From contig JALVVR010000066.1 of assembly GCA_027023305.1 (NCBI GenBank), positions 1 through 64,000 of the forward strand: a DNA stretch of 64,000 bases, given 5' to 3'. Within the stretch, counting starts at the first letter, position 1. Every line of letters starts with the position of its first letter. The notes below the pieces were generated by a model. That model was not told the DNA's origin and did no database searches. It saw only the letters and a list, made by a program, of their open reading frames with translations. Shown here one piece after another: positions 1 to 64,000 of this stretch. The position numbers were made by a program, and so were the translations under genes. This stretch comes from Campylobacterales bacterium. GTDB lineage: Bacteria > Campylobacterota > Campylobacteria > Campylobacterales > QNZT01.

Positions 1-48
1 GGTAGTTATTAATATTAGAGCTAGTTTTATGAGCTTATTCTCCCCCAT
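1..48 (-). CDS. 5' fragment of an unknown gene with a hydrophobic N-terminus
   Basis: Sixteen codons run off the left edge from an ATG at 46-48 and read M-G-E-N-K-L-I-K-L-A-L-I-L-I-T-T. This looks like the beginning of a signal peptide or membrane anchor. It lies downstream of nhaD on the same strand, but the nhaD terminator at 182-200 separates them, so it probably has its own promoter. The start is uncertain: the purine-rich GGGGGAG that would make a good ribosome site lies inside the proposed coding region, so translation may begin further inside. No function can be assigned. Confidence 0.3.
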   Translation of the reverse strand, partial: MGENKLIKLALILITT

Positions 49-181
49 TTAGTGGTTGTGGTTTGTTTCATGACAGAGCCCTTTTTGGGTGATTTTTTAA
101 ATGTTAGCATTTATGTTTTAATGGGGTGTTAATTTTTTTTAGTTGTTTTTTTATTAAGGTTGGGTTAAGAATAGAAAACAA

Positions 182-200
182 AAGTAGGAAAATCCTACTT
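182..200 (-). terminator. Rho-independent terminator of nhaD
   Basis: A perfect 8-bp inverted repeat AAGTAGGA / TCCTACTT with a 3-nt loop lies just after the nhaD stop. On the minus strand it is followed by a T-rich stretch (TTGTTTTCT). Confidence 0.65.
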
Positions 201-205
201 AGTTT

Positions 206-1573
206 TTAATATAACCCCATAACCTCAAACTGAACATACCAAAGTATCAAAGATACTATATATCCAGCTAGCACAGTCCAAGCTAGTTTTATGTGAGATG
301 CAAAAGTATATATCCCTCTCATTCTTCCCATAACTCCAACTCCAGCTGCACTACCAAAGCTGATAAGACTTCCTCCTATTCCAGCTGTCATAGTAACTAA
401 AAGCCATTGGTCTATTCCCATGTTAGGATCTGCTTTTAAGATTGCACTCATAACTGGAACATTGTCAACTATCGCTGATAAAAACCCAACTCCTACATTT
501 CCTGCAGTTGAACCTATCACATCATATAGTTTTGTGATATATGAAAGATATCCTAAAAAGTGTAAAGCTCCAACAGCAGCTAATATACCAAAAAAGAAAA
601 GTAAAGTATCATTTTCAATAAGTCTCATACTAGCATATATATCAAATCCCTTAGTACCTTTTCTTTTTTGAGTATAAGAGTAAAGTTTTAGAAGACTCAG
701 TCCAAACATCATGCCCCATGTAGCTGGAAGTCCAAAAAACTGATGTCCTAAAACAGCACAAGCGATAGTAAAAACTCCTAGATATATCGTTATCTCTCCA
801 CCTGGTTTTATCTTTGGCTTTTCCTCTGTTGAAGCATCAAAATCAGGCTCTCCTTTTGGTACTGATAAACTAAGTAGATAAGCAGTTACTAACCAACCAA
901 CAATAGATGGTACAAAAAGATATAAAAAGTCCACGAACTCACCTTTATTTGCAGTCCAAGCCATCAAAGTTGTGATATCTCCAAATGGACTCCAAGCACC
1001 ACCAGCATTTGCTGCAACCACTATATTTATAGCCCCAGGTACTAAAAAGGCAGGTTTTTCTTTGTCTATAGTTAAAAGTACAGTTGAAAGTATCAAAGCT
1101 GTTGTCATGTTATCTGCAATAGGAGAGATAAAAAATGCTAAAAGACCTGTTAACCAAAACAGTTTTTTATAACTGTAACCTTTTGAAACAAGTTTATACT
1201 TTAGTGCTTCAAAAACTCTTCTTTCTATCAAAGTCTCGATATAAGTCATCGCAACGAAAAGGAAGAAAAATATCTCTGCAATCTCTAAAATAAGATGAGC
1301 TACCTCTTCATGAAGCAAGTTTGTATCCATTCCATGCATCGCATAATAAAGACCAATAAGCATAAATAAAAATGTACCAGCGAACAAAGCTGGTTTTGAT
1401 TTATTGATATGATACTTCTCTTCAGTAGCAATAAAATAGTAAGCTATAACAAATATAGCTAAACTTAAAAATCCTACCCAAGTAGAACTCAGATCAACAC
1501 TATGAACTACCTCTCCACCTTCATTCGCAAACAACATTCCTAGCATTAATGCCAATATTAAAAATACTCTCAT
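206..1573 (-). CDS. nhaD: Na+/H+ antiporter, NhaD family
   Basis: A 455-residue inner-membrane protein with about a dozen hydrophobic segments. It should exchange cytoplasmic Na+ (or Li+) for protons. It begins with a hydrophobic signal-like stretch (residues 1-17), as many NhaD proteins do. Family signatures are the polar segment SPIADNMTTALI near residue 152 and the ANAGGAWSPFGDITTL segment near residue 188. Both carry conserved Asp/Asn/Thr residues of the ion transporter (IT) superfamily. The length fits the family. It stands 9 bp downstream of nadB on the same strand and ends at a terminator; the pairing with nadB looks positional rather than functional. Assignment is confident at family level. 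Ion preference is inferred. Confidence 0.9.
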   Translation of the reverse strand: MRVFLILALMLGMLFANEGGEVVHSVDLSSTWVGFLSLAIFVIAYYFIATEEKYHINKSKPALFAGTFLFMLIGLYYAMHGMDTNLLHEEVAHLILEIAEIFFFLFVAMTYIETLIERRVFEALKYKLVSKGYSYKKLFWLTGLLAFFISPIADNMTTALILSTVLLTIDKEKPAFLVPGAINIVVAANAGGAWSPFGDITTLMAWTANKGEFVDFLYLFVPSIVGWLVTAYLLSLSVPKGEPDFDASTEEKPKIKPGGEITIYLGVFTIACAVLGHQFFGLPATWGMMFGLSLLKLYSYTQKRKGTKGFDIYASMRLIENDTLLFFFGILAAVGALHFLGYLSYITKLYDVIGSTAGNVGVGFLSAIVDNVPVMSAILKADPNMGIDQWLLVTMTAGIGGSLISFGSAAGVGVMGRMRGIYTFASHIKLAWTVLAGYIVSLILWYVQFEVMGLY

Positions 1574-1582
1574 ACACTTTCC

Positions 1583-3031
1583 TTAATCTATAATATAACA
1601 AGCCCCTAAGGACTCTTTTTGGTATATCGTACTTTTTACGATATTTCTTGAGGTTTTAAGCCTTAGTTTTAAAAATTTACCAATATCTCTATCTAAAAAC
1701 GAATCTATCTTTATAAGAGTATTTTCCAACTTCGCCCTACTTCTAACTATACCTGCACTCTCCCACATCAGTTTTCTTAGCTCATTTTTTATCTCTTTAT
1801 CTCCACTTTTTATTAAAGTCTCCTCTTTTAAATCAAACTCTTTTATTTCAAAATCAAATTTCTCTTTTTTTATATTTTCAACTGCTCTTTTTGAAAAAAC
1901 AAGCCCTTCCAAAAGTGAATTTGAAGCCAAACGATTTGCACCATGCACTCTAGTATTTGCCACTTCTCCTACTGCATATAAGTTTTTCATGCCACTTACT
2001 CTTCCATCTAAATCTGTCTTTATACCACCCATAGCATAGTGAAATGCAGGAGATATAGGTACTCTATCCTCAGGCAGGTTATAACCCAAATCTTTTAAGT
2101 TAAAGTAAATAGTTGGAAATCTCTTTTTAAAGAACTCTTTATCAAACATACTTAAATCCAAATAAACCTCTTTACCACTCTTCTTTTTATGCTCAAATAT
2201 TGCCCTACTAACCAAACTCCTAGGACTAAGCTCTCCTCTATCATCATACTCAAACAAAAATCTCTTTCCATCTGCATCAACGATATGAGCTCCCTCACCT
2301 CTGAGTGCCTCAGTCAAAAGCTGTTTTCTAGCTCCCAAAGAGTGTATAAAAACAGTAGGATGAAACTGCATCATCTGCATATCTCTAAGTTCCAACCCTT
2401 TTTCTAAACATATCCCTTGAAGCTCTCCACTAATAGTTTTAGAATTTGTATGATACTCATAGATACTACCAACTCCACCACTAGCTATCACAACTGCTTT
2501 TGCATAGTAGTTTCTAAGCTCATTATTATGCCAAACTCTAACTCCATGACATATATCATCCTCTATTAAAAGCTCTGTTACAGTTGAGTTATAAAGTAAT
2601 CCAGATTTATTTTCACTCATCAAAAACCTATGCACTTCTCGTCCAGTTGCATCTCCTCCCGAGTGAATAATCCTGTTTCTACTATGAGCTGCCTCTTTTG
2701 TATATAAAATTTCTCCTTTTTCATTTCTATCAAAAGGACAACCTCTATCTATCAAATCTCTAACAGCTCTCAACCCATCTTCACATAAAACTCTAACAGC
2801 TTTTCTATCGCAAAGTCCAGCTCCAGCACTAATAGTATCTTCAATATGAGAGTTTATATCACTCTCATCAACTGGCACTGCTATACCACCTTGTGCATAA
2901 AAAGTATTACAATCCCAAGAGTTTTCTTTACAAACTACTAAAACTTTTTTATCTCTTAAACTATTTGCTACATTTAACCCAGCTATTCCCGAGCCTATAA
3001 CTATCACATCATATATATTTCTATCTATCAT
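1583..3031 (-). CDS. nadB: L-aspartate oxidase (NAD biosynthesis)
   Basis: A flavoprotein oxidising L-aspartate to iminoaspartate, the first step of de novo NAD synthesis; NadA would use the product. The N-terminus carries the FAD-binding dinucleotide motif GSGIAGLNVA (residues 13-22). It is followed by the flavin-contacting AQGGIAVP and by HSGGDATGREV. A second signature, HGANRLASNSLLEG, lies in the C-terminal half and contains the conserved HxxxR-type active-site region of the succinate dehydrogenase/fumarate reductase superfamily. At 482 residues it is slightly shorter than E. coli NadB (about 540), mainly in the C-terminal helical domain. No Fe-S or cytochrome partner genes adjoin it, which argues against fumarate reductase. 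The start ATG at 3029-3031 is divergent from the next plus-strand gene. Confidence 0.93.
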   Translation of the reverse strand: MIDRNIYDVIVIGSGIAGLNVANSLRDKKVLVVCKENSWDCNTFYAQGGIAVPVDESDINSHIEDTISAGAGLCDRKAVRVLCEDGLRAVRDLIDRGCPFDRNEKGEILYTKEAAHSRNRIIHSGGDATGREVHRFLMSENKSGLLYNSTVTELLIEDDICHGVRVWHNNELRNYYAKAVVIASGGVGSIYEYHTNSKTISGELQGICLEKGLELRDMQMMQFHPTVFIHSLGARKQLLTEALRGEGAHIVDADGKRFLFEYDDRGELSPRSLVSRAIFEHKKKSGKEVYLDLSMFDKEFFKKRFPTIYFNLKDLGYNLPEDRVPISPAFHYAMGGIKTDLDGRVSGMKNLYAVGEVANTRVHGANRLASNSLLEGLVFSKRAVENIKKEKFDFEIKEFDLKEETLIKSGDKEIKNELRKLMWESAGIVRSRAKLENTLIKIDSFLDRDIGKFLKLRLKTSRNIVKSTIYQKESLGACYIID

Positions 3032-3119
3032 GAACTACTACTTTTGTCTTAACATAAACAGGAGGGGTCTTATATCCACAACCAACAAAGTTAAATATTA
3101 CTACTGCTATAATAACTAC

Positions 3120-3557
3120 ATGAAGACCGTTAATCAAATTATTTCTCATATTATTTCAAAACCTCAATTTAAAAAGATTACACAAAAAAAGTGTTTTGAT
3201 AAAGTAGTTAAACTTTTACCACCACATTTAAAAAATGCCGTCCTATTTACCTACACTAAAAATCAAACCCTATTTTTTGTTTTAAACCATCCAGGACTTA
3301 AGATGGAGTTTCATTATAAGGTTAATTTTCTAAAGACTCTATTAAAACAAGTTAAAACTATTGACCCCTCTTGTCATGATATGCAGGATATTTCAGATAT
3401 AAAATTCTTTGTTTCAAACAAACCAAGAGAAAAAAAGAAAATCCAAAAAAAACTTTTTTACAAAGAACTCTCAAATGCCAACTTTAAAATCCTAACCAAA
3501 AACAAAAAACTACAAAAACTTTTTTTACAAATAAAAGATGAAATCTCTTCTAACTAA
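3120..3557 (+). CDS. DciA-like (DUF721) protein
   Basis: A 145-residue basic protein read from the ATG at 3120; the open frame extends upstream to 3030, but that part reads as non-coding leader. The N-terminal half (TVNQIISHI, then KVVKLLPPHLKNAVLFTYTKNQTLFFVLNHPGLKMEF) resembles the DUF721 fold of DciA, which helps load the replicative helicase DnaB in bacteria lacking DnaC. The lysine-rich tail fits nucleic-acid contact. Its last 20 bases overlap the start of uvrC, so the two are translationally coupled. The family call rests on pattern recognition only. Helicase loading is inferred from the family. Confidence 0.55.
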   Translation: MKTVNQIISHIISKPQFKKITQKKCFDKVVKLLPPHLKNAVLFTYTKNQTLFFVLNHPGLKMEFHYKVNFLKTLLKQVKTIDPSCHDMQDISDIKFFVSNKPREKKKIQKKLFYKELSNANFKILTKNKKLQKLFLQIKDEISSN

Positions 3558-5328
3558 ACTAAAAAACCTCCCAACCAAACCTGGGATTTACCAATACTTC
3601 GATAAAAACGGAAGACTCCTATATATAGGAAAAGCAAAAGTTTTAAAAAACAGAGTAAAAAGCTACTTTAACTTTACTCCTACACTCTCCCCCTCTTCAA
3701 ATCTAAGCCCAAGAATCTATAAAATGATAACAGAGGTTGAAAATTTAGAGTATATAGTAGTAGATAGTGAACAAGATGCCCTAATCTTAGAAAACTCACT
3801 TATAAAACAACTAAAACCAAAGTATAACATCCTTCTTAGAGATGATAAAACTTATCCTTATATCTATATAGATTTAAACCAAAAGTATCCAAGATTTGAG
3901 ATAACAAGAAGAGTTATAAAAGGCAAAAATATAAAATACTTTGGTCCATTTGTAAGTGGTGCAAAAGATATCCTCGACTCCATATATGAAATCTTCCCTT
4001 TAGTTCAAAAAAAAAGTTGTCTGAGAGAGGGGAAAAAGTGCCTTTTCTTTCAGATAAAAAGATGTCTCGCTCCTTGTGAAAATCTTGTAAGTGAGAAGGA
4101 GTATAAAAAAATAGTAGATGAAGCAACAAAATATATACTTAACAAACAAAAACTAACTTCAAAACTTGAAGAAAAGATGCTTTACTACTCAGAGGAGTTA
4201 CTCTTTGAAGAGGCTTCAACCCTTAGAGATAGAATAGTAAAGATAAAAAACTCTATGCAACTAAACACTATTGATTTGGCTAAACTAGAGGATTTTGATA
4301 TATTTGGAGTATTAACTCAGTCAAACAAAGCTGTAGGAGTTAAAATCTTTGTCAGAGATGGAAAAGTAGTCTCAAGTGACCATCATATTTTCAAAAGTGA
4401 GTTTGGATTTGACCATGATGAACTCTACAAAACTATGCTTTTAAACCACTATCAAAAAGAGTTACCATTTGTTCCAAAAGAGATACTTATAGCATCAAAG
4501 TTTAATCAAATAGAAGAAATTGAAGTGCTTATAGAAAAGAAGTATAATAAAAAAACAATTATTAAAGTCCCAAAAATTGGAGATAAAAAAAGGTTAACCA
4601 CTCTCGCACTTACAAATGCAAAAGAGATTTTACGATTAAATTCTAGCAAAGATGACAATACCCTTAAAGAGATAAAAGAACTATTGGGACTAGAACAAAT
4701 CCCATATACACTTGAAGGATATGATAACTCGCACATGATAGGAAGTGCAAAAGTAGGAAGTTTGGTTTACTGGGAAGAAAAGTTTATAAAACAAAACTAT
4801 CGCCACTACAACTTAACTGCACTTAATGAATATGATCAAATGAAAGAGATGCTAACAAGAAGACTAGAAGATTTAGAAAAAAATCCTCTTCCAAATCTTT
4901 GGGTTATAGATGGAGGAGAAACTCTTTGGAAATTAGCACAAAAATTAGTTAAACAAAAAAAGCTTTTTGTCGATATAGTTGCAATTGCTAAAGAAAAAAG
5001 AGATAGCAAGTCAATGAGGGCAAAAGGAAGAGCTAAAGATATAATCTTTTCCAAAGATGGAGAGTTTAAGCTCTCAACTGAGGATAAAAGGCTACACTTT
5101 ATACAAAACATAAGAGATGAAGCCCATAGATTTGCTATCACTTTTTTCAAAAAGCAAAAGTTAAAAGAGGATAAAAAACTATCTCTTTTAAACAAAAAAG
5201 GTATCGGTGAAGCAACTGTAAAGAAACTCATCGATTACTTTGGGACATTTGAAAATATTAAAAATGCTTCTTTAAAAGAACTTGAAAAAGTTATCGGTAA
5301 AAAAGGAGCTTTAAAACTTAAGGAGTAA
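3538..5328 (+). CDS. uvrC: UvrABC system protein C (excinuclease)
   Basis: A 596-residue nuclease that makes both incisions around bulky DNA lesions with UvrA and UvrB. Domains in order: GIY-YIG nuclease (KPGIYQYF...LLYIGKAK, residues 13-35), a cysteine cluster CLREGKKCLFFQIKRCLAPC near 160-180 resembling the family's Fe-S ligand cysteines, the UVR helical pair (EEKMLYYSEELLFEEASTLRDRI, about 210-235), the RNase H-like second nuclease (EGYDNSHMIGS and VIDGGE), and a C-terminal helix-hairpin-helix (NKKGIGEATVKKLIDYFG). All signatures are present and length is normal. Its start is embedded in the preceding DciA-like gene. A strong AAGGAG at its own 3' end serves the next gene. Confidence 0.96.
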   Translation: MKSLLTKLKNLPTKPGIYQYFDKNGRLLYIGKAKVLKNRVKSYFNFTPTLSPSSNLSPRIYKMITEVENLEYIVVDSEQDALILENSLIKQLKPKYNILLRDDKTYPYIYIDLNQKYPRFEITRRVIKGKNIKYFGPFVSGAKDILDSIYEIFPLVQKKSCLREGKKCLFFQIKRCLAPCENLVSEKEYKKIVDEATKYILNKQKLTSKLEEKMLYYSEELLFEEASTLRDRIVKIKNSMQLNTIDLAKLEDFDIFGVLTQSNKAVGVKIFVRDGKVVSSDHHIFKSEFGFDHDELYKTMLLNHYQKELPFVPKEILIASKFNQIEEIEVLIEKKYNKKTIIKVPKIGDKKRLTTLALTNAKEILRLNSSKDDNTLKEIKELLGLEQIPYTLEGYDNSHMIGSAKVGSLVYWEEKFIKQNYRHYNLTALNEYDQMKEMLTRRLEDLEKNPLPNLWVIDGGETLWKLAQKLVKQKKLFVDIVAIAKEKRDSKSMRAKGRAKDIIFSKDGEFKLSTEDKRLHFIQNIRDEAHRFAITFFKKQKLKEDKKLSLLNKKGIGEATVKKLIDYFGTFENIKNASLKELEKVIGKKGALKLKE

Positions 5329-5331
5329 GAG

Positions 5332-6834
5332 TTGATACTATATGATGAAAATTATAAATTTTTAGGAGCAAGTAACAAAGAGTTAAATAGATTTGGTTTT
5401 AGTGATATTACAGAGTTTGATAGCTATCACAAAGATTTTGCAGAGCTTTTTGTAAAAGATGATGATTATATATATGATTTTGAAAATTTCTCATGGATTG
5501 ATTTTATACTGTATGGTGGTGCAAACAAAGATACAGCTATAATTCAAAATAAAGCAAAAGAGTATAAAAAAGTAAAAATCAAAATAATAACGGTAGAACT
5601 TACTAACAATTTTTGTGATATTGAAAAACTTTATCGTGTTAAATTAGAAGATTTAGGAGAACTCTCAAAAGAAGAAGAGACTAAAATAACAAATACAAAA
5701 ATCAACCTAAGCTCAATGCTTACAAAATCCAAAGATTTAAAAGAAGATAAAAAACAAAATGATTTAGATATAAATCTAAGCTTCATGGAGAATGAAGATA
5801 TAAAAGATGATGATAAAAGCAGTATAAACTCTATCTCATTAGACTTTTTAAAGAAAGAAAAAACAAAAGAGGAAAAGCCAAAAGCTCCACTTATTAGTAA
5901 AAAAGAAGATGAAATAAAAGAAACAAATAGTAACATAGTTTTAGATTTTTTTAACTCAAAAGTAGAAGATGAAACTCCTGTAACTTCTATATCAAAAAAA
6001 GAAGAACCCTTAAAAGAAAAGGAGAGTAAATCTGAATTTAACTTAAACTTTTTAGGTAAGAAAGAAGATAACCAAGACAAAAAAGTAGTTGAAGAAGAGC
6101 CAAAAAAATCTACTTTTAATCTTAACTTTTTAAATTCTAATGAAGATCAAAACATAAGCCAACCTCAAGAGGAAAAACCAAAAGTAGAAACTCCAACTCC
6201 AAAAAAAGAAGAAGTTCCATCTCTAAATCTAAACTTCCTTAAAACAGAAGAAGTAAGTCAACCTAAAGAGGAGATTAAACCAGAAGTTAAAGAAGAACAA
6301 AAGCCAGAGATAAATCTTAACTTCTTAAAAACAGAGGAAGAAAGTAAGCCCAAAAAAGAAATTCAACAAGAGATCAAAGAGCAATCCAAACCAGAGATAA
6401 ATCTTAACTTTCTAAAAAGTAAAGATACTCATAAAGAGAAAACAAAGGAGTTATCAAAAGAGGAAAAATCAACTATCATAGATCAAATAAAAAATGATAT
6501 TGAAGAGATAGATGATAAAGTAGAAAATTCTTTATTTTTAAAAAATATCGACTTACCAATAGAGGAGAAAAAAGATATACTAAATGACTTTATAGATGAC
6601 TCAATGCAAAGTTTATCTCTCGCAAAAAAGTTTATCTCTCATGATGATTTTGATAGTACAAAGTTTATGATAAAGAAAGTTCTATCATCTTCAAATCTAC
6701 TTGAGTTAGACACAGTTTCACAAAACTTAAATCTACTAGCCAAAAGTATAGATAGTAAAAACAAAGAGGATATTGAAGGAAATATCCAAAAAAGTATAAA
6801 CTCTATTAATAATCTTAAAAAAATTAAGATATAA
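5332..6834 (+). CDS. PAS-like / linear-motif-repeat / pseudo-HPt protein of unknown function
   Basis: A 500-residue acidic, Lys/Glu-rich protein starting at TTG, with AAGGAG overlapping the uvrC stop. I do not recognise it as a named family. Three regions can be seen. Residues 1-110 look like a small PAS-like sensor (LGASNKELNRFGFSDITEF). Residues 120-365 are low-complexity linker carrying about nine copies of a short motif, (I/F/L)-N-L-N-F-L or close variants, at about 124, 147, 168, 202, 236, 262, 298, 327 and 356. Residues 380-500 are helical and resemble a histidine-phosphotransfer bundle (LPIEEKKDILNDFIDDSMQSL, then KKVLSSSNLLELDTVSQNLNLL), but the phospho-accepting His is replaced by Lys. 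It sits 9 bp upstream of a hybrid histidine kinase, so a scaffold or modulator for that kinase is a reasonable inference. Confidence 0.6.
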   Translation: MILYDENYKFLGASNKELNRFGFSDITEFDSYHKDFAELFVKDDDYIYDFENFSWIDFILYGGANKDTAIIQNKAKEYKKVKIKIITVELTNNFCDIEKLYRVKLEDLGELSKEEETKITNTKINLSSMLTKSKDLKEDKKQNDLDINLSFMENEDIKDDDKSSINSISLDFLKKEKTKEEKPKAPLISKKEDEIKETNSNIVLDFFNSKVEDETPVTSISKKEEPLKEKESKSEFNLNFLGKKEDNQDKKVVEEEPKKSTFNLNFLNSNEDQNISQPQEEKPKVETPTPKKEEVPSLNLNFLKTEEVSQPKEEIKPEVKEEQKPEINLNFLKTEEESKPKKEIQQEIKEQSKPEINLNFLKSKDTHKEKTKELSKEEKSTIIDQIKNDIEEIDDKVENSLFLKNIDLPIEEKKDILNDFIDDSMQSLSLAKKFISHDDFDSTKFMIKKVLSSSNLLELDTVSQNLNLLAKSIDSKNKEDIEGNIQKSINSINNLKKIKI

Positions 6835-6843
6835 GAGAAATCC

Positions 6844-9800
6844 ATGAAGATAAAGTCAAACTTAAATCTCATAACTTTCATCCCAGTGATGATAGTTATG
6901 CTTTTATCTATATACATATTTCGACTAAGTTTCAATAATTATCAACACTCAAAAACTGATTTATCCAACTTAAAGAAAATAGAGAAAATAAAAGAGTTTA
7001 TGCTAGATATTTTTAAAGAAAGAAAGTATGCAGTACAAAGCCTAACTAGTAACTCAAATGAAACTATATATAACTACAAAAAAGCTGCAACCAAAACAAA
7101 TAAAGCAGTAAACAACTTAATCACAATCTACAATAAAGATAAAAAAAATAGTATTATCTTTAAACTCATAAAAGATATAAAAACAATAGTAAATCAAAGA
7201 AAAGAGATAGAGGAACATAAGCTTTCATATAAAACAATCTTTGCTAATTATGATATACTAAATAGTGATATTCTATCATATATCAACTATCTTAAAAATA
7301 AAATAAATACAAAAACAAATGCAAACAGTTTAAATGATGCTCTAATACTACTAAAATCTGTATCTGATGAAAGGGACTTTATCTCCAATATATACACAAA
7401 TAGTGAAGATATAGAAAACTTATATATAATAAAACTTTTTAAAAATAGCAATATTACACAAACACTTAGTATGGTTGATAAAAAAGTACAAAAACTACTA
7501 TCAAAATCACTTGATACTAAAGAGTTTATCAACATAGTTAAAAAGACAAATACAATAAAACAAGAGCTACTAACAAAGGGTTATATAATATCTGCCACAC
7601 AAAAGGAGTGGATAGATTTTGAAGATAAAAAACTTTTTCTTCTTAGTCAAAGTATAGATAGAATTTCTAAAAACATAAATAATGAGTTAAAAAAGAGTTT
7701 AAATTATAAACTTTTAAAGCTAGTAATATCTCTATTTTTGATACTTTTATCTCTATTTTTACTTTATAAATATTTTAGATTTAAAAATGAACTACTTGAT
7801 AACTCAAACCTAAAACTGTTGTTAAAAAAAGTTTTAAACCTAAGTAATCTTGATAAAACTGTTGATTTAAGTACAACAAGTGGAGTAAAAAATTCATATA
7901 AAATCATAGATGACTCTTTAGACAAAATATCAATAGATAGACAAAAAGCTGAAAATGACAATGCTTCTAAATCTATCTTCTTAGCCAACATGTCTCATGA
8001 GATAAGAACACCTATTAACGGTATAGTAGGTTTTACAGATATCTTAAAAAAATCAAATCTTAATAAAACACAAAAAGAGTATGTTGATATCATTTCAAAA
8101 AATACAGATAATTTACTAGAAATCATTAACAATATTTTAGACCTTTCAAAAATAGAGAGTAAAAAAATAGAAGTTGATTCTATCATGTTCTCTCCTATTG
8201 AAGAGTTTGAAAACTCGGTAGAACTATTTTTAGCAAAAGCCTCTAAAAAGAAGATAAATCTATCACTAAACCTTCTTCCTAACTTTGAAAATTATCTCCT
8301 TGGTGATCCACTAAAGATAAAAGAAGTTTTACTAAACCTGATATCAAATTCATTAAAATTCACTCCAAAAGGTGGACAAATAGATGTTAGTATAAAAAAG
8401 CTACCTAGCAAAAGCTCAAAAGAAGAGTTAGTTTACTTTGAAGTAAAAGATAATGGTATTGGGATGAGTAAAGATGAGCTAAGTGATATATTTGATGCTT
8501 TTTCTCAAGCTGATTCTACTATTACAAGGAAGTATGGTGGCACTGGACTTGGACTTACTATATCGTCAAGCTATGTGACACTGATGGGTGGAGAGTTGGA
8601 AGTAGAGAGTAAAAAAGATAGAGGAACAAAGTTTTTCTTTACCCTAAGCTTTAAAAAATCCCAACCATTAAAAACAACCAAATATAAAAACTCTTTTAAC
8701 ATTATAAAAGCACTAATCATAAGTGATAATGAAACTAAAGAGTTATCAAACTACTTAAAAGAGTATATTTCATACCTTATATCATCTACCTCTTTAGTAA
8801 ATAAAGAAGATATATCAAGTAATAAATCTATGTTTGAAGAGTCAAATCTAATAGTAGTACCACAAAAAGTTTTTGAGGAAAATGACTTCTCACATCTAAA
8901 TAAAACAGATAAGAAACTGCTTATAATCCAAGATAGTCAATTTTATCAAGAGCAAAATACTCTTCCTTCAAATACTTTCACTATAACTGAGCCTATTGGA
9001 TTTTTTAAAGTAGTTGAAGTTTTATCATCTTTTAATCCAACTACTGCAAAAAACACTCATGAAAATAAAACAATAAAAGAGAGTAACAAAAAATTTAAAA
9101 TCCTAATAGCAGAAGATAATGATGTAAATCTAAAACTCCTTGAAGAGTTTTTTAACCAATACTCAAACATAACTATAAAAAAAGCTATAAATGGTGAAGA
9201 AGCAGTGAAGCTTTTCTTAAAAGAGAGTTTTGATATGATTTTAATGGATATAGCAATGCCTCTGTTAGATGGTATGGAAGCTACAAAAAAAATCATAGAG
9301 TATGAAAACATCAACAACACTCCTCACACACCTATAATAGCTCTAACTGCAAATGCACTTAAAGGCGATAAAGAGAAGTATTTAAGTACAGGTATGGATG
9401 AGTATATAACTAAACCTGTAAAAGAGGACTCTCTAATCACAATGTTAAAGAAGTTTTCAATCACACTAAATCAAAAAGAACTTATTTCAAATAAAGAAAA
9501 TAAAAAAGAAAATTTAGAACAAAAACAACTTCTTCTATACAAAAAAAGTGAAGTTGAAACAAAGATATTTCAAAAAGTTCTATCACAATACTACTCTAAA
9601 ATAGATACAGTAAACTCTTCAAAAGAGTTTTATACTAATTTAGAGAGATTTAACTATCAAGCTATTTTATTAGACAAAGAGATTAGTGATTTGGATTTTG
9701 AAAGTTTAAATAATATAAAGAAAGAAGCTCCAAATACATCTCTAATATTATTTAGAAACTTTGAAACTATTATATCAAACAAATTAAGAACAATATTTGA

Positions 9801-9873
9801 TGAAACTATCATAAACAGTTCAGATGTAGCATATCTAAAGACTATTTTAAAAAGTTATGTAAAAGAGGATTAA
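6844..9873 (+). CDS. Membrane hybrid histidine kinase with receiver domains
   Basis: A 1009-residue sensor kinase. Membrane helices lie near residues 9-27 and 290-309 and enclose a roughly 260-residue helical periplasmic sensor of NIT-like character. The kinase core follows: HisKA with ANMSHEIRTPINGI (His385), then HATPase with LISNSLKFTPKGG (N box), DNGIGM (G1) and GGTGLGL (G2). Three receiver-like segments come next. The first (about 625-735) is degenerate. The second is canonical (ILIAEDND, LMDIAMP with Asp802, ITKP). The third (about 895-1005) is divergent but keeps a candidate Asp944 (LLDKEIS). There is no HPt in the protein and no DNA-binding output. It is translated just after the motif-repeat protein. 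A long hairpin overlaps its stop. Confidence 0.88.
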   Translation: MKIKSNLNLITFIPVMIVMLLSIYIFRLSFNNYQHSKTDLSNLKKIEKIKEFMLDIFKERKYAVQSLTSNSNETIYNYKKAATKTNKAVNNLITIYNKDKKNSIIFKLIKDIKTIVNQRKEIEEHKLSYKTIFANYDILNSDILSYINYLKNKINTKTNANSLNDALILLKSVSDERDFISNIYTNSEDIENLYIIKLFKNSNITQTLSMVDKKVQKLLSKSLDTKEFINIVKKTNTIKQELLTKGYIISATQKEWIDFEDKKLFLLSQSIDRISKNINNELKKSLNYKLLKLVISLFLILLSLFLLYKYFRFKNELLDNSNLKLLLKKVLNLSNLDKTVDLSTTSGVKNSYKIIDDSLDKISIDRQKAENDNASKSIFLANMSHEIRTPINGIVGFTDILKKSNLNKTQKEYVDIISKNTDNLLEIINNILDLSKIESKKIEVDSIMFSPIEEFENSVELFLAKASKKKINLSLNLLPNFENYLLGDPLKIKEVLLNLISNSLKFTPKGGQIDVSIKKLPSKSSKEELVYFEVKDNGIGMSKDELSDIFDAFSQADSTITRKYGGTGLGLTISSSYVTLMGGELEVESKKDRGTKFFFTLSFKKSQPLKTTKYKNSFNIIKALIISDNETKELSNYLKEYISYLISSTSLVNKEDISSNKSMFEESNLIVVPQKVFEENDFSHLNKTDKKLLIIQDSQFYQEQNTLPSNTFTITEPIGFFKVVEVLSSFNPTTAKNTHENKTIKESNKKFKILIAEDNDVNLKLLEEFFNQYSNITIKKAINGEEAVKLFLKESFDMILMDIAMPLLDGMEATKKIIEYENINNTPHTPIIALTANALKGDKEKYLSTGMDEYITKPVKEDSLITMLKKFSITLNQKELISNKENKKENLEQKQLLLYKKSEVETKIFQKVLSQYYSKIDTVNSSKEFYTNLERFNYQAILLDKEISDLDFESLNNIKKEAPNTSLILFRNFETIISNKLRTIFDETIINSSDVAYLKTILKSYVKED

Positions 9874-9888
9874 AAAATCCTCTTTTAC
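9859..9888. terminator. Bidirectional terminator between hybrid kinase and bamA
   Basis: Perfect 11-bp inverted repeat GTAAAAGAGGA / TCCTCTTTTAC with an 8-nt loop. The loop contains the kinase stop codon (TAA 9871-9873). It serves two convergent genes. Confidence 0.8.
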
Positions 9889-9899
9889 TAAAACAAACT

Positions 9900-12143
9900 C
9901 TAAAATCTAGCTCCTAAGCTAAATTCCCATTTTTCTAGACTATCACCATTTTTACTGTTTAATCCTTTAGCATAGTATATTTCTAAAGGAACTCCAAGTG
10001 GAGATTTTGGCCACTCAAGTGCTGCACCAACAGAGCTTCTTTTTATCTCACTAAAACTACTCTCTCCTGTCATACCATAATCATAAAAAGTTTTAAATCT
10101 TAAGCCCATAGACTTAACAAGAGGAATACTAAACTCAACCGTAGCAGTAGCTAATTTTTTAGCACCTATCAAAGATCCAGAGCTATCTTTTGGAGAAAGT
10201 GTACCACTTTTATATCCTCTTACACTTCCATAACCACCTAGATAAAGCTTTTCATTTACTGGTAGATAACCTCTATTTTTTATAGCAGATACATGTACCT
10301 TTCCTCTAACAATCAAATCATAATCAAGTTCATCCTCTAGCCCTTTATAAAACTTACCTGTAAAAGAGTATTTAGTGTACTTCATATCTCCACCTGCACC
10401 TGCATACTCCATTGATGCAGACAAATCCATACCTCGTCTTGGAAGATAAAAGTCATCAGTATTGTCAAATCTAATAGCAGGAACTAAAGCACTTTTTATC
10501 TCTGTTCCCTCTTTATAATAATGGCTAGTTTTTAAACTATCAGATAGATTACTAAGTTTAGTCTTTTCATAAACATATCCCAAACTAGCATGAAGATTTC
10601 TTCCTATCCTTTTTCCTAAAGTTAAACTACCACCAACTGAGTCTGAATCATAATCATAGTAATCAAACTTTTTCTTATATAGACTTCCACCTAAACTATA
10701 CTCACTATCATATACTCTAGGATTATAAAAGTTTATACTACCATTTTTACTTTTACTAGAAGCATCTATACTAGTCCCAACTTCGATACCTGTTCCTAAA
10801 AAGTTTTTATCACTAACTCCTAAGTTCACACCAAGTCCATCATAACTACCATAAGATAATCCTCCCATGATACTTCCTGTACTTGTCTCTTTAACTTTTA
10901 CTAAAGTATCTATTTGATTTTGTGATATTTGATGAGGAATAATTTGTACATCTGAAAAGAAACCTGTTCTTTTTAACTGATCTATAGAATCATCCATATC
11001 TTTTTTGGTAAAAGGCTCTCCCTCGCTAAAGTAAAGCTCTCTTCTTATAACTCTATCCATAGTTCTAGAGTTTCCTGAGATTGTTATGTTTTTAACATAT
11101 ACTTTTTTATTTGGTTTTACCATATAAGTTACATTTGCAACCATGTTTGTTCTATCTTGTTTTACATCTGGAACAACTTGAGCAAATGCATATCCCCTAT
11201 CAGACATATAATTTTGAAGTAGTCTTACATCTTTTTTAAGTTTAGATACATTAAAGACTCTTCCCTTTTCTAGTTTTATATCCTCTTTAACACTTTTATC
11301 AACACTCTCTCCATTATCAACAAAAACTGCCACAGTTCCTACTTTATACTGTTTACCTTCATCTATCTTATAAGTTATAGTAGCTGTATAATCACTAAAG
11401 TTTGCTCTAACGATAGGATTGGAAACTTTTACATCCAAATATCCTCTTTCAAGATAAAACTCTCGTATTCTTTCTCTATCAGCTTTTAGTTGATTTGCTT
11501 TTAGTTTTCCATCATCTCTACCTAAAAACCAGCCAAATGATTGCTCAGCTCTATTTGCTATAACACTCTTTAGATCATCATAAGAATACTTTTTTGCACC
11601 TATAATATTTACTTTTTTGATGATAATATTTTCACCTTTTCTAACATCTATATTAGTTTCAAGTGCATTTTTATTTATATCTTTATTATTAACATCTATA
11701 ACACTATCATAGTAACCTTGTGCTTCTAGTGAACTTTCTAATCCTTTTTTAAGATTATTCATCTTATTCTCATCAAAGCTGTCACCTCTTTTTAATCCAC
11801 TCGCTTTCAAAACAGCTTTGTTTTGATCATCACTAAGACCTTCCATCTTAACTTTTGCAATAACAGGCTTTTCTTTTACATGATAAGTTAAAACTCCACC
11901 ATTTTCCTCTACCCATATATCATCAAAATACCTTTGAGCATACAGTTTTCTTACACTCACATCTATATCTCTATCATTTACATTTGCCCCCGGCTTTATC
12001 CCAGCTATTTCCTGTGCTATCTGGGGAGAAATATGAACTAATCCTCTAAACTCAACTTGGCTTATAACTTGTGCACTCAAAAACGAAGAAGTAGCAAGCA
12101 AAATCAAACTTCCACTCGCCATTAGTCTCTCTTTTTTTACCAT
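9900..12143 (-). CDS. bamA: Outer-membrane protein assembly factor BamA
   Basis: A 747-residue outer-membrane insertase that folds beta-barrel proteins. A signal peptide (to about residue 24, ending FLSA) precedes five POTRA repeats (about 25-345, e.g. ISQVEFRGLVHISPQIAQE) and a C-terminal 16-strand barrel. The barrel carries the lid-loop signature VRGYKSG (the VRGF/Y motif of the Omp85 family) and ends in a terminal Phe (SLGARF), the classical OMP end. The start chosen is the ATG at 12141-12143, with AAAAGG eight bases upstream. An in-frame GTG nine bases earlier overlaps that ribosome site and is less likely. It is monocistronic here, flanked by a terminator and by divergent tyrA. Confidence 0.95.
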   Translation of the reverse strand: MVKKERLMASGSLILLATSSFLSAQVISQVEFRGLVHISPQIAQEIAGIKPGANVNDRDIDVSVRKLYAQRYFDDIWVEENGGVLTYHVKEKPVIAKVKMEGLSDDQNKAVLKASGLKRGDSFDENKMNNLKKGLESSLEAQGYYDSVIDVNNKDINKNALETNIDVRKGENIIIKKVNIIGAKKYSYDDLKSVIANRAEQSFGWFLGRDDGKLKANQLKADRERIREFYLERGYLDVKVSNPIVRANFSDYTATITYKIDEGKQYKVGTVAVFVDNGESVDKSVKEDIKLEKGRVFNVSKLKKDVRLLQNYMSDRGYAFAQVVPDVKQDRTNMVANVTYMVKPNKKVYVKNITISGNSRTMDRVIRRELYFSEGEPFTKKDMDDSIDQLKRTGFFSDVQIIPHQISQNQIDTLVKVKETSTGSIMGGLSYGSYDGLGVNLGVSDKNFLGTGIEVGTSIDASSKSKNGSINFYNPRVYDSEYSLGGSLYKKKFDYYDYDSDSVGGSLTLGKRIGRNLHASLGYVYEKTKLSNLSDSLKTSHYYKEGTEIKSALVPAIRFDNTDDFYLPRRGMDLSASMEYAGAGGDMKYTKYSFTGKFYKGLEDELDYDLIVRGKVHVSAIKNRGYLPVNEKLYLGGYGSVRGYKSGTLSPKDSSGSLIGAKKLATATVEFSIPLVKSMGLRFKTFYDYGMTGESSFSEIKRSSVGAALEWPKSPLGVPLEIYYAKGLNSKNGDSLEKWEFSLGARF

Positions 12144-12220
12144 AGGTAACACCTTTTTAAAAATAATATTTTACATGTTATAGTATTTTTAATTAAAACT
12201 TAATAAATGTTAAAATAGTA

Positions 12221-12266
12221 TAGGGAATTTATAATGCTAGGATGTACTAACATTGTAAATTCCCTA
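12221..12266. repeat. Long imperfect hairpin upstream of tyrA
   Basis: An 11-bp perfect inverted repeat TAGGGAATTTA / TAAATTCCCTA encloses 24 bp that themselves pair imperfectly (AATGcTAG / CTAaCATT). The result is a nearly continuous 46-nt hairpin. It ends 24 bp before the tyrA ATG and lies between divergent bamA and tyrA. It could be a terminator-like attenuator, an operator or a small palindromic element; there is no T-tract immediately downstream on the plus strand. Confidence 0.7.
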
Positions 12267-12290
12267 AACCTTAAAAAAAAGAGTTAATTT

Positions 12291-13121
12291 ATGAATATAT
12301 CTATAATTGGACTAGGATTGATGGGTGGATCTCTTGCTCTAAGTTTAAAAAAAATTTACCCTAATTGGACTATTAAGGGTTATGACCACAATAAAAATCA
12401 TATCTCAAAAGCAATAGAACTAAACTTAGTAGATAAAATAGCCGAAAATTGGGATGAAGTAAAACTTAGTGATATTATCATACTAGCAATTCCGGTAGAA
12501 GCTATTATAAAATCTTTGCAAAACTTAAAAGATATATCTAAAACTACTACAATCATAGACTTAGGAAGTACAAAAGAAAAGATAGTAAAAAACACTCCTA
12601 AAGAGATAAGAAAAAACCTTGTTGCCGCACACCCTATGACTGGTACTGAAAACACTGGCCCAACTGCAGCATTTGATAGTTTGTATGATGATAAAGTTGT
12701 TGTATTATGCGATTTAGAAGATAGTGGTGATTTACAAAAAAAGCTAGCCATACAAATATTTACAAAATTAAATATGAATATATTTTATATGAACTCATCC
12801 TCTCATGACTCTCATGCAGCCTATATTTCTCATCTACCTCATGCACTTAGCTTTTCACTAGCAAATGCTGTTTTAAATCAAGAAGATCCTAAAAGTATCC
12901 TTGCTATGTCAGGAGCTGGTTTTGCAAGCATGACAAGAATCGCTAAAAGCTCTCCAGTTATGTGGAGCGATATCTTTAAACAAAACAAATCAAATCTTTT
13001 AAAGTCTATATATTCTTTTAATCATGAATTAAACATCATGCAAAAGATGATAGAAGAAGATAAATGGGATGAGTTAGAAAAGTGGATGAAAAAAGCAAAT
13101 CTACTTCATAACATTATCTAA
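12291..13121 (+). CDS. tyrA: Prephenate dehydrogenase
   Basis: A 276-residue monofunctional enzyme that oxidatively decarboxylates prephenate to 4-hydroxyphenylpyruvate in tyrosine synthesis. The N-terminal Rossmann motif is GLGLMGGSLALSL (residues 7-19). Further signatures are AHPMTGTENTGP around 113-124 with the catalytic-region His, and SHLPHALSFSLANA near 180, typical of the helical dimerisation and substrate domain. There is no chorismate mutase or ACT domain, and the length is normal for the short bacterial type. Its 3' end overlaps the convergent GGDEF-EAL gene by 21 bp. A long hairpin lies in the 5' leader. Confidence 0.94.
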   Translation: MNISIIGLGLMGGSLALSLKKIYPNWTIKGYDHNKNHISKAIELNLVDKIAENWDEVKLSDIIILAIPVEAIIKSLQNLKDISKTTTIIDLGSTKEKIVKNTPKEIRKNLVAAHPMTGTENTGPTAAFDSLYDDKVVVLCDLEDSGDLQKKLAIQIFTKLNMNIFYMNSSSHDSHAAYISHLPHALSFSLANAVLNQEDPKSILAMSGAGFASMTRIAKSSPVMWSDIFKQNKSNLLKSIYSFNHELNIMQKMIEEDKWDELEKWMKKANLLHNII

Positions 13122-15467
13122 ATATTTTTCCACTTTTTCACTTGGTAATGGTTTTGAAAAATAATACCCTTGTATTAATCTACATCCAAAATCTCGCATA
13201 AGCTTTAACTGCTCTTTATCCTCTATACCTTCAGCGACTATTTCTAATCCCAAACTTTTTGCGAGTAATATAATAACTTTAACTATCTCTCTATCTTCAC
13301 TCTCTGTTGCTATATCATCAACAAAAGATTTATCTATTTTTAGTTTTGTGATAGGTAATGACTTTAGTCTTGACAAAGAAGAGTACCCTGTACCAAAATC
13401 ATCAATAGATATACCTATCCCTATATCCCTAAGATTTGTTAAAACTTCCTCTACCTTTTTTATATTTTCCATCAAAAAGCCCTCTGTAACCTCTAACTCT
13501 AAAAGCTCTGGTTTTATACCAGTTTCTTTTACGATAGACTTTGTTGTCTCTTCAAGATGATTTTGAGTTAACTGTTTGCTTGAAACATTTACAGCTATTT
13601 TTATTTCATACCCATTTTCTTGTAAAGATTTTATTTTTTGACAAGCAGTTCTTAAAATCCATCTACCAACTTTTACCATAAAACCACCCTCTTCAGCCAA
13701 AGAGATAAAATTTTCTGGAGTTATTAATCCATATTTTGGATGCTCCCATCTAACCAGTCCTTCAAAAAGAGCAATCACTCCTTTATCAATATCAATAATA
13801 GGTTGATAGTATAATTTAAGCTCATTATTTATAATAGCATTTCGAAGATCTTTTGTTAACTCCATCTTCTCTCTTGACTCACTATCCATAGCAGATGTAA
13901 AGTACCTATGAGTATTTTTACCACTCTCTTTAGCTCTATACATTGCCATATCAGCAAATTTTATAAGTTCATCTTTATCTCTCGTATCATCCGGATAGAT
14001 AGATATACCAATAGAGCTTCCTATATATCCCATCTCATCTTTTAGCTTTATTGGGACTGATAGAGTATCTATTATCTTTTTAGCTACAATAGAAGGAAAT
14101 ACATTGTCATGTATTCCATCTAGTATGATAGTAAACTCATCTCCACCCAATCTTGATACCATATCTTCTGTTCTTAGGACTGATTTTAGCTTTACTGCAA
14201 CCTCTTTCAGGAGTATATCTCCATAATCATGACCCAAAGTATCATTTATAGTTTTAAAATTATCAAGATCTAAAAACATCAAAGCAACTTTAGAACTATT
14301 TCTACTAGCTTTTGAAACAACATGACTTAAACTATCATAAAACAAAGCACGATTAGGAAGATTTGTCAAAAGATCATAATGAGCTAACTTATCTAACTTT
14401 TTCTCTGTCATCTTTTGTGATGTGATATCAGTATAAATAGATCCTATTAACTTTTTTTCATTTTTATGAAGTACAAACTGATTTAATTGAAAAAACTTTA
14501 TATTTCCAAACTTATCACTCATCTTTGTCTCAGTTGATAAAATTCTCTCTTTTAAAACTTTTTTATTTTCACTTATTATTCTTTTATATTCACTTTCATG
14601 AAAAATCTCTTTTACACTTTTTCCACTTATTGTCTCTTTTCCAAAAAAATTATTTATATATCTATTTGAAAAAATTATATTATCTTTCAAATCCCTTATA
14701 TAAACACCAGAAGGAAGGTTTTCCATAAAAGATTTAAACTGTTCTTGAGACTCTTTGAGGGCTAGTTCTGCTCTTTTTATATCACTTATATCACTTAAAA
14801 AACCAACTACTCTTTTTATATTCCCATTTTCACTAACAGCTTTTGCTCTAGCTAAAAACCATCTTTTATCTCCATCTATATCTATTATAAATTCACTTTT
14901 AAAAGATTTTGTATCATTATTTAGATGTTCTTCAAGATTTTTTATAAATTTAGGTCTAAATTCATCATCAATCAAAGAGATAAAAGATTTCAAAGAATTA
15001 TTTAAAAGAGTTGAATTATCACCTAAAAGTTCTCTAAATTTATCTGATATAAATAGTTCATCTTTTTCTACTTCCCAATCCCAAAGTCCTTCATTGGAGC
15101 CTTGAGTAGCTAATTCATACCTATTTTTTAAAATACTAATAGCCTCTTTAGCTCTTTTTTGATCACTTATATCTACTAAAAGACCTAACCTATCTGTACT
15201 TTCCATACTCAATGAAGAGATATAAACAATAGAACTTATCTTCTGTCCTATATCATTTGTTACAACAATCTCAAAATGCTCATCACTACTCAAAGTGTGT
15301 TCATTTATAGTATTAAGTGCACTCTTTCTAGCACTTCCAAAAAAACTATCAAAAGCACTGTTAGTAATATACTTATTTGTATCCTCATACTTATAAAACA
15401 TAGGTATAGAAAGACTATTTATCAACTCTTCAAGAATACTTTTACTCTTAGTTTTACCAAATATCAT
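13101..15467 (-). CDS. PAS-GGDEF-EAL cyclic-di-GMP enzyme
   Basis: A 788-residue cytoplasmic protein with about three PAS modules (roughly residues 10-110, 120-235 and 240-360). A diguanylate cyclase domain follows, with intact RLGGDEF and an upstream RTED matching the RxxD inhibitory site. The C-terminal phosphodiesterase domain has FEGLVRW at the EAL position (E-G-L), NVSSKQL, ELEVTEG, DDFGTGYSSLS and VAEGIED. The metal-binding acidic residues look complete, so both making and breaking c-di-GMP are possible. The start chosen is ATG 15465-15467, preceded by GAGAGAG; a TTG 39 bases upstream is in frame but has no ribosome site. The gene diverges from dnaE, and its 3' end overlaps tyrA. Confidence 0.9.
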   Translation of the reverse strand: MIFGKTKSKSILEELINSLSIPMFYKYEDTNKYITNSAFDSFFGSARKSALNTINEHTLSSDEHFEIVVTNDIGQKISSIVYISSLSMESTDRLGLLVDISDQKRAKEAISILKNRYELATQGSNEGLWDWEVEKDELFISDKFRELLGDNSTLLNNSLKSFISLIDDEFRPKFIKNLEEHLNNDTKSFKSEFIIDIDGDKRWFLARAKAVSENGNIKRVVGFLSDISDIKRAELALKESQEQFKSFMENLPSGVYIRDLKDNIIFSNRYINNFFGKETISGKSVKEIFHESEYKRIISENKKVLKERILSTETKMSDKFGNIKFFQLNQFVLHKNEKKLIGSIYTDITSQKMTEKKLDKLAHYDLLTNLPNRALFYDSLSHVVSKASRNSSKVALMFLDLDNFKTINDTLGHDYGDILLKEVAVKLKSVLRTEDMVSRLGGDEFTIILDGIHDNVFPSIVAKKIIDTLSVPIKLKDEMGYIGSSIGISIYPDDTRDKDELIKFADMAMYRAKESGKNTHRYFTSAMDSESREKMELTKDLRNAIINNELKLYYQPIIDIDKGVIALFEGLVRWEHPKYGLITPENFISLAEEGGFMVKVGRWILRTACQKIKSLQENGYEIKIAVNVSSKQLTQNHLEETTKSIVKETGIKPELLELEVTEGFLMENIKKVEEVLTNLRDIGIGISIDDFGTGYSSLSRLKSLPITKLKIDKSFVDDIATESEDREIVKVIILLAKSLGLEIVAEGIEDKEQLKLMRDFGCRLIQGYYFSKPLPSEKVEKYLDNVMK

Positions 15468-15570
15468 AAACTCTCTCTTTTTATTTTCTATCTCTAATAT
15501 CGGCAAAATAAAAGATTTTTTAAACTATTTCGATAACTTTTTTGTTAATTGAGAATACATCTTCTTTATA

Positions 15571-15576
15571 TATAAT
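15571..15576 (+). promoter_or_regulatory. Probable -10 box of dnaE
   Basis: A perfect TATAAT in an AT-rich tract, 28 bp before the TTG start of dnaE. Confidence 0.5.
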
Positions 15577-15604
15577 ATTGTTTACTTATATTAGGAGAAT
15601 CCTT

Positions 15605-18600
15605 TTGAGCAAGATACCATTTACACACCTGCATCTTCACACCGAATACTCACTACTTGATGGTGCAAACAAGATAAAAGATTTAGCAAAAAAAGTAAAA
15701 GAACTTGGAATGAACTCTGTTGCTATAACTGATCATGGAAATATGTTTGGTGCAATAGACTTTTACACTACTATGAGAAAAAATGATATAAAACCTATTA
15801 TAGGACTTGAAGCATATATCCACAACTCCGATAAACTAGATGATAAAACAACAAAACAAAGATTTCACCTCTGCCTTTATGCAAAAAATGAAGCAGGCTA
15901 CAAAAATCTCATGTACCTAAGTTCTCAAAGCTATCTTAAGGGATTTTACTACTACCCAAGAATAAATAAAAAACTACTTTTCGAAAATTGTGAAGGACTA
16001 ATCTGCTCAGCAGCTTGTCTTCAAGGAGAGATAAACTGGCACCTTAACCTAAACAGTGAAAGAAATAAAAAAAATGGTGCAAAAGGATATGAGAGAGCAA
16101 AAGAGATAGCTTTAGAGTACAAGCAAGTTTTTGGAGATGATTTTTACCTAGAAATCATGAGACACGGTATTGAAGATCAAAGATACATAGACTCTCAAGT
16201 TATTAAACTCTCTCAAGAGACTGGTATAAAGCTTATAGCTACAAATGACACTCACTACCCATCACAAGATTATGCCGAAGCTCATGAAGCATTTATGTGT
16301 ATCGCTATGAATAAAGAGTTTGATGACCCAAAAAGACTTAGACACTCAGTACATGAGTTTTTTGTAAAGTCTCCCGAGCAAATGCATGAATTATTTGCCG
16401 ACATACCAGAAGCTCTTTTAAATACTCAAGAAATTGTTGACAAGTGTAACTTAGAGATAAAACTAGGAAACCCAACCCCTCCAAACTTTAAGTTTGTAAA
16501 AGAGTATGCCCAAAAAGAGGGTTTAGATATAGATAATGATTCAGAATTTTTTGTTTACAAGTGCAAACAAGGATTAGAAAAAAGACTTAAACTTGTAGAT
16601 AAAGAAAAACACCAAATCTACTGGGATAGGCTAGATTTTGAGATGAATATCATAAATACCATGAACTTTCCAGGATATATGCTTATAGTTTGGGACTTTA
16701 TCAACTACTCAAAAGAGCAAGGTATCCCAGTTGGACCTGGAAGGGGAAGTGCTGCTGGAAGTTTAGTAGCTTATGCCCTAGAGATAACAAACTTAGACCC
16801 ACTAAAATACGACCTACTTTTTGAGAGATTTCTAAATCCTGAAAGGGTAAGTATGCCCGATATTGATATCGACTTTTGCCAAAAAAGAAGAGGTGAAGCG
16901 ATAGACTATGTTGTTAACAAATACGGAAGAAACAATGTCGCACAAGTTATAACATTTGGTAAACTTTTAGCAAAAGGTGTTATCAGAGATGTAGCTCGTG
17001 TTATGGCTATGCCCTACTCTGAAGCTGATAAAATGGCAAAACTAATCCCTGATGAACTCGGTATAAATTTAAAAGACTCTTACGAGAAAGAGCCAAAGAT
17101 AAAAGAACTTATACAAAGTAATGCCCTTGCAAAAAGAGTGTGGGAAGTTTCACTAGCACTTGAAGGACTAAACAGAAACTCAGGTATGCATGCAGCTGGA
17201 GTAGTTTTAAGTAACGAAGAGTTATGGCACAAAGCACCACTATACAAACCAACAGGGGAAAATGCCCAATATGTAACCCAATACTCTCTAAAATACTTAG
17301 AAGATGTTGACTTGATAAAATTTGATTTTTTGGGATTAAAAACTCTAACTGTTATAGATGATGCTATAAAGTTGATAGAAAAAGGGACTAACGAAAAAGT
17401 TGATTTTGACAGAGTTGATGTAGATGACCCCAAAGTATATGAACTTATTCAAAGTGGTAAAACAATAGGACTATTTCAAATAGAATCTGATGGTATGCAA
17501 TCTCTAAATGAAAGATTAAAACCAACAAATTTTGAAGATATTATCGCTGTTCTTGCCCTATATCGTCCAGGTCCTATGGAGAGTGGGATGCTTGATGATT
17601 TTATTGAAAGAAAACATGGTAGAGCTGAGATAACTTATGAGTTCCCAGAGCTTGAACCAATCTTGAAACCAACTTATGGAGTTATAGTATATCAAGAGCA
17701 AGTTATGCAAATAGTTCAAACTATAGGTGGTTTCTCTTTGGGTGGAGCTGATGTTGTTCGTCGTGCTATGGGTAAAAAGATAAAAGAGGAGATGGATAGA
17801 CTAAAAGCCGAGTTTGCAGATGGAGCACAGAAAAAAGGCTTTGATAGAACAAAAGCAGAAGAACTTTTTGATTTGATTGTTAAGTTTGCAGGATATGGAT
17901 TTAACAAATCACACTCAGCAGCATATGCCATGGTTACTTTTCAAACCTCTTATCTAAAATGCTACTATCCTGCTGAGTTTATGTCAGCTCTTCTAACAAG
18001 TGAAGCAGATAATACAGACAAAATAGTAAAATATGTTGATGAAGTAAAAAGCTTAGGTATCAAACTTCTCCCTCCCTCTATAACACACTCTATTGTTTCT
18101 TTTTCTCCATCTCATAACAAAAACGAAGATGCTATCCTTTTTGGATTAGGAGCTATCAAAGGAGTTGGAAGCAAAGCAATAGACTCGATTTTGGAAGCTA
18201 GAGATGAAAAACCATTTGAAGATTTAAGTGATTTTGTATCAAGAATAGATACAGGGAAAGTAAACAAAAGAGTCATTGAAGCTCTTATAAAAAGTGGAGC
18301 TATGGATAGCTTTGGTTACTCAAGAAAAGCCATGATAGATCAAATAGAAACCATAGTAACAGCAGGAGCTGAGGTAAATAGAGCTAAAAAGATGGCTGAA
18401 AATTCACTTTTTGGAGATGATACTGAACTAACTACAATAGATGTCAAAATAGACAATTTAGATGAGTTTGATGATAAAATTATCCTAGAACTTGAAAAAG
18501 AGACTTTAGGTTTTTATGTATCAGGTCACCCACTAGATAGCTTTCGTGAAGAGATAAACAAACTAACCTACACCCTTTCAAGTGAACTAGATGAGATAGC

Positions 18601-19123
18601 CGATGGAACAAAAACTCTTTTTGTTGGAAAAGTAGAAGGCATAACAGAAAAGATTTCAAAAAAAGGAAATAAGTTTGGCATAGTAAATCTTATGGATCTT
18701 CATGGAAATATTGAAATCATGGTATTTGAAAAAACAATAAAAGAGATAAGACTTATGGACTTAGATGAACCTGTTTGCCTAAAAGTAGCTATAAGCAAAG
18801 ATGATCAATTTACAAGAATGAAAGTTTTAAAAGTACTTGAACTAAAAGATGCTACAAAAGAGAAAACAAACATAAAAAAAGTAATAGAAAAAAAGCCACC
18901 TCCACCTCCCAAACCACCTCTATATGTAAAAGTAGAGATTCAAGACAAAGAAGATATTTTAGAAAAGTTAAGCACTTTATTTTTATCAAATCAAGGAGAT
19001 AGACCAGTAACTTTAATCCTATCATCAAAACTACAAGACATAGTTATAGAGTCAAACATAAAGGTAAGTGAAAATGTAGTAGGAGAGTTGGAAAAATTTG
19101 AAGAGTTAAAAGTAGCCTCTTAA
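15605..19123 (+). CDS. dnaE: DNA polymerase III alpha subunit
   Basis: The 1172-residue catalytic subunit of the replicative polymerase. Read from TTG 15605-15607, with AGGAG seven bases upstream, the protein begins MSKIPFTHLHLHTEYSLLDG, the canonical PHP-domain start. The polymerase core has GPGRGSAAGSLVAYAL and PDIDIDF carrying two catalytic aspartates, then RPGPMESGM and the GYGFNKSHSAAYA motif. The tandem helix-hairpin-helix follows (GLGAIKGVGSKAI), then an OB-fold (KTLFVGKVEGITEKISKKGNKFG). Near residue 1110 a KKPPPPPKPP linker leads to a short C-terminal domain. The proline run would be expected to need EF-P for efficient translation. Length and order match Gram-negative DnaE. Confidence 0.97.
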   Translation: MSKIPFTHLHLHTEYSLLDGANKIKDLAKKVKELGMNSVAITDHGNMFGAIDFYTTMRKNDIKPIIGLEAYIHNSDKLDDKTTKQRFHLCLYAKNEAGYKNLMYLSSQSYLKGFYYYPRINKKLLFENCEGLICSAACLQGEINWHLNLNSERNKKNGAKGYERAKEIALEYKQVFGDDFYLEIMRHGIEDQRYIDSQVIKLSQETGIKLIATNDTHYPSQDYAEAHEAFMCIAMNKEFDDPKRLRHSVHEFFVKSPEQMHELFADIPEALLNTQEIVDKCNLEIKLGNPTPPNFKFVKEYAQKEGLDIDNDSEFFVYKCKQGLEKRLKLVDKEKHQIYWDRLDFEMNIINTMNFPGYMLIVWDFINYSKEQGIPVGPGRGSAAGSLVAYALEITNLDPLKYDLLFERFLNPERVSMPDIDIDFCQKRRGEAIDYVVNKYGRNNVAQVITFGKLLAKGVIRDVARVMAMPYSEADKMAKLIPDELGINLKDSYEKEPKIKELIQSNALAKRVWEVSLALEGLNRNSGMHAAGVVLSNEELWHKAPLYKPTGENAQYVTQYSLKYLEDVDLIKFDFLGLKTLTVIDDAIKLIEKGTNEKVDFDRVDVDDPKVYELIQSGKTIGLFQIESDGMQSLNERLKPTNFEDIIAVLALYRPGPMESGMLDDFIERKHGRAEITYEFPELEPILKPTYGVIVYQEQVMQIVQTIGGFSLGGADVVRRAMGKKIKEEMDRLKAEFADGAQKKGFDRTKAEELFDLIVKFAGYGFNKSHSAAYAMVTFQTSYLKCYYPAEFMSALLTSEADNTDKIVKYVDEVKSLGIKLLPPSITHSIVSFSPSHNKNEDAILFGLGAIKGVGSKAIDSILEARDEKPFEDLSDFVSRIDTGKVNKRVIEALIKSGAMDSFGYSRKAMIDQIETIVTAGAEVNRAKKMAENSLFGDDTELTTIDVKIDNLDEFDDKIILELEKETLGFYVSGHPLDSFREEINKLTYTLSSELDEIADGTKTLFVGKVEGITEKISKKGNKFGIVNLMDLHGNIEIMVFEKTIKEIRLMDLDEPVCLKVAISKDDQFTRMKVLKVLELKDATKEKTNIKKVIEKKPPPPPKPPLYVKVEIQDKEDILEKLSTLFLSNQGDRPVTLILSSKLQDIVIESNIKVSENVVGELEKFEELKVAS

Positions 19124-19135
19124 TAGGGCTACTTT
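19109..19135. terminator. Bidirectional terminator between dnaE and slyD
   Basis: A 9-bp inverted repeat AAAGTAGCC / GGCTACTTT with a 9-nt loop. It spans the dnaE stop and lies 12 bp from the end of convergent slyD. Confidence 0.7.
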
Positions 19136-19146
19136 AAAAGTTTGGA

Positions 19147-19650
19147 TTAGTGACAACCACCTTCACCACAACCACAACTCTCTCCTCCACCAACTACACC
19201 AGTAGCCAGTTCATCAGGAGTACAATCTCTAACATCAGTGATAGTCAAATCAAAAGTTAAATCTTTTCCAGCCAATGGATGGTTATAATCAACTTTTACT
19301 GTCTCATCATCAAAATCAGTAACAGTTACCATAACAGTTTGCCCATCTTCACTTTGACCATACAGTTGTAAACCTTTTTCTAGTTCCACACCAGCAAATT
19401 GTTCTTTTGGTAAAGTCTCAATAGCTTCATCATTTCTCACTCCATAAGCATCCTCAGAAGCTACATCAACTTTAGCACTATCACCTTTAGTCATCTCTTT
19501 GATTGCATTTTCAAGCCCTGGAATTATCGCTCCAGTTCCTACTATAAACTCTAAAGGTGCATGACCTTTATTACTATCTATGATATCACTTCCACCTTTT
19601 TCAGTAAGTTCATACTCTATAGATACTACTTGGTTATCGCTTATTGCCAT
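19147..19650 (-). CDS. slyD: FKBP-type peptidyl-prolyl isomerase, SlyD-like
   Basis: A 167-residue cytoplasmic prolyl isomerase and chaperone. The FKBP fold with inserted flap is seen in EYELTEKGG, PLEFIVGTGAIIPGLENAI and GDSAKVDVASEDAYGVR. The tail ends GGGESCGCGEGGCH, a short Cys/His-rich metal-binding stretch similar to, but shorter than, that of E. coli SlyD, which delivers nickel to hydrogenase maturation. Nickel binding is inferred. It is the last gene of the long minus-strand run, 36 bp after cpoB and just before a terminator. Confidence 0.92.
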   Translation of the reverse strand: MAISDNQVVSIEYELTEKGGSDIIDSNKGHAPLEFIVGTGAIIPGLENAIKEMTKGDSAKVDVASEDAYGVRNDEAIETLPKEQFAGVELEKGLQLYGQSEDGQTVMVTVTDFDDETVKVDYNHPLAGKDLTFDLTITDVRDCTPDELATGVVGGGESCGCGEGGCH

Positions 19651-19686
19651 AATTTTTCCTTATATTAAATTAAGTTATAATACTAG

Positions 19687-20472
19687 CTAAAGTTTCTTAA
19701 GAAAGTTTCTTGCCGTACTAGCTTCAGAAGAATTAGGAAATGCTCCTATCAAAGAGTTAAAAAATCTTTTAGCACCAACTTTATCACCACTATTTTTAAA
19801 ACTAATACCAGTATGCAGTAAAAGTGTTGCTAAAAAGCTACTTTTGTCATCCTTATTTACACTAATTTTATAGTAGTGAATAGCATCCTTATATCTTTTT
19901 TGAAAAAACAAACTCTCTGCTATGTAGTAGTATGACTCAGCTAATTTATATTTTTTATCAACTAAATCCAAAAAACTATCTCTAGCATCTTTATACTTTT
20001 TAGATTTATAGAGTTTTTTTGCATTTTGATATATCTGAGATACAGAAAGTATTTTTATCTTTTTAATTTCTTTTTTTTTCTTTGTAGAAACTAACTTCTT
20101 CTTGTCATGAGAACTGCTTTTAGAAGATAAGAGTTTCAAAACTTTCTCGATTGAGTCTTCTATCTTTTTAAACCTAGCTGAATTCTCTTTGTCTATGTTA
20201 TCAACTTTTTTTTCTAAGTTATTTATTCTTTTCTCAAGCTTAGATGTATCTACTTTTTTAGGAGTTGACACTCTATCTCCCATAGAGTCTAAAACACTTT
20301 TTATACCATCTATCTCTTCTCTTATATTATTAAGTTTAAGATTAGTCTTTGTTATGTTTTTTCTATTTTGAAAGATTAGTTTTTCACTATCAGTTAAATC
20401 TATACCATTTACCACATCACCAAAAAGTGGTGCAGTAAATAGTATGATTAGAAGTAGGTTATATTTTTTCAT
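19687..20472 (-). CDS. cpoB: Tol-Pal system protein CpoB/YbgF
   Basis: A 261-residue periplasmic protein. It has a signal peptide (about 1-18, ending APLFG), a coiled-coil region (about 30-115, heptad-like INNLEKKVDNIDKE), a Lys-rich linker and C-terminal TPR repeats (SQIYQNAKKLYKSKKYKDARDSFLDLV, about 150-260). This is the CpoB/YbgF arrangement; in E. coli CpoB coordinates peptidoglycan synthesis with Tol-driven outer-membrane constriction. It follows pal by 2 bp, the usual place. The TPR part is clear. The functional role is taken from the family. Confidence 0.88.
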   Translation of the reverse strand: MKKYNLLLIILFTAPLFGDVVNGIDLTDSEKLIFQNRKNITKTNLKLNNIREEIDGIKSVLDSMGDRVSTPKKVDTSKLEKRINNLEKKVDNIDKENSARFKKIEDSIEKVLKLLSSKSSSHDKKKLVSTKKKKEIKKIKILSVSQIYQNAKKLYKSKKYKDARDSFLDLVDKKYKLAESYYYIAESLFFQKRYKDAIHYYKISVNKDDKSSFLATLLLHTGISFKNSGDKVGAKRFFNSLIGAFPNSSEASTARNFLKKL

Positions 20473-20474
20473 AC

Positions 20475-21047
20475 TTAGTAAGCTTTTATATCTACCCTTC
20501 TATTTTTTTGCCAACAAGCATCATTATGCTCACTACATATTGGTTTTGCTTCACCATAACTTACAACAGAGATACTAGCACTTACACCTGATGCTTTTAA
20601 TGCCTCTTTTACACTTTTAGCTCTTTTAAGTCCAAGTGCAAAGTTGTACTCATCAGTACCCCACTCATCACAATTTCCCTCTACTTTAACAGAGCTACTA
20701 CCTCTGCTTTGTATAGCTCTTGCACTTGAAGCTACTTTATCTAACTCTCTATCACTTACAGTGTATTGGTTAAATGCAAAGTGTATTGGTTCAATCCCAT
20801 TAGAACCTCCATTTGTTCCATCATCAAAAGTCGTAGCCTCTACACCAACATTTTGCATGCCATCAATACTTCCACCATCAATCGCATCTGCAGGAATCTC
20901 ATTTCCAATAGATTGTGTGGAACTTTCTACTGATACTGGAGTATTTTTATTTATAACAACTGGTTCAACCTCTGGAGCTTTTTGTCCACAACCAACAAAA
21001 ACAACAGATAAGACTGCCAAACTTAGAACTAAACTTTTTTTCATCAT
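20475..21047 (-). CDS. pal: Peptidoglycan-associated lipoprotein Pal
   Basis: A 190-residue outer-membrane lipoprotein that anchors the outer membrane to peptidoglycan. The signal peptide ends in the lipobox VFVG-C (Cys at residue 20). An acidic/Ser-rich linker leads to an OmpA-like domain with HFAFNQYTVSDREL, VEGNCDEWGTDEYNFALGLKRAKSVKEAL and the final KNRRVDIKAY. These contain the conserved Asp and Arg that bind diaminopimelate. It lies between tolB and cpoB in the standard Tol-Pal order. The initiator is one of two adjacent ATG codons. Confidence 0.95.
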   Translation of the reverse strand: MMKKSLVLSLAVLSVVFVGCGQKAPEVEPVVINKNTPVSVESSTQSIGNEIPADAIDGGSIDGMQNVGVEATTFDDGTNGGSNGIEPIHFAFNQYTVSDRELDKVASSARAIQSRGSSSVKVEGNCDEWGTDEYNFALGLKRAKSVKEALKASGVSASISVVSYGEAKPICSEHNDACWQKNRRVDIKAY

Positions 21048-21101
21048 AATTTCCTTTAAATTTTTTTTATTGTATCTTATATTAATTAAATTAATTTTAC
21101 C

Positions 21102-22325
21102 TTACCAATCTATTGACTGAATTTTTCCTATACTAAGTGGGAAAAGAAAACTTCTATTTGCATTTAGTCTTAATACCCCTATCGCACTTCTGCTTCCCAT
21201 ATGTTTTATAAATATAACAGTCTCACCATATGTACCAAATCTAGGGTACATGTTTTTACCACTGTTTGTTAGCTTTCTTATAGAATCTGTTCTAGTAGAA
21301 ATTAGATAGATATTAAAAGTATTATTTCCTGCATAATTTGTCTCACGAGATGAATAAACTATATACTTTCCATAAGTAGAGCATGAACTATTGTTTCTTC
21401 CATGATAAACCATTTGAGAAACTTTTCCACCATGAAGTGGCTTTGAAAATACATTTGGATATCCAAGTCTATTAGAAATAAACACTATCCTAGCTCCAGC
21501 ATCAACAAAATTTCCACCAACATCTATACCATTATAAGTTGTAAGTCTTGTTTTTGAACCACTATAAACATCATATAGATATATATCAGCTTGATCATTT
21601 GGAGCCATCGTTAAAAGTAATTTACTTCCATCACTGCTAACATCTGAACATACTATCATACCAGAGCTACTAGCAATTCTTGATTTACTTCCACTACTTA
21701 CATCAACCTTGTAAAGAGTAGGCTCAGCTCCATTATATGATGTATAATAAAAGGCACTTTGTGATTTATTTGCCCACTTTGGAAATATATTTAATCCACC
21801 ACTTACAACTGTTTTTTGAAAAGTCAGAGTATAATCAGCGATAACAATAGAACTATTACCTGAAGTTGTATATTTTGAAAATATAATATATCTTTTCATC
21901 CAATCTACTTTTGGTAAATTTAAATAATTGTTTAAATCAACAACTATACTATGAGCTAAAAAAGCAAATCTATTATTTCTTGAAATATTATAACTCTTAC
22001 TATAAAGCTTTTTAGAAGAATTTTTTACAGTTATATTTGCACTAATCCCACTACCATTTTGTTTAAAGTCACATATTAATGCTAATTTTTCAGATATATT
22101 AGCAGGGTTATTACTAATTCCATCTTTAACATTAAAATTTGTTGTAACTTTCAAATCTCCCACTATTAGATTTAAAAGTTTACTTTTGTTTAAAAAACTA
22201 CTATTACTGCTATCTACAACAGATATACTTTGTTTCTTTTGTATCTTTTTCACAATCTCAATTGTCGAATCATAAGCCCCTAATAACGAAACCATTAAAG
22301 ACAAAACCATAATAAATCTAACCAT
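21102..22325 (-). CDS. tolB: Tol-Pal system protein TolB
   Basis: A 407-residue periplasmic protein. The signal peptide (about 1-17, ending LLGAYDS) precedes the N-terminal alpha/beta domain. A six-bladed beta-propeller follows, with WD40-like repeats of TolB type (FPKWANKSQSAFYYTSYNG, VSSDGSKLLLTMAPND, FVDAGARIVFISNR, TYGKYIVYSSRE). It binds Pal and shuttles between it and TolA. Its first base overlaps the last base of the tolA stop, so the two are coupled. The sequence is diverged from proteobacterial TolB, but context and propeller are decisive. Confidence 0.92.
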   Translation of the reverse strand: MVRFIMVLSLMVSLLGAYDSTIEIVKKIQKKQSISVVDSSNSSFLNKSKLLNLIVGDLKVTTNFNVKDGISNNPANISEKLALICDFKQNGSGISANITVKNSSKKLYSKSYNISRNNRFAFLAHSIVVDLNNYLNLPKVDWMKRYIIFSKYTTSGNSSIVIADYTLTFQKTVVSGGLNIFPKWANKSQSAFYYTSYNGAEPTLYKVDVSSGSKSRIASSSGMIVCSDVSSDGSKLLLTMAPNDQADIYLYDVYSGSKTRLTTYNGIDVGGNFVDAGARIVFISNRLGYPNVFSKPLHGGKVSQMVYHGRNNSSCSTYGKYIVYSSRETNYAGNNTFNIYLISTRTDSIRKLTNSGKNMYPRFGTYGETVIFIKHMGSRSAIGVLRLNANRSFLFPLSIGKIQSIDW

Positions 22326-23128
22326 TAAAACTCCTCTTTATCAGCAAATTCTAACTCAACCTCTATATATTTTCCTTTATTATATTTTGGAAAAGTTTGA
22401 TTAGTTAAACTATCAAGAAATTGCTTAAGCTTGCTATCAAAATTATTATTAAATGATTTTTTTAAGTTTTTATAAATAAACCTTCCATGACTATCTATCC
22501 TAATAACTGCTGTAGCCTTTAACCCATCTCTAGTTGCTACAGTATTTTGCCATTTAGCTGTTATAATTGAACTTATCTTAGAAAGATATTTTTTATCATA
22601 TCTACCTTTTATTTTTGAGCTATCTTTCTTATCAGAAATTATATTTTTTATCTTCAACAACTCTTTTTTTAAATCACTATCATCTAAAGAATGAGATTTG
22701 AATAACTCTTTTGCATGAAGTTTTTTTAATCTACTTGCTCTAGTTTTCTCTTTTTTTAACTTCTCTTCTATTTCATTTGCATTTTTTTCTACATCCATAG
22801 TGGAAAAAAGATTTTTGATATTTGACTCCAATTTATCTCTACTATCATCTTTTGTCTCTTTTTCACTATTTTTAGAGATTTTTTTAATCTCGACTTTTTT
22901 AACTTCTGTTTTTTTAGGAGTGGATTTTTTTTCATCTAACTCTCTGTTTTTTTTCAAACTAGGTATATCATCAAGTTTCACAATAACAGATTTTTTTATG
23001 TCATATCCATAATCTTTCATATCTTTTACATCTTTTTTTGAGATATAATAGACAAAAAAGAGTACCAAAAAATATATAGCTATGGAGAGTACCGTAGAAA
23101 ATGAGTAGATAAATCTATAATTAACCAT
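22325..23128 (-). CDS. tolA: TolA/TonB-like energy-transducing protein
   Basis: A 267-residue single-pass inner-membrane protein: cytoplasmic start, a membrane helix (about 7-29), a long Lys/Glu-rich periplasmic helical region (30-180), and a small C-terminal domain (KISSIITAKWQNTVATRDGLKATAVIRIDSHGRF) of the TonB/TolA C-terminal type. It should couple the TolQR proton motor to TolB/Pal. It overlaps tolR by 8 bp and tolB by 1 bp. The sequence alone cannot distinguish TolA from TonB; the neighbours tolQRB-pal favour TolA. Confidence 0.85.
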   Translation of the reverse strand: MVNYRFIYSFSTVLSIAIYFLVLFFVYYISKKDVKDMKDYGYDIKKSVIVKLDDIPSLKKNRELDEKKSTPKKTEVKKVEIKKISKNSEKETKDDSRDKLESNIKNLFSTMDVEKNANEIEEKLKKEKTRASRLKKLHAKELFKSHSLDDSDLKKELLKIKNIISDKKDSSKIKGRYDKKYLSKISSIITAKWQNTVATRDGLKATAVIRIDSHGRFIYKNLKKSFNNNFDSKLKQFLDSLTNQTFPKYNKGKYIEVELEFADKEEF

Positions 23129-23513
23129 TAGTAAGAAGTGATACTTTTGAAAAACCAGTTGATTTTAATACTTTTAAAATGTACATGACATCATTATACT
23201 TCAAATCCTTATCGGCTTTGATATAAACCACAGTTTTTTTATCATAATTCTTAGACTCTAACAAAAAATTGTCAGCAAAGTCATCAAAATTATATTTGTT
23301 ATCTTTTATGTATATTTTTTTATTTTTATCAACTCTAACTGTAAGTTTAGCAACTTTTTTTACAGAGTTTTTTGTACTTCCTACTGGAAGGTTTATATTT
23401 TCTTGATAAACCATCACTGGAGCTGTAACCATTAAGATAGCCATTAATACCAACATGATATCAACCAAAGGTGTAATATTTAAATCTGGTTTTTCATCCC
23501 AATCATAACTCAC
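23121..23513 (-). CDS. tolR: TolR/ExbD-family proton-channel subunit
   Basis: A 130-residue protein with one membrane helix (about 15-37) and a periplasmic domain. The signature is the short N-terminus LNITPLVDIMLVLMAILMVTAP, whose Asp in PLVDIMLVL is the conserved proton-carrying residue of ExbD/TolR. It works with TolQ as the proton-motive-force-driven motor. It is preceded by tolQ (8 bp) and overlaps tolA. Confidence 0.93.
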   Translation of the reverse strand: MSYDWDEKPDLNITPLVDIMLVLMAILMVTAPVMVYQENINLPVGSTKNSVKKVAKLTVRVDKNKKIYIKDNKYNFDDFADNFLLESKNYDKKTVVYIKADKDLKYNDVMYILKVLKSTGFSKVSLLTNG

Positions 23514-23521
23514 AAAAACCC

Positions 23522-24088
23522 CTAGTTATAAAATGATTTTAGTTTTAATATATCTATCTCTCTTTGAATTAGTGAGATATACTCATAAGCCTTTCTTTTT
23601 AAAATCAAATGCAAAGAATAAGCTGGAATAGCAACAAAAATCCCAACAGCAGTAGCAACCAAAGCTTCACTTATGGCAGGTGCTATAACATTTAAACTAG
23701 CACTACCTGCATCACCAAGTTTACTAAAAGTTTTAAGTATTGAAACTATTGTCCCAAAAAGTCCTATAAAAGGAGAAGTAGAAGATATAATAGCCAAAGT
23801 GGAGAGTCCTTTAGTGGCATTTATCTCAGCAAAGCTTTTACATACAGGCAAAAGTTTATTTGTATCACCACCTCTAACACACTTGGAGAGTGCTGACTCT
23901 TTTTTCACTTCACCATCACCTCTTAACAAAAAAGATAGAGACTCTTGCTCTATCTTTTGAAGTGAATATATTGTCATAGATTTAGAAAAATAAATCCAAA
24001 TAGTTAACATAAAATAAACTGATAGCCATAGAAAAACCACTATTGACACCATACCACCATCAGTTATGAAGTTAACTAAATTTTGCAT
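23522..24088 (-). CDS. tolQ: TolQ/ExbB-family proton-channel subunit
   Basis: A 188-residue inner-membrane protein with three hydrophobic segments (about 14-36, 100-122 and 140-162). The conserved second-helix region STSPFIGLFGTIVSILKTF and third-helix region ISEALVATAVGIFVAIPAYSLH are diagnostic of ExbB/TolQ/MotA. It forms the pentameric channel around TolR. It begins 3 bp after atpC and opens the Tol-Pal part of the run, so it is probably co-transcribed with the ATP synthase genes. Confidence 0.93.
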   Translation of the reverse strand: MQNLVNFITDGGMVSIVVFLWLSVYFMLTIWIYFSKSMTIYSLQKIEQESLSFLLRGDGEVKKESALSKCVRGGDTNKLLPVCKSFAEINATKGLSTLAIISSTSPFIGLFGTIVSILKTFSKLGDAGSASLNVIAPAISEALVATAVGIFVAIPAYSLHLILKRKAYEYISLIQREIDILKLKSFYN

Positions 24089-24091
24089 CTT

Positions 24092-24481
24092 TTATTTTAA
24101 ACCTTGAGCAGCAGTCTCTAATCTACTCTTTGCTGTCATGATAGCTGCATCATTTTCACTTATACTCTCGATAAGTTTATTTGCCTCATCTATCTTAGCC
24201 TTAAGCTCACTATTAGTACCACTAAGAGCAACTGCACCATCAGCTAGTATTGTAACACCACTCTCTTGAATCTTTACATGACCCCAGTTTATAGCTACTA
24301 CACCCTTTTTACCACTCGTATCTTCATACTCAATAACACCAGCTTTAAGTAGTGAAATCAAAGATGCATGATGAGGAAGTATTCCAAACTCTCCCTCTTT
24401 TCCAGGAACAGTAACCATTTTTACTTCATCATCAAACAAAACACCAGTTGGAGTAACAATTTCTAATTTTAATGTTTCCAT
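24092..24481 (-). CDS. atpC: F1 ATP synthase epsilon subunit
   Basis: A 129-residue central-stalk subunit that links the gamma rotor to the c-ring and can inhibit ATP hydrolysis. The N-terminal beta-sandwich has VTPTGVLFDDEVKMVTVPGKEGEFGILPHHASLIS, and the C-terminal helical hairpin is Ala/Glu-rich (DEANKLIESISENDAAI). It sits 33 bp downstream of atpD and 3 bp before tolQ. Confidence 0.96.
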   Translation of the reverse strand: METLKLEIVTPTGVLFDDEVKMVTVPGKEGEFGILPHHASLISLLKAGVIEYEDTSGKKGVVAINWGHVKIQESGVTILADGAVALSGTNSELKAKIDEANKLIESISENDAAIMTAKSRLETAAQGLK

Positions 24482-24514
24482 TATATATCCTTAAGTAAAA
24501 AGATAGGTTTCAGC

Positions 24515-26817
<2,303 letters not shown>

Positions 26818-26826
26818 AGCTTTACC

Positions 26827-28344
26827 TTACTTTACTACAAAAGTTGATTTAAACTCTTCCAATGCAGTATTTAAAAGTTCTATTGTTTTATCACTTAATT
26901 TTTTCTCATCTCTTATAACTTCTAAAATATTTGGATATTTTGCCTCAATAAAAGGGTGTAACTCAGCTTCAAACTTAGTAACATCACTAGCAGGTATATC
27001 ATCCAAGAAACCATTAGCACCAGCATATATTATAACAATTTGTTTCTCTATTGGAAGTGGAGAGTATGGCCCTTGTTTTAGAACTTCAACCATTCTTTGT
27101 CCTCTCTCTAACTGATTTCTACTTCCTTCATCCAAATCACTTGCAAACTGTGCAAATGCTTGAAGCTCTCTGTATTGAGCAAGGTCAAGTCTTAGAGTTC
27201 CTGAAACTTGTTTAGTAGCTTTTATCTGTGCAGCTCCACCAACCCTTGAAACAGAAAGTCCAACATTGATAGCTGGTCTAATTCCTGAGTTGAAAAGATC
27301 AGTCTCTAGGAAAATTTGTCCATCAGTAATAGATATAACATTTGTAGGGATATAAGCACTTACATCTCCAGCTTGAGTTTCGATAATAGGAAGTGCAGTC
27401 ATACTTCCAGCCCCTAGTGCATCACTTAGTTTTGCTGCTCTCTCTAGTAATCTTGAGTGAAGATAAAAAACATCACCTGGATATGCCTCTCTACCTGGAG
27501 GTCTTCTTAAAATCAAAGACATCTCTCTATAAGCAACAGCATGTTTACTTAAATCATCATATACGATTAAGGCATGTTTACCATTGTCTCTATAAAATTC
27601 ACCCATTGTAACACCAGTATATGGTGCTAAGTATTGAAGTGCTGCACTATCACTAGCACCTGAACTTACTACTATAGTATAATCCATAGCTCCAGCTTCT
27701 GTAAGTTTTTTAACAACTTGAGCAACTGTTGACTCTTTTTGTCCTATAGCAACATAGATACAAGTAACATCTTGTCCTTTTTGGTTAATGATGGCATCTA
27801 TTGCAACAGTAGTTTTACCAGTTTGTCTATCTCCGATTATAAGTTCTCTTTGTCCTCTACCGATTGGAACTAGAGCATCAATAGCTTTAATACCAGTTTG
27901 TAATGGTTCATGAACTGATTTTCTAGCCATGATTCCAGGAGCTTTTTCTTCAACAAATCTCTCTTCACTTGCATTAATCTCACCTTTACCATCTATCGGC
28001 TCACCTAGTGAGTTCACCACTCTTCCTACAAGTTCATCACCTGCTGGAACTTTTAAAAGTTTACCAGTTCTTTTTACACTGCTTCCCTCTTTTATGTCAG
28101 CTCCCTTACCTAAAACAACGATACCAACACTAGACTCTTCCAAGTTTAGAGCCATACCTCTGTCTCCAGTTTCAAACTCAACCATTTCACCAGCCATTAA
28201 GTTACTTAATCCATAAGCTCTAACAACACCATCTGAAAAACTGATTACTTTACCAGTCTCTTCTACATCTATATTTAGCTCGAAATTCTCGATCTTTTCT
28301 TTTATCAAAGAACTTATCTCATCAGCTCTAACTTTAGCACTCAC
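26827..28344 (-). CDS. atpA: F1 ATP synthase alpha subunit
   Basis: A 505-residue nucleotide-binding, non-catalytic subunit. Walker A is GDRQTGKT. The family signature [17 protein letters not shown] is intact, including the arginine finger in SVSRVGG that completes the catalytic site on beta. Length and domain order (beta-barrel, RecA fold, helical bundle) are typical. It lies 20 bp after atpH. Confidence 0.98.
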
Positions 28345-28364
28345 TAATCTCTCCTTTTAATTTT

Positions 28365-28892
28365 TTATATTGATTTTAAAATATGATTTTTTAACTGTTC
28401 TTTCAACCTATTAGCTGAAAAAGCAACTTCGACACCTAAAGTATCAACTTCTACTTTTATACCATTATAATCACTTTTTACACTCTCTAACTCTATATTT
28501 GTATCAAATTTTGAACTTAGATTTTTAGCTATATCAGCTATTTTCTCATTTGAAAGTTCTTTATCACTTAAAACCACACCCCTATGTGTATTTGTTAGCT
28601 TTGATACCTCATACTCTAATTCACTAGAAATTGTAGGTATTAACTCCAATCTTCCATTTTTTGCTAAAAGCTTAAAAAGATTTATAACTTTTTCATCACT
28701 TTTAGTTAGTAAACTTGACAAAAATTCTACTTTTTTCTCACTTGTTATGTCATTTGAAAAAAGAATCATTTTTAGTTTTTCATCTTTAAAAGCTGGTACT
28801 GTCTCTTTTATAGATGAAGCGATCTCACTAAGTTCATCTACACTTACCAAACTAACTAATGCTTTGACATATTTTTTACTTATATCACTCAT
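28365..28892 (-). CDS. atpH: F1 ATP synthase delta subunit
   Basis: A 175-residue peripheral-stalk subunit that caps F1 and binds the b subunits. It is weakly conserved, as usual. The N-terminal helical bundle (ISKKYVKALVSLVSVDELSEIASS) and the later ELIPTISSELEYEVSKLTNTHRGVVLSDKELS region match the OSCP/delta family. The position between atpF and atpA settles the call. It directly abuts atpF. Confidence 0.93.
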   Translation of the reverse strand: MSDISKKYVKALVSLVSVDELSEIASSIKETVPAFKDEKLKMILFSNDITSEKKVEFLSSLLTKSDEKVINLFKLLAKNGRLELIPTISSELEYEVSKLTNTHRGVVLSDKELSNEKIADIAKNLSSKFDTNIELESVKSDYNGIKVEVDTLGVEVAFSANRLKEQLKNHILKSI

Positions 28893-29405
28893 TTATGCCA
28901 CCTTTTTGTTGATTATCTTTATCAAATCATCAGATTCAAGTGTTAAGCCATTTTTCCCAAACAATTCTTCAACTACACCATCAACTACACTTGTGTTCAT
29001 CTTTTTTTCTAGTACTTCTTTTTTACTCTCATAAGATTTAACAAGATTTTCTATATCACTAGCAAAATTTTCTTTTAACTTTTCAGTTTGAAGATTTGCC
29101 TCTTTATGAGCTAGTTCAATTAGCTCTTTAGCCTCTTCAGAACTCTCTTCTAACTTTTTAGTAGCATTTTGCTTTAACTCTTTTGTTTCTTGTACTTTTT
29201 CTTGAACAGATGAGAGTTTATCTGCTATCTCTTTTGTTCTTCCACTGAAAAAATCTTTGATTTTTCCAGCTATCAGATAGTATAAAATACCTGCAAATAT
29301 AGCAAAGTTTATAACTCTAGCAACTATATCTGTTCCATGTTTAGCTTCCTCACTAGCAAATAAAAATATAGGTGTTATTGCTAACAATGTAATAATAAGT
29401 TTCAA
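28893..29405 (-). CDS. atpF: ATP synthase b subunit with signal-like N-terminus
   Basis: A 170-residue peripheral-stalk protein. It begins with a hydrophobic stretch ending FLFASEEAK (about 1-20) that resembles a cleavable signal peptide. The real membrane anchor (VINFAIFAGILYYLIAG, about 31-47) follows, then a long charged helix (KIKDFFSGRTKEIADKLSSVQEKV) reaching up to F1. Two b-type genes in tandem (this one and the next upstream) indicate a b/b' heterodimer. Signal cleavage is inferred only from the residue pattern. Confidence 0.93.
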   Translation of the reverse strand: MKLIITLLAITPIFLFASEEAKHGTDIVARVINFAIFAGILYYLIAGKIKDFFSGRTKEIADKLSSVQEKVQETKELKQNATKKLEESSEEAKELIELAHKEANLQTEKLKENFASDIENLVKSYESKKEVLEKKMNTSVVDGVVEELFGKNGLTLESDDLIKIINKKVA

Positions 29406-29415
29406 CCCAACCCCT

Positions 29416-29838
29416 TTATATATTTTTTATTTTTGCTTCAACAGCACTTTTATATTGAGCAAGATTTGAATTAAGCTCTTTTGTAAGAACCTCTTTCTTC
29501 TCTTCTAATGATTTCATAAAATCACCCATCTCAGCTTCTAAAGCCTCTTTTTTAGCATTAAACTCTTTTGCCAATTCATCTTTAATCTTACTAATCATAG
29601 ATGATTTTATTTCTGCAGCTTCTTGTTTAGCCTCAGAAATATTAGCCATAGCTTTTGACTCTAAATCCTCTATCTCACTATCATTTGACTCTACACTTGA
29701 CAAATCATCTGCTATACTTTTATCTCTTTTTTGCATAAAATCCATCAATGGTTTATACATCATAGTATTAAGAAGATATATCATACTCAAAAATAGAACT
29801 ATCATGAAAGTGACCAGTACACCACTAATATCTAACAT
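29416..29838 (-). CDS. atpF': ATP synthase b' subunit
   Basis: A 140-residue second b-type stalk subunit. One membrane helix (VLVTFMIVLFLSMIYLLNTMMY, about 6-27) is followed by FMQKRDKSIADDLSSVESND and a Glu/Lys/Ala-rich helix to the end. The start chosen is ATG 29836-29838, with GGGAG five bases upstream; the open frame extends 14 codons further, over the presumed promoter. It is the first ATP synthase gene here. The a and c subunit genes are not in the window. Confidence 0.92.
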   Translation of the reverse strand: MLDISGVLVTFMIVLFLSMIYLLNTMMYKPLMDFMQKRDKSIADDLSSVESNDSEIEDLESKAMANISEAKQEAAEIKSSMISKIKDELAKEFNAKKEALEAEMGDFMKSLEEKKEVLTKELNSNLAQYKSAVEAKIKNI

Positions 29839-29866
29839 CTTACTCCCTTCACCTTTTTTAAATTGT

Positions 29867-29878
29867 CGCGATTTTATC
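29867..29878 (-). promoter_or_regulatory. Putative atpF' promoter, TAAAATCGCG type
   Basis: On the minus strand GATAAAATCGCG: a TAAAAT -10-like hexamer (29871-29876) followed by a GC-rich CGCG, 32 bp before the atpF' ATG, just after the parB stop. The same box precedes rpsF, rpmA and obgE. Confidence 0.5.
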
Positions 29879-29885
29879 AAAAACT

Positions 29886-30746
29886 TTATAAAATCTTATT
29901 TAATCTCTCTAAAAAGCTATCTATTTTATCATTTGAGTCAAATTCTAATGTCAATTTATTATTTTTACTCTTTGCTTTTATGTTAAGTTTTTTAAACATA
30001 TCTACTAAACTAGATAACTCTAAACTATTTTCATTCTTCTTACTAGCAACTTTTTCACTACTTTCATAGTTACTTTTTAACTCTCTTACAAGTTCTTCAC
30101 TCTCTCTAACACTTAGTTTTTGTCCAACAATAGTATCAGCCAACTTTTTTTCACTTTTTTCATCTAGTCCAACCAATACCTTAGCATGACCTTGAGTTAT
30201 CTTACCCTCACTTACTAACTCTTGTGTATATTCACTAAGAGTTAAAAGTCTCAAAGTATTAGCAATATGCGATCTACTTTTACAGATTATTGAACTAAGC
30301 TCCTCTTGTGTGATTTGATAATCATTGATTAACTCTCTATAAGAAATACCAAGCTCAATAGGACTTAGTTCCTCTCTTTGGATATTTTCTATTAGTGCCA
30401 ACTCTCTTAAGTTTTGAGACTCTAAGTCAGCAACTATTGCATCTATACTCTCTAACCCTGCCAACTTAGAAGCACGAAACCTTCTTTCACCTGCTATTAT
30501 CATGAAGCCACTGTCTTTTTGGATAACAACTATGGGCTGTAAAAGTCCATGTTTTTTTATAGAATCACTTAAGCTCTGCAAAGCTTCACTATCAAATCGT
30601 TTTCTTGGTTGATATATGTTTGGTATTATTTGTGAAAGTTTTATCTTTTTTATAAGTGAACTATCACTCTCTACATCACTTTTATATGCCTCTTCAACAT
30701 CTTCTAAGATAGCACTAAGTCCTCTACCTAATCTACTTTTTGCCAT
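29886..30746 (-). CDS. parB: Chromosome partitioning protein ParB
   Basis: A 286-residue CTP-dependent DNA clamp loaded at parS. The N-terminal KSRLGRGLSAILED ParA-interacting stretch is typical. The ParB/Srx CTPase domain has PNIYQPRKRFD, IVVIQKDSGFMIIAGERRFRASKLAG and ENIQREELSPIE. The helix-turn-helix is ITQEELSSIICKSRSHIANTLRLL. A C-terminal dimer domain (KLTLEFDSNDKIDSFLERL) completes it. It lies 10 bp after parA. I noticed no obvious parS palindrome nearby, but I could not scan exhaustively. Confidence 0.96.
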   Translation of the reverse strand: MAKSRLGRGLSAILEDVEEAYKSDVESDSSLIKKIKLSQIIPNIYQPRKRFDSEALQSLSDSIKKHGLLQPIVVIQKDSGFMIIAGERRFRASKLAGLESIDAIVADLESQNLRELALIENIQREELSPIELGISYRELINDYQITQEELSSIICKSRSHIANTLRLLTLSEYTQELVSEGKITQGHAKVLVGLDEKSEKKLADTIVGQKLSVRESEELVRELKSNYESSEKVASKKNENSLELSSLVDMFKKLNIKAKSKNNKLTLEFDSNDKIDSFLERLNKIL

Positions 30747-30756
30747 TTCAACACTC

Positions 30757-31542
30757 CTAACTTGCTAAGATTGATTGAGCTAAATTTTGATATGCCCTTG
30801 AGCCTTGAGACTTTATATCATACTCTATTATAGGTTTTCCAAAACTAGGAGATTCTGCAAGTTTTACATTTCTTGGAATCACTATGTACGAAGATGTTTT
30901 ATTTTCAACAAATAGTTTACTTTTAAAGTGCTGTTTTAAATCTGAAAAAACTTGTTTTGATAGGTTATTTTGAGAGGTATACATAGTTGGTAAAAATCCC
31001 TTAATAGTAAGTCTAGGATTTATAGTTTTTTTGATAAGTTTTACAGTATTTAAAAGTTGTGCCAACCCTTCAAGTGCATAAAACTCACATTGGATCGGTA
31101 TAATAACACTATCAGATGCACTAAGAGCATTTACTGTTATTGGACCAAGTGCTGGAGGGGTATCTATGATAACATAGTCATATTCACTAACAACCTCTGC
31201 TAGTTTGTTTTTTAAGATCATCTCTTTACCCTTGACATCTTTATCATAAAACTCTTTTTCTATACCAACAAGCCCGATATTAGAAGGTACTAAGTCTAGA
31301 TTTTCCATAGAGGTTTTTAGTCTAACATCACTAACGTCTTTGATATCTAATAAAACATGATATATGTTATATTCATAATCACTTCTACTAAACCCAAATC
31401 CACTTGTTGCATTTGCTTGTGGATCTATGTCTACTAAAAGAACTTTTTTTTCACTAGCAGCTAAAGATGCTGCAAGATTTACAGCAGTAGTCGTTTTACC
31501 AACCCCACCCTTTTGATTTGCTATAGATATAACTTCACTCAT
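30757..31542 (-). CDS. parA: Chromosome partitioning ATPase ParA/Soj
   Basis: A 261-residue deviant-Walker ATPase that drives segregation of ParB-parS. It has NQKGGVGKTTTAVNLA (deviant Walker A with the signature Lys), DIDPQANATSGFG and VIIDTPPALGPITVNAL. It has no N-terminal HTH, so it is the small chromosomal Soj type. Its start overlaps the birA stop by 4 bp. The placement next to the ATP synthase genes rather than gidAB follows the Campylobacterota pattern. Confidence 0.96.
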   Translation of the reverse strand: MSEVISIANQKGGVGKTTTAVNLAASLAASEKKVLLVDIDPQANATSGFGFSRSDYEYNIYHVLLDIKDVSDVRLKTSMENLDLVPSNIGLVGIEKEFYDKDVKGKEMILKNKLAEVVSEYDYVIIDTPPALGPITVNALSASDSVIIPIQCEFYALEGLAQLLNTVKLIKKTINPRLTIKGFLPTMYTSQNNLSKQVFSDLKQHFKSKLFVENKTSSYIVIPRNVKLAESPSFGKPIIEYDIKSQGSRAYQNLAQSILAS

Positions 31543-32174
31543 CTTGTACTATACACCTTTTTATTTTCTATTTTTATTGAGCCATCTTTTAGTAGGGAGG
31601 CTTTTTCTAAACTTTTCTTTTCATTTTCTACTCTTACAGAAAACTCTCTAGATTTTTCAAATTCTACCTTATATTTTTTAAAAATACCCTTCCAACTTTT
31701 TTTAGATTTTAGATTTAATATAAAGAGTTTAATCAATTCATTTTTTTCAATATTTATATCTAATACTTCAAAATCAGAGGGTGCTTTTTTTATATTTAAT
31801 CCAAAAGAACAAACAATATTTTTTCCTACTATTGTAGATAAAACTCCACCTATTTTTTTATCATTTATATAAAAATCATTTGGCCACTTTAACCAAACTT
31901 TTGATCCTTTTTCTTCTAAGACCTCTTTTAAAAGATAAGCAAAATAGATAGAAAGACTTTGTAACTCCAAATCACTAGCCAAATCATCTTTTAAAATAGA
32001 AAAGGAAATAAAAAGATTTTCCTCTAAACTTATCCATTTATTTTCGTGTGTTCCTACTCCATCTTCTTGATTTTTTGCTACTATCATGACAGGAGATTTA
32101 AACTCTCCACTCTTTAGTTTCTTTAATAAAAACTTATGAGTAGAATTTAGTTTTTCAAAATAAACTATCTCCAA
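31539..32174 (-). CDS. birA: Biotin--protein ligase (BirA, no HTH)
   Basis: A 211-residue monofunctional biotin ligase that biotinylates acyl-carrier subunits such as AccB. Signatures: the N-terminal EKLNSTHKFL, VAKNQEDGVGTHENKW (the biotinyl-AMP loop equivalent of GRGRxGRxW) and LKWPNDFYINDKKIGGVL. There is no N-terminal winged-helix domain, so it should not act as a repressor. The start chosen is TTG 32172-32174 (protein MEIVYFEKL), preceded by AAAAGG. It overlaps the 3' end of fmt by 20 bp. A GTG 30 bases upstream is in frame. Confidence 0.88.
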   Translation of the reverse strand: MEIVYFEKLNSTHKFLLKKLKSGEFKSPVMIVAKNQEDGVGTHENKWISLEENLFISFSILKDDLASDLELQSLSIYFAYLLKEVLEEKGSKVWLKWPNDFYINDKKIGGVLSTIVGKNIVCSFGLNIKKAPSDFEVLDINIEKNELIKLFILNLKSKKSWKGIFKKYKVEFEKSREFSVRVENEKKSLEKASLLKDGSIKIENKKVYSTR

Positions 32175-33069
32175 CGATAAGCCTTTTTCCTCTAATATAA
32201 TCAATCACATTCATTTGTTTTTTTGAGTTAGGTTGAACACTCTTTATCACTAACTCTCCACTCTCACATCCAACTACTATGTAATCCTTTTCAATAGATA
32301 AAATTTTGCCTTTTTTATGCTTATTTTTTTCATCATGTAACTCTATCTCTTTTAATTTTAACCCACTTGATAGATAAATCCCCGGCCAATAAATATATGC
32401 TAAATACTTTTGATAAAGCTCATTTGCACATATAAAGTCAATTTCTCCATCACTCTTTGCTATCTTTTTAGAGTAACTTTTTTTTAAATTATTTTGTTTT
32501 ACAGGTTTTATACTCTTAAAATTATTTAAAACATTTATCGTTAAATTAGAAGCTGCATCTGCCAACTGATAAAAAACAGTAGGGGCATCTTTACCTTTTA
32601 TATCAAGATAACTAATACCCAAAACATCTCCAGTGTCTAATCCCTCTTCCATTAGCATCGCTGTAACACCACTAAATCTATCTCCATTTTTAATAGCATC
32701 TTGTATAGGACTTGCACCTCTATATTTTGGAAGTATTGATGCATGAAGATTTATACAAACTGCTATATCTAAAACTCTTTTAGGAAGTATCTGTCCATAG
32801 GCAGCAACAACTATAAAATCAGGTTTAAGAGCTTTTATACTCTCTACTACACCCTCTTCTTTTAAACTTTTTGGCTGATATATATCTATATCCAAGCCCT
32901 CATCCAAAACATACTTTTTGATATGAGGAGGTGTTAAAACTTGTTTTCTTCCAACCTTCTTATCCTCTTGGGTAAAAAGCCCTACTACTTCACAATCTCT
33001 ACTCTCTACAAGAGCTTTAAAAATAGTAGTTGCATAATCAGGAGTTCCCATAAATACTACTCTTTGCAA
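32155..33069 (-). CDS. fmt: Methionyl-tRNA formyltransferase
   Basis: A 304-residue enzyme formylating initiator Met-tRNA with 10-formyl-tetrahydrofolate. The N-terminal Rossmann-type domain begins [14 protein letters not shown]. The catalytic signature NLHASILPKYRGASPIQDAI holds the Asn/His of the family. The downstream SGVTAMLMEEGLDTGDVL motif supplies the Asp. The C-terminal OB-like tRNA-binding domain has KSDGEIDF and YWPGIYL. It overlaps proB by 13 bp and birA by 20 bp, indicating tight coupling. Confidence 0.96.
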   Translation of the reverse strand: MQRVVFMGTPDYATTIFKALVESRDCEVVGLFTQEDKKVGRKQVLTPPHIKKYVLDEGLDIDIYQPKSLKEEGVVESIKALKPDFIVVAAYGQILPKRVLDIAVCINLHASILPKYRGASPIQDAIKNGDRFSGVTAMLMEEGLDTGDVLGISYLDIKGKDAPTVFYQLADAASNLTINVLNNFKSIKPVKQNNLKKSYSKKIAKSDGEIDFICANELYQKYLAYIYWPGIYLSSGLKLKEIELHDEKNKHKKGKILSIEKDYIVVGCESGELVIKSVQPNSKKQMNVIDYIRGKRLIVGDSLF

Positions 33070-33815
33070 AATACCGTTCCCCCTTTGTGAATATCATCTA
33101 AAAGAAAACTTTTTGCATCACTCAAATCAAATCCAGATGCCATAAACATTTTTTTATCTCTTTTTATTAAAAAATCTGCTGCTTTAAGCTTTGTAACAAT
33201 CCCACCAGTTGCAAAGCTAAGATTTGGATTTAGACTCATCTCTAACTCCTCTTTGGATATAGAGGAAACAACCTTTCTTACCTTAGCTTCACTACTACTT
33301 CTTGGATCTTTGTCATAATAAGCATCTATATCAGAAAGAATAACTAAAATATCTGCATCAAAATAATAAGCAGCATGAGCTGAGAGTTGATCATTATCAC
33401 CAAAAAGAAGCTCTTTTATCGCTGTCGTATCATTTTCATTTATGATAGGAAGTACACCATTTTTTAAAAGTGTTTCTATTGCCATCTTAGCATAATCTGT
33501 ACTCTTTCGTGAGTCAAAATTATCAGCAGTTATCAAAAGTTGAGCCACTTTTATACCATACTTTTTCATCTCTTTTCTATAAATACTCATCAAATATGGT
33601 TGCCCAACTGCTGACATAGCCTGTTTATTTTCTATTTTTAATCTGTCAAGATTTAAAAGTAAACTACCTGCACTAACTGCACCCGAACTGACAAGTATAA
33701 CTTCATGAAACTCTTTAAGAGAACTTAAAAACTTACATAAGTTTTCTATCCTCTCAAAACTAAGTCCATCCTCTTCTCCAAGAACATGACTACCAACTTT
33801 AACAACTACTCTCAT
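33057..33815 (-). CDS. proB: Glutamate 5-kinase, short form
   Basis: A 252-residue kinase making gamma-glutamyl phosphate, the first step of proline synthesis. The amino-acid-kinase fold shows [10 protein letters not shown] at the N-terminus, [19 protein letters not shown] and [12 protein letters not shown], plus [12 protein letters not shown]-like [15 protein letters not shown]. It lacks the C-terminal PUA domain of E. coli ProB (367 aa), as in other Campylobacterota. The start chosen is ATG 33813-33815; a GTG nine bases earlier is also possible. It overlaps obgE by 17 bp. Confidence 0.93.
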
Positions 33816-34920
33816 CACTCTCACTCTTTTTTAAAATATTAGTTGACTCAAAGATAGCATACTTCAAAGGTTCTATATTTATCCTACTTATTGATGAAAT
33901 AGGAGCTACAAAATATGGTTTAGATTTATCAAATTCACCCTTCTCGTCTATATCTTGATAAAACCCTTTATATGAGCTATCAAACTTATATTTTTTATCA
34001 TCATTTGTTTTATACTCTAAAAAGTTTATAAATTCTTCTATTTTTTCATTTGCCTCATCCTTATCCAAGGTATCTACTCTAGTCAAAGCAACTGCATAAC
34101 CTCTTTTAGATAACTTTTTAGAAAAGTTTTCTACCTCTTCTTTCAAAATCTCATACTGTTCACTTAAAGTTCTATAATTTGCAATATCTAGCATAAAAAG
34201 TAAAAATCCGGTTCTTTCAATATGTCTTAAAAAATCTAATCCAAGCCCTTTACCTTCACTCGCCCCACCAATAATACCTGGAATATCCGCCATGACAAAT
34301 GAGTTATAATCATCTACTTTGACAACTCCTAGTTTTGGAGTTATAGTTGTAAACTCATAGTTTGCTACCTCAGGTGTTGCATTTGAAACTATGGATATAA
34401 GAGTTGATTTTCCAACATTTGGAAATCCAACAAGCCCTACATCTGCTATCAGTTTAAGCTCTAATCTTATATCTTTGCTCTCTCCAGGAAGTCCAGGCTG
34501 TGCATAAGTTGGCCTTTGATTCGTTGAACTTCTAAAGTGCCAGTTTCCAAGCCCTCCTTTTCCACCCTCTAAAAACTTAACAACCTCTCCATCTTCTAAC
34601 AAATCAAGTAAAATTTCTCCACTCTCTTCATCAATTACTTGAGTTCCAGGAGGTACTGTAAGAGTTAGTGATTCCCCTTTTTTACCATACTTTTTTCTAC
34701 CCTCACCACCTCTTCCATTTTTGGCTTTCATCTGATTTTTACCACGATAGTTTGAAAGAGTATGAGAATTTTTATCTACTTTAAAAAAAACATCTCCACC
34801 TCGTCCTCCATCACCACCATCAGGACCACCTTTTATAACAAACTTCTCAGTTCTAAATGAAACAGCACCTGCCCCACCTTTTCCTGAACTTAGAGTTAAC
34901 TTCACATTATCTATAAACAT
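33799..34920 (-). CDS. obgE: Obg-family GTPase
   Basis: A 373-residue GTPase involved in late 50S subunit assembly and stress control. The glycine-rich Obg fold occupies residues 1-158 ([31 protein letters not shown]). The G domain follows with [10 protein letters not shown] (G1), DIPGI (G3) and TRVD for G4. The start chosen is ATG 34918-34920 (protein MFIDNVKL), with AAAAGG five bases upstream; the open frame extends 13 codons further. It is first in the minus-strand run and has a TAAAATCG box upstream. Unusually for bacteria, rpmA is not adjacent; it lies at 56.5 kb. Confidence 0.95.
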
Positions 34921-34970
34921 ATTAACCTTTTCTACTCGAATTAAATCATATCTTACCATTTTTTGTTTAC

Positions 34971-34979
34971 GATTTTACA
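34971..34979 (-). promoter_or_regulatory. Putative obgE promoter, TAAAATCG type
   Basis: On the minus strand TGTAAAATC with TAAAAT at 34972-34977, followed by CG, about 51 bp before the obgE ATG. It resembles the box at atpF', rpsF and rpmA but has a shorter GC portion. Confidence 0.4.
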
Positions 34980-35041
34980 CTTCTTTGTAAAAATAACATA
35001 TTTCATACTTTAACATAAAACAAATAATCCAAAAAGTAAGA

Positions 35042-35047
35042 TATAAT
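35042..35047 (+). promoter_or_regulatory. Probable -10 box of the PilJ-repeat gene
   Basis: A perfect TATAAT within GATATAATACG, 27 bp before the ATG; an AGGAAG ribosome site lies between. Confidence 0.55.
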
Positions 35048-35074
35048 ACGAACACTAATACTGAAGGAAGTTAC

Positions 35075-36793
35075 ATGAAAAAAAGATTTTTATTATTGTT
35101 TGTTTTTATCTCTTTGTTATCAAGTAATTTATTTGCGATAACATCAAATCAGATGGGAATAATCATAAATTTAGCTGGGAAACAAAGAATGCTCACTCAA
35201 AAAATGTCTAAAGAGGCACTTTTAATAAAAAACAATATAGATACAAAAACTAATATATCTTTACTAAAAAATGATTATGCTCTTTTTGATACGACACTAA
35301 AAGGGCTTCAAAATGGAGATAAAGAGTTAAAACTAGTAAAAGTAAATTCTCAAACGATTCAATCACAACTTAAAAAGGTAGAGCAATTATGGCAACCATT
35401 TTCTACTAAAATCAAAAATGTTATAAATAAAACAGCAACTAATGATGACTACTTATATATAACAAATAATAATATAGAGCTTTTAAAAAACATGCATAAG
35501 GCTGTTTTACTATTTGTAGATGAAAGTAAGAAAGTCTCTAAAATAAAGAGTAATCTAGCACAAGATATAAATATAGCAGGAAGACAAAGAATGCTTACTC
35601 AAAAGTTAGCAAAAGATATGATGCAAATAGTTTCCAACTTAAACTCAGAAAATGCAAAAAAAGATTTGATAGAAACAAAAAAACTTTTTACTGACTCTTT
35701 AAACTCACTTTTAAGTAAAAAAACACTACCTAAAATAAAAGGACAACTTCTAGTAGTAAAAAAACTATGGAGTAAAGTTAACCCTTATTTAAAACCAAAA
35801 TATGCAAAAAAACAAAAAGTATATACTATTACTAAAGTATTAGATAAAACAAAAGTAGAAATGAACAAAGCTGTAAACTTATATCAAAATTCTGCAAAAA
35901 GACAAATACTCGCTAAATCTTTATCAAATTTAGTAAATCAACTCATGATGAGAAAAAATCTTAAAGGACTTATCTTAAATCTTTCAGGAAGACAAAGAAT
36001 GCTTACTCAAAGGATTAGTAAAGATTCACTTTTAATAGCTACTAATATAGATAAAGAGAATGCTCAAAAAGATATACTTTTTGCATCAAATCTATACAAC
36101 AAAACTTTAAATGGTTTTATAAATGGAGATAAAAGCTTAAAATTAGTTCCAACTAAAGACTCAAAAATAAAGTTATTTTTAAAAGAAGTAAAGCAAAACT
36201 GGGATGCTTTCTATAAAAATGTACAAAACTTCGCTAAAACAAGGGATAAAAACTCTTTAAAATATATAATAGCAAATAACGAAAACATGTTAAAACTATC
36301 TAACCAATTAGTACAAATGTATAAACACTCTGCAACAAGCTCAAAAATTTCAAAAGAGATGGCAGAAAAAATAGATCTCTCAGGAAGACAAAGAATGCTC
36401 TCTCAAAAAATACTTAAAGAAAAACTTTTATCACTGTTTAACATTAATAAAACATCAAATGATAAAAAACTTCAAAAAGATATGTATGATTTTGACATAG
36501 TATTACACGATCTCATAAAAGGTTCGAAGCAAAGAAATTGGTCTCCTGAAGCAATAACTCACATTTTAACTCAACTAAAATTAGTAGAGTCAATTTGGCA
36601 AAAGTTTAAACCAATCATAGAAAAAGAAAAACTTTCAAGAGCCGATTTAGCATCCATAAATAAGTTGGATATGAAACTACTATTTGAAATGAACAAAGCT
36701 GTTAAAATGTATGAAGAGGCATTAGATATATATAAAGATAAATTGAACCCTCTGAAAAATAACCCACTCCAAACCAAAAAGATGCTAAAATAA
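35075..36793 (+). CDS. Periplasmic protein of four tandem PilJ-type modules, 3' end altered by IS
   Basis: A 572-residue exported protein: signal peptide 1-21 (ending NLFA), then four repeats of about 134 residues. Each begins with the same motif: LAGKQRMLTQKMSK (about 33), IAGRQRMLTQKLAK (167), LSGRQRMLTQRISK (303), LSGRQRMLSQKILK (436). This (S/A)GRQRMLTQ helix is the hallmark of the PilJ/NarX-like type IV pili methyl-accepting chemotaxis transducer N-terminal domain. Normally that domain is the sensor of a membrane kinase or MCP. Here there is no second membrane helix, kinase, HAMP or MCP output. The last 15 residues (NPLKNNPLQTKKMLK) are encoded by the left end of an IS element inserted just before the original stop. 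The ancestral end would have been ...KDKLKKNNIRFR. Confidence 0.8.
   Translation: MKKRFLLLFVFISLLSSNLFAITSNQMGIIINLAGKQRMLTQKMSKEALLIKNNIDTKTNISLLKNDYALFDTTLKGLQNGDKELKLVKVNSQTIQSQLKKVEQLWQPFSTKIKNVINKTATNDDYLYITNNNIELLKNMHKAVLLFVDESKKVSKIKSNLAQDINIAGRQRMLTQKLAKDMMQIVSNLNSENAKKDLIETKKLFTDSLNSLLSKKTLPKIKGQLLVVKKLWSKVNPYLKPKYAKKQKVYTITKVLDKTKVEMNKAVNLYQNSAKRQILAKSLSNLVNQLMMRKNLKGLILNLSGRQRMLTQRISKDSLLIATNIDKENAQKDILFASNLYNKTLNGFINGDKSLKLVPTKDSKIKLFLKEVKQNWDAFYKNVQNFAKTRDKNSLKYIIANNENMLKLSNQLVQMYKHSATSSKISKEMAEKIDLSGRQRMLSQKILKEKLLSLFNINKTSNDKKLQKDMYDFDIVLHDLIKGSKQRNWSPEAITHILTQLKLVESIWQKFKPIIEKEKLSRADLASINKLDMKLLFEMNKAVKMYEEALDIYKDKLNPLKNNPLQTKKMLK
36741..36744. repeat. Left target-site duplication AATT
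   Basis: AATT directly before the IS left end, repeated at 37963-37966 directly after the right end. The tetramer is its own reverse complement, so it could also belong to the inverted repeat. Confidence 0.5.
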
Positions 36794-36820
36794 AAGAAAA
36801 CAAAAAGAGAGAAAAGAAAG

Positions 36821-36889
36821 ATGGAAACACCAACATTTTTTGATTATGCAATACAGATAAAGGTGGAAAAAGAACAACAAAGTTTCTAG
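36821..36889 (+). CDS. IS5 transposase N-terminal frame (frame-shifted)
   Basis: 22 codons reading METPTFFDYAIQIKVEK then EQQSF and a stop. The FFDYAIQ start is typical of full IS5-type transposases, and the rest of the transposase lies in the -1 frame. The run GGAAAAAG at 36865-36872 would allow a -1 slip giving ...IKVEK-RTTKFLDEMKK. That restores the expected N-terminus. It is either programmed frameshifting or a disabling indel. Confidence 0.6.
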   Translation: METPTFFDYAIQIKVEKEQQSF

Positions 36890-36894
36890 ATGAG

Positions 36895-37812
36895 ATGAAA
36901 AAGCATATACCCTATAAAGAGTTAGAAGAGTTGTTAGTAAAAAAAGGAGCATATAAACCAAAAGTACCAGGTAAAAGAGGAAGAACACCATATCCAAGTA
37001 AAGTGTTGTTAGGAAGTCTATTTTTACAAGCTTGGTATGGACTAAGTGACCCCATGACAGAAGAGATGATACATGATAGACTATCATTTAGAAAGTTTCT
37101 AGATATAAAAGCAGATGATGATATACCAGATGAAACAACAATATGTAACTTTAGAAATGTACTAATGAACAATATGCTATTTGATAAAATATTTGCCATA
37201 ATAAAAGAGACAATGATAAAAAACAAACTTATTCTAAAAGAAAGTACATTAGTAGATGCAACACTTATACACAGTAGTGAACCAACCAAAAAAAGAGATA
37301 GTAAAGGAAAAGTAGTATTAAATAAAGCAGCAGATGAAGATGCAACATATACCTCAAAAAGAGGAAGAAAACATCATGGCTTTAAAATGCATATAGCAAG
37401 TGATACAAATGGGATTATAAAAGAGGTAATAACCACAACAGCAAAAGAGTCAGATATAAAACAACTAGATAACTTAACAGAAGATGAAAAAAGCTTTGTG
37501 TTTACAGATAGTGGATATATGTCAAAAAAAAATAAAAAAGCCTTTAGAGATAAAGGAGTATTTGGTGGTATAATAGAAAGAAGAGTAAGAGGACAAAATA
37601 AACTAAGAACTAAACAACAAGATCACAATAAAAAGTTTTCTAAAGTAAGAGCAGTAGTAGAACTACCATTTGCATTTATAAAAAAACTTATGAACTATAC
37701 CCAAACAAGATTTTTAGGATTAGAGAAAAATGACCAATATCATCTACTCTTAGCCCCTGCCTATAATCTAAAAAGAGTACCAAGTTTACAAAGAAAGTTG
37801 GAAACCTCATGA
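36895..37812 (+). CDS. IS5-family DDE transposase
   Basis: A 305-residue transposase if started at its own ATG; the true product probably includes an upstream -1 frame and about 25 more residues. Signatures: GRTPYPSKVLLGSLFLQAWYGLSDP, DRLSFRKFLDI, then the RNase H-like core with STLVDATLIHS (first Asp), FVFTDSGYMS (second Asp) and a VELPFAFIKK region with the catalytic Glu. These place it in the IS5 group. A His/Lys-rich GRKHHGFKMHIASDTNG segment is also characteristic. No stop or gap interrupts this part, so the element may still be active if frameshifting works. Confidence 0.9.
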   Translation: MKKHIPYKELEELLVKKGAYKPKVPGKRGRTPYPSKVLLGSLFLQAWYGLSDPMTEEMIHDRLSFRKFLDIKADDDIPDETTICNFRNVLMNNMLFDKIFAIIKETMIKNKLILKESTLVDATLIHSSEPTKKRDSKGKVVLNKAADEDATYTSKRGRKHHGFKMHIASDTNGIIKEVITTTAKESDIKQLDNLTEDEKSFVFTDSGYMSKKNKKAFRDKGVFGGIIERRVRGQNKLRTKQQDHNKKFSKVRAVVELPFAFIKKLMNYTQTRFLGLEKNDQYHLLLAPAYNLKRVPSLQRKLETS

Positions 37813-37962
37813 TAACTAGAGAAAAAGTTAGAAAAAAGGTTGTAAAAAGGCTTTGTATTGGCTAAATTAAGGGGTTTTATTGATTGCATTAAGAAAATAT
37901 TAAGTTTATTAGACAGCTAAGTGGAAGAGATTTTTAGGGGGGGGTTGTTTTTCAGAGGGTTC

Positions 37963-37966
37963 AATT
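37963..37966. repeat. Right target-site duplication AATT
   Basis: Matches the tetramer at 36741-36744. Removing the IS and one copy rejoins the interrupted gene in frame for eight codons after Leu. Confidence 0.5.
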
Positions 37967-37986
37967 GAAAAAAAATAACATTAGAT

Positions 37987-38013
37987 TTAGATAGAGGTTT
38001 TAACTCTATCTAA
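37987..38013 (+). terminator. Original terminator of the PilJ-repeat gene, now separated by the IS
   Basis: A 10-bp perfect inverted repeat TTAGATAGAG / CTCTATCTAA with a 7-nt loop, followed by TGATTATTTATT. The reconstructed pre-insertion stop (TAG 37992-37994) falls inside the left arm. Confidence 0.7.
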
Positions 38014-38024
38014 TGATTATTTAT

Positions 38025-38030
38025 TATAAT
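38025..38030 (+). promoter_or_regulatory. Probable -10 box of the degenerate-GGDEF gene
   Basis: TATAAT in an AT-only stretch, 28 bp upstream of the ATG and just after a terminator. Confidence 0.45.
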
Positions 38031-38058
38031 ATATTTAAATAACACTAGAAGGTACTTT

Positions 38059-38457
38059 ATGTCATCAGAGTTTTTCCCACTCACTACACTTAAAAACTTA
38101 ATCTCCCATCATATCGCTATACTTGAAAGATATGACCTTCAAAGTGAAAAAGAGTTTTCACTGCTTTACTTTGAGTTTGGGGAGTATAAAGAAGATTTAG
38201 AGATAAAAAAAACTATCCAAACTGTCTTTAGGAATTGCGATATTATTTTTGAATATGATGGCGATTATATAATCCTACTACCAAAAAGCTCATGGCAATA
38301 CTCATTTGACATACTAAAAGAGCTTAGAGAGTTTTTAAACAAAGATGTTAAAGATACTATTGTTACTTATCCAGAAGATGGAACTAGTTCTGAAAAGATA
38401 TTGGATTCACTTAAAAAAATCGTGAAAGAAAATCACGATATAACTTTGGAGTTTTAG
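38059..38457 (+). CDS. Small protein with a degenerate GGDEF-like fold
   Basis: A 132-residue cytoplasmic protein with no close named family that I recognise. The segment DIIFEYDGDYIILLPKSS (about residues 59-76) aligns in pattern with the cyclase core D-x-(I/V)-x-R-x-G-G-D-E-F-x-(I/V)-x-L-P. GGDEF has become DGDYI, and helices of the expected spacing surround it. The signature loop is lost, so cyclase activity is unlikely; it could bind a nucleotide or a partner. It stands alone between the IS-interrupted gene and the convergent ribosomal operon. Confidence 0.55.
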   Translation: MSSEFFPLTTLKNLISHHIAILERYDLQSEKEFSLLYFEFGEYKEDLEIKKTIQTVFRNCDIIFEYDGDYIILLPKSSWQYSFDILKELREFLNKDVKDTIVTYPEDGTSSEKILDSLKKIVKENHDITLEF

Positions 38458-38480
38458 CCCAAATTTCCTTGGGCTAAAAC
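38451..38480. terminator. Bidirectional terminator between degenerate-GGDEF gene and rpsR
   Basis: A 12-bp perfect inverted repeat GTTTTAGCCCAA / TTGGGCTAAAAC with a 6-nt loop; it contains the plus-strand stop codon. Confidence 0.85.
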
Positions 38481-38484
38481 TTAT

Positions 38485-38748
38485 CTATCTAAAATCAGCG
38501 AATGGATTGTCGATTATTTTCTTTCTATCTGCTACATATGGGATGATAGCAGCTGCTCTCGCTCTTTTTATAGCATTTTCTACCATAACTTGGTGTTTTT
38601 TACAGTTACCAGTTAATCTTCTTGGCATAATTTTATATCTCTCTGATAGAGAAAATTTAAATTTTGCTGGATTTTTATAATCTAAAAAATCTACTTTTTG
38701 CTCACAATATTTACAATATTTTTTTGAATATTTTCTTCTTTCTGCCAC
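38485..38748 (-). CDS. rpsR: 30S ribosomal protein S18
   Basis: An 87-residue basic protein with [43 protein letters not shown] and [15 protein letters not shown], the complete S18 signature. CKYC with a later Cys suggests the zinc-ligating C+ form. It is last in the rpsF-ssb-rpsR operon, and a strong terminator follows. Confidence 0.97.
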
Positions 38749-38767
38749 TTTTTATCCTTTTATTTTT

Positions 38768-39262
38768 CTAAAATGGTATTTCATCATCATCTACATCAAT
38801 CTCTGGTATAGATGGTGCTGTATTCCCTGGTTTAGGTTGAGCAGGTGGATTTGAGTAACTCTGATTTTGAGGTTGACTATAGCTGTTTTGAACTCTCTCT
38901 TGTTTTTGATAACCACTATTTTGTTGTTGATTATCTCCTCTACTATCTAGCATCTGCATATTATCTACAGTTACACTATGTTTACTTCTTTTAGCTCCAC
39001 TTTGATCTTCCCAACTATCTAACCTTAGTCTTCCTTCAACTAAAACTTTAGAACCTTTTTTAAGATACTGATTTGCTATCTCTGCAGTTCTTCCAAAAAA
39101 AGTTATATCTATAAACATAACCTCTTGTTTTTGTTCACCATCACTACCTTTAAACTTTCTGTTTGTAGCAATACCAGTATTTCCAACTGCAGTACCACTT
39201 TGTAGATATCTAAGTTCTAAATCTCTTGTTAAGTTTCCTACTAAGATTACTTTGTTATACAT
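38768..39262 (-). CDS. ssb: Single-stranded DNA-binding protein
   Basis: A 164-residue SSB. The OB fold begins MYNKVILVGNLTRDLELRYLQSGTAV, followed by MFIDITFFGRTAEIANQYLKKGSKVLVEGRL. A Gln/Asn/Pro-rich linker of about 45 residues ends in the acidic tip DVDDDEIPF, which recruits replication and repair partners. It is co-transcribed with rpsF (13 bp) and rpsR (20 bp), the classical arrangement. Confidence 0.97.
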   Translation of the reverse strand: MYNKVILVGNLTRDLELRYLQSGTAVGNTGIATNRKFKGSDGEQKQEVMFIDITFFGRTAEIANQYLKKGSKVLVEGRLRLDSWEDQSGAKRSKHSVTVDNMQMLDSRGDNQQQNSGYQKQERVQNSYSQPQNQSYSNPPAQPKPGNTAPSIPEIDVDDDEIPF

Positions 39263-39274
39263 TTTATGCCTTTA

Positions 39275-39655
39275 TTATGCTTTTGCTTCTTCTTTGTCTT
39301 CAGCTTTTGGCTCTTCTTTTTTAGCTTGGTTTGCTTTTGACATCTTTTCCCAACTAACCAACTCTTTTTTACTTTCAAATTTAAGATTTAAAAATCTTAT
39401 AACTTCTTCAGTGTATCTTAGGTTTCTAAGTATTTCATCTATAACTGATGGACTTGCTGTAAAGTAAACTACATAGTAGTGACCTCTTTCAAACTTCTCA
39501 ATTTGATATGCTAATTTTCTAACACCCATATCATTTACAGATGCTACTTCACATCCATTTTTTTCTAAAATTGACATAACTTGATCAAATTTAGCTTTGT
39601 TCTCCTCTTCAGTAAGAGTAGGCTTAAGTACGAAAAGTAATTCGTAATGCTTCAT
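39275..39655 (-). CDS. rpsF: 30S ribosomal protein S6
   Basis: A 126-residue protein starting [18 protein letters not shown]. It contains [22 protein letters not shown] and [15 protein letters not shown], standard S6 elements, and has an acidic/Lys-rich C-terminal extension ([15 protein letters not shown]). It leads the operon. The leader (39656-39740) carries a small hairpin (TTAGTC/GACTAA) and the promoter box. I do not claim a specific S6-S18 autoregulatory RNA. Confidence 0.97.
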
Positions 39656-39730
39656 GTTTTCTCCTTGTGGTTTTCAAGCTCTTTTTTTGTGTTAAGAGCA
39701 AGGTTTTATTTAGTCCCTTCAGACTAAGGA

Positions 39731-39740
39731 GGCGATTTTA
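39731..39740 (-). promoter_or_regulatory. Putative rpsF promoter, TAAAATCGCC type
   Basis: On the minus strand TAAAAT (39735-39740) followed by CGCC, directly after the holA stop and 75 bp before the rpsF ATG. Confidence 0.5.
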
Positions 39741-40721
39741 CTATAAATAACTTTGAAGTTTTATTAAAGTCGCATATAAATAACTGTTTTTTTCTATATT
39801 TTTTTCATTTTTTATAGCATATTCACTCAAAAGTAACTCTTTTAACATATTTTCATAACTTTTTACAGAAAACTTAATACTTAAACCTGCTCTTTGCTTT
39901 GCTAAAAATAGAGGAAGATTAAATCCAAGTATCTCTTTTGTGTTAAAATCCCCATAAGCTTTTATATACAGATGAAAAGACAAAAGCATAGAGATGTAGT
40001 TTATTATCGCATTTATTATCTTTATCTCATCACTTCCACTCTCAAGTAAAACAGATATATCATCATATATATCCTTTTTTTGTAAAAGCTTAATAACAAA
40101 ATCATCTATAACAACTTCACCCATCCCATATATTTCTCTATTTATATCTTCAGCTGTTACTTTTTTGTTTAGTAATGAAAGTTTTTCTAAATCATTAGAG
40201 CAAAGAGTTAAGTTTTCATTCTCTTTTGATATAAGCTCTCTTAAGGCATAAGAGTCTATATCAACTCCTAACTCCCTCGCTCTGTTTTGTAAAACTCCTA
40301 CCATCTCTCCAAAGTTTGGCTTAAAAAATCTTACAAAATCCCCACCCTTTTTCTTTGTAAAAGATTTAGCTATATCACTAGCCTTACTATCATCTCCTAC
40401 ATATTCAAAATAAAAATAACTAGTATCATTTTTTACACAAAGTTTTACTAAGCTATCTAACTCTTTTTTGGGGATTTTTTTATCACTTTTTATATATAAA
40501 AAATTTATATCCCCAAACAAAGATTGTTGAGAAATAAACTCTTTTGCTACTCTAAAATCATACTCATCAAAGTAAAATGACAAAATGTTTTCTTTTGAAG
40601 ATACTATAAGAGAACTCATCTTTTTTAAGTAAAAATTAGAGTAAAACTCTTCTCCATATAACAAAAATGTTTTTGGTAGTTTGTTTTGATTTATTAAGTT
40701 ATCAAGCTCTTTTTTATACAA
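39741..40721 (-). CDS. holA: DNA polymerase III delta subunit
   Basis: A 326-residue clamp-loader subunit that opens the beta clamp. It matches HolA in length and in the N-terminal FLLYGEEFYSNFYLKKM (the family's G-E-E-xx-L/Y motif). The three-domain pattern holds: RecA-like fold without a functional P-loop, lid, and C-terminal collar helices (NYISMLLSFHLYIKAYGDFNTKEILGFNLPLFLAKQ). Conservation is weak, as usual in Campylobacterota. It overlaps the preceding small gene by 8 bp. Confidence 0.85.
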   Translation of the reverse strand: MYKKELDNLINQNKLPKTFLLYGEEFYSNFYLKKMSSLIVSSKENILSFYFDEYDFRVAKEFISQQSLFGDINFLYIKSDKKIPKKELDSLVKLCVKNDTSYFYFEYVGDDSKASDIAKSFTKKKGGDFVRFFKPNFGEMVGVLQNRARELGVDIDSYALRELISKENENLTLCSNDLEKLSLLNKKVTAEDINREIYGMGEVVIDDFVIKLLQKKDIYDDISVLLESGSDEIKIINAIINYISMLLSFHLYIKAYGDFNTKEILGFNLPLFLAKQRAGLSIKFSVKSYENMLKELLLSEYAIKNEKNIEKNSYLYATLIKLQSYL

Positions 40722-40950
40722 GCTTATTTAACCTCTTATTTACATTCTCATATAAAAATTCTAAAAACTCAATTGTCAAGTTTAACTTATCTTCACTATT
40801 TTCAAGTCCTTCACTTTTTAAGCCTATAAAAAGTACTTCACTTCTGCTTTTGATAAACTCTAAGAACTCTTTTTCATCACTAACATTATTTTTTTTAGAG
40901 ACTCTTTGCATTTGCTCTATTGTCTCTTGGACTAGTTCTTCTATTTCCAT
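40714..40950 (-). CDS. Conserved-looking small acidic protein
   Basis: A 78-residue, mostly helical acidic protein (starts MEIEELVQETIEQMQRV, contains EFLEFIKSRSEVLFIGLKSEGLEN). It overlaps both its upstream neighbour (10 bp) and holA (8 bp), which supports real translation. I do not recognise a family with confidence. The segment EVLFIGLKSEG is the most sequence-specific part. There is no signal peptide or membrane helix. Confidence 0.7.
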   Translation of the reverse strand: MEIEELVQETIEQMQRVSKKNNVSDEKEFLEFIKSRSEVLFIGLKSEGLENSEDKLNLTIEFLEFLYENVNKRLNKLV

Positions 40951-41141
40951 TTAAAAAGCCACCTTTTTAGTTTTTCATAATCAGAGCTTTTTTTCATTCT
41001 TACAAAATACTCTAAAACTTTTAGATTTACATCTTCATATTTTTTTAAAGACTCACTATCACCTAACTCTTTAAAAATTTTAACTGCATCTAAAAAATAG
41101 CCTTGTTTTTCTAAAAGTTTTGCTTCGGTAATAGTGGACAT
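40941..41141 (-). CDS. Small TPR-like helical protein
   Basis: A 66-residue protein whose N-terminal half (AKLLEKQGYFLDAVKIFKELGD) reads like one tetratricopeptide hairpin: A-x3-E-x-Q-G-x2-x-x-A-x2-x-x-x-E-L. The basic C-terminus ends LKRWLFKWK. It starts 1 bp after the leuB stop and overlaps the next gene by 10 bp, so it is part of a leuDB-holA transcript. Function unknown. Confidence 0.7.
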   Translation of the reverse strand: MSTITEAKLLEKQGYFLDAVKIFKELGDSESLKKYEDVNLKVLEYFVRMKKSSDYEKLKRWLFKWK

Positions 41142-41142
41142 T

Positions 41143-42213
41143 TTATAGTTTACTTACTTTATCAGCTATGATACTTCCAGCCTCTTGAGTTGAACAAACT
41201 TCACTAGCACCAAAAGATGCTAAATCTTTAGTTCTATATCCCTCTTTCAAAAACTCTACTATTGCACTGTCTATTTTATCAGCTGCTTTAACTTCTCCAA
41301 AAGCAAATCTAAGCATCATAGATGCACTAGAAATTGTAGCTATAGGATTTGCAATACCCTGCCCTGCTATATCTGGAGCTGAACCATGAATAGGCTCATA
41401 AAGTCCAACCTTTCCACCAACTGATGAACTAGGTAAAAGTCCAATAGAACCACTTATCTGACTTGCTTCATCACTTAGAATATCTCCAAAAATATTTCCA
41501 GTTAATATCACATCAAACTGCTTAGGATCTCTAACTAATTGCATCGCTGCATTATCAACATACATATGAGATAAACTAACATCAGGGTAATCTTTTGCAA
41601 CCTCTTCTACTGTCTCTCTCCAAAGTTGACTAACTTCTAAAACATTTGCCTTATCAACTGAGCATACTTTTTTACCTCTAAGCTCTGCTGCTTCAAAAGC
41701 CATCTTAGCTATCCTTACTATCTCATCTTTTGTATATACCATGGTATTGTAAGCTCTAGTTTCCTCTTTTTCTCTTGGCTGTCCAAAGTAAATCCCACCA
41801 GTAAGCTCTCTAACAACAAGTAAATCAACACCTTTTACGATAGATGTTTTTAAGCTACTAGCATCTACAAGTTCATCAAAAACTTTTACAGGTCTAAAGT
41901 TTGCAAAAAGCTCTAAAGTACTTCTTAGTCTCAAAAGTCCACTCTCTGGTCTTTTATCTCGAGGTAGATTGTCCCATTTTTCCCCACCTATTGCTCCAAA
42001 AAGAATTGCATCTGAGTTTAAACAAACTTCAATAGTCTCTTTTGGAAGAGGATCACCATGCACATCATAAGCACACCCTCCCATCAAAACCTCTTCATAT
42101 TTTAGCTCAAACTCTGAGTTTATACTAACTGCATCTAAAACTTTGATAGCTTCATCAACTATCTCACTTCCTATTCCATCACCTTTTATAACTGCTACTT
42201 TATAAGTTTTCAT
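41143..42213 (-). CDS. leuB: 3-isopropylmalate dehydrogenase
   Basis: A 356-residue NAD-dependent decarboxylating dehydrogenase of leucine synthesis. Family motifs: [16 protein letters not shown], the R-x8-R substrate stretch in [31 protein letters not shown] with its catalytic-region Tyr, [19 protein letters not shown] and [24 protein letters not shown]. The NAD-binding [23 protein letters not shown] is complete. It overlaps leuD by 4 bp (ATGA). leuA and leuC are not in the window. Confidence 0.97.
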
Positions 42214-42704
42214 TTTGAGATTTCCTTTTTAGCATGATTTATAAGTCCACCAGTTTGTATAAGTTCTTGCATAAAAGGAGGTATCGGGGTAAAATCATAT
42301 TTTTTATTTTTTGTTGTATTTTCTATCTTTCCAGCATCCAAATAGATTTTTATTTTATCACCTTCACTTATCTCATCAGCTTCAGATAATTCAAATATAG
42401 GAAGTCCCATATTAAAAGCATTTCTATAAAAAATACGAGCAAAACTTTTTGCAACTACTGCACTCACTCCAGCTGCTTTTAAAGCGATAGGTGCATGCTC
42501 TCTTGAAGATCCACATCCAAAGTTTTCACCAGCTACGATAACATCACCCTCTTTTAGCTTACTAACAAACTCTGGATCTGCATCCTCCATAGCATGTTTT
42601 GCAAGTTCACTAGGTTCTGAAGTATTTAAATATCTCGCAGCTATTATTAAATCTGTGTCTATATTGTCGCCAAATTCCCAAACGTTTCCCTCTATTACAC
42701 TCAT
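42210..42704 (-). CDS. leuD: 3-isopropylmalate dehydratase small subunit
   Basis: A 164-residue swivel domain that pairs with LeuC to isomerise 2- to 3-isopropylmalate. Signatures: [16 protein letters not shown] at the N-terminus, and [46 protein letters not shown] with the conserved G-S-S-R-E-H substrate motif. It is the short archaeal/epsilon type rather than the roughly 200-residue E. coli form. It is first of the leuDB operon. A homoaconitase small subunit would look similar; leuB alongside decides. Confidence 0.95.
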
Positions 42705-42750
42705 GTATAAAGTTCCTTACTTTAATTTTTGGACATTTTAGCTAAAAATC

Positions 42751-42858
42751 TTAAAAAGTCCCCCTCTTAACTTTTTCTATTTCTTCAAATCCCATAACTT
42801 CAAATATCAAAGGAGTAAGAGTTATCATAAAAAGCAAAAATAAAAATATCATTTGCAT
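42751..42858 (-). CDS. Candidate 35-residue membrane microprotein downstream of flgG
   Basis: An open frame from ATG 42856-42858 to TAA, beginning 8 bp after the flgG stop. It encodes a hydrophobic stretch MQMIFLFLLFMITLTPLIF, then a charged tail EVMGFEEIEKVKRGTF. A GGTAGG lies 7 bases before the ATG. A single membrane helix with a cytoplasmic tail is the only thing that can be said. Base composition alone could produce such an ORF, so reality depends on conservation. Confidence 0.4.
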   Translation of the reverse strand: MQMIFLFLLFMITLTPLIFEVMGFEEIEKVKRGTF

Positions 42859-42866
42859 CACTTTAC

Positions 42867-43655
42867 CTACCTTTTAAGTTCATTTACAGTTCTAAGCATT
42901 TCATCACTTGTAGTGATAGCTTTTGAATTGGCTTCATAAGCTCTTTGTCCTGTGATTAAGTCTGTCATTTCTTCTACAAGTTGGACATTACTCATCTCAA
43001 CAAATCCCTGTCTTATACTTCCAAAACCCTCAAGTCCTGCAGTTCCAGTTACAGCATCACCACTAGCTATAGTTTTTTCATATAGATTATCTCCCAAAGA
43101 GTGAAGACCAGCAGGATTTATAAAATTTGCTAACTCTATCTTTCCTATTTGGTTTGGTGTTGTCTCTCCAGCTTGAACCACTGATACTGTTCCATCAGCT
43201 GCAACTGAAACATTTAGAACATTTTCTGGAACTGTTATTTCAGGGATTAGTTTATGCCCATCAGAATTTACTATCGTACCATTTCCATCTAGTTTAAAAG
43301 CTCCATTTCTAGTATATGCGATAGTTCCATCAGGAAGTTCTACTTGAAAAAAACCATTTCCAGTGATAGCCATATCCAAACTATTTCCACTCTCTTTAAA
43401 GTTTCCTTGAGAAAACTCTTTTGTTATCGCAGTAGGACGAGCTCCAAGTCCAACCTCTATACCTGTCGGATTTCCCTGAGTTGAACCATTTTCAACTCCT
43501 GCATACTCCATCACTTGATAAAAAAGATCAGCAAACTCTGCTCTTTGTTTTTTATAACCTATTGTATTTACATTGGCGATATTATTTGAAGTTACATCTA
43601 TCTGTGTTTGTTGGGCTATCATCCCAGTTGCTGCTGTATATAGTGATCTAATCAT
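42867..43655 (-). CDS. flgG: Flagellar distal-rod protein FlgG
   Basis: A 262-residue rod protein exported by the flagellar type III apparatus. The N-terminal SLYTAATGMIAQQTQIDVTSNNIANVNTIGYKKQRAEFADL is the classic rod/hook motif. GNGFFQVELPDGTIAYTRNGAF and the C-terminal VQLVEEMTDLITGQRAYEANSKAITTSDEMLRTVNELKR complete the FlgG pattern. It follows the flgF-like gene by 15 bp and shares its sigma54-type promoter. Confidence 0.97.
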   Translation of the reverse strand: MIRSLYTAATGMIAQQTQIDVTSNNIANVNTIGYKKQRAEFADLFYQVMEYAGVENGSTQGNPTGIEVGLGARPTAITKEFSQGNFKESGNSLDMAITGNGFFQVELPDGTIAYTRNGAFKLDGNGTIVNSDGHKLIPEITVPENVLNVSVAADGTVSVVQAGETTPNQIGKIELANFINPAGLHSLGDNLYEKTIASGDAVTGTAGLEGFGSIRQGFVEMSNVQLVEEMTDLITGQRAYEANSKAITTSDEMLRTVNELKR

Positions 43656-43670
43656 ACCCTTTTACCTCTT

Positions 43671-44483
43671 CTAAGCTTTTACAGATGCTAGTTTTGTTAT
43701 CGCATCTCTATTTAAATCATCCATCTGAGTTAACATGACTTTTTGATAAATCTCAACCATTCTATTTGATTCTATAAGTGAAACCATCTCTTTAACTGGA
43801 TTTACATTGCTTAAGTTTTTATACCCTTGAGCTACCAAGTTACCACTTTGTTGTGGAACTAATCTATTTTGCATATCTTTTACATCATAAAGATTATCTC
43901 CAAGTTTGGTAACTTCATTTAAGTTTTTCACTTTACCAACAAAGATTTTTCCTATATTTACACCATTAGCATATATTGTTCCATCATCTTCTATCTTTAA
44001 TTTACTTGTATTATTTGGTATAACTATGTTTTCATTTTGAGTGTTTATAAAGTTAGACGGCATAACTTTATATCCATCTTTTGTAACTAACTCTCCACTT
44101 TTATTTAGTGAAAAACTACTTTGTTGAGTAAGTTTTACTCCATTTGGAGTTTTTACTGCAAAAAAACTATCTCCTGCATTTAAGGCGATATCTAGTTTAT
44201 TACCAGTAAACTTTCTACTTGATGGTGTAAAATCAATAAATTTTTTTACAACTCTAGGAACTTTGTTGATACTTCTGTTTAAAAACTTTGCAGCCTTATC
44301 ACTTCCATTTTCTAAACTCATTTCATCTCTTTTGTTTTGCAAAACCCTCTCAAAATCCCCAATTACCACTCCATCTCTCTTAAATCCACTTGTATTTACA
44401 TTTGCAAGATTATTTGTAGTTGTATCTAGTATATTAAACTGAGTAACAAAAGCACCAGCTACTTGGTAGTATCCATTTTGCAT
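43671..44483 (-). CDS. flgF: Flagellar basal-body rod protein, FlgF-like
   Basis: A 270-residue rod-family protein, more diverged than its FlgG neighbour. The N-terminus has YYQVAGAFVTQFNILDTTTNNLANVNTSGFKRDGVV; the mid-region has GDSFFAVKTPNGVKLTQQSSFSLNKSGELV. The C-terminal NVNPVKEMVSLIESNRMVEIYQKVMLTQMDDLNRDAI matches proximal-rod FlgF/FlgG-type proteins. The pairing with flgG favours FlgF; Campylobacterota annotations sometimes call it FlgG2. Expression is probably RpoN-dependent (see the upstream motif). Confidence 0.88.
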   Translation of the reverse strand: MQNGYYQVAGAFVTQFNILDTTTNNLANVNTSGFKRDGVVIGDFERVLQNKRDEMSLENGSDKAAKFLNRSINKVPRVVKKFIDFTPSSRKFTGNKLDIALNAGDSFFAVKTPNGVKLTQQSSFSLNKSGELVTKDGYKVMPSNFINTQNENIVIPNNTSKLKIEDDGTIYANGVNIGKIFVGKVKNLNEVTKLGDNLYDVKDMQNRLVPQQSGNLVAQGYKNLSNVNPVKEMVSLIESNRMVEIYQKVMLTQMDDLNRDAITKLASVKA

Positions 44484-44518
44484 GAAATTTTCCTTAAATC
44501 TTTCTTGCTAAAGTACAC

Positions 44519-44534
44519 AGCAATAACTGTTCCA
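44519..44534 (-). promoter_or_regulatory. Sigma54 (RpoN)-type promoter for flgF-flgG
   Basis: Read on the minus strand: TGGAACAGTTATTGCT. This matches the -24/-12 consensus TGGCAC-N5-TTGCW in 10 of 11 defined positions, with the exact GG-to-GC spacing. It lies 36 bp before the flgF start. RpoN control of rod and hook genes is the known rule in Campylobacterota. Confidence 0.75.
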
Positions 44535-44588
44535 AAAAAAACTTTACTTAAATACACACTTTTTTAACTTATTATTAACTTTTTTAGG

Positions 44589-44594
44589 TATAAT
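44589..44594 (+). promoter_or_regulatory. Probable -10 box of rpoD
   Basis: TATAAT preceded by GG (GGTATAAT) and by a T-rich tract, 62 bp upstream of the rpoD ATG. Confidence 0.55.
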
Positions 44595-44656
44595 ATCTAG
44601 TTAAATTAAAAAATACCCGATATTGAGTGAACTTATACAAAATAGGAACAAAAAAC

Positions 44657-46513
44657 ATGAGCACTGCAAAACAGTTAAACACTAGACTTACTGAACTTTT
44701 TTCATCACATAAAAATGATTATTTAACATACGAAGAGTTGATAGAAGCATTTCCAAAACAACCAACCTTAGCCAACTCTAAAAAAGTCTTAGCCCTTTTA
44801 AAAAAAGAGAAAGTAAAACTTATTTCATCTGCTGAAATAGCAAATATAAAAAACAAAAAAGAAGCACAAGAAGCAGAGATAGAAAGAAAAAAAGTCCAAG
44901 ACTCTGCACTAGCTGAAAACTTTGACCTTGCAAAAGAGAAAGAGCTTTTGGAGTGGAGCAGAAGTGACAGTCCTGTTAGAATGTACCTAAGAGAGATGGG
45001 ACAAGTAGCACTTCTAACAAAAGAGGAAGAGATAGAGATAAGTCAAGAGATAGAGCTTGGAGAAGATATCATCATTGATGCTTTTTGTTCTGTACCATAT
45101 CTTGTTGATTTTATCATAGACTATAAAGAAGCACTACTTAACAGAGAGAGAAGAGTAAAGGAGCTTTTTAAAAGTTTTGATGATGAAAATGATAGTGATG
45201 ATGAAGAGGAAGAAGTTGTAGATGCTGAGGTAATCGAAGAAGAAGAAAAAAAACCTAAAAAAGCACTTGATAACAGTAGAGATAAAAAAGTTATCGATAG
45301 TTTTAAAGCTTTAGAGAAAGCAAAAAAAGAGTGGGTAAAGTTCTCTTCTATTGAAGTAGCTGATGATATTAGCGAAGAAGAAAAAATGCATCATGACTTA
45401 ACTCTTAGCTTTAAGAAAAAAATCCTTAAAGAAAAACTTATGGATTTAGGTCCAACAAGTAAACTGATAAATGAACTTGTAAAGTCTATGGAAACAGCAC
45501 TAAAAAGTGATGATACTTTTGATAGAGAGTTAAAAAAACTTGAATATAGACTTCCACTTTTTAACAATACACTAAAAGAGAATCACAAAAAAATCTTAGA
45601 AAACATCACAAACCTATCCAAAGAAGAGGTATCAAAACAAGTCCCAGAAGCCACAATGGTTTCAACTTATATGGAGATAAAAAAACTTTTCCAAACAAAA
45701 GAAGCTAGTCAAGATAGCTTTGATTTAGAGCCTGAAAGATTAAAAGAGATTATAGAACAGATAAAAAGAGGAAAAATCATAGCTGATAAAGCAAAGTCAA
45801 GGATGGCAAGAGCAAACCTTAGACTTGTTGTATCTATCGCAAAGAGATACACAAACCGTGGACTTCCTTTCCTTGACCTTATCCAAGAGGGAAATATAGG
45901 ACTTATGAAAGCAGTTGATAAGTTTGAGTACAAAAAAGGTTATAAGTTTTCAACCTATGCTACTTGGTGGATAAGACAAGCTATAAGTAGAGCCATAGCA
46001 GACCAAGCAAAAACGATAAGAATCCCTATCCACATGATAGAAACTATAAATCGTATAAACAAAATAACTAGAAAATACCTACAAGAAGAAGGTAGAGAAC
46101 CTAGCCTTGATGAAATAGCAGAAGAGATAGGACTAAGTGTCGATAAAGTAAAAAATGTTATCAAGATAACAAAAGAGCCTATCAGCTTAGAAGCCCCTAT
46201 CGGAACCGAAGATGATGGAAAGTTCGGAGACTTCGTAGAAGACAAAAAATCAATCTCTCCAATGGATGTCATGCTAAAAAAAGACTTAAAATCCCAAGTA
46301 GATGATGTTCTAGAGCAACTTAATGAGCGAGAAAAAGCAGTAGTTAGGATGAGATTTGGACTCTTAACAGACGAAAGCGATAGAACCCTAGAAGAGATAG
46401 GAAAAGAGCTAAGTGTAACAAGAGAAAGAGTAAGACAGATAGAAAACTCAGCAATAAAAAAACTAAAACACCCAAAAGTAGGAAGAAAGTTAAAGAATTA
46501 CATTGAGGAGTAA
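44657..46513 (+). CDS. rpoD: RNA polymerase housekeeping sigma factor RpoD
   Basis: A 618-residue sigma70. Order: region 1.1 helices ([25 protein letters not shown]), region 1.2 ([25 protein letters not shown]), an acidic non-conserved insert (about 180-210, rich in D/E), region 2 ([68 protein letters not shown]), region 3 ([19 protein letters not shown]) and region 4 ([35 protein letters not shown]). The start chosen is ATG 44657-44659 with AGGA eight bases upstream; a GTG at 44627 is in frame. A large hairpin overlaps its stop. Confidence 0.96.
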
Positions 46514-46560
46514 AATCGCGAAAAGAAAGAACAACTGCTTGTTCTTTCGGCGATTTTACT
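46509..46560. terminator. Large terminator hairpin at rpoD stop
   Basis: Outer stem AGTAAAATCGC / GCGATTTTACT (11 bp, includes the rpoD TAA) and inner stem GAAAGAACAA / TTGTTCTTTC (10 bp) with loop ctgc. An asymmetric internal bulge separates them. Each arm of the outer stem also reads as the TAAAATCGC box seen at several promoters. Confidence 0.75.
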
Positions 46561-46702
46561 ATGCTCTTTTGTAGTGAGTCCTAAAACAAGGTTTTAGTGA
46601 CGAACTCTAAAGAGTATCGGTTACCTTGAAGTAAATCGTAGTGAGCAAAGCGAGGTATATTTATGGTTAAAATGTTAAAAAACTAAAAAGGGTTATCATA
46701 GT
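46561..46702. other. Structured non-coding stretch before the accessory islet
   Basis: No convincing ORF. It holds two further hairpins: CTAAAAC/GTTTTAG (46581-46597) and ACTCT/AGAGT extended by CGA/TCG (46601-46619). The word GTAGTGAG occurs twice (46571 and about 46638). The sequence is visibly richer in G/C than its surroundings. It could be a 5' leader, a remnant of the islet boundary, or a small RNA. Confidence 0.35.
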
Positions 46703-47539
46703 ATGAAGTTTTTAGAATTATCACAAAAAGAAATTTTTACCGAATTAGAAAATTTTTATTCTTCATTTGAAAATGGATATGAGTTTGAACAATTTCTCAA
46801 AATATTTTTAGAGTCTTTAGGGTTAGATGAAATAGAAGTTACACAAAGTTCAAATGATGGAGGAGTTGATTTAAAAGCAACAAAACAAGGAATCGATGAA
46901 TTAACAGATTTAGATTCTATCAAATACTATGTTCAGGCGAAAAGATATAAACCAAATACAAATGTTTCTATAGAATCTGTAAGAGCATTAAGAGGTATTT
47001 TACCAGATGGATATAAAGGAATTTTTATTACAACAGGGAAATTTTCTGAAAATTCAAAAATATTTGCAACTGAAAGTAAAAGTCGTCCTTTAATATTAAT
47101 TGATGGAGAAGAATTGATTAACCATTGTATTAAGTATGGTTTAGGTTTTAGAGCAAAACCAATTTTCGTTATAAACGATATAAAAAATCTAATCAATAAA
47201 GAAATAAAATCTGAATCAAATTTAAATATTTCAGATGAAAATAAAAATTATATTAAAAAAGAAATATCTGACAATGATATTAAAGCTAGAATCTTACCTA
47301 TTCCAAAAAGTATATTTGAAAAAATTGAAAACTTTGATGAATATGATTTAAAATTTGATGGAGAAAAAATAAAAAAATATAAAATCAACAAAAATAGAAA
47401 ATATTTTGGTGGCATAACAAAAGTTTTCAAAAATTTTAAATTGATAGATGATAATAACGATAGACATCCTAAAGGTTCTTTTTGGTTTTTAAATAAAGAT
47501 GAAAATATTATTGAAATTGAATTTGAAAAAAATGTGTAG
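46703..47539 (+). CDS. Mrr-like type IV restriction endonuclease
   Basis: A 278-residue PD-(D/E)XK nuclease. The N-terminal domain (residues about 20-155) follows Mrr_cat closely: FLESLGLDEIEVTQSSNDGGVDLKA supplies the catalytic Asp, YYVQAKRYKPNT supplies the Q-x-K motif, and GYKGIFITTGKFS plus LILIDGEELINHCIKYGLG are the usual downstream signatures. The residual 120-residue C-terminal region (FGGITKVFKNFKLIDDNNDRHPKGSFWFL) has no family I recognise and could read the target. Mrr proteins cut methylated foreign DNA. The upstream Shine-Dalgarno is AAGGG. It lies at the front of a RhuM-MazEF islet. Confidence 0.8.
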   Translation: MKFLELSQKEIFTELENFYSSFENGYEFEQFLKIFLESLGLDEIEVTQSSNDGGVDLKATKQGIDELTDLDSIKYYVQAKRYKPNTNVSIESVRALRGILPDGYKGIFITTGKFSENSKIFATESKSRPLILIDGEELINHCIKYGLGFRAKPIFVINDIKNLINKEIKSESNLNISDENKNYIKKEISDNDIKARILPIPKSIFEKIENFDEYDLKFDGEKIKKYKINKNRKYFGGITKVFKNFKLIDDNNDRHPKGSFWFLNKDENIIEIEFEKNV

Positions 47540-47584
47540 AAAATATAAAGTTAGGAATAAGTTAAAGAATAGATAAGGTCAAAA

Positions 47585-48607
47585 ATGAATAAATCCATAC
47601 CAAGCAAAAGCCAATCAACCCAATTTTTAATCTACAAATCGGACAATCAAGATATAAAAGTAGATGTACTATTAGAAAATGAAAATATTTGGCTTACTAT
47701 TGAACAGATGGGAAAACTATTTGGAAAAAGTCGATCGACTATAAATGAACATATATTAAATATTTTTAAAGAGGGTGAATTAGAAAAAGAAATATCAATG
47801 AGAAAAATCGGGAAAACCGATTTTTCTACTAAACCTACAAATTATTACAACCTCGACACTATTATCTCCGTTGGATATAGAGTAAAGTCAATCCAAGGTG
47901 TAAGATTTAGACAGTGGGCAACTCAAAAACTAAAAGAGTATATTATCAAAGGTTTTGTCATGGATGATGAGAGACTTAAAAATCCTGAACAACCTTTTGG
48001 AAAAGATTATTTTAAAGAGCAATTAGAACGAATAAAAGATATAAGGTCTAGTGAAAGAAGATTTTATCAACAGATTACAGATATTTACAGTGAATGTAGT
48101 ATCGATTATGATAAGAACTCTCAACATACAAAAGATTTCTTTGCAACTGTTCAAAATAAGCTACATTGGGCTATCACAAAACAAACTGCTTCAGAAATAA
48201 TATATTCAAGAGCAAATCATGAAAAAGAAAATATGGGATTAACTACTTGGAAAAGTGCACCAACGGGAAGAATAAGAAAAACAGATGTCATTGTAGCTAA
48301 AAATTATCTACAAGAAAAAGAATTAAAAACATTAAATAGAATCGTAACTATGTATCTTGACTATGCAGAACATCAAGCCCAAAAACAAATACCAATGACT
48401 ATGAGTGATTGGAGTAAAAAACTAAATGCTTTTTTAGAATTTAATGAACATGATATTTTAAAAGATGCTGGAAAAGTTACAGCAAAAATAGCTCAAGAGT
48501 TCGCAATAAGTGAATTTGAAAAATATAAAGTAATTCAGGACAAATCATACAAAAGTGATTTTGATAAATTACTTGAAGAGTTAAACAAAGATAAAAAAAT
48601 AAACTAG
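47585..48607 (+). CDS. rhuM: RhuM-family protein
   Basis: A 340-residue protein of the virulence RhuM family, found widely in genomic islands and near restriction or toxin genes. The N-terminal part is winged-helix/KilA-N-like (ENIWLTIEQMGKLFGKSRSTINEHILNIFKEGEL, then YNLDTIISVGYRVKSIQGVRFRQWATQKLKEYIIKGF). The C-terminal half carries FFATVQNKLHWAITKQTASEII, GLTTWKSAPTGRIRKTDVIVAKNYL and AEHQAQKQIPMTMSDWSKKL, typical of the family. Molecular function is not established. It begins 45 bp after the Mrr-like gene, suggesting one transcript. Confidence 0.85.
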   Translation: MNKSIPSKSQSTQFLIYKSDNQDIKVDVLLENENIWLTIEQMGKLFGKSRSTINEHILNIFKEGELEKEISMRKIGKTDFSTKPTNYYNLDTIISVGYRVKSIQGVRFRQWATQKLKEYIIKGFVMDDERLKNPEQPFGKDYFKEQLERIKDIRSSERRFYQQITDIYSECSIDYDKNSQHTKDFFATVQNKLHWAITKQTASEIIYSRANHEKENMGLTTWKSAPTGRIRKTDVIVAKNYLQEKELKTLNRIVTMYLDYAEHQAQKQIPMTMSDWSKKLNAFLEFNEHDILKDAGKVTAKIAQEFAISEFEKYKVIQDKSYKSDFDKLLEELNKDKKIN

Positions 48608-48620
48608 AACTAAACTTCTC

Positions 48621-48650
48621 TTGACATCCCCCATATAATAATGATATACT
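48621..48650 (+). promoter_or_regulatory. mazEF promoter
   Basis: A consensus -35 TTGACA (48621-48626), an 18-bp spacer and a near-consensus -10 TATACT (48645-48650). This is unusually strong for this AT-rich genome. Confidence 0.7.
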
Positions 48651-48674
48651 TCGGATATACAAAAGGAGTATATC
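48643..48674. promoter_or_regulatory. mazEF operator palindrome
   Basis: Perfect inverted repeat GATATACT (48643-48650) / AGTATATC (48667-48674), with a third half-site GATATAC at 48654-48660. The left arm contains the -10 box and the right arm contains the ribosome site AGGAG. Antitoxin binding would therefore block both steps. Autorepression is inferred from the family. Confidence 0.65.
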
Positions 48675-48914
48675 ATGACTGCTACAATCTCAAAATGGGG
48701 TAACTCGCAAGGCTTAAGATTTCCAAAAGATATAATGGAAGAGATAAATCTAAAAGTTGGAGATAAAGTTGAGTTAAAAACACAAGATAATACGATTATC
48801 ATAAAACCTATCAAAAGAAAAAAAATAGACATAAATGAGTTAGTAAAAAAAATTCCTGATGATTATAAACCTCATGAAACATTTTCAGATAAAGTAGGTA
48901 TTGAAGAATGGTAA
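48675..48914 (+). CDS. mazE: MazE-type antitoxin (AbrB/SpoVT fold)
   Basis: A 79-residue antitoxin. The N-terminal swapped-hairpin DNA-binding domain reads ATISKWGNSQGLRFPKDIMEEINLKVGDKVELKTQDNTIIIKPI, the MazE/AbrB pattern. The C-terminal tail (KKIPDDYKPHETFSDKVGIEEW) would wrap the toxin. It is translated from a site inside its own operator. Its last codons overlap the toxin ATG by 7 bp, normal for such pairs. Confidence 0.92.
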   Translation: MTATISKWGNSQGLRFPKDIMEEINLKVGDKVELKTQDNTIIIKPIKRKKIDINELVKKIPDDYKPHETFSDKVGIEEW

Positions 48915-49246
48915 AATATACTCCAGAACTGGGGGATATAGTTGCTCTTACTTTTGATCCACAAAGCGGACACGAACAAAAAGGAAGAAGACCAGCATTT
49001 ATTGTAAGCAATAAAGTCTTTAACAAGCATTTAGGATTAGCATTTGCTTGTCCTATAACAAATACCAAAAGAGATTTTCCTTTTCATGTTAAAGTTGATA
49101 GTGAAAATCTAACAGGTTTTATCATGGTAGAACAATTAAAATCTATAGACTATAGTTCAAGAAAAATAAAATTTATAGAAAAAGCTAAGAAAGAGACTTT
49201 AGATGAAGTTTTATCTATTGTTGAGAGTATTTTAGATAATAAATAA
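48908..49246 (+). CDS. mazF: MazF/PemK-type mRNA interferase toxin
   Basis: A 112-residue endoribonuclease toxin: YTPELGDIVALTFDPQSGHEQKGRRPAFIVSNKVFN (with the conserved G-H-E-Q-x-G-R-R-P loop), AFACPITNTKRDFPFHVKV and GFIMVEQLKSIDY. These carry the Arg and Thr/Ser residues of the CcdB/PemK active site. It should cleave single-stranded RNA at a short sequence I cannot predict. It is convergent with pgpA, with only 13 bp between stops. Confidence 0.93.
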   Translation: MVKYTPELGDIVALTFDPQSGHEQKGRRPAFIVSNKVFNKHLGLAFACPITNTKRDFPFHVKVDSENLTGFIMVEQLKSIDYSSRKIKFIEKAKKETLDEVLSIVESILDNK

Positions 49247-49259
49247 ATCAGCTTCTTAC

Positions 49260-49727
49260 CTAAAAAACTAAACTACCATACCTCTCCCAAACCAGATAAG
49301 TCATGCCACTAGTTATCCCTGCAAAAACTCCAGCTACCAAATCATCTCCCATAACTCCAAGTCCACCATCTACATCCCTATCAATCCTACCGATAACAGA
49401 TGGTTTCCATATATCAAAAACTCTAAAAAAGATAAGCCCTAGTACAAGCTGTGCAACCGTAGCTCCACTTATGCAAAATGCTAACCATACTCCAGCTACT
49501 TCATCTATCACTATCTCGCTAGCATCATGAATTCCTATCTCTTTTTCATATATATTTATCTCTTTTATAGCTACTATTGTTATGAGTATTGTTAGTAAAA
49601 AAAGTGTTTGTAACCCTAGGTATTTTAGTATAAAGTAGCCAAAAATAGCTGCTAAAATACTTCCCCAAGTCCCTGGCATCTTAGGCAAAAGCCCACTATA
49701 AAAAAATGTCAAAAATGCTTTTCTCAT
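49260..49727 (-). CDS. pgpA: Phosphatidylglycerophosphatase A
   Basis: A 155-residue inner-membrane phosphatase removing the terminal phosphate of phosphatidylglycerophosphate. Hallmarks are LPKMPGTWGSILAAIFGYFI at the N-terminus, DASEIVIDEVAGVWLA and RVFDIWKPSVIGRIDRDVDGGLGVMGDDLVAGVFAG, containing the Asp/Glu metal ligands. Three to four hydrophobic helices. It follows the Sat-like gene by 7 bp. Confidence 0.94.
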   Translation of the reverse strand: MRKAFLTFFYSGLLPKMPGTWGSILAAIFGYFILKYLGLQTLFLLTILITIVAIKEINIYEKEIGIHDASEIVIDEVAGVWLAFCISGATVAQLVLGLIFFRVFDIWKPSVIGRIDRDVDGGLGVMGDDLVAGVFAGITSGMTYLVWERYGSLVF

Positions 49728-49734
49728 GATAATC

Positions 49735-50925
49735 CTATGTTAATGAAACTGTTTGATGTAATGCTATTATCTTTTGATAAAACTTTTTATCATCCATCTC
49801 TTCTAAAAGCCCACTTGATGGAAAAAAGTTTGGATACTTAGATATCAGTTTTTTCCATCTATTTTTATAAAGTGAACTTAAAAATATAGCTGAAACCTCT
49901 TTTCTTACAAGTATAGTAGGAGGCAAAAGTCCTTGTATCATGAGTTCCTCTATAAACTCACTTACATAAGAGATATGATGATGACTTCCATGAGGACAAG
50001 TATTTGTACTAACTAAAGTTTTGCACTCATTGCAGTAAACATACTCACTAGAAACCTCTATATCAAAATCATCTCTTTTAAATCTATCAACGATAGAGTT
50101 TGTTCCATATTTATCATAAAACATGCCAATTCCAGAATGATTTTGCCCAACACTTATAGCATCACAACCTAAGTTCTTTGCAGCTAGCGAGTCTAAAAAG
50201 ACATTGTTATACCCAGCAAATATGTAAGTATTTTCAAAAGGAACTATCAAAACTCTATTTTTAGGTAAAAAGTTATCTACATAATACCTCAAAGCTTCCT
50301 CTCTAAGTTCATAAGAAAACTTATCTTTTTTATATGGTTTTAGCAAAAACAGAACTATCATATCAGATTTATCCAAAGCTATCCTAATCATCCTTTCATG
50401 ACCTCTATGCAAAGGTTTAGCCGCCATCATGATTGCAGTTACTTTTTTTGCACCTACCTCACTTCTATGTTTACTTATAAGCTCTTTGATATTTTTGATA
50501 AAAGAGGTATCAACATCATACTCACCACTTACAGCATACTCGCCTAATCTCTTTAAAGTATCATTTACACCAGGATGTGATGGATCAGTAGTCGCAAAAA
50601 TCTTCTCTACCCTTTTTAATCTATCTATCTTAAAAACATCATCTACTTTAAGTTCACCGTAAACCACTCCATCAACTACTAAGTTTATACTCTCACCATT
50701 TTTTAGAGATTTTAAGACTTTTTCATTTTTTTTACCACTTGGAGCTAATATAAAAGGAAAAGGGAAAAACTCCCCATTGTAAGTAGAGCCATCTTCAACA
50801 ACTTTTGACTCTGTTTCATTCATAAGTTTATCTACTGGGAGCAAAACTCCCTCTTTTACCATAGCAAGAGTTGCTAAGGCTTCTTTATCTATATATAGAG
50901 ATTTATCGTTTTTTACTGATCCCAT
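49735..50925 (-). CDS. Divergent ATP-sulfurylase (Sat)-like nucleotidyltransferase
   Basis: A 396-residue protein with the Sat layout: N-terminal PUA-like domain (1-155) and an HIGH-type nucleotidyltransferase domain. The nucleotide-binding H-R-G-H (173-176) is kept. The sulfate-binding QTRN that should precede it is MAAK (167-170), and the GRDHAG loop is GQNHSG (260-265). A CxxC-x8-C plus His cluster (C298, C301, C310, then a His-rich stretch) matches the zinc site of dissimilatory-type Sat. It has no APS reductase or kinase next door; instead it sits between pgpA and a regulator. Automatic annotation as sulfate adenylyltransferase would be tempting, but a different acyl or anion substrate is possible. 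Confidence 0.75.
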   Translation of the reverse strand: MGSVKNDKSLYIDKEALATLAMVKEGVLLPVDKLMNETESKVVEDGSTYNGEFFPFPFILAPSGKKNEKVLKSLKNGESINLVVDGVVYGELKVDDVFKIDRLKRVEKIFATTDPSHPGVNDTLKRLGEYAVSGEYDVDTSFIKNIKELISKHRSEVGAKKVTAIMMAAKPLHRGHERMIRIALDKSDMIVLFLLKPYKKDKFSYELREEALRYYVDNFLPKNRVLIVPFENTYIFAGYNNVFLDSLAAKNLGCDAISVGQNHSGIGMFYDKYGTNSIVDRFKRDDFDIEVSSEYVYCNECKTLVSTNTCPHGSHHHISYVSEFIEELMIQGLLPPTILVRKEVSAIFLSSLYKNRWKKLISKYPNFFPSSGLLEEMDDKKFYQKIIALHQTVSLT

Positions 50926-51799
50926 ATTTTTTTCTTTTCTCCCATAAACTCTTTCTAGAGATTCCTAATTTTTTTGAGAGTTCAGTGTCAGGAAACTTGC
51001 TTTGATACTTTAAAATCACATATTTTACATAATTTTCTATCGATAAAAGCTCACCATCTCCAGCTTCAAAACCATTTTCTTCGTTTTTGATTTCAAGAGA
51101 TTCTAATCCTTCCAAATCCTCATGCATATCTGTAGTTGAAAGTATAACTCTTCTTCTTTGAATTATAGGTAAAACTTTGGATTTTTCACTTCTTTTTAGG
51201 TTTTGAAAATCAGTTAAATAGATAAGTTCATCACTATTTATCTTTTGAATCTGCATAAGAGCATCTTTATCTTCAAGTGATATGAAAGAAAAAGATAGTT
51301 TGTTTTTGTTTATATACTCAAAAACTATACTATCTGCCATCTTTTGACTACTTACTTTTAAAAGGATTGGAAACTCACTGTTTTCATCAAGTTTTGTATC
51401 TATTGATTTTTTCAAAAGGTGATTTATATAGTTTTTATATGTAACATTTTCTTTTTTATACTGGATATAGTCTTGAAGATGCTCTAGTTTTCTAACAAGC
51501 TCTTCTATCATGAAAGGCTTTAGTATATAGTCATTTGCTCCAGCTTTCAAAGGTGCTGTCACGGTATCATTGCTAACATACGATACCATCAAGATTATGA
51601 TACTATTTTTGTAGTGTTCTATGATAGGATAAAAGTTTTGTCCAGAGATGTTTGTAGATAGTAATACCGCATCAAAACTTTCATCTTTGATACCATCTTT
51701 TACACTCACTGCCATCTCACAACTATGTCCCATCTGAGTAAGTTTACTTGAAATACTCTGTGCTAAATAAATCTCATTTTCTACTATTAATATCTTCAT
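50903..51799 (-). CDS. NtrC-like regulator with pseudo-receiver and degenerate AAA+ core
   Basis: A 298-residue protein. The N-terminal receiver-like domain (1-115) has lost key residues: the acidic pocket reads VENE and the phosphoacceptor position in DAVLLSTNISG is Ser48, although YILKPF is kept. The middle (about 125-245) looks like a remnant AAA+ module of sigma54 activators without Walker A. The C-terminus is a Fis-type helix-turn-helix (DTELSKKLGISRKSLWEKRKKYGI). It probably binds DNA independently of phosphorylation and cannot use ATP. ATG 51797-51799 overlaps the ispDF stop (ATGA); a TTG twelve bases upstream is possible. It overlaps the Sat-like gene by 23 bp. Confidence 0.8.
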   Translation of the reverse strand: MKILIVENEIYLAQSISSKLTQMGHSCEMAVSVKDGIKDESFDAVLLSTNISGQNFYPIIEHYKNSIIILMVSYVSNDTVTAPLKAGANDYILKPFMIEELVRKLEHLQDYIQYKKENVTYKNYINHLLKKSIDTKLDENSEFPILLKVSSQKMADSIVFEYINKNKLSFSFISLEDKDALMQIQKINSDELIYLTDFQNLKRSEKSKVLPIIQRRRVILSTTDMHEDLEGLESLEIKNEENGFEAGDGELLSIENYVKYVILKYQSKFPDTELSKKLGISRKSLWEKRKKYGISKKR

Positions 51800-52926
51800 A
51801 TACTCTTCCAATTATATATTTTTACTTGTGAAGTAGCTATCACTGCTACCCCTTCACTTCTTCCAACAAACCCAAGTTTTTCAGTCGTTGTCGCTTTTAC
51901 ATTTACCCTATTTGGCCCTATTTGCAAAATATTTGCTAGAGTTTTTTTCATCTCTGGCTTATATTTTGAAAGCTTAGGTTTTTGGGCTTGCATAGTCACA
52001 TCAACATTTACAATCTCAAAACCTACACTTCTAACAAACTCAACTACTCTTTTTAAAAGCAGTTTTGAGTCTATATCTTTAAACTCATCACTTGAATCTG
52101 GAAAAATCTCACCTATATCCCCTGCCCCGATAGCTCCCAAAAGTGAGTCAATCAAAGCATGAATAGCAACATCTCCATCAGAGTGAGCCTCAAAACCAAG
52201 TAGGGTATCAATCTTTACACCACAAAGATACATATCTTTATCTTCGCAAAACTTATGAACATCATAACCATTACCACAAAAGAAAAGCTCTTTAGGTGCT
52301 TTTAAACACTTGATTTCTTCCAAATCGGCATATATCGTGATTTTTTTAGCTAAAATGTTACCTTTTGTAAAAAAAACACTCCCCCCATCTGCTCTAACTG
52401 CCGAGCTGTCGTCATTGAAGAGCTCTTTTTTTTCTATTGCTTTTTTCAAAATTTTAGTTTTTGAAAGCTGAGGAGTTTGTATAAGCTTTACTTCATCTCT
52501 ATCTATACTCTCACCTTTATACACAACACTATCAACAACACTCAAAGCTGGAACTATCACATCAGCTTTTGTTTTAGAAGAAATTATCTCATCTATCATC
52601 TCAGAAGTTACACAAGCTCTTGCCACATCACTAACTAAAACATACTCACTTTCTACAAACTCCAAAGCATTTTTCATAGACTCTTGCCTATGCTCACCAC
52701 CCTCAACATACAAAAACCTATCATCAAAGCTTTTCATGTACTCTATTTCCTCTTTTGAAGAAACTATTATGATATTAGAAAACTCATACATTTTCAAAAA
52801 TCTTTTTGCTACAAAGAGCCAAAGAGGTTCATCCCCTACATATAACCACTGCTTTTTTACTGCATAATTTTTTCTAAACCTAGTCGAAGCACCAGCACTT
52901 AATAAAACTAATGCAATGTTACCCAT
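51796..52926 (-). CDS. ispDF: Bifunctional IspD-IspF isoprenoid enzyme
   Basis: A 376-residue fusion of MEP-pathway steps 3 and 5. The IspD part (1-205) has ALVLLSAGASTRFRKNYAVKKQWLYVGDEPL and VSDVARACVTSEMI. The IspF part (about 215-376) has GNGYDVHKF, AHSDGDVAIHALIDSLLGAIGAGDIGEIFPD and NVDVTMQAQKPKLSKY, with the zinc-binding D-x-H. The fusion of two non-consecutive steps is characteristic of Campylobacterota and some alphaproteobacteria. It is first gene of the ispDF-regulator-sat-pgpA operon. Confidence 0.96.
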   Translation of the reverse strand: MGNIALVLLSAGASTRFRKNYAVKKQWLYVGDEPLWLFVAKRFLKMYEFSNIIIVSSKEEIEYMKSFDDRFLYVEGGEHRQESMKNALEFVESEYVLVSDVARACVTSEMIDEIISSKTKADVIVPALSVVDSVVYKGESIDRDEVKLIQTPQLSKTKILKKAIEKKELFNDDSSAVRADGGSVFFTKGNILAKKITIYADLEEIKCLKAPKELFFCGNGYDVHKFCEDKDMYLCGVKIDTLLGFEAHSDGDVAIHALIDSLLGAIGAGDIGEIFPDSSDEFKDIDSKLLLKRVVEFVRSVGFEIVNVDVTMQAQKPKLSKYKPEMKKTLANILQIGPNRVNVKATTTEKLGFVGRSEGVAVIATSQVKIYNWKSI

Positions 52927-53085
52927 AGTAACCCTTTATAATAAAATGTTACAAAATTATACACTTTTTTTCTTTAATTTAGTTCTAATATTAAATTTTT
53001 CTTATAATTTTAAACAAATTAGCATTAATAAGATAATATAAGTCTTATTTAAAAAATTTAAAGCTCACTTTTATTCTTTAATGAG

Positions 53086-53091
53086 TAAAAT
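53086..53091 (+). promoter_or_regulatory. Putative -10 box of thiC
   Basis: GAGTAAAATC with TAAAAT at 53086-53091, 30 bp upstream of the thiC ATG. It lacks the CG-rich continuation of the related boxes. No TPP riboswitch is visible in the 195-bp gap. Confidence 0.4.
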
Positions 53092-53121
53092 CAAGTACTA
53101 AAAAATAAAAGGGTTATTTTT

Positions 53122-54471
53122 ATGAGAACAAAATGGGTAAAAACAAGAGCAAATGACAAGATAAAAACTCAAATGCACTATGCAAAAAAAGGTATAGTAA
53201 CCCCAGAGATGGAGTATGTAGCAAAAAAAGAAAATATCTCTAACGAGCTTGTTAGAAGTGAGTGTGAAAGAGGAAGACTTATCATACCTGCAAATATCAA
53301 TCACACCCAGCTTATACCTATGGCAATAGGTATGGCAGTAAGCTGTAAGATAAACTCCAACATAGGCTCATCTGCCCTAGCATCAGACCCAGCTTTAGAG
53401 GTTGAGAAAGTTAAAGTAAGTGAAAAGTACGGAGCTGATACTATCATGGATCTCTCAACTGGTGGAGATTTAGACTCTATAAGAGCTGAAGTTATCAAAA
53501 ATGCCTCAGTTCCGATAGGAACAGTACCTATGTATCAAATCCTTCATGACATAAACAACAAAATTGAAGACTTAACTATTGAAAAGATGCTAGAAGTTAT
53601 AGAGAGACAAGCCAAACAAGGTGTTAGTTACTTTACTATTCATGCTGGTTTCTTGTTAGAATTTATGCCAGAAGTTGCAAAAAGAAAGATGGGAATAGTT
53701 AGTCGTGGTGGTTCACTTATGGCAGCATGGATGATGCACTACCATAAAGAAAATCCTTTCTATACTGCATTTGATGAGATTTTAGATATCTGCCAAAAGT
53801 ATGATGTATCTCTATCTTTAGGAGATAGTTTAAGACCAGGATGTCTTGCAGATGCAAGTGATGCAGCTCAGTTAAACGAACTAAAAGTCTTAGGAGAGTT
53901 AACTTTAAGAGCTTGGGAAAAAGATGTACAAGTGATGATAGAGGGTCCAGGTCATGTTCCACTAAATCAAGTAGAGAGAAACATGAAACTTGAAAGAGAG
54001 TATTGTCATGAAGCTCCATTTTATATACTCGGACCTCTTGTTACTGATATAGCAGCAGGATATGATCACATTTCAAGTGCTATAGGGGCAGCAGTTGGTG
54101 GATGGCATGGAGCTAGTATGCTTTGCTATGTTACTCCAAAAGAGCATCTAGGACTTCCAAATGCAAATGATGTTAGAGAGGGAATCATAGCTTATAAAAT
54201 AGCAGCTCATGCAGCAGATATCGCAAGAGGAAGAAAGGGTGCCAGAGATGTGGATGATGCTATGAGTGATGCTCGATATGCATTTGATTGGAACAAGCAG
54301 TTTGAACTTTGCCTTGATAGCGAGAGAGCAAAGGAGTATCATGATGAAACTCTTCCACAAGATGTATTTAAAGAGGCAGAGTTTTGCTCAATGTGTGGAC
54401 CAAAATTTTGTTCATACAAAATAACACAATCAATCGTCGAAGAACATGGCGAAACAATGGCTAGCATATAG
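53122..54471 (+). CDS. thiC: Phosphomethylpyrimidine synthase ThiC
   Basis: A 449-residue radical-SAM enzyme making the thiamine pyrimidine from aminoimidazole ribotide. It shows [79 protein letters not shown] and [10 protein letters not shown], plus the C-terminal C-x2-C-x4-C cluster motif ([13 protein letters not shown]). It is the short form lacking the N-terminal extension of E. coli ThiC. Its 3' end approaches mrp; other thi genes are not in the window. Confidence 0.97.
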
Positions 54472-54499
54472 CCCAATTCAAATAAATTTAGGAGAAAAA

Positions 54500-55615
54500 A
54501 TGATAACAAGAGAATTAGTAGAAGAAAAACTAAAACTAGTTGCCTATCCAGGCTTTACAAAAAGTATTTTAGAGTTCGGATTCGTAAAAGATATACAGAT
54601 AACTGATGATAATGTATCTATACTTGTAGATATAAGTTCATCTGCACCAGAGGTAAAAAAAGAGATTGAATCTGAAGTTACAAAACAACTTCAACTTTTA
54701 GGTGCAAACAGCATCAAAGTAGTAGTTAAAACTCCTGTTATGCCAAAAGAGAGTAGCTCAAAAGGTAAAAACATACTTCCTCAAGTAAAAAATGTAGTAA
54801 TGGTAAGTAGTGGAAAAGGTGGAGTAGGAAAATCAACTACTACTACCAACTTAGCTATTGCTTTAGCTATGCAAGGAAAAAAAGTAGGCCTTCTAGATGC
54901 AGATATATATGGACCAAATATCCCAAGAATGATGGGAGTTGATGGTAAACAACCAGAGGTTGAAGGAAGCAAAGTTTTACCACTTTTAAGTCACGGTGTT
55001 GAAGTTATGAGTATGGGAAGCCTCATGGAAGAAGGTCAATCTTTGATTTGGAGAGGTGCTATGATCATGAAAGCAATCCAACAACTACTTCAAGATGTAC
55101 TTTGGAGTGAACTTGATGTTATATTTATAGATATGCCACCAGGAACTGGTGATGCTCAACTAACACTTGCTCAAAGTGTACCTGTTACAGCAGGGATTTG
55201 TGTAACTACTCCTCAAAAAGTTGCTCTTGATGATACTACTAGAAGTCTTGATATGTTTGAAAAACTTCATATCCCTATCGCTGGTGTAGTAGAAAACATG
55301 AGTGGTTTTATCTGCCCAGAAAATGGTAAAGAGTATGATATATTTGGTAAAGGAACAACTAAACCGGTTGCTGAAAAATTTAATACTGTAGTTTTAGGAG
55401 AGATTCCTATAGAGCCAACTATCAGAGAGGGTGGAGATGCTGGAAAACCAGTTGTTTTTCATGATCCAAACTCAGTAACAGCAAAAAAATACCAAGAATC
55501 AGCAAAAAAACTATGGGAAACTATAGAAAAAATAAATGCTGAGGGTGGAGTTGATAACGAAGCTATCCAACCTACAACACCTCCAGGTGTAAGTGCTTGT
55601 TCAACTGGGCGATAA
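54500..55615 (+). CDS. mrp: Mrp/ApbC Fe-S cluster carrier P-loop protein
   Basis: A 371-residue ATPase of the Mrp/NBP35 group that transfers Fe-S clusters. N-terminal MIP18-like (DUF59) domain (about 1-80: VEEKLKLVAYPGFTKSILEFGFVKDI), then deviant Walker A SSGKGGVGKSTTTTNLA, DADIYGPNIPRMMG and IDMPPGTGDAQLTLAQ. The C-x2-C pair seen in many members is not evident (one Cys in GFICPENG). The start chosen is ATG 54500-54502 with AGGAG six bases upstream. ApbC is required for thiamine synthesis enzymes such as ThiC in enterics, so adjacency to thiC makes sense. Confidence 0.93.
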   Translation: MITRELVEEKLKLVAYPGFTKSILEFGFVKDIQITDDNVSILVDISSSAPEVKKEIESEVTKQLQLLGANSIKVVVKTPVMPKESSSKGKNILPQVKNVVMVSSGKGGVGKSTTTTNLAIALAMQGKKVGLLDADIYGPNIPRMMGVDGKQPEVEGSKVLPLLSHGVEVMSMGSLMEEGQSLIWRGAMIMKAIQQLLQDVLWSELDVIFIDMPPGTGDAQLTLAQSVPVTAGICVTTPQKVALDDTTRSLDMFEKLHIPIAGVVENMSGFICPENGKEYDIFGKGTTKPVAEKFNTVVLGEIPIEPTIREGGDAGKPVVFHDPNSVTAKKYQESAKKLWETIEKINAEGGVDNEAIQPTTPPGVSACSTGR

Positions 55616-55690
55616 TATTAGATAAATAATTTAAACTCCTTTAAATATAAGTTTAGGTATTATTATTAAAACTTATATGAAGGAGTCAAT

Positions 55691-56437
55691 ATGACACTAC
55701 CAAATATTTCAATACCAATCAACATACCAATTGAACTTCCAACTTTGCTGCATCCACCTTTAGTACACTTTGCAGTAGCTATTCCTGTACTTGTTTTACT
55801 TTTTGAAATTATAAATATATTTTTAAAATCAAAAAGTTTAAAAATCATAACCTCATCACTTCTATTTGTAACTATCGTTATATTTTTTGGTGCATATCTA
55901 GCAGGTATAACTGATGGAAAAGCTGTTATAGATAGTGCGACTTTTAGTGGAATTGCTAATCTTAAAGAACATAAACTTTTAGGTATATATCTTGTATATG
56001 CAAGTGCAGTTATATTTATCTTTAAACTTCTATCTTTAGTTATAAACAAAACTGGATTTAGAGTTTTCTATGTTCTGCTACTGATAGGATTTACAGCTTC
56101 AGTTTTACACCAAGGAAAAGAGGGTGGAGAGTTAGTATATAAATATGGAGCAAATGTAAAGCAACAAGCAGATGATTTTGATGATAATGAGAAAACAGAA
56201 GAAAAAACAGAAGAAAAAATAACTCCTCCAGCAAAAGAAGAAGAGACTACAAAAGCTCCAGAAGAAATAGAGAAAGAAACAAAAGAGAATACAGAAAAAC
56301 TTACACCACTACCAAATGTCACAAAAAAGGTAGAAAAAAAAGCAGAAGAGATAAAAGATGAAATAAAAACCGTAGAAACTAACACTAGTTTAGTAACACC
56401 GATAAAATCAGAAGAAAACAATAACTCACATAAGTAA
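55691..56437 (+). CDS. DUF2231 membrane protein with charged tail
   Basis: A 248-residue protein. Residues 1-150 hold four hydrophobic helices with LHPPLVHFAVAIPVLVLLFEI and SGIANLKEHKLLGIY, the DUF2231 pattern (conserved His in HPP.VHF and KEH, possibly binding haem or metal). Residues 155-248 are a low-complexity Glu/Lys/Thr tail (TEEKTEEK, TKENTEKLTPLPN) without membrane helices. The biochemical role of DUF2231 is not established. An AAGGAG precedes the ATG. It is probably monocistronic, ending at a strong terminator. Confidence 0.8.
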   Translation: MTLPNISIPINIPIELPTLLHPPLVHFAVAIPVLVLLFEIINIFLKSKSLKIITSSLLFVTIVIFFGAYLAGITDGKAVIDSATFSGIANLKEHKLLGIYLVYASAVIFIFKLLSLVINKTGFRVFYVLLLIGFTASVLHQGKEGGELVYKYGANVKQQADDFDDNEKTEEKTEEKITPPAKEEETTKAPEEIEKETKENTEKLTPLPNVTKKVEKKAEEIKDEIKTVETNTSLVTPIKSEENNNSHK

Positions 56438-56442
56438 ATAGA

Positions 56443-56481
56443 AAAAGGGGAGTAGATGAAAAAATCATCTACTCCCCTTTT
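56443..56481. terminator. Bidirectional terminator between DUF2231 gene and rpmA
   Basis: A 17-bp perfect inverted repeat AAAAGGGGAGTAGATGA / TCATCTACTCCCCTTTT with an A5 loop, the strongest terminator in the window. It serves convergent genes. Confidence 0.92.
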
Positions 56482-56500
56482 AAAGAAATAAAACTAAAAC

Positions 56501-56758
56501 TTAAGCTGCTGGTATAACAGAAACTTTGTTTCTTATCTTATCTTTTTTCTCAAACTTAACATGTCCATCTACTAGAGCGAATATAGTATGATCTTTTCCG
56601 ATACCTACATTTTCACCAGTATGAACTTTTGTTCCTCTTTGTCTTATGATGATATTACCAGCTCTTACAAACTCACCACCAAATTTTTTAACTCCCAGCC
56701 GTCTTCCAGCTGAATCTCTATTATTTTGGGTACTACCCTGACCTTTCTTGTGTGCCAT
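56501..56758 (-). CDS. rpmA: 50S ribosomal protein L27
   Basis: An 85-residue protein: [68 protein letters not shown], full L27. The N-terminus MAHKKGQGS needs no proteolytic trimming, unlike Firmicutes L27. rplU, its usual partner, and obgE are not adjacent. A TAAAATCGCG promoter box lies 29 bp upstream. Confidence 0.97.
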
Positions 56759-56783
56759 TTTATATCCTTAAAGAAAATTTGTT

Positions 56784-56796
56784 CGCGATTTTACTC
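56784..56796 (-). promoter_or_regulatory. Putative rpmA promoter, TAAAATCGCG type
   Basis: On the minus strand GAGTAAAATCGCG: TAAAAT at 56788-56793 then CGCG. The transcript would have a very short leader carrying only the ribosome site (AAGGA). Confidence 0.5.
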
Positions 56797-56816
56797 TATG
56801 TTTGCTTAAAAAATTA

Positions 56817-57443
56817 TTATTTTTTCTCTTCTATCTCCACATCTTCAATATTTTCTTCTTTATTCTCTATCTCTTTTACAAACAAATCTTTATACTGTCC
56901 AATAGACCCCTCTACTAAGCCACCTTCATTCAAAATATTTTTTACAAACATATTTCCTTTTATTTTACCAGTTACCTTAGTAGTTAAAAGTTCACATGAT
57001 AAGTCCCCTTCAAATACACCCTTTATAACTATCTCTTTAGCTTGAAGTTTACTTTTTACTACTCCTCTAGTATCTACTAAAATCTTTTGTGCAACTATCT
57101 CGCCATCAAAATTTCCATCTATTATAACTGTATCACTCAAAACACGATTTGATAAATTTGCTTGTTGCATGATTTCAAGTGCTCTACACTCTAAAGATCC
57201 CTCTATGCTACCATTACAAATAATCTGCTTTGCTTTTATATTTCCTTTAACAACTCCACTTTTACCAACAACGACTACATTGTTAACTGCTATATTTCCA
57301 ACTAGCTCGCCATCAACATGAACAGTATCATTTCCTACTATATTACCTTCTATCTTAGAACCATTTGTTATGATGGTCGCACTACCTATACTACCACTAT
57401 TTTTCTCTTTTGTAACCTCTTTTTTACCACCAAAAAGTGCCAT
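56817..57443 (-). CDS. ccmA: Bactofilin (polymer-forming cytoskeletal protein)
   Basis: A 208-residue bactofilin. The central right-handed beta-helix (about 18-185) shows the repeating hydrophobic pattern SATIITNGSKIEGNIVGNDTVHVDGELVGNI and VVGKSGVVKGNIKAKQIICNGSIEGSL. Short disordered ends flank it, and the acidic C-terminus reads ENKEENIEDVEIEEKK. It is longer than the usual 110-170 residues because the helix has more turns. It abuts the M23 peptidase gene; in Helicobacter the CcmA bactofilin and M23 peptidase Csd1 together set cell shape. Confidence 0.88.
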   Translation of the reverse strand: MALFGGKKEVTKEKNSGSIGSATIITNGSKIEGNIVGNDTVHVDGELVGNIAVNNVVVVGKSGVVKGNIKAKQIICNGSIEGSLECRALEIMQQANLSNRVLSDTVIIDGNFDGEIVAQKILVDTRGVVKSKLQAKEIVIKGVFEGDLSCELLTTKVTGKIKGNMFVKNILNEGGLVEGSIGQYKDLFVKEIENKEENIEDVEIEEKK

Positions 57444-58346
57444 CTAATCTCCTTTTTTATTTTCGATAAATTTTATTTCTTCTTTTAAACTCTTTATCAG
57501 TTCAGACCAATTAACTTGAGGATTTTTTTTCATAACTTCTCTATAAGTAGAATAACTCCACTTTTTCATAAAAGGCTCAGGGTCTAACCACTTGCTAAGA
57601 TACCTAAGTTCATAGTGAACATGAGGTCCTGTGCTTCTACCTGTATTTCCACAAAGAGCAACAAGTTGACCTTTTTTAACATACTCTCCACTTTTTACAC
57701 TTATACGATGAAGATGTCCATAAGCAGTTGCAAATCCAAGTCCATGCCTTATAAGTAAGAAGTTACCATAAAATCTCTTTTTCCCTGCATATACTACTAC
57801 TCCACTAGCAGGTGCATATATGGGAGTTCCAAGATCTGCTGCTAAATCATCAGCAGGATGAAACTGTTTTCTTTTTGTTATAGGGTGTATTCTAAAACCA
57901 AACCTAGTAGATATCCTTCTATAATCAAGTGGCTTACCATTTGGAACTAACTTAGATAAAAAGAGATATTCTCTCTTTGTTAGACTATATGGAGTGTTTT
58001 CACTTATTTCATTTTGTGAAATTTTTTGAGTCTTATCCTCATTTTTCACCACTTCTCTCTCTACTTTTGGAGTATCCAAACCTATCATCTTCTTTGCTTC
58101 CAAAAGCTGTTCATTCATAGCTTCCAAAGTTTCAGTCCTAGAATCAATAGCCTGTTTTAACTCTACCTTCTCTTTGTTTAGCTTATCAACATTATGAGAA
58201 AGTGAGTAAACTATCATACTACCAACAGCAAAAACTAAAACTATCCCTACAACTATCCAACTAGCTATCACTTTTAAAAACTGACTAACTGTATACTGTT
58301 TAGAACCGTGAACATCACTAAGTGTTATTATAATTTTATCTTTCAT
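57444..58346 (-). CDS. M23-family peptidoglycan endopeptidase
   Basis: A 300-residue membrane-anchored metallopeptidase: short cytoplasmic start, a membrane helix (about 24-46), a coiled-coil region (NVDKLNKEKVELKQAID and following) and the LytM domain (about 155-275). The zinc ligands are H-P-A-D-D (HxxxD) and GPHVHYE (HxH), with KRFYGNFLLIRHGLGFATAYGHLHR between. All catalytic residues are present. It probably trims peptide cross-links under bactofilin control, like Csd1 of Helicobacter. The start chosen is ATG 58344-58346; a TTG 18 bases upstream is in frame. Confidence 0.9.
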   Translation of the reverse strand: MKDKIIITLSDVHGSKQYTVSQFLKVIASWIVVGIVLVFAVGSMIVYSLSHNVDKLNKEKVELKQAIDSRTETLEAMNEQLLEAKKMIGLDTPKVEREVVKNEDKTQKISQNEISENTPYSLTKREYLFLSKLVPNGKPLDYRRISTRFGFRIHPITKRKQFHPADDLAADLGTPIYAPASGVVVYAGKKRFYGNFLLIRHGLGFATAYGHLHRISVKSGEYVKKGQLVALCGNTGRSTGPHVHYELRYLSKWLDPEPFMKKWSYSTYREVMKKNPQVNWSELIKSLKEEIKFIENKKGD

Positions 58347-58449
58347 AAGAGTATTGTATAACAATAACCTCTAATTTACAAAAACTTTTAAAAAATTTTA
58401 AAAAATTTTAGAAAGTTACAAAATAAAGATAACTTTTAAAACAAATTGC

Positions 58450-58476
58450 TAAATAAATATTTTTAATCTCCGATAT
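58450..58476 (+). promoter_or_regulatory. Sigma28 (FliA)-type promoter for the cheV operon
   Basis: TAAA (58450-58453), a 17-bp gap and CGATAT (58471-58476). This matches the spacing of the FliA consensus TAAAGTTT-N11-GCCGATAA and lies 32 bp before the cheV ATG. Confidence 0.6.
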
Positions 58477-58508
58477 AAGTGATAAGAAAATTATATTGGA
58501 GTGAAACA

Positions 58509-59453
58509 ATGTCAGTTAAAAGTAATGATATTCAAGCAAATATCGACTATATGACTAAATCTCATCTTAGAAATGTTATGCAACTAGCAGTCTTTTATAC
58601 AGCTCATGATGATATATATGCTATCAATATCTCTAAAATACAAGGCTTTTTGATAAAAGAGGAGTTAGAGATACTAAAAGCCCCAAGTAATAACCCTTAT
58701 GTAGAAGGACTAATAGATCTTAGAGGTGAAATAATATATATAGTAAACTTTGATAAGTGGTTAGGTTATGATACAAACATAGATGAATATAAAATAGTCA
58801 TAGTCTGCAACTATAACCAAAAAAAGGTGGGCATACTAGTAAAAGATATTATAAAGATAGAGGAAAAAGCTAGTGATGAGTTAAAGATGCCTTCATCAAA
58901 AGATCCAAAAATCTCATATGTAACAGATATAGCAATAAATAAAAATACAAATAAAATGTGTATTGTCTTTGATGCAGAGAGACTTTTATATGACACAAAC
59001 AGTGGTGATAGTTCTCCAAAATCAACTATATATGATATAGGCTCATTTAACATAAATGAGAAGATAACTTCAACTAAAAAAGTTTTAGTAGCTGAAGATA
59101 GTGGGATAGTTATAGAAAAGTTAAATGAATTTTTTAAAAATATCGGTATAGATTATGAGATATATGAAAATGGTCAACTACTTATAGACCGACTAGATAC
59201 TCTTTCTCCAAAAGATATAGGATTAGTTATAACAGATATTGAGATGCCTATTAAAAATGGTTATCAAGTTATAAAATATATAAAAAGTGAATCTGACTAC
59301 TTTAATGTACCAGTAATATCTCTAACAAGTATGACAAACCAAGGTGTAAAAGACAAGATTTTAGAGTTAGGTGCTATAGATTTGGTGAACAAATCTGATT
59401 TGAACAAATTAAACTCATATATAAAAGAGATATTAGAAGGAGTCGCATCATGA
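58509..59453 (+). CDS. cheV: Chemotaxis coupling protein CheV
   Basis: A 314-residue CheW-receiver fusion. The N-terminal CheW domain (about 20-165) has [12 protein letters not shown] and [21 protein letters not shown]. The receiver (about 190-312) has [22 protein letters not shown] with the phospho-Asp, and SLTSM. The usual Lys is present in LVNKSD. It couples receptors to CheA and probably acts in adaptation or as a phosphate sink. The start chosen is ATG 58509-58511 with GGAG seven bases upstream; an in-frame upstream frame overlaps the promoter. Its TGA overlaps the mcp ATG. Confidence 0.94.
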
Positions 59454-61156
59454 AAAATGAAAAAATAACAACAATCAAAAATACAAGTTTTAAACTAGGA
59501 GTTTTTATATTTGTATCATTTTTGGTACTTCAAGTTTTTGTAGGATATAGGATGTATGAAGCAAATGAAAATGCAGCAAAACACTTTAGTGATTTAGAAA
59601 ATCTATCTAAAGTAAAATCGCTAGCACTTTTACTAAACAACTTTTCAAAAGAACCAACAGATACAACTCTTATGCAAATAAAAGATATTTCTAAAGATAT
59701 TTCTAAAGATATTTCTAAAGATATTTCTACTCTAGCATATAAATATCAAAACAATCTCCCATATACACAAACCATATCTCATTTAACAAAAAATGTAATA
59801 TCTAAAAAGAATTATTTCTCTTCTAAAACAAAAGATTTAGATAAACTAGTTGACTCAAAAACTGATAATATCATAATCTTTGCTTTTGTTCTGTTAGTAA
59901 ATATAGCTATAAATTTACTTCTAACACTATTTACAAACAAAATAGTAAGAAACTTAGAAAGTTTACAAAATGGAGTTAGCTCTTTCTTTGACTTTATAAA
60001 CAGAAAAAGTAAAGACTCAAAACAAATAGTCTCAGAAGGAAATGATGAGTTCAAACTAATAGCAGGTATGATAAATGAAAATGTATCACAAATCAAAGAG
60101 GATATAAAAACAGATTCAAAAGCTGTTGAAGAGGTAGCAAAAGTTTCATCATTGGTAGCAAAAGGTGATTTTTCAGCAAGACTTAAAGCTCATGCAATAA
60201 ACCCTGAGATTTGTAAACTAAAAACAAATCTAAATGACTTTTTAGACAATATGCAACAAACTGTAAATGAGATAACAAAAGTTGTAAAAGATTATCAAAA
60301 CCACAACTTTAAATCAAATATCAAACAAGAGTTGAGTGGTGAGCTTAAAGAGTTAAGTAGTGGTATCAACTCTTTAGGAAAAGTACTTGAAGATGCACAA
60401 GATAAAATAAATACAACTCTAAAATCAAAATCAAATATACTAAACACTTCTGCAAAAGAGTTAAATGAGAGTGTAAACAAACTAAAAGAGTATATACAAA
60501 AAAGTACATCAAACTCTAACGAAGTTTCGTCAGAGATGGAAGTGATGTCTAAGATGATAGAAGAAACTGTAAAAAGAGCAAAAGACATGAATGACTACTC
60601 TATAAAAACTGCTAAAAGTGCAAAAGAGGGAGAAAAACTAGCAGATAAAACTCTAGAAGCTATGCATGTGATAAATGAGTCAACTTCTACTATAGATGAA
60701 GCCATAAGTGCTATTGATTCCATAGCATTTCAAACAAATATCCTAAGCCTTAATGCAGCAGTTGAAGCTGCAACTGCAGGAGATGCAGGTAAAGGTTTTG
60801 CAGTAGTTGCACAAGAAGTTAGAAACCTAGCTACAAAATCAGCAGAAGCTGCAAAAAGTATAAAAGAGCTAGTAGAAGAAACTAAAAACAAAGCAGATGA
60901 AGGTATGGAAATCTCTAAAAACATGAAAGAAAACTTTGCAGAGGTAAACCTACAGATTCAAGAGTCATCAAAACTAGTCTCTTCTGTAGCTCTTGAGGCA
61001 TCAACTGAGTTAGAAAAAGTAAAATCAGTAGATAGCCTAATAAAAGAAGTTCAAACTATGTTTATCAAAAACAATAAAATAGCAAATAAAACTGATGATA
61101 TTTCTCAAGAAATTTTACAAATCTCAAATGAGCTTTATGAAGAAGTAAAAGAGTAA
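59450..61156 (+). CDS. Methyl-accepting chemotaxis protein
   Basis: A 568-residue transmembrane receptor. Membrane helices lie near 14-33 and 140-163, bounding a short periplasmic sensor of about 105 residues. That sensor contains a (KDIS)4 repeat at residues 78-93. A HAMP-like and helical region follows (about 165-330), then the signalling hairpin with [51 protein letters not shown] near 420-470. No C-terminal CheR/B pentapeptide is seen. It is translated together with cheV (ATGA overlap) and cheA (14 bp gap), so it is probably the dedicated receptor of this cluster. Ligand unknown. Confidence 0.93.
59681..59728 (+). repeat. Four perfect 12-bp tandem repeats inside the MCP gene
   Basis: AAAGATATTTCT repeated four times without mismatch, each unit encoding Lys-Asp-Ile-Ser in the periplasmic sensor domain. 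Unit gain or loss keeps the frame and changes the sensor by four residues. Confidence 0.95.
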
Positions 61157-61169
61157 AAAAGGGCAAATC

Positions 61170-63380
61170 ATGATTGATACAGAGATAGTTGATTTTTTTA
61201 TGGAGGAAGCTGAAGAGCTTTTTGATGGTATAAACTCAATACTTCTTAAAAATGAAGAAGTAGGAGAGATTTCTAGTGAAGAACTAGACTCTCTTTTTAG
61301 AAACATGCATACTATAAAAGGTGGGGCTGGATCAGTAGGTTTAGTAAATGTATCTAAATTTACCCATCATTTAGAAACTTTTTTAGATGAGATACGGGAA
61401 GGAGAAGTAGAGTTTACTAAAGAGATTATAAACTTTTTTATTGACTCAGTTTCAAAGATACAAGATATCTTAGATAGTGAGTATGATGGAAATATTGATG
61501 AAAGTGAAGTTGACACTATGGTTGAGGAATTAAAGAAAGAGATTGATTCTTTTCATGGAAACAACGATGCAGTAGTAAAGGAAAAGGTTCAAAATGGAGA
61601 AAACCTATCTGCAAATGTAGCTGAATTACTAGACATATTTGAAGATATTTTTAAAATTTTAAATGAAATTGAAACCAGTCAAAGTATAGAAAATATAGCT
61701 ATAGATGAACTTTTTAGATATGTTCATACCCTAAAAGGCTCTTCACAATTTTTATATCTTTCATATTTCCCAACTTATATGCATGATTTAGAAAATATTT
61801 TAGATGATGTAAGAAATGAAAAACTGCCTTATACCATAGAATTAAATACTTTTCTTTTAAATTCACTCTATATAGCTCAAGAGATGATAGATTTAGAACT
61901 AAATGGAAATTTAGAAAAAGAGAAGTTTGAAAGTAAACTAAAATCTCTAAAAGAGGAGATTAAAGAGTTTGAGAATACAAGTGAAGAAAGCTTGGGATTT
62001 GAGATATTTGATGATGAACTTGATATAGATATGCAAGCTTTTGAAATCTTTGATGATGAACCAGTTCAAAAAGAGAATCCAGTTATAGCTACACCTAAAG
62101 AAGTAAAAAAAGAGCAAATTCAAACTCCTAAAAAAGAGAAAAAGGAAGTAAAAAAACCTGTAGAAAAAAGTATAAAAAAAGCAGCATCTTCTAGCTCAAT
62201 AAGAGTAAATCTTGATAAGATAGATACTCTTATGAATAGAGTTGGAGACCTTGTTATAACTAAAAGTATGCTATTTCAATTTGCAGATAACTTAAAAGAA
62301 CATAGTGATATATATAAAAAAATAGTAGAAAGATTAGAAACTCTTGATCGTGATATAAGAGAGCTTCAAGAATCAGTTATGTCAGTTCGTATGGTTCCTA
62401 TGGAAAGTGTATATGCAAGACTTCCTAAAATGGTTAGGGACTTAGCAAAAAAACTTGACAAAAAAGTAAAGTTTGAACACTTTGGAGATAATGTTGAGAT
62501 AGATAAAATGATGGTGGAAGGACTTATGGATCCTCTAACTCATATCATCAGAAACTCACTTGACCATGGTATAGAGACTCCTGATATTAGAAGACAAAAA
62601 GGCAAAAAAGAGGGAGGAACTCTTACTATAACTGCAGCTCAAGAGAGTGGAAATATTATAATAAGCATAAAAGATGATGGAGCAGGTATAGATATAGATA
62701 GAGTTTCACAAAAAGCTCTTGAAAATGGTGTAATAACAGAGGATGAGCTAAATAAGATGAGCTTTGATGATAAAGCTATGCTTATCTTTTCTGCTGGACT
62801 TTCCACTGCAAAAGAGGTTAGTGATGTTTCAGGTCGTGGTGTTGGAATGGATGTAGTTGCAAACAACATTCACTCTCTTGGTGGGAAAATAGATATAAAA
62901 ACTGAACTAGGTCGTGGAACTGAGTTAAAGATAATCCTACCTTTAACACTTGCTATACTAGATGGTTTAAATGTGATGGTCGGAGATAGAAAGTTTATCC
63001 TACCACTTAGCACTATAGTAGAGTCTATAAAACCAAAAGAGTATATGATAAAAAACATAGGTCAAGGGAATCGTGAGCTACTAATGCTAAGAAATGAATT
63101 TATCCCTATTGTAAAACTGTACTCATTTTTTGGAGTTGAAACTAGATGTGAAAACTTAGAAGATGGTATGATCATAATAGTAAAAAGTTCAAATACAAAA
63201 ATAGCACTATATGTAGATGACTTTTTAAACCAAGAGCAAATAGTTGTAAAATCACTAGAAAAAAACTATAAAAAGATAAAAGGAATTGGTGCTGCTACTA
63301 TACGAGGTGATGGAAGTATAGGTCTGATTTTGGATGTCATGAACATCATGGAAAAAAATAAAATAAAAGAGGAGGCATAA
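61170..63380 (+). CDS. cheA: Chemotaxis histidine kinase CheA with two HPt domains
   Basis: A 736-residue kinase. HPt1 has FRNMHTIKGGAG (His47). HPt2 (about 150-265) has FRYVHTLKGSSQF (His186). A Lys/Glu/Pro-rich linker precedes the dimerisation domain (INLDKIDTLMNRVGDLVITKSML-type NLDKIDTLMNRVGDL). The ATPase follows: DPLTHIIRNSLDHGIE, IKDDGAGID, GRGVGMDVV and GRGTELKIILPLTLA. The C-terminal CheW-like P5 (FILPLSTIVESI) ends the protein. There is no receiver at the C-terminus, unlike the CheA-Y fusions of Campylobacter and Helicobacter, and no obvious CheY-binding P2. It lies between mcp and cheW. Confidence 0.95.
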   Translation: MIDTEIVDFFMEEAEELFDGINSILLKNEEVGEISSEELDSLFRNMHTIKGGAGSVGLVNVSKFTHHLETFLDEIREGEVEFTKEIINFFIDSVSKIQDILDSEYDGNIDESEVDTMVEELKKEIDSFHGNNDAVVKEKVQNGENLSANVAELLDIFEDIFKILNEIETSQSIENIAIDELFRYVHTLKGSSQFLYLSYFPTYMHDLENILDDVRNEKLPYTIELNTFLLNSLYIAQEMIDLELNGNLEKEKFESKLKSLKEEIKEFENTSEESLGFEIFDDELDIDMQAFEIFDDEPVQKENPVIATPKEVKKEQIQTPKKEKKEVKKPVEKSIKKAASSSSIRVNLDKIDTLMNRVGDLVITKSMLFQFADNLKEHSDIYKKIVERLETLDRDIRELQESVMSVRMVPMESVYARLPKMVRDLAKKLDKKVKFEHFGDNVEIDKMMVEGLMDPLTHIIRNSLDHGIETPDIRRQKGKKEGGTLTITAAQESGNIIISIKDDGAGIDIDRVSQKALENGVITEDELNKMSFDDKAMLIFSAGLSTAKEVSDVSGRGVGMDVVANNIHSLGGKIDIKTELGRGTELKIILPLTLAILDGLNVMVGDRKFILPLSTIVESIKPKEYMIKNIGQGNRELLMLRNEFIPIVKLYSFFGVETRCENLEDGMIIIVKSSNTKIALYVDDFLNQEQIVVKSLEKNYKKIKGIGAATIRGDGSIGLILDVMNIMEKNKIKEEA

Positions 63381-63817
63381 TGGAACATGTTGTTTTTAAA
63401 CTTATAGATGAAAACTTTGCTATAAGATTAGATCAAATAAAAGAGATACTTGTATATGACCAAATTATAATAACTCCTCTTTTTAATGAAGAGCCTTGGG
63501 TAAAAGGTGTTATAAATCTAAGAGGTGAAGTTATACCTATTTTGGATTTAAGGATAAAATTTAATCAAGAAAATCCAACTTTTGACGATAATACAGTGGC
63601 AATAGTTATAAAAACAGATGAAGATAAACTATTAGGTATCATTATAGATAAGATAGAACAAATTATTCCTATAAAAAAATCACAAGTTTCACAGACTTAT
63701 GATTTAGATATAGGGATAGATCAAAAATATATAAAGAATCTTATAAAACTAGATGACAAAGAGATGATAGTTTTACTTAATATTGACAAAATTTTAAAAA
63801 TAAAACAAATAGCATAA
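63380..63817 (+). CDS. cheW: Chemotaxis coupling protein CheW
   Basis: A 145-residue SH3-like scaffold linking receptor and kinase: FKLIDENFAIRLDQIKEIL, WVKGVINLRGEVIPILDLRIKF (the family's core N-L-R-G-x-V-x-P motif) and ILLNIDKIL-type VLLNIDKIL near the end. It overlaps cheA by one base and precedes cheY by 9 bp. Confidence 0.95.
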   Translation: MEHVVFKLIDENFAIRLDQIKEILVYDQIIITPLFNEEPWVKGVINLRGEVIPILDLRIKFNQENPTFDDNTVAIVIKTDEDKLLGIIIDKIEQIIPIKKSQVSQTYDLDIGIDQKYIKNLIKLDDKEMIVLLNIDKILKIKQIA

Positions 63818-63826
63818 GGGGAAGAC

Positions 63827-64000
63827 ATGAAAATATTAGTTGTTGATGATAGTCAAATCATGAGAAGAATCTTAAAAGTAGGTGTAGGAAAAATAGATAA
63901 GGAAGCCACTATATTAGAGGCAGAAAATGGAAAAGAGGCATTAGAAATCTTAAGAGATAATCCTGATATTGATTTTACATTTTTAGATATAAATATGCCT
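63827..64000 (+). CDS. cheY: CheY-like response regulator (5' part only)
   Basis: The first 58 codons of a single-domain receiver, cut by the window end. It reads MKILVVDDSQIMRRIL (acidic pair DD), EAENGKEALEIL and FTFLDINMP, with the phospho-Asp in LDINMP. The GGGGAAG ribosome site overlaps the cheW stop region. Its position after cheW and the MRR motif support CheY, the kinase output to the flagellar motor, or a cluster-specific partner. Confidence 0.88.
   Translation, partial: MKILVVDDSQIMRRILKVGVGKIDKEATILEAENGKEALEILRDNPDIDFTFLDINMP

Follow-up and report, generated by a model that had tools for sequence, protein, structure and literature searches.

What is the role of a protein that is encoded directly ahead of a hybrid histidine kinase, ends in a fold of the HPt type and lacks the phospho-accepting histidine? 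This question is raised by ORF 5332-6834 (plus strand) in a stretch of 64,000 nucleotides from a Campylobacterales bacterium related to the Sulfurospirillum type, the whole of which is referred to here as the window. The deduced protein was not recognized by searches against Pfam, NCBIfam and PDB sequences. It is classed as a variant of the HPt partner of the hybrid kinase, and no description of the operon uvrC-target-kinase was found in the papers searched.

Gene neighbourhood and domain architecture

The target gene starts with a TTG codon approximately 3-4 bp downstream of the uvrC stop codon, and the orthologues align from residue 1 of the deduced protein; nine bases separate its stop codon from the kinase gene (6844-9873). 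The gene order uvrC, (small gene), target, (small gene), kinase, regulator is conserved across the Campylobacterales, including Sulfurospirillum, Sulfurimonas and Hydrogenimonas. Homologues of the target were matched in 80 named loci and in 33 of the 59 searched relatives, and target and kinase are linked in nearly every genome whose contig is long enough. The following features were assigned to the target gene:

5320-5325, plus strand: AAGGAG, ribosome-binding-like, overlapping the end of uvrC
5332-6834, plus strand: PAS-like / motif-repeat linker / pseudo-HPt protein, 500 aa
5332-5661, plus strand: PAS-like N-terminal domain, aa 1-110 (AF2, Foldseek, alignment)
5662-6456, plus strand: disordered Lys/Glu-rich linker, aa 111-375 (pLDDT mostly <50)
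6484-6513, plus strand: conserved helix QIKNDIEEID, aa 385-394 (alignment; inside the AF2 helix 376-395)
6538-6816, plus strand: pseudo-HPt four-helix bundle, aa 403-495 (AF2, Foldseek)
6673-6675, plus strand: Lys448, at the site of the HPt phospho-histidine

Several further genes were noticed at this locus. A 175-aa ORF upstream of uvrC (window 3030-3557) is conserved in position across the family and gave no Pfam or NCBIfam match. A small secreted Sel1/TPR-like protein is encoded between target and kinase in several relatives (L052:7254-7667, L053:6843-7241 and L059:9331-9738) and a single PAS-domain-like protein upstream of the target in two others (L054 and L055), both domain names having been assigned by reading the sequence.

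Residues 1-110 represent the best-conserved part of the target family. The AF2 model of this region in the window protein adopts a PAS topology with a pLDDT of roughly 90 or higher across most of the domain, and a Foldseek search yielded KinA PAS-A as the best PDB match, followed by other PAS/LOV domains (probability 0.99-1.00, E 0.006 and weaker). At the sequence level, the N-terminal domain of the window protein did not match PAS models; PAS_9 was matched in four of 25 members with a best E of only 0.028, and the family profile of the N-terminus distantly matched PAS regions in other proteins (E 1e-8 to 1e-10).

The C-terminus was modelled by AF2 as a four-helix bundle (helices 410-496, pLDDT mostly >94), for which Foldseek returned HPt proteins (3myf, 1wn0 and 7c1i, TMt up to 0.72). 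In this search, KinA PAS-A ranked at the top and several HPt proteins followed, with a probability of 1.00 and with E-values >0.001, each domain being a small share of the query. The window protein itself did not match the Pfam Hpt model (PF01627). Relatives from several loci score above the cut-off of this model (E 5e-14 to 2e-10 for L054-L056 and L059, 2e-5 for L057), and the match fades to E 0.0015-0.02 for two proteins of the window's family; the homology of the C-terminus to HPt domains is therefore independently supported. Since Lys448 takes the place of the histidine, the domain is regarded as a pseudo-HPt and not as a phosphotransfer protein. The lack of the histidine, together with what is established about HPt chemistry, makes it very likely that the window protein carries no phosphate on an HPt histidine.

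The neighbouring kinase comprises the following features:

6844-9873, plus strand: hybrid histidine kinase with NIT-like sensor, DHp, CA and REC1-REC2-REC3
7969-8160, plus strand: DHp with the intact H-box MSHEIRTP
8746-9078, plus strand: REC1, a degenerate, poorly conserved receiver with a receiver fold in the model
9100-9447, plus strand: REC2, a true receiver with the ED, MDIAMP, T and K residues
9538-9861, plus strand: REC3, a pseudo-receiver with KK in place of the acidic pair; candidate docking site

Domain searches of the window kinase matched HisKA, HATPase and one true receiver and returned no HPt; the NIT-like sensor scored below the cut-off in the window kinase and above it in relatives. 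Three receiver folds are seen in the AlphaFold model, for which ShkA (6qrj, E 2.3e-22) is the top PDB match. The original prediction, made from the sequence of the window, had described a PAS-like N-terminus, an HPt-like end with Lys in place of His, and a kinase with three receiver-like segments and no HPt that should be linked to the target in other genomes. All of these elements were recovered by the models, searches and genome comparisons, with the refinement that REC2 is a true receiver flanked by the degenerate REC1 and REC3.

Family history of the phosphorelay components

In Sulfurimonas- and Hydrogenimonas-type genomes, the target protein contains a pair of HPt domains, of which exactly one has the His and the other a non-His residue (33 of 33 proteins), and a gene for a CheY-like regulator is located downstream of the kinase gene. 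By homology, this pair represents a standard phosphorelay. The His-bearing domain is the first in Sulfurimonas-type and the second in Hydrogenimonas-type proteins (L082-L143, e.g. L095:10001-11917 and L122:10001-11707), and two proteins with three HPt domains have two His and one Lys each. Sulfurospirillum-type proteins have one HPt domain, with a non-His residue at the site in 14 of 16, and the regulator is retained. Two proteins are exceptions to the dead single HPt: L099:10001-10948 (LIHQVLG) and L105:3910-4881 (LLHQLLG) carry His in a single HPt domain and form long branches beside the Sulfurospirillum-type proteins.

The window's family represents a single clade with full support, in which the window kinase lies on a long branch. 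In all 15 HPt ends of this family, the His is replaced by I, V or K, and in one genus (g3; L036, L070 and L076) the HPt domain is absent and the PAS-like domain and the motifs described below are kept. An orthologue of the regulator was detected at 98-255 bits in 13 genomes of other families and in none of 22 genomes of the window's family, the best matches there (<=60 bits) being generic receivers. Matches to Hpt in the window's genome, an assembly 99.97% complete with 5% contamination, were restricted to two large ORFs, one being CheA at 61170-63380 and the other being similar in size. Accordingly, of the parts of a phosphorelay, the kinase is present with its H-box intact and a true receiver, and the HPt histidine and the terminal regulator are absent. 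With neither a His-bearing HPt partner nor a regulator at hand, REC2 has no obvious destination for its phosphate. As the tree is unrooted, the order of these losses is a deduction.

A chemotaxis cluster was noticed in the region 58479-63817 of the window; it encodes a CheV-like protein (CheW + receiver), an MCP and the CheA protein, which has two Hpt matches.

The conservation of the kinase domains differs between the groups. Within the window's family, REC3 sequences share a mean pairwise identity of 66.6%, versus 41.7% and 35.9% for the other groups, whereas the value for REC1 is 35.1 versus 56.9 and 41.7 and that for REC2 68.9 versus 78.1 and 76.9; for DHp, CA and the sensor, the window's family is level with or between the other two groups. 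The shift in identity therefore suggests that REC3 came under a new constraint in the clade in which the motif arose, although its conservation could also have a different cause, dimerisation for example. The idea that REC3 is the former regulator fused to the kinase was rejected, since relatives with a separate regulator have REC3 too. A KKSxVETKIF-like start of REC3 (window 9538-9861) is conserved even in distant relatives.

The motif-repeat linker

The linker between the PAS-like domain and the pseudo-HPt is charged, disordered and of low complexity, with alternating hydrophobic residues (F-x-L-x-F-L). It contains nine motifs of the form [FIL]-x-L-[DN]-F-L, four of them loose and five reading NLNFL:

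5701-5718, plus strand: motif 1, INLSSM (loose), aa 124
5770-5787, plus strand: motif 2, INLSFM (loose), aa 147
5833-5850, plus strand: motif 3, ISLDFL, aa 168
5935-5952, plus strand: motif 4, IVLDFF, aa 202
6037-6054, plus strand: motif 5, FNLNFL, aa 236
6115-6132, plus strand: motif 6, FNLNFL, aa 262
6223-6240, plus strand: motif 7, LNLNFL, aa 298
6310-6327, plus strand: motif 8, INLNFL, aa 327
6397-6414, plus strand: motif 9, INLNFL, aa 356
6224-6418, plus strand: tandem repeat, 87-bp unit, 2.2 copies, spanning motifs 7-9
Motif peptides: KPEINLNFLKTEEE; from other genera, FKLDFLKKD and PLSFLKQEE

The regular expression detected seven copies in the window linker, where shuffled linkers lead one to expect 0.03. 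Defining a motif on the very protein in which it is counted carries a risk of circularity; this was answered by a profile built solely from other genera, which still found six copies in the window linker versus 0.10 expected. Across the window's family, 42 copies were counted versus 0.62 expected (21 members), whereas the 60 other proteins contained three versus 0.8 expected, two of these three residing in L057. The leave-one-genus-out profile scan showed that the motif recurs in several genera, and in genus g3 the variant L[SD]FLK occurs in 5, 1 and 3 copies versus about 0.01 expected. Although absent from the regular expression, K at position +6 and E/D at position +8 occur in 74% and 77% of the motif copies, respectively. 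Neighbouring proteins, 64,721 aa in total, contained no copy. The other genes of the window's genome yielded only three isolated, degenerate DNA matches to the motif, and a second repeat protein of this kind was not found there. With a conserved motif repeated within a disordered region, the linker shows the pattern that characterizes SLiM scaffolds.

The five NLNFL copies differ in synonymous codons and keep the peptide. Part of the likeness among the last three copies is due to the 87-bp tandem duplication, so that these do not represent three independent gains, and the nine motifs were not counted as copies fully independent of one another. The originally predicted set of about nine copies, the first four looser and the last five nearly identical, was found at the nine sites at which it had been placed. 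Their spacing of 21-36 aa is only roughly even, and the expectation that the motif would be shared by orthologues held for its presence but not for its copy number, which ranges from 0 to 9 by strict counting; one family member (L077) has no motif by either the strict regular expression or the profile.

A proposed docking protein for the kinase and alternative explanations

The gain of the motif, the loss of the regulator and the conservation of REC3 fall on one branch and are therefore regarded as one event and not as independent correlations. Proceeding from the gene linkage, the predicted folds, the losses of the His and of the regulator, the gain of the motif and the shift in REC3 constraint, all of them evident from sequence comparison, we infer motif binding, REC3 as its candidate site and the output. 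We tentatively favour the explanation that a phosphorelay partner became a multivalent protein that docks on its kinase and can no longer be phosphorylated. In most Campylobacterales, the route would lead, by homology, from the kinase His via the REC2 Asp and the HPt His of the target to the small CheY-like regulator. In the window's family, this path would have been dismantled, while the protein persisted, PAS-like domain included, and acquired the motif in its linker. The pseudo-HPt would still contact a kinase receiver and accept no phosphate, and the motif copies could hold several kinase molecules, with REC3 as the candidate site, or switch REC3 between states. Input through the PAS domain would thereby alter the clustering or the activity of the kinase.

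The original suggestion of a multivalent scaffold that recruits the adjacent kinase is favoured by the shift in REC3 constraint but not by structural modelling. In an AF2 fusion of aa 318-500 (motifs 8-9 and the pseudo-HPt) with the whole kinase, the motifs were undocked and disordered with a pLDDT of about 25, which is weak negative evidence in view of the few paired rows and the inclusion of two of the nine motifs. The rows of the alignment of target plus kinase were translated through the intergenic stop with table 6. In the AF2 model of the window protein, the motifs were likewise undocked on its own domains, and no strand was predicted.

The undocked motifs of the fusion model would also fit a scaffold whose motifs bind a non-kinase protein, such as an enzyme or a polar or cytoskeletal protein, the kinase-like end merely tethering it to the sensor. 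The presence of PAS-like domain and motifs in genus g3 without the pseudo-HPt points in the same direction, but the conservation of the kinase REC3 rose in the very clade concerned and the linkage to the kinase is tight wherever the contig is long enough, and we regard this explanation as possible but somewhat doubtful. Association of the motifs with each other, by a weak beta-zipper or as hydrophobic stickers, is distinctly unlikely. Such condensation could concentrate the pseudo-HPt and the kinase, and both the alternating hydrophobic residues in a charged disordered linker and the free variation in copy number are sticker-like; however, stickers would not need side chains as specific as D/N at +3, K at +6 and E/D at +8, and AF2 predicts no strand.

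Quite improbable is a role of the pseudo-HPt as an antagonist, in which it would act as a REC2 decoy like plant AHP6 with the motifs being secondary. A His-less HPt is indeed kept in most of the window's family and invariably accompanies the His-bearing one in the two-HPt relatives, but genus g3 dropped it and kept the rest, and little is left to antagonise because the regulator and all evident relay HPts are gone. The 87-bp duplication, the low-complexity linker and the long branch of the window kinase could also reflect the decay of a dying phosphorelay, its linker expanding by slippage without function. This explanation is very improbable in view of the motif identity kept despite differing synonymous codons and flanks, the occurrence of the same motif across several genera, the frames that are open throughout and the strong conservation of REC3 and the PAS-like domain.

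In AHP6, the phospho-acceptor His is replaced. This protein is a plant pseudo-HPt inhibitor of cytokinin signalling (PMC3572949) and resembles the window protein as a His-less HPt fold in a hybrid-kinase pathway; it differs in having neither a PAS domain nor motif repeats and in acting where true HPts and regulators are present. The Caulobacter ShkA-ShpA-TacA system, in which the kinase ShkA is gated through a pseudo-receiver, likewise has a pseudo-receiver ahead of the true receiver and a separate HPt protein for the kinase (PMC7010744). By comparison, the window kinase adds the C-terminal REC3, its HPt partner lacks the His and has a PAS-like domain and motif repeats, and the regulator is absent. 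Among bacterial Hpt domains, about 0.9% (90 of 10,312) are His-less, and bacterial pseudo-receivers can work via protein contacts; a recent review calls their mode of action a mystery and bacterial pseudo-HPts hardly studied (PMC12632262). Compared with these bacterial domains, the loss of the His is family-wide here and tied to the loss of the regulator and the gain of the motif. Scaffolds of the CsoS2 type (PMC11365436, PMC11481516) work in a similar manner through disorder, repeated short motifs and weak multivalent binding, whereas no sequence relation to the window protein was seen.

Docking of the motif on the pseudo-receiver, by which a pseudo-HPt protein with up to nine motifs would cluster kinases in a phosphate-free assembly, appears unlikely; if true, it would constitute a docking code from motif to pseudo-receiver that is hitherto undescribed in two-component signalling. 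At a single conserved gene position, the locus offers a natural series of graded states, consisting of a live/dead pair of two HPt domains, a single dead HPt with regulator, and a dead HPt with motif repeats and no regulator. Since Sulfurospirillum and Sulfurimonas are cultured, the earlier steps of this series are testable, and the conserved live/dead HPt pair merits study in its own right.
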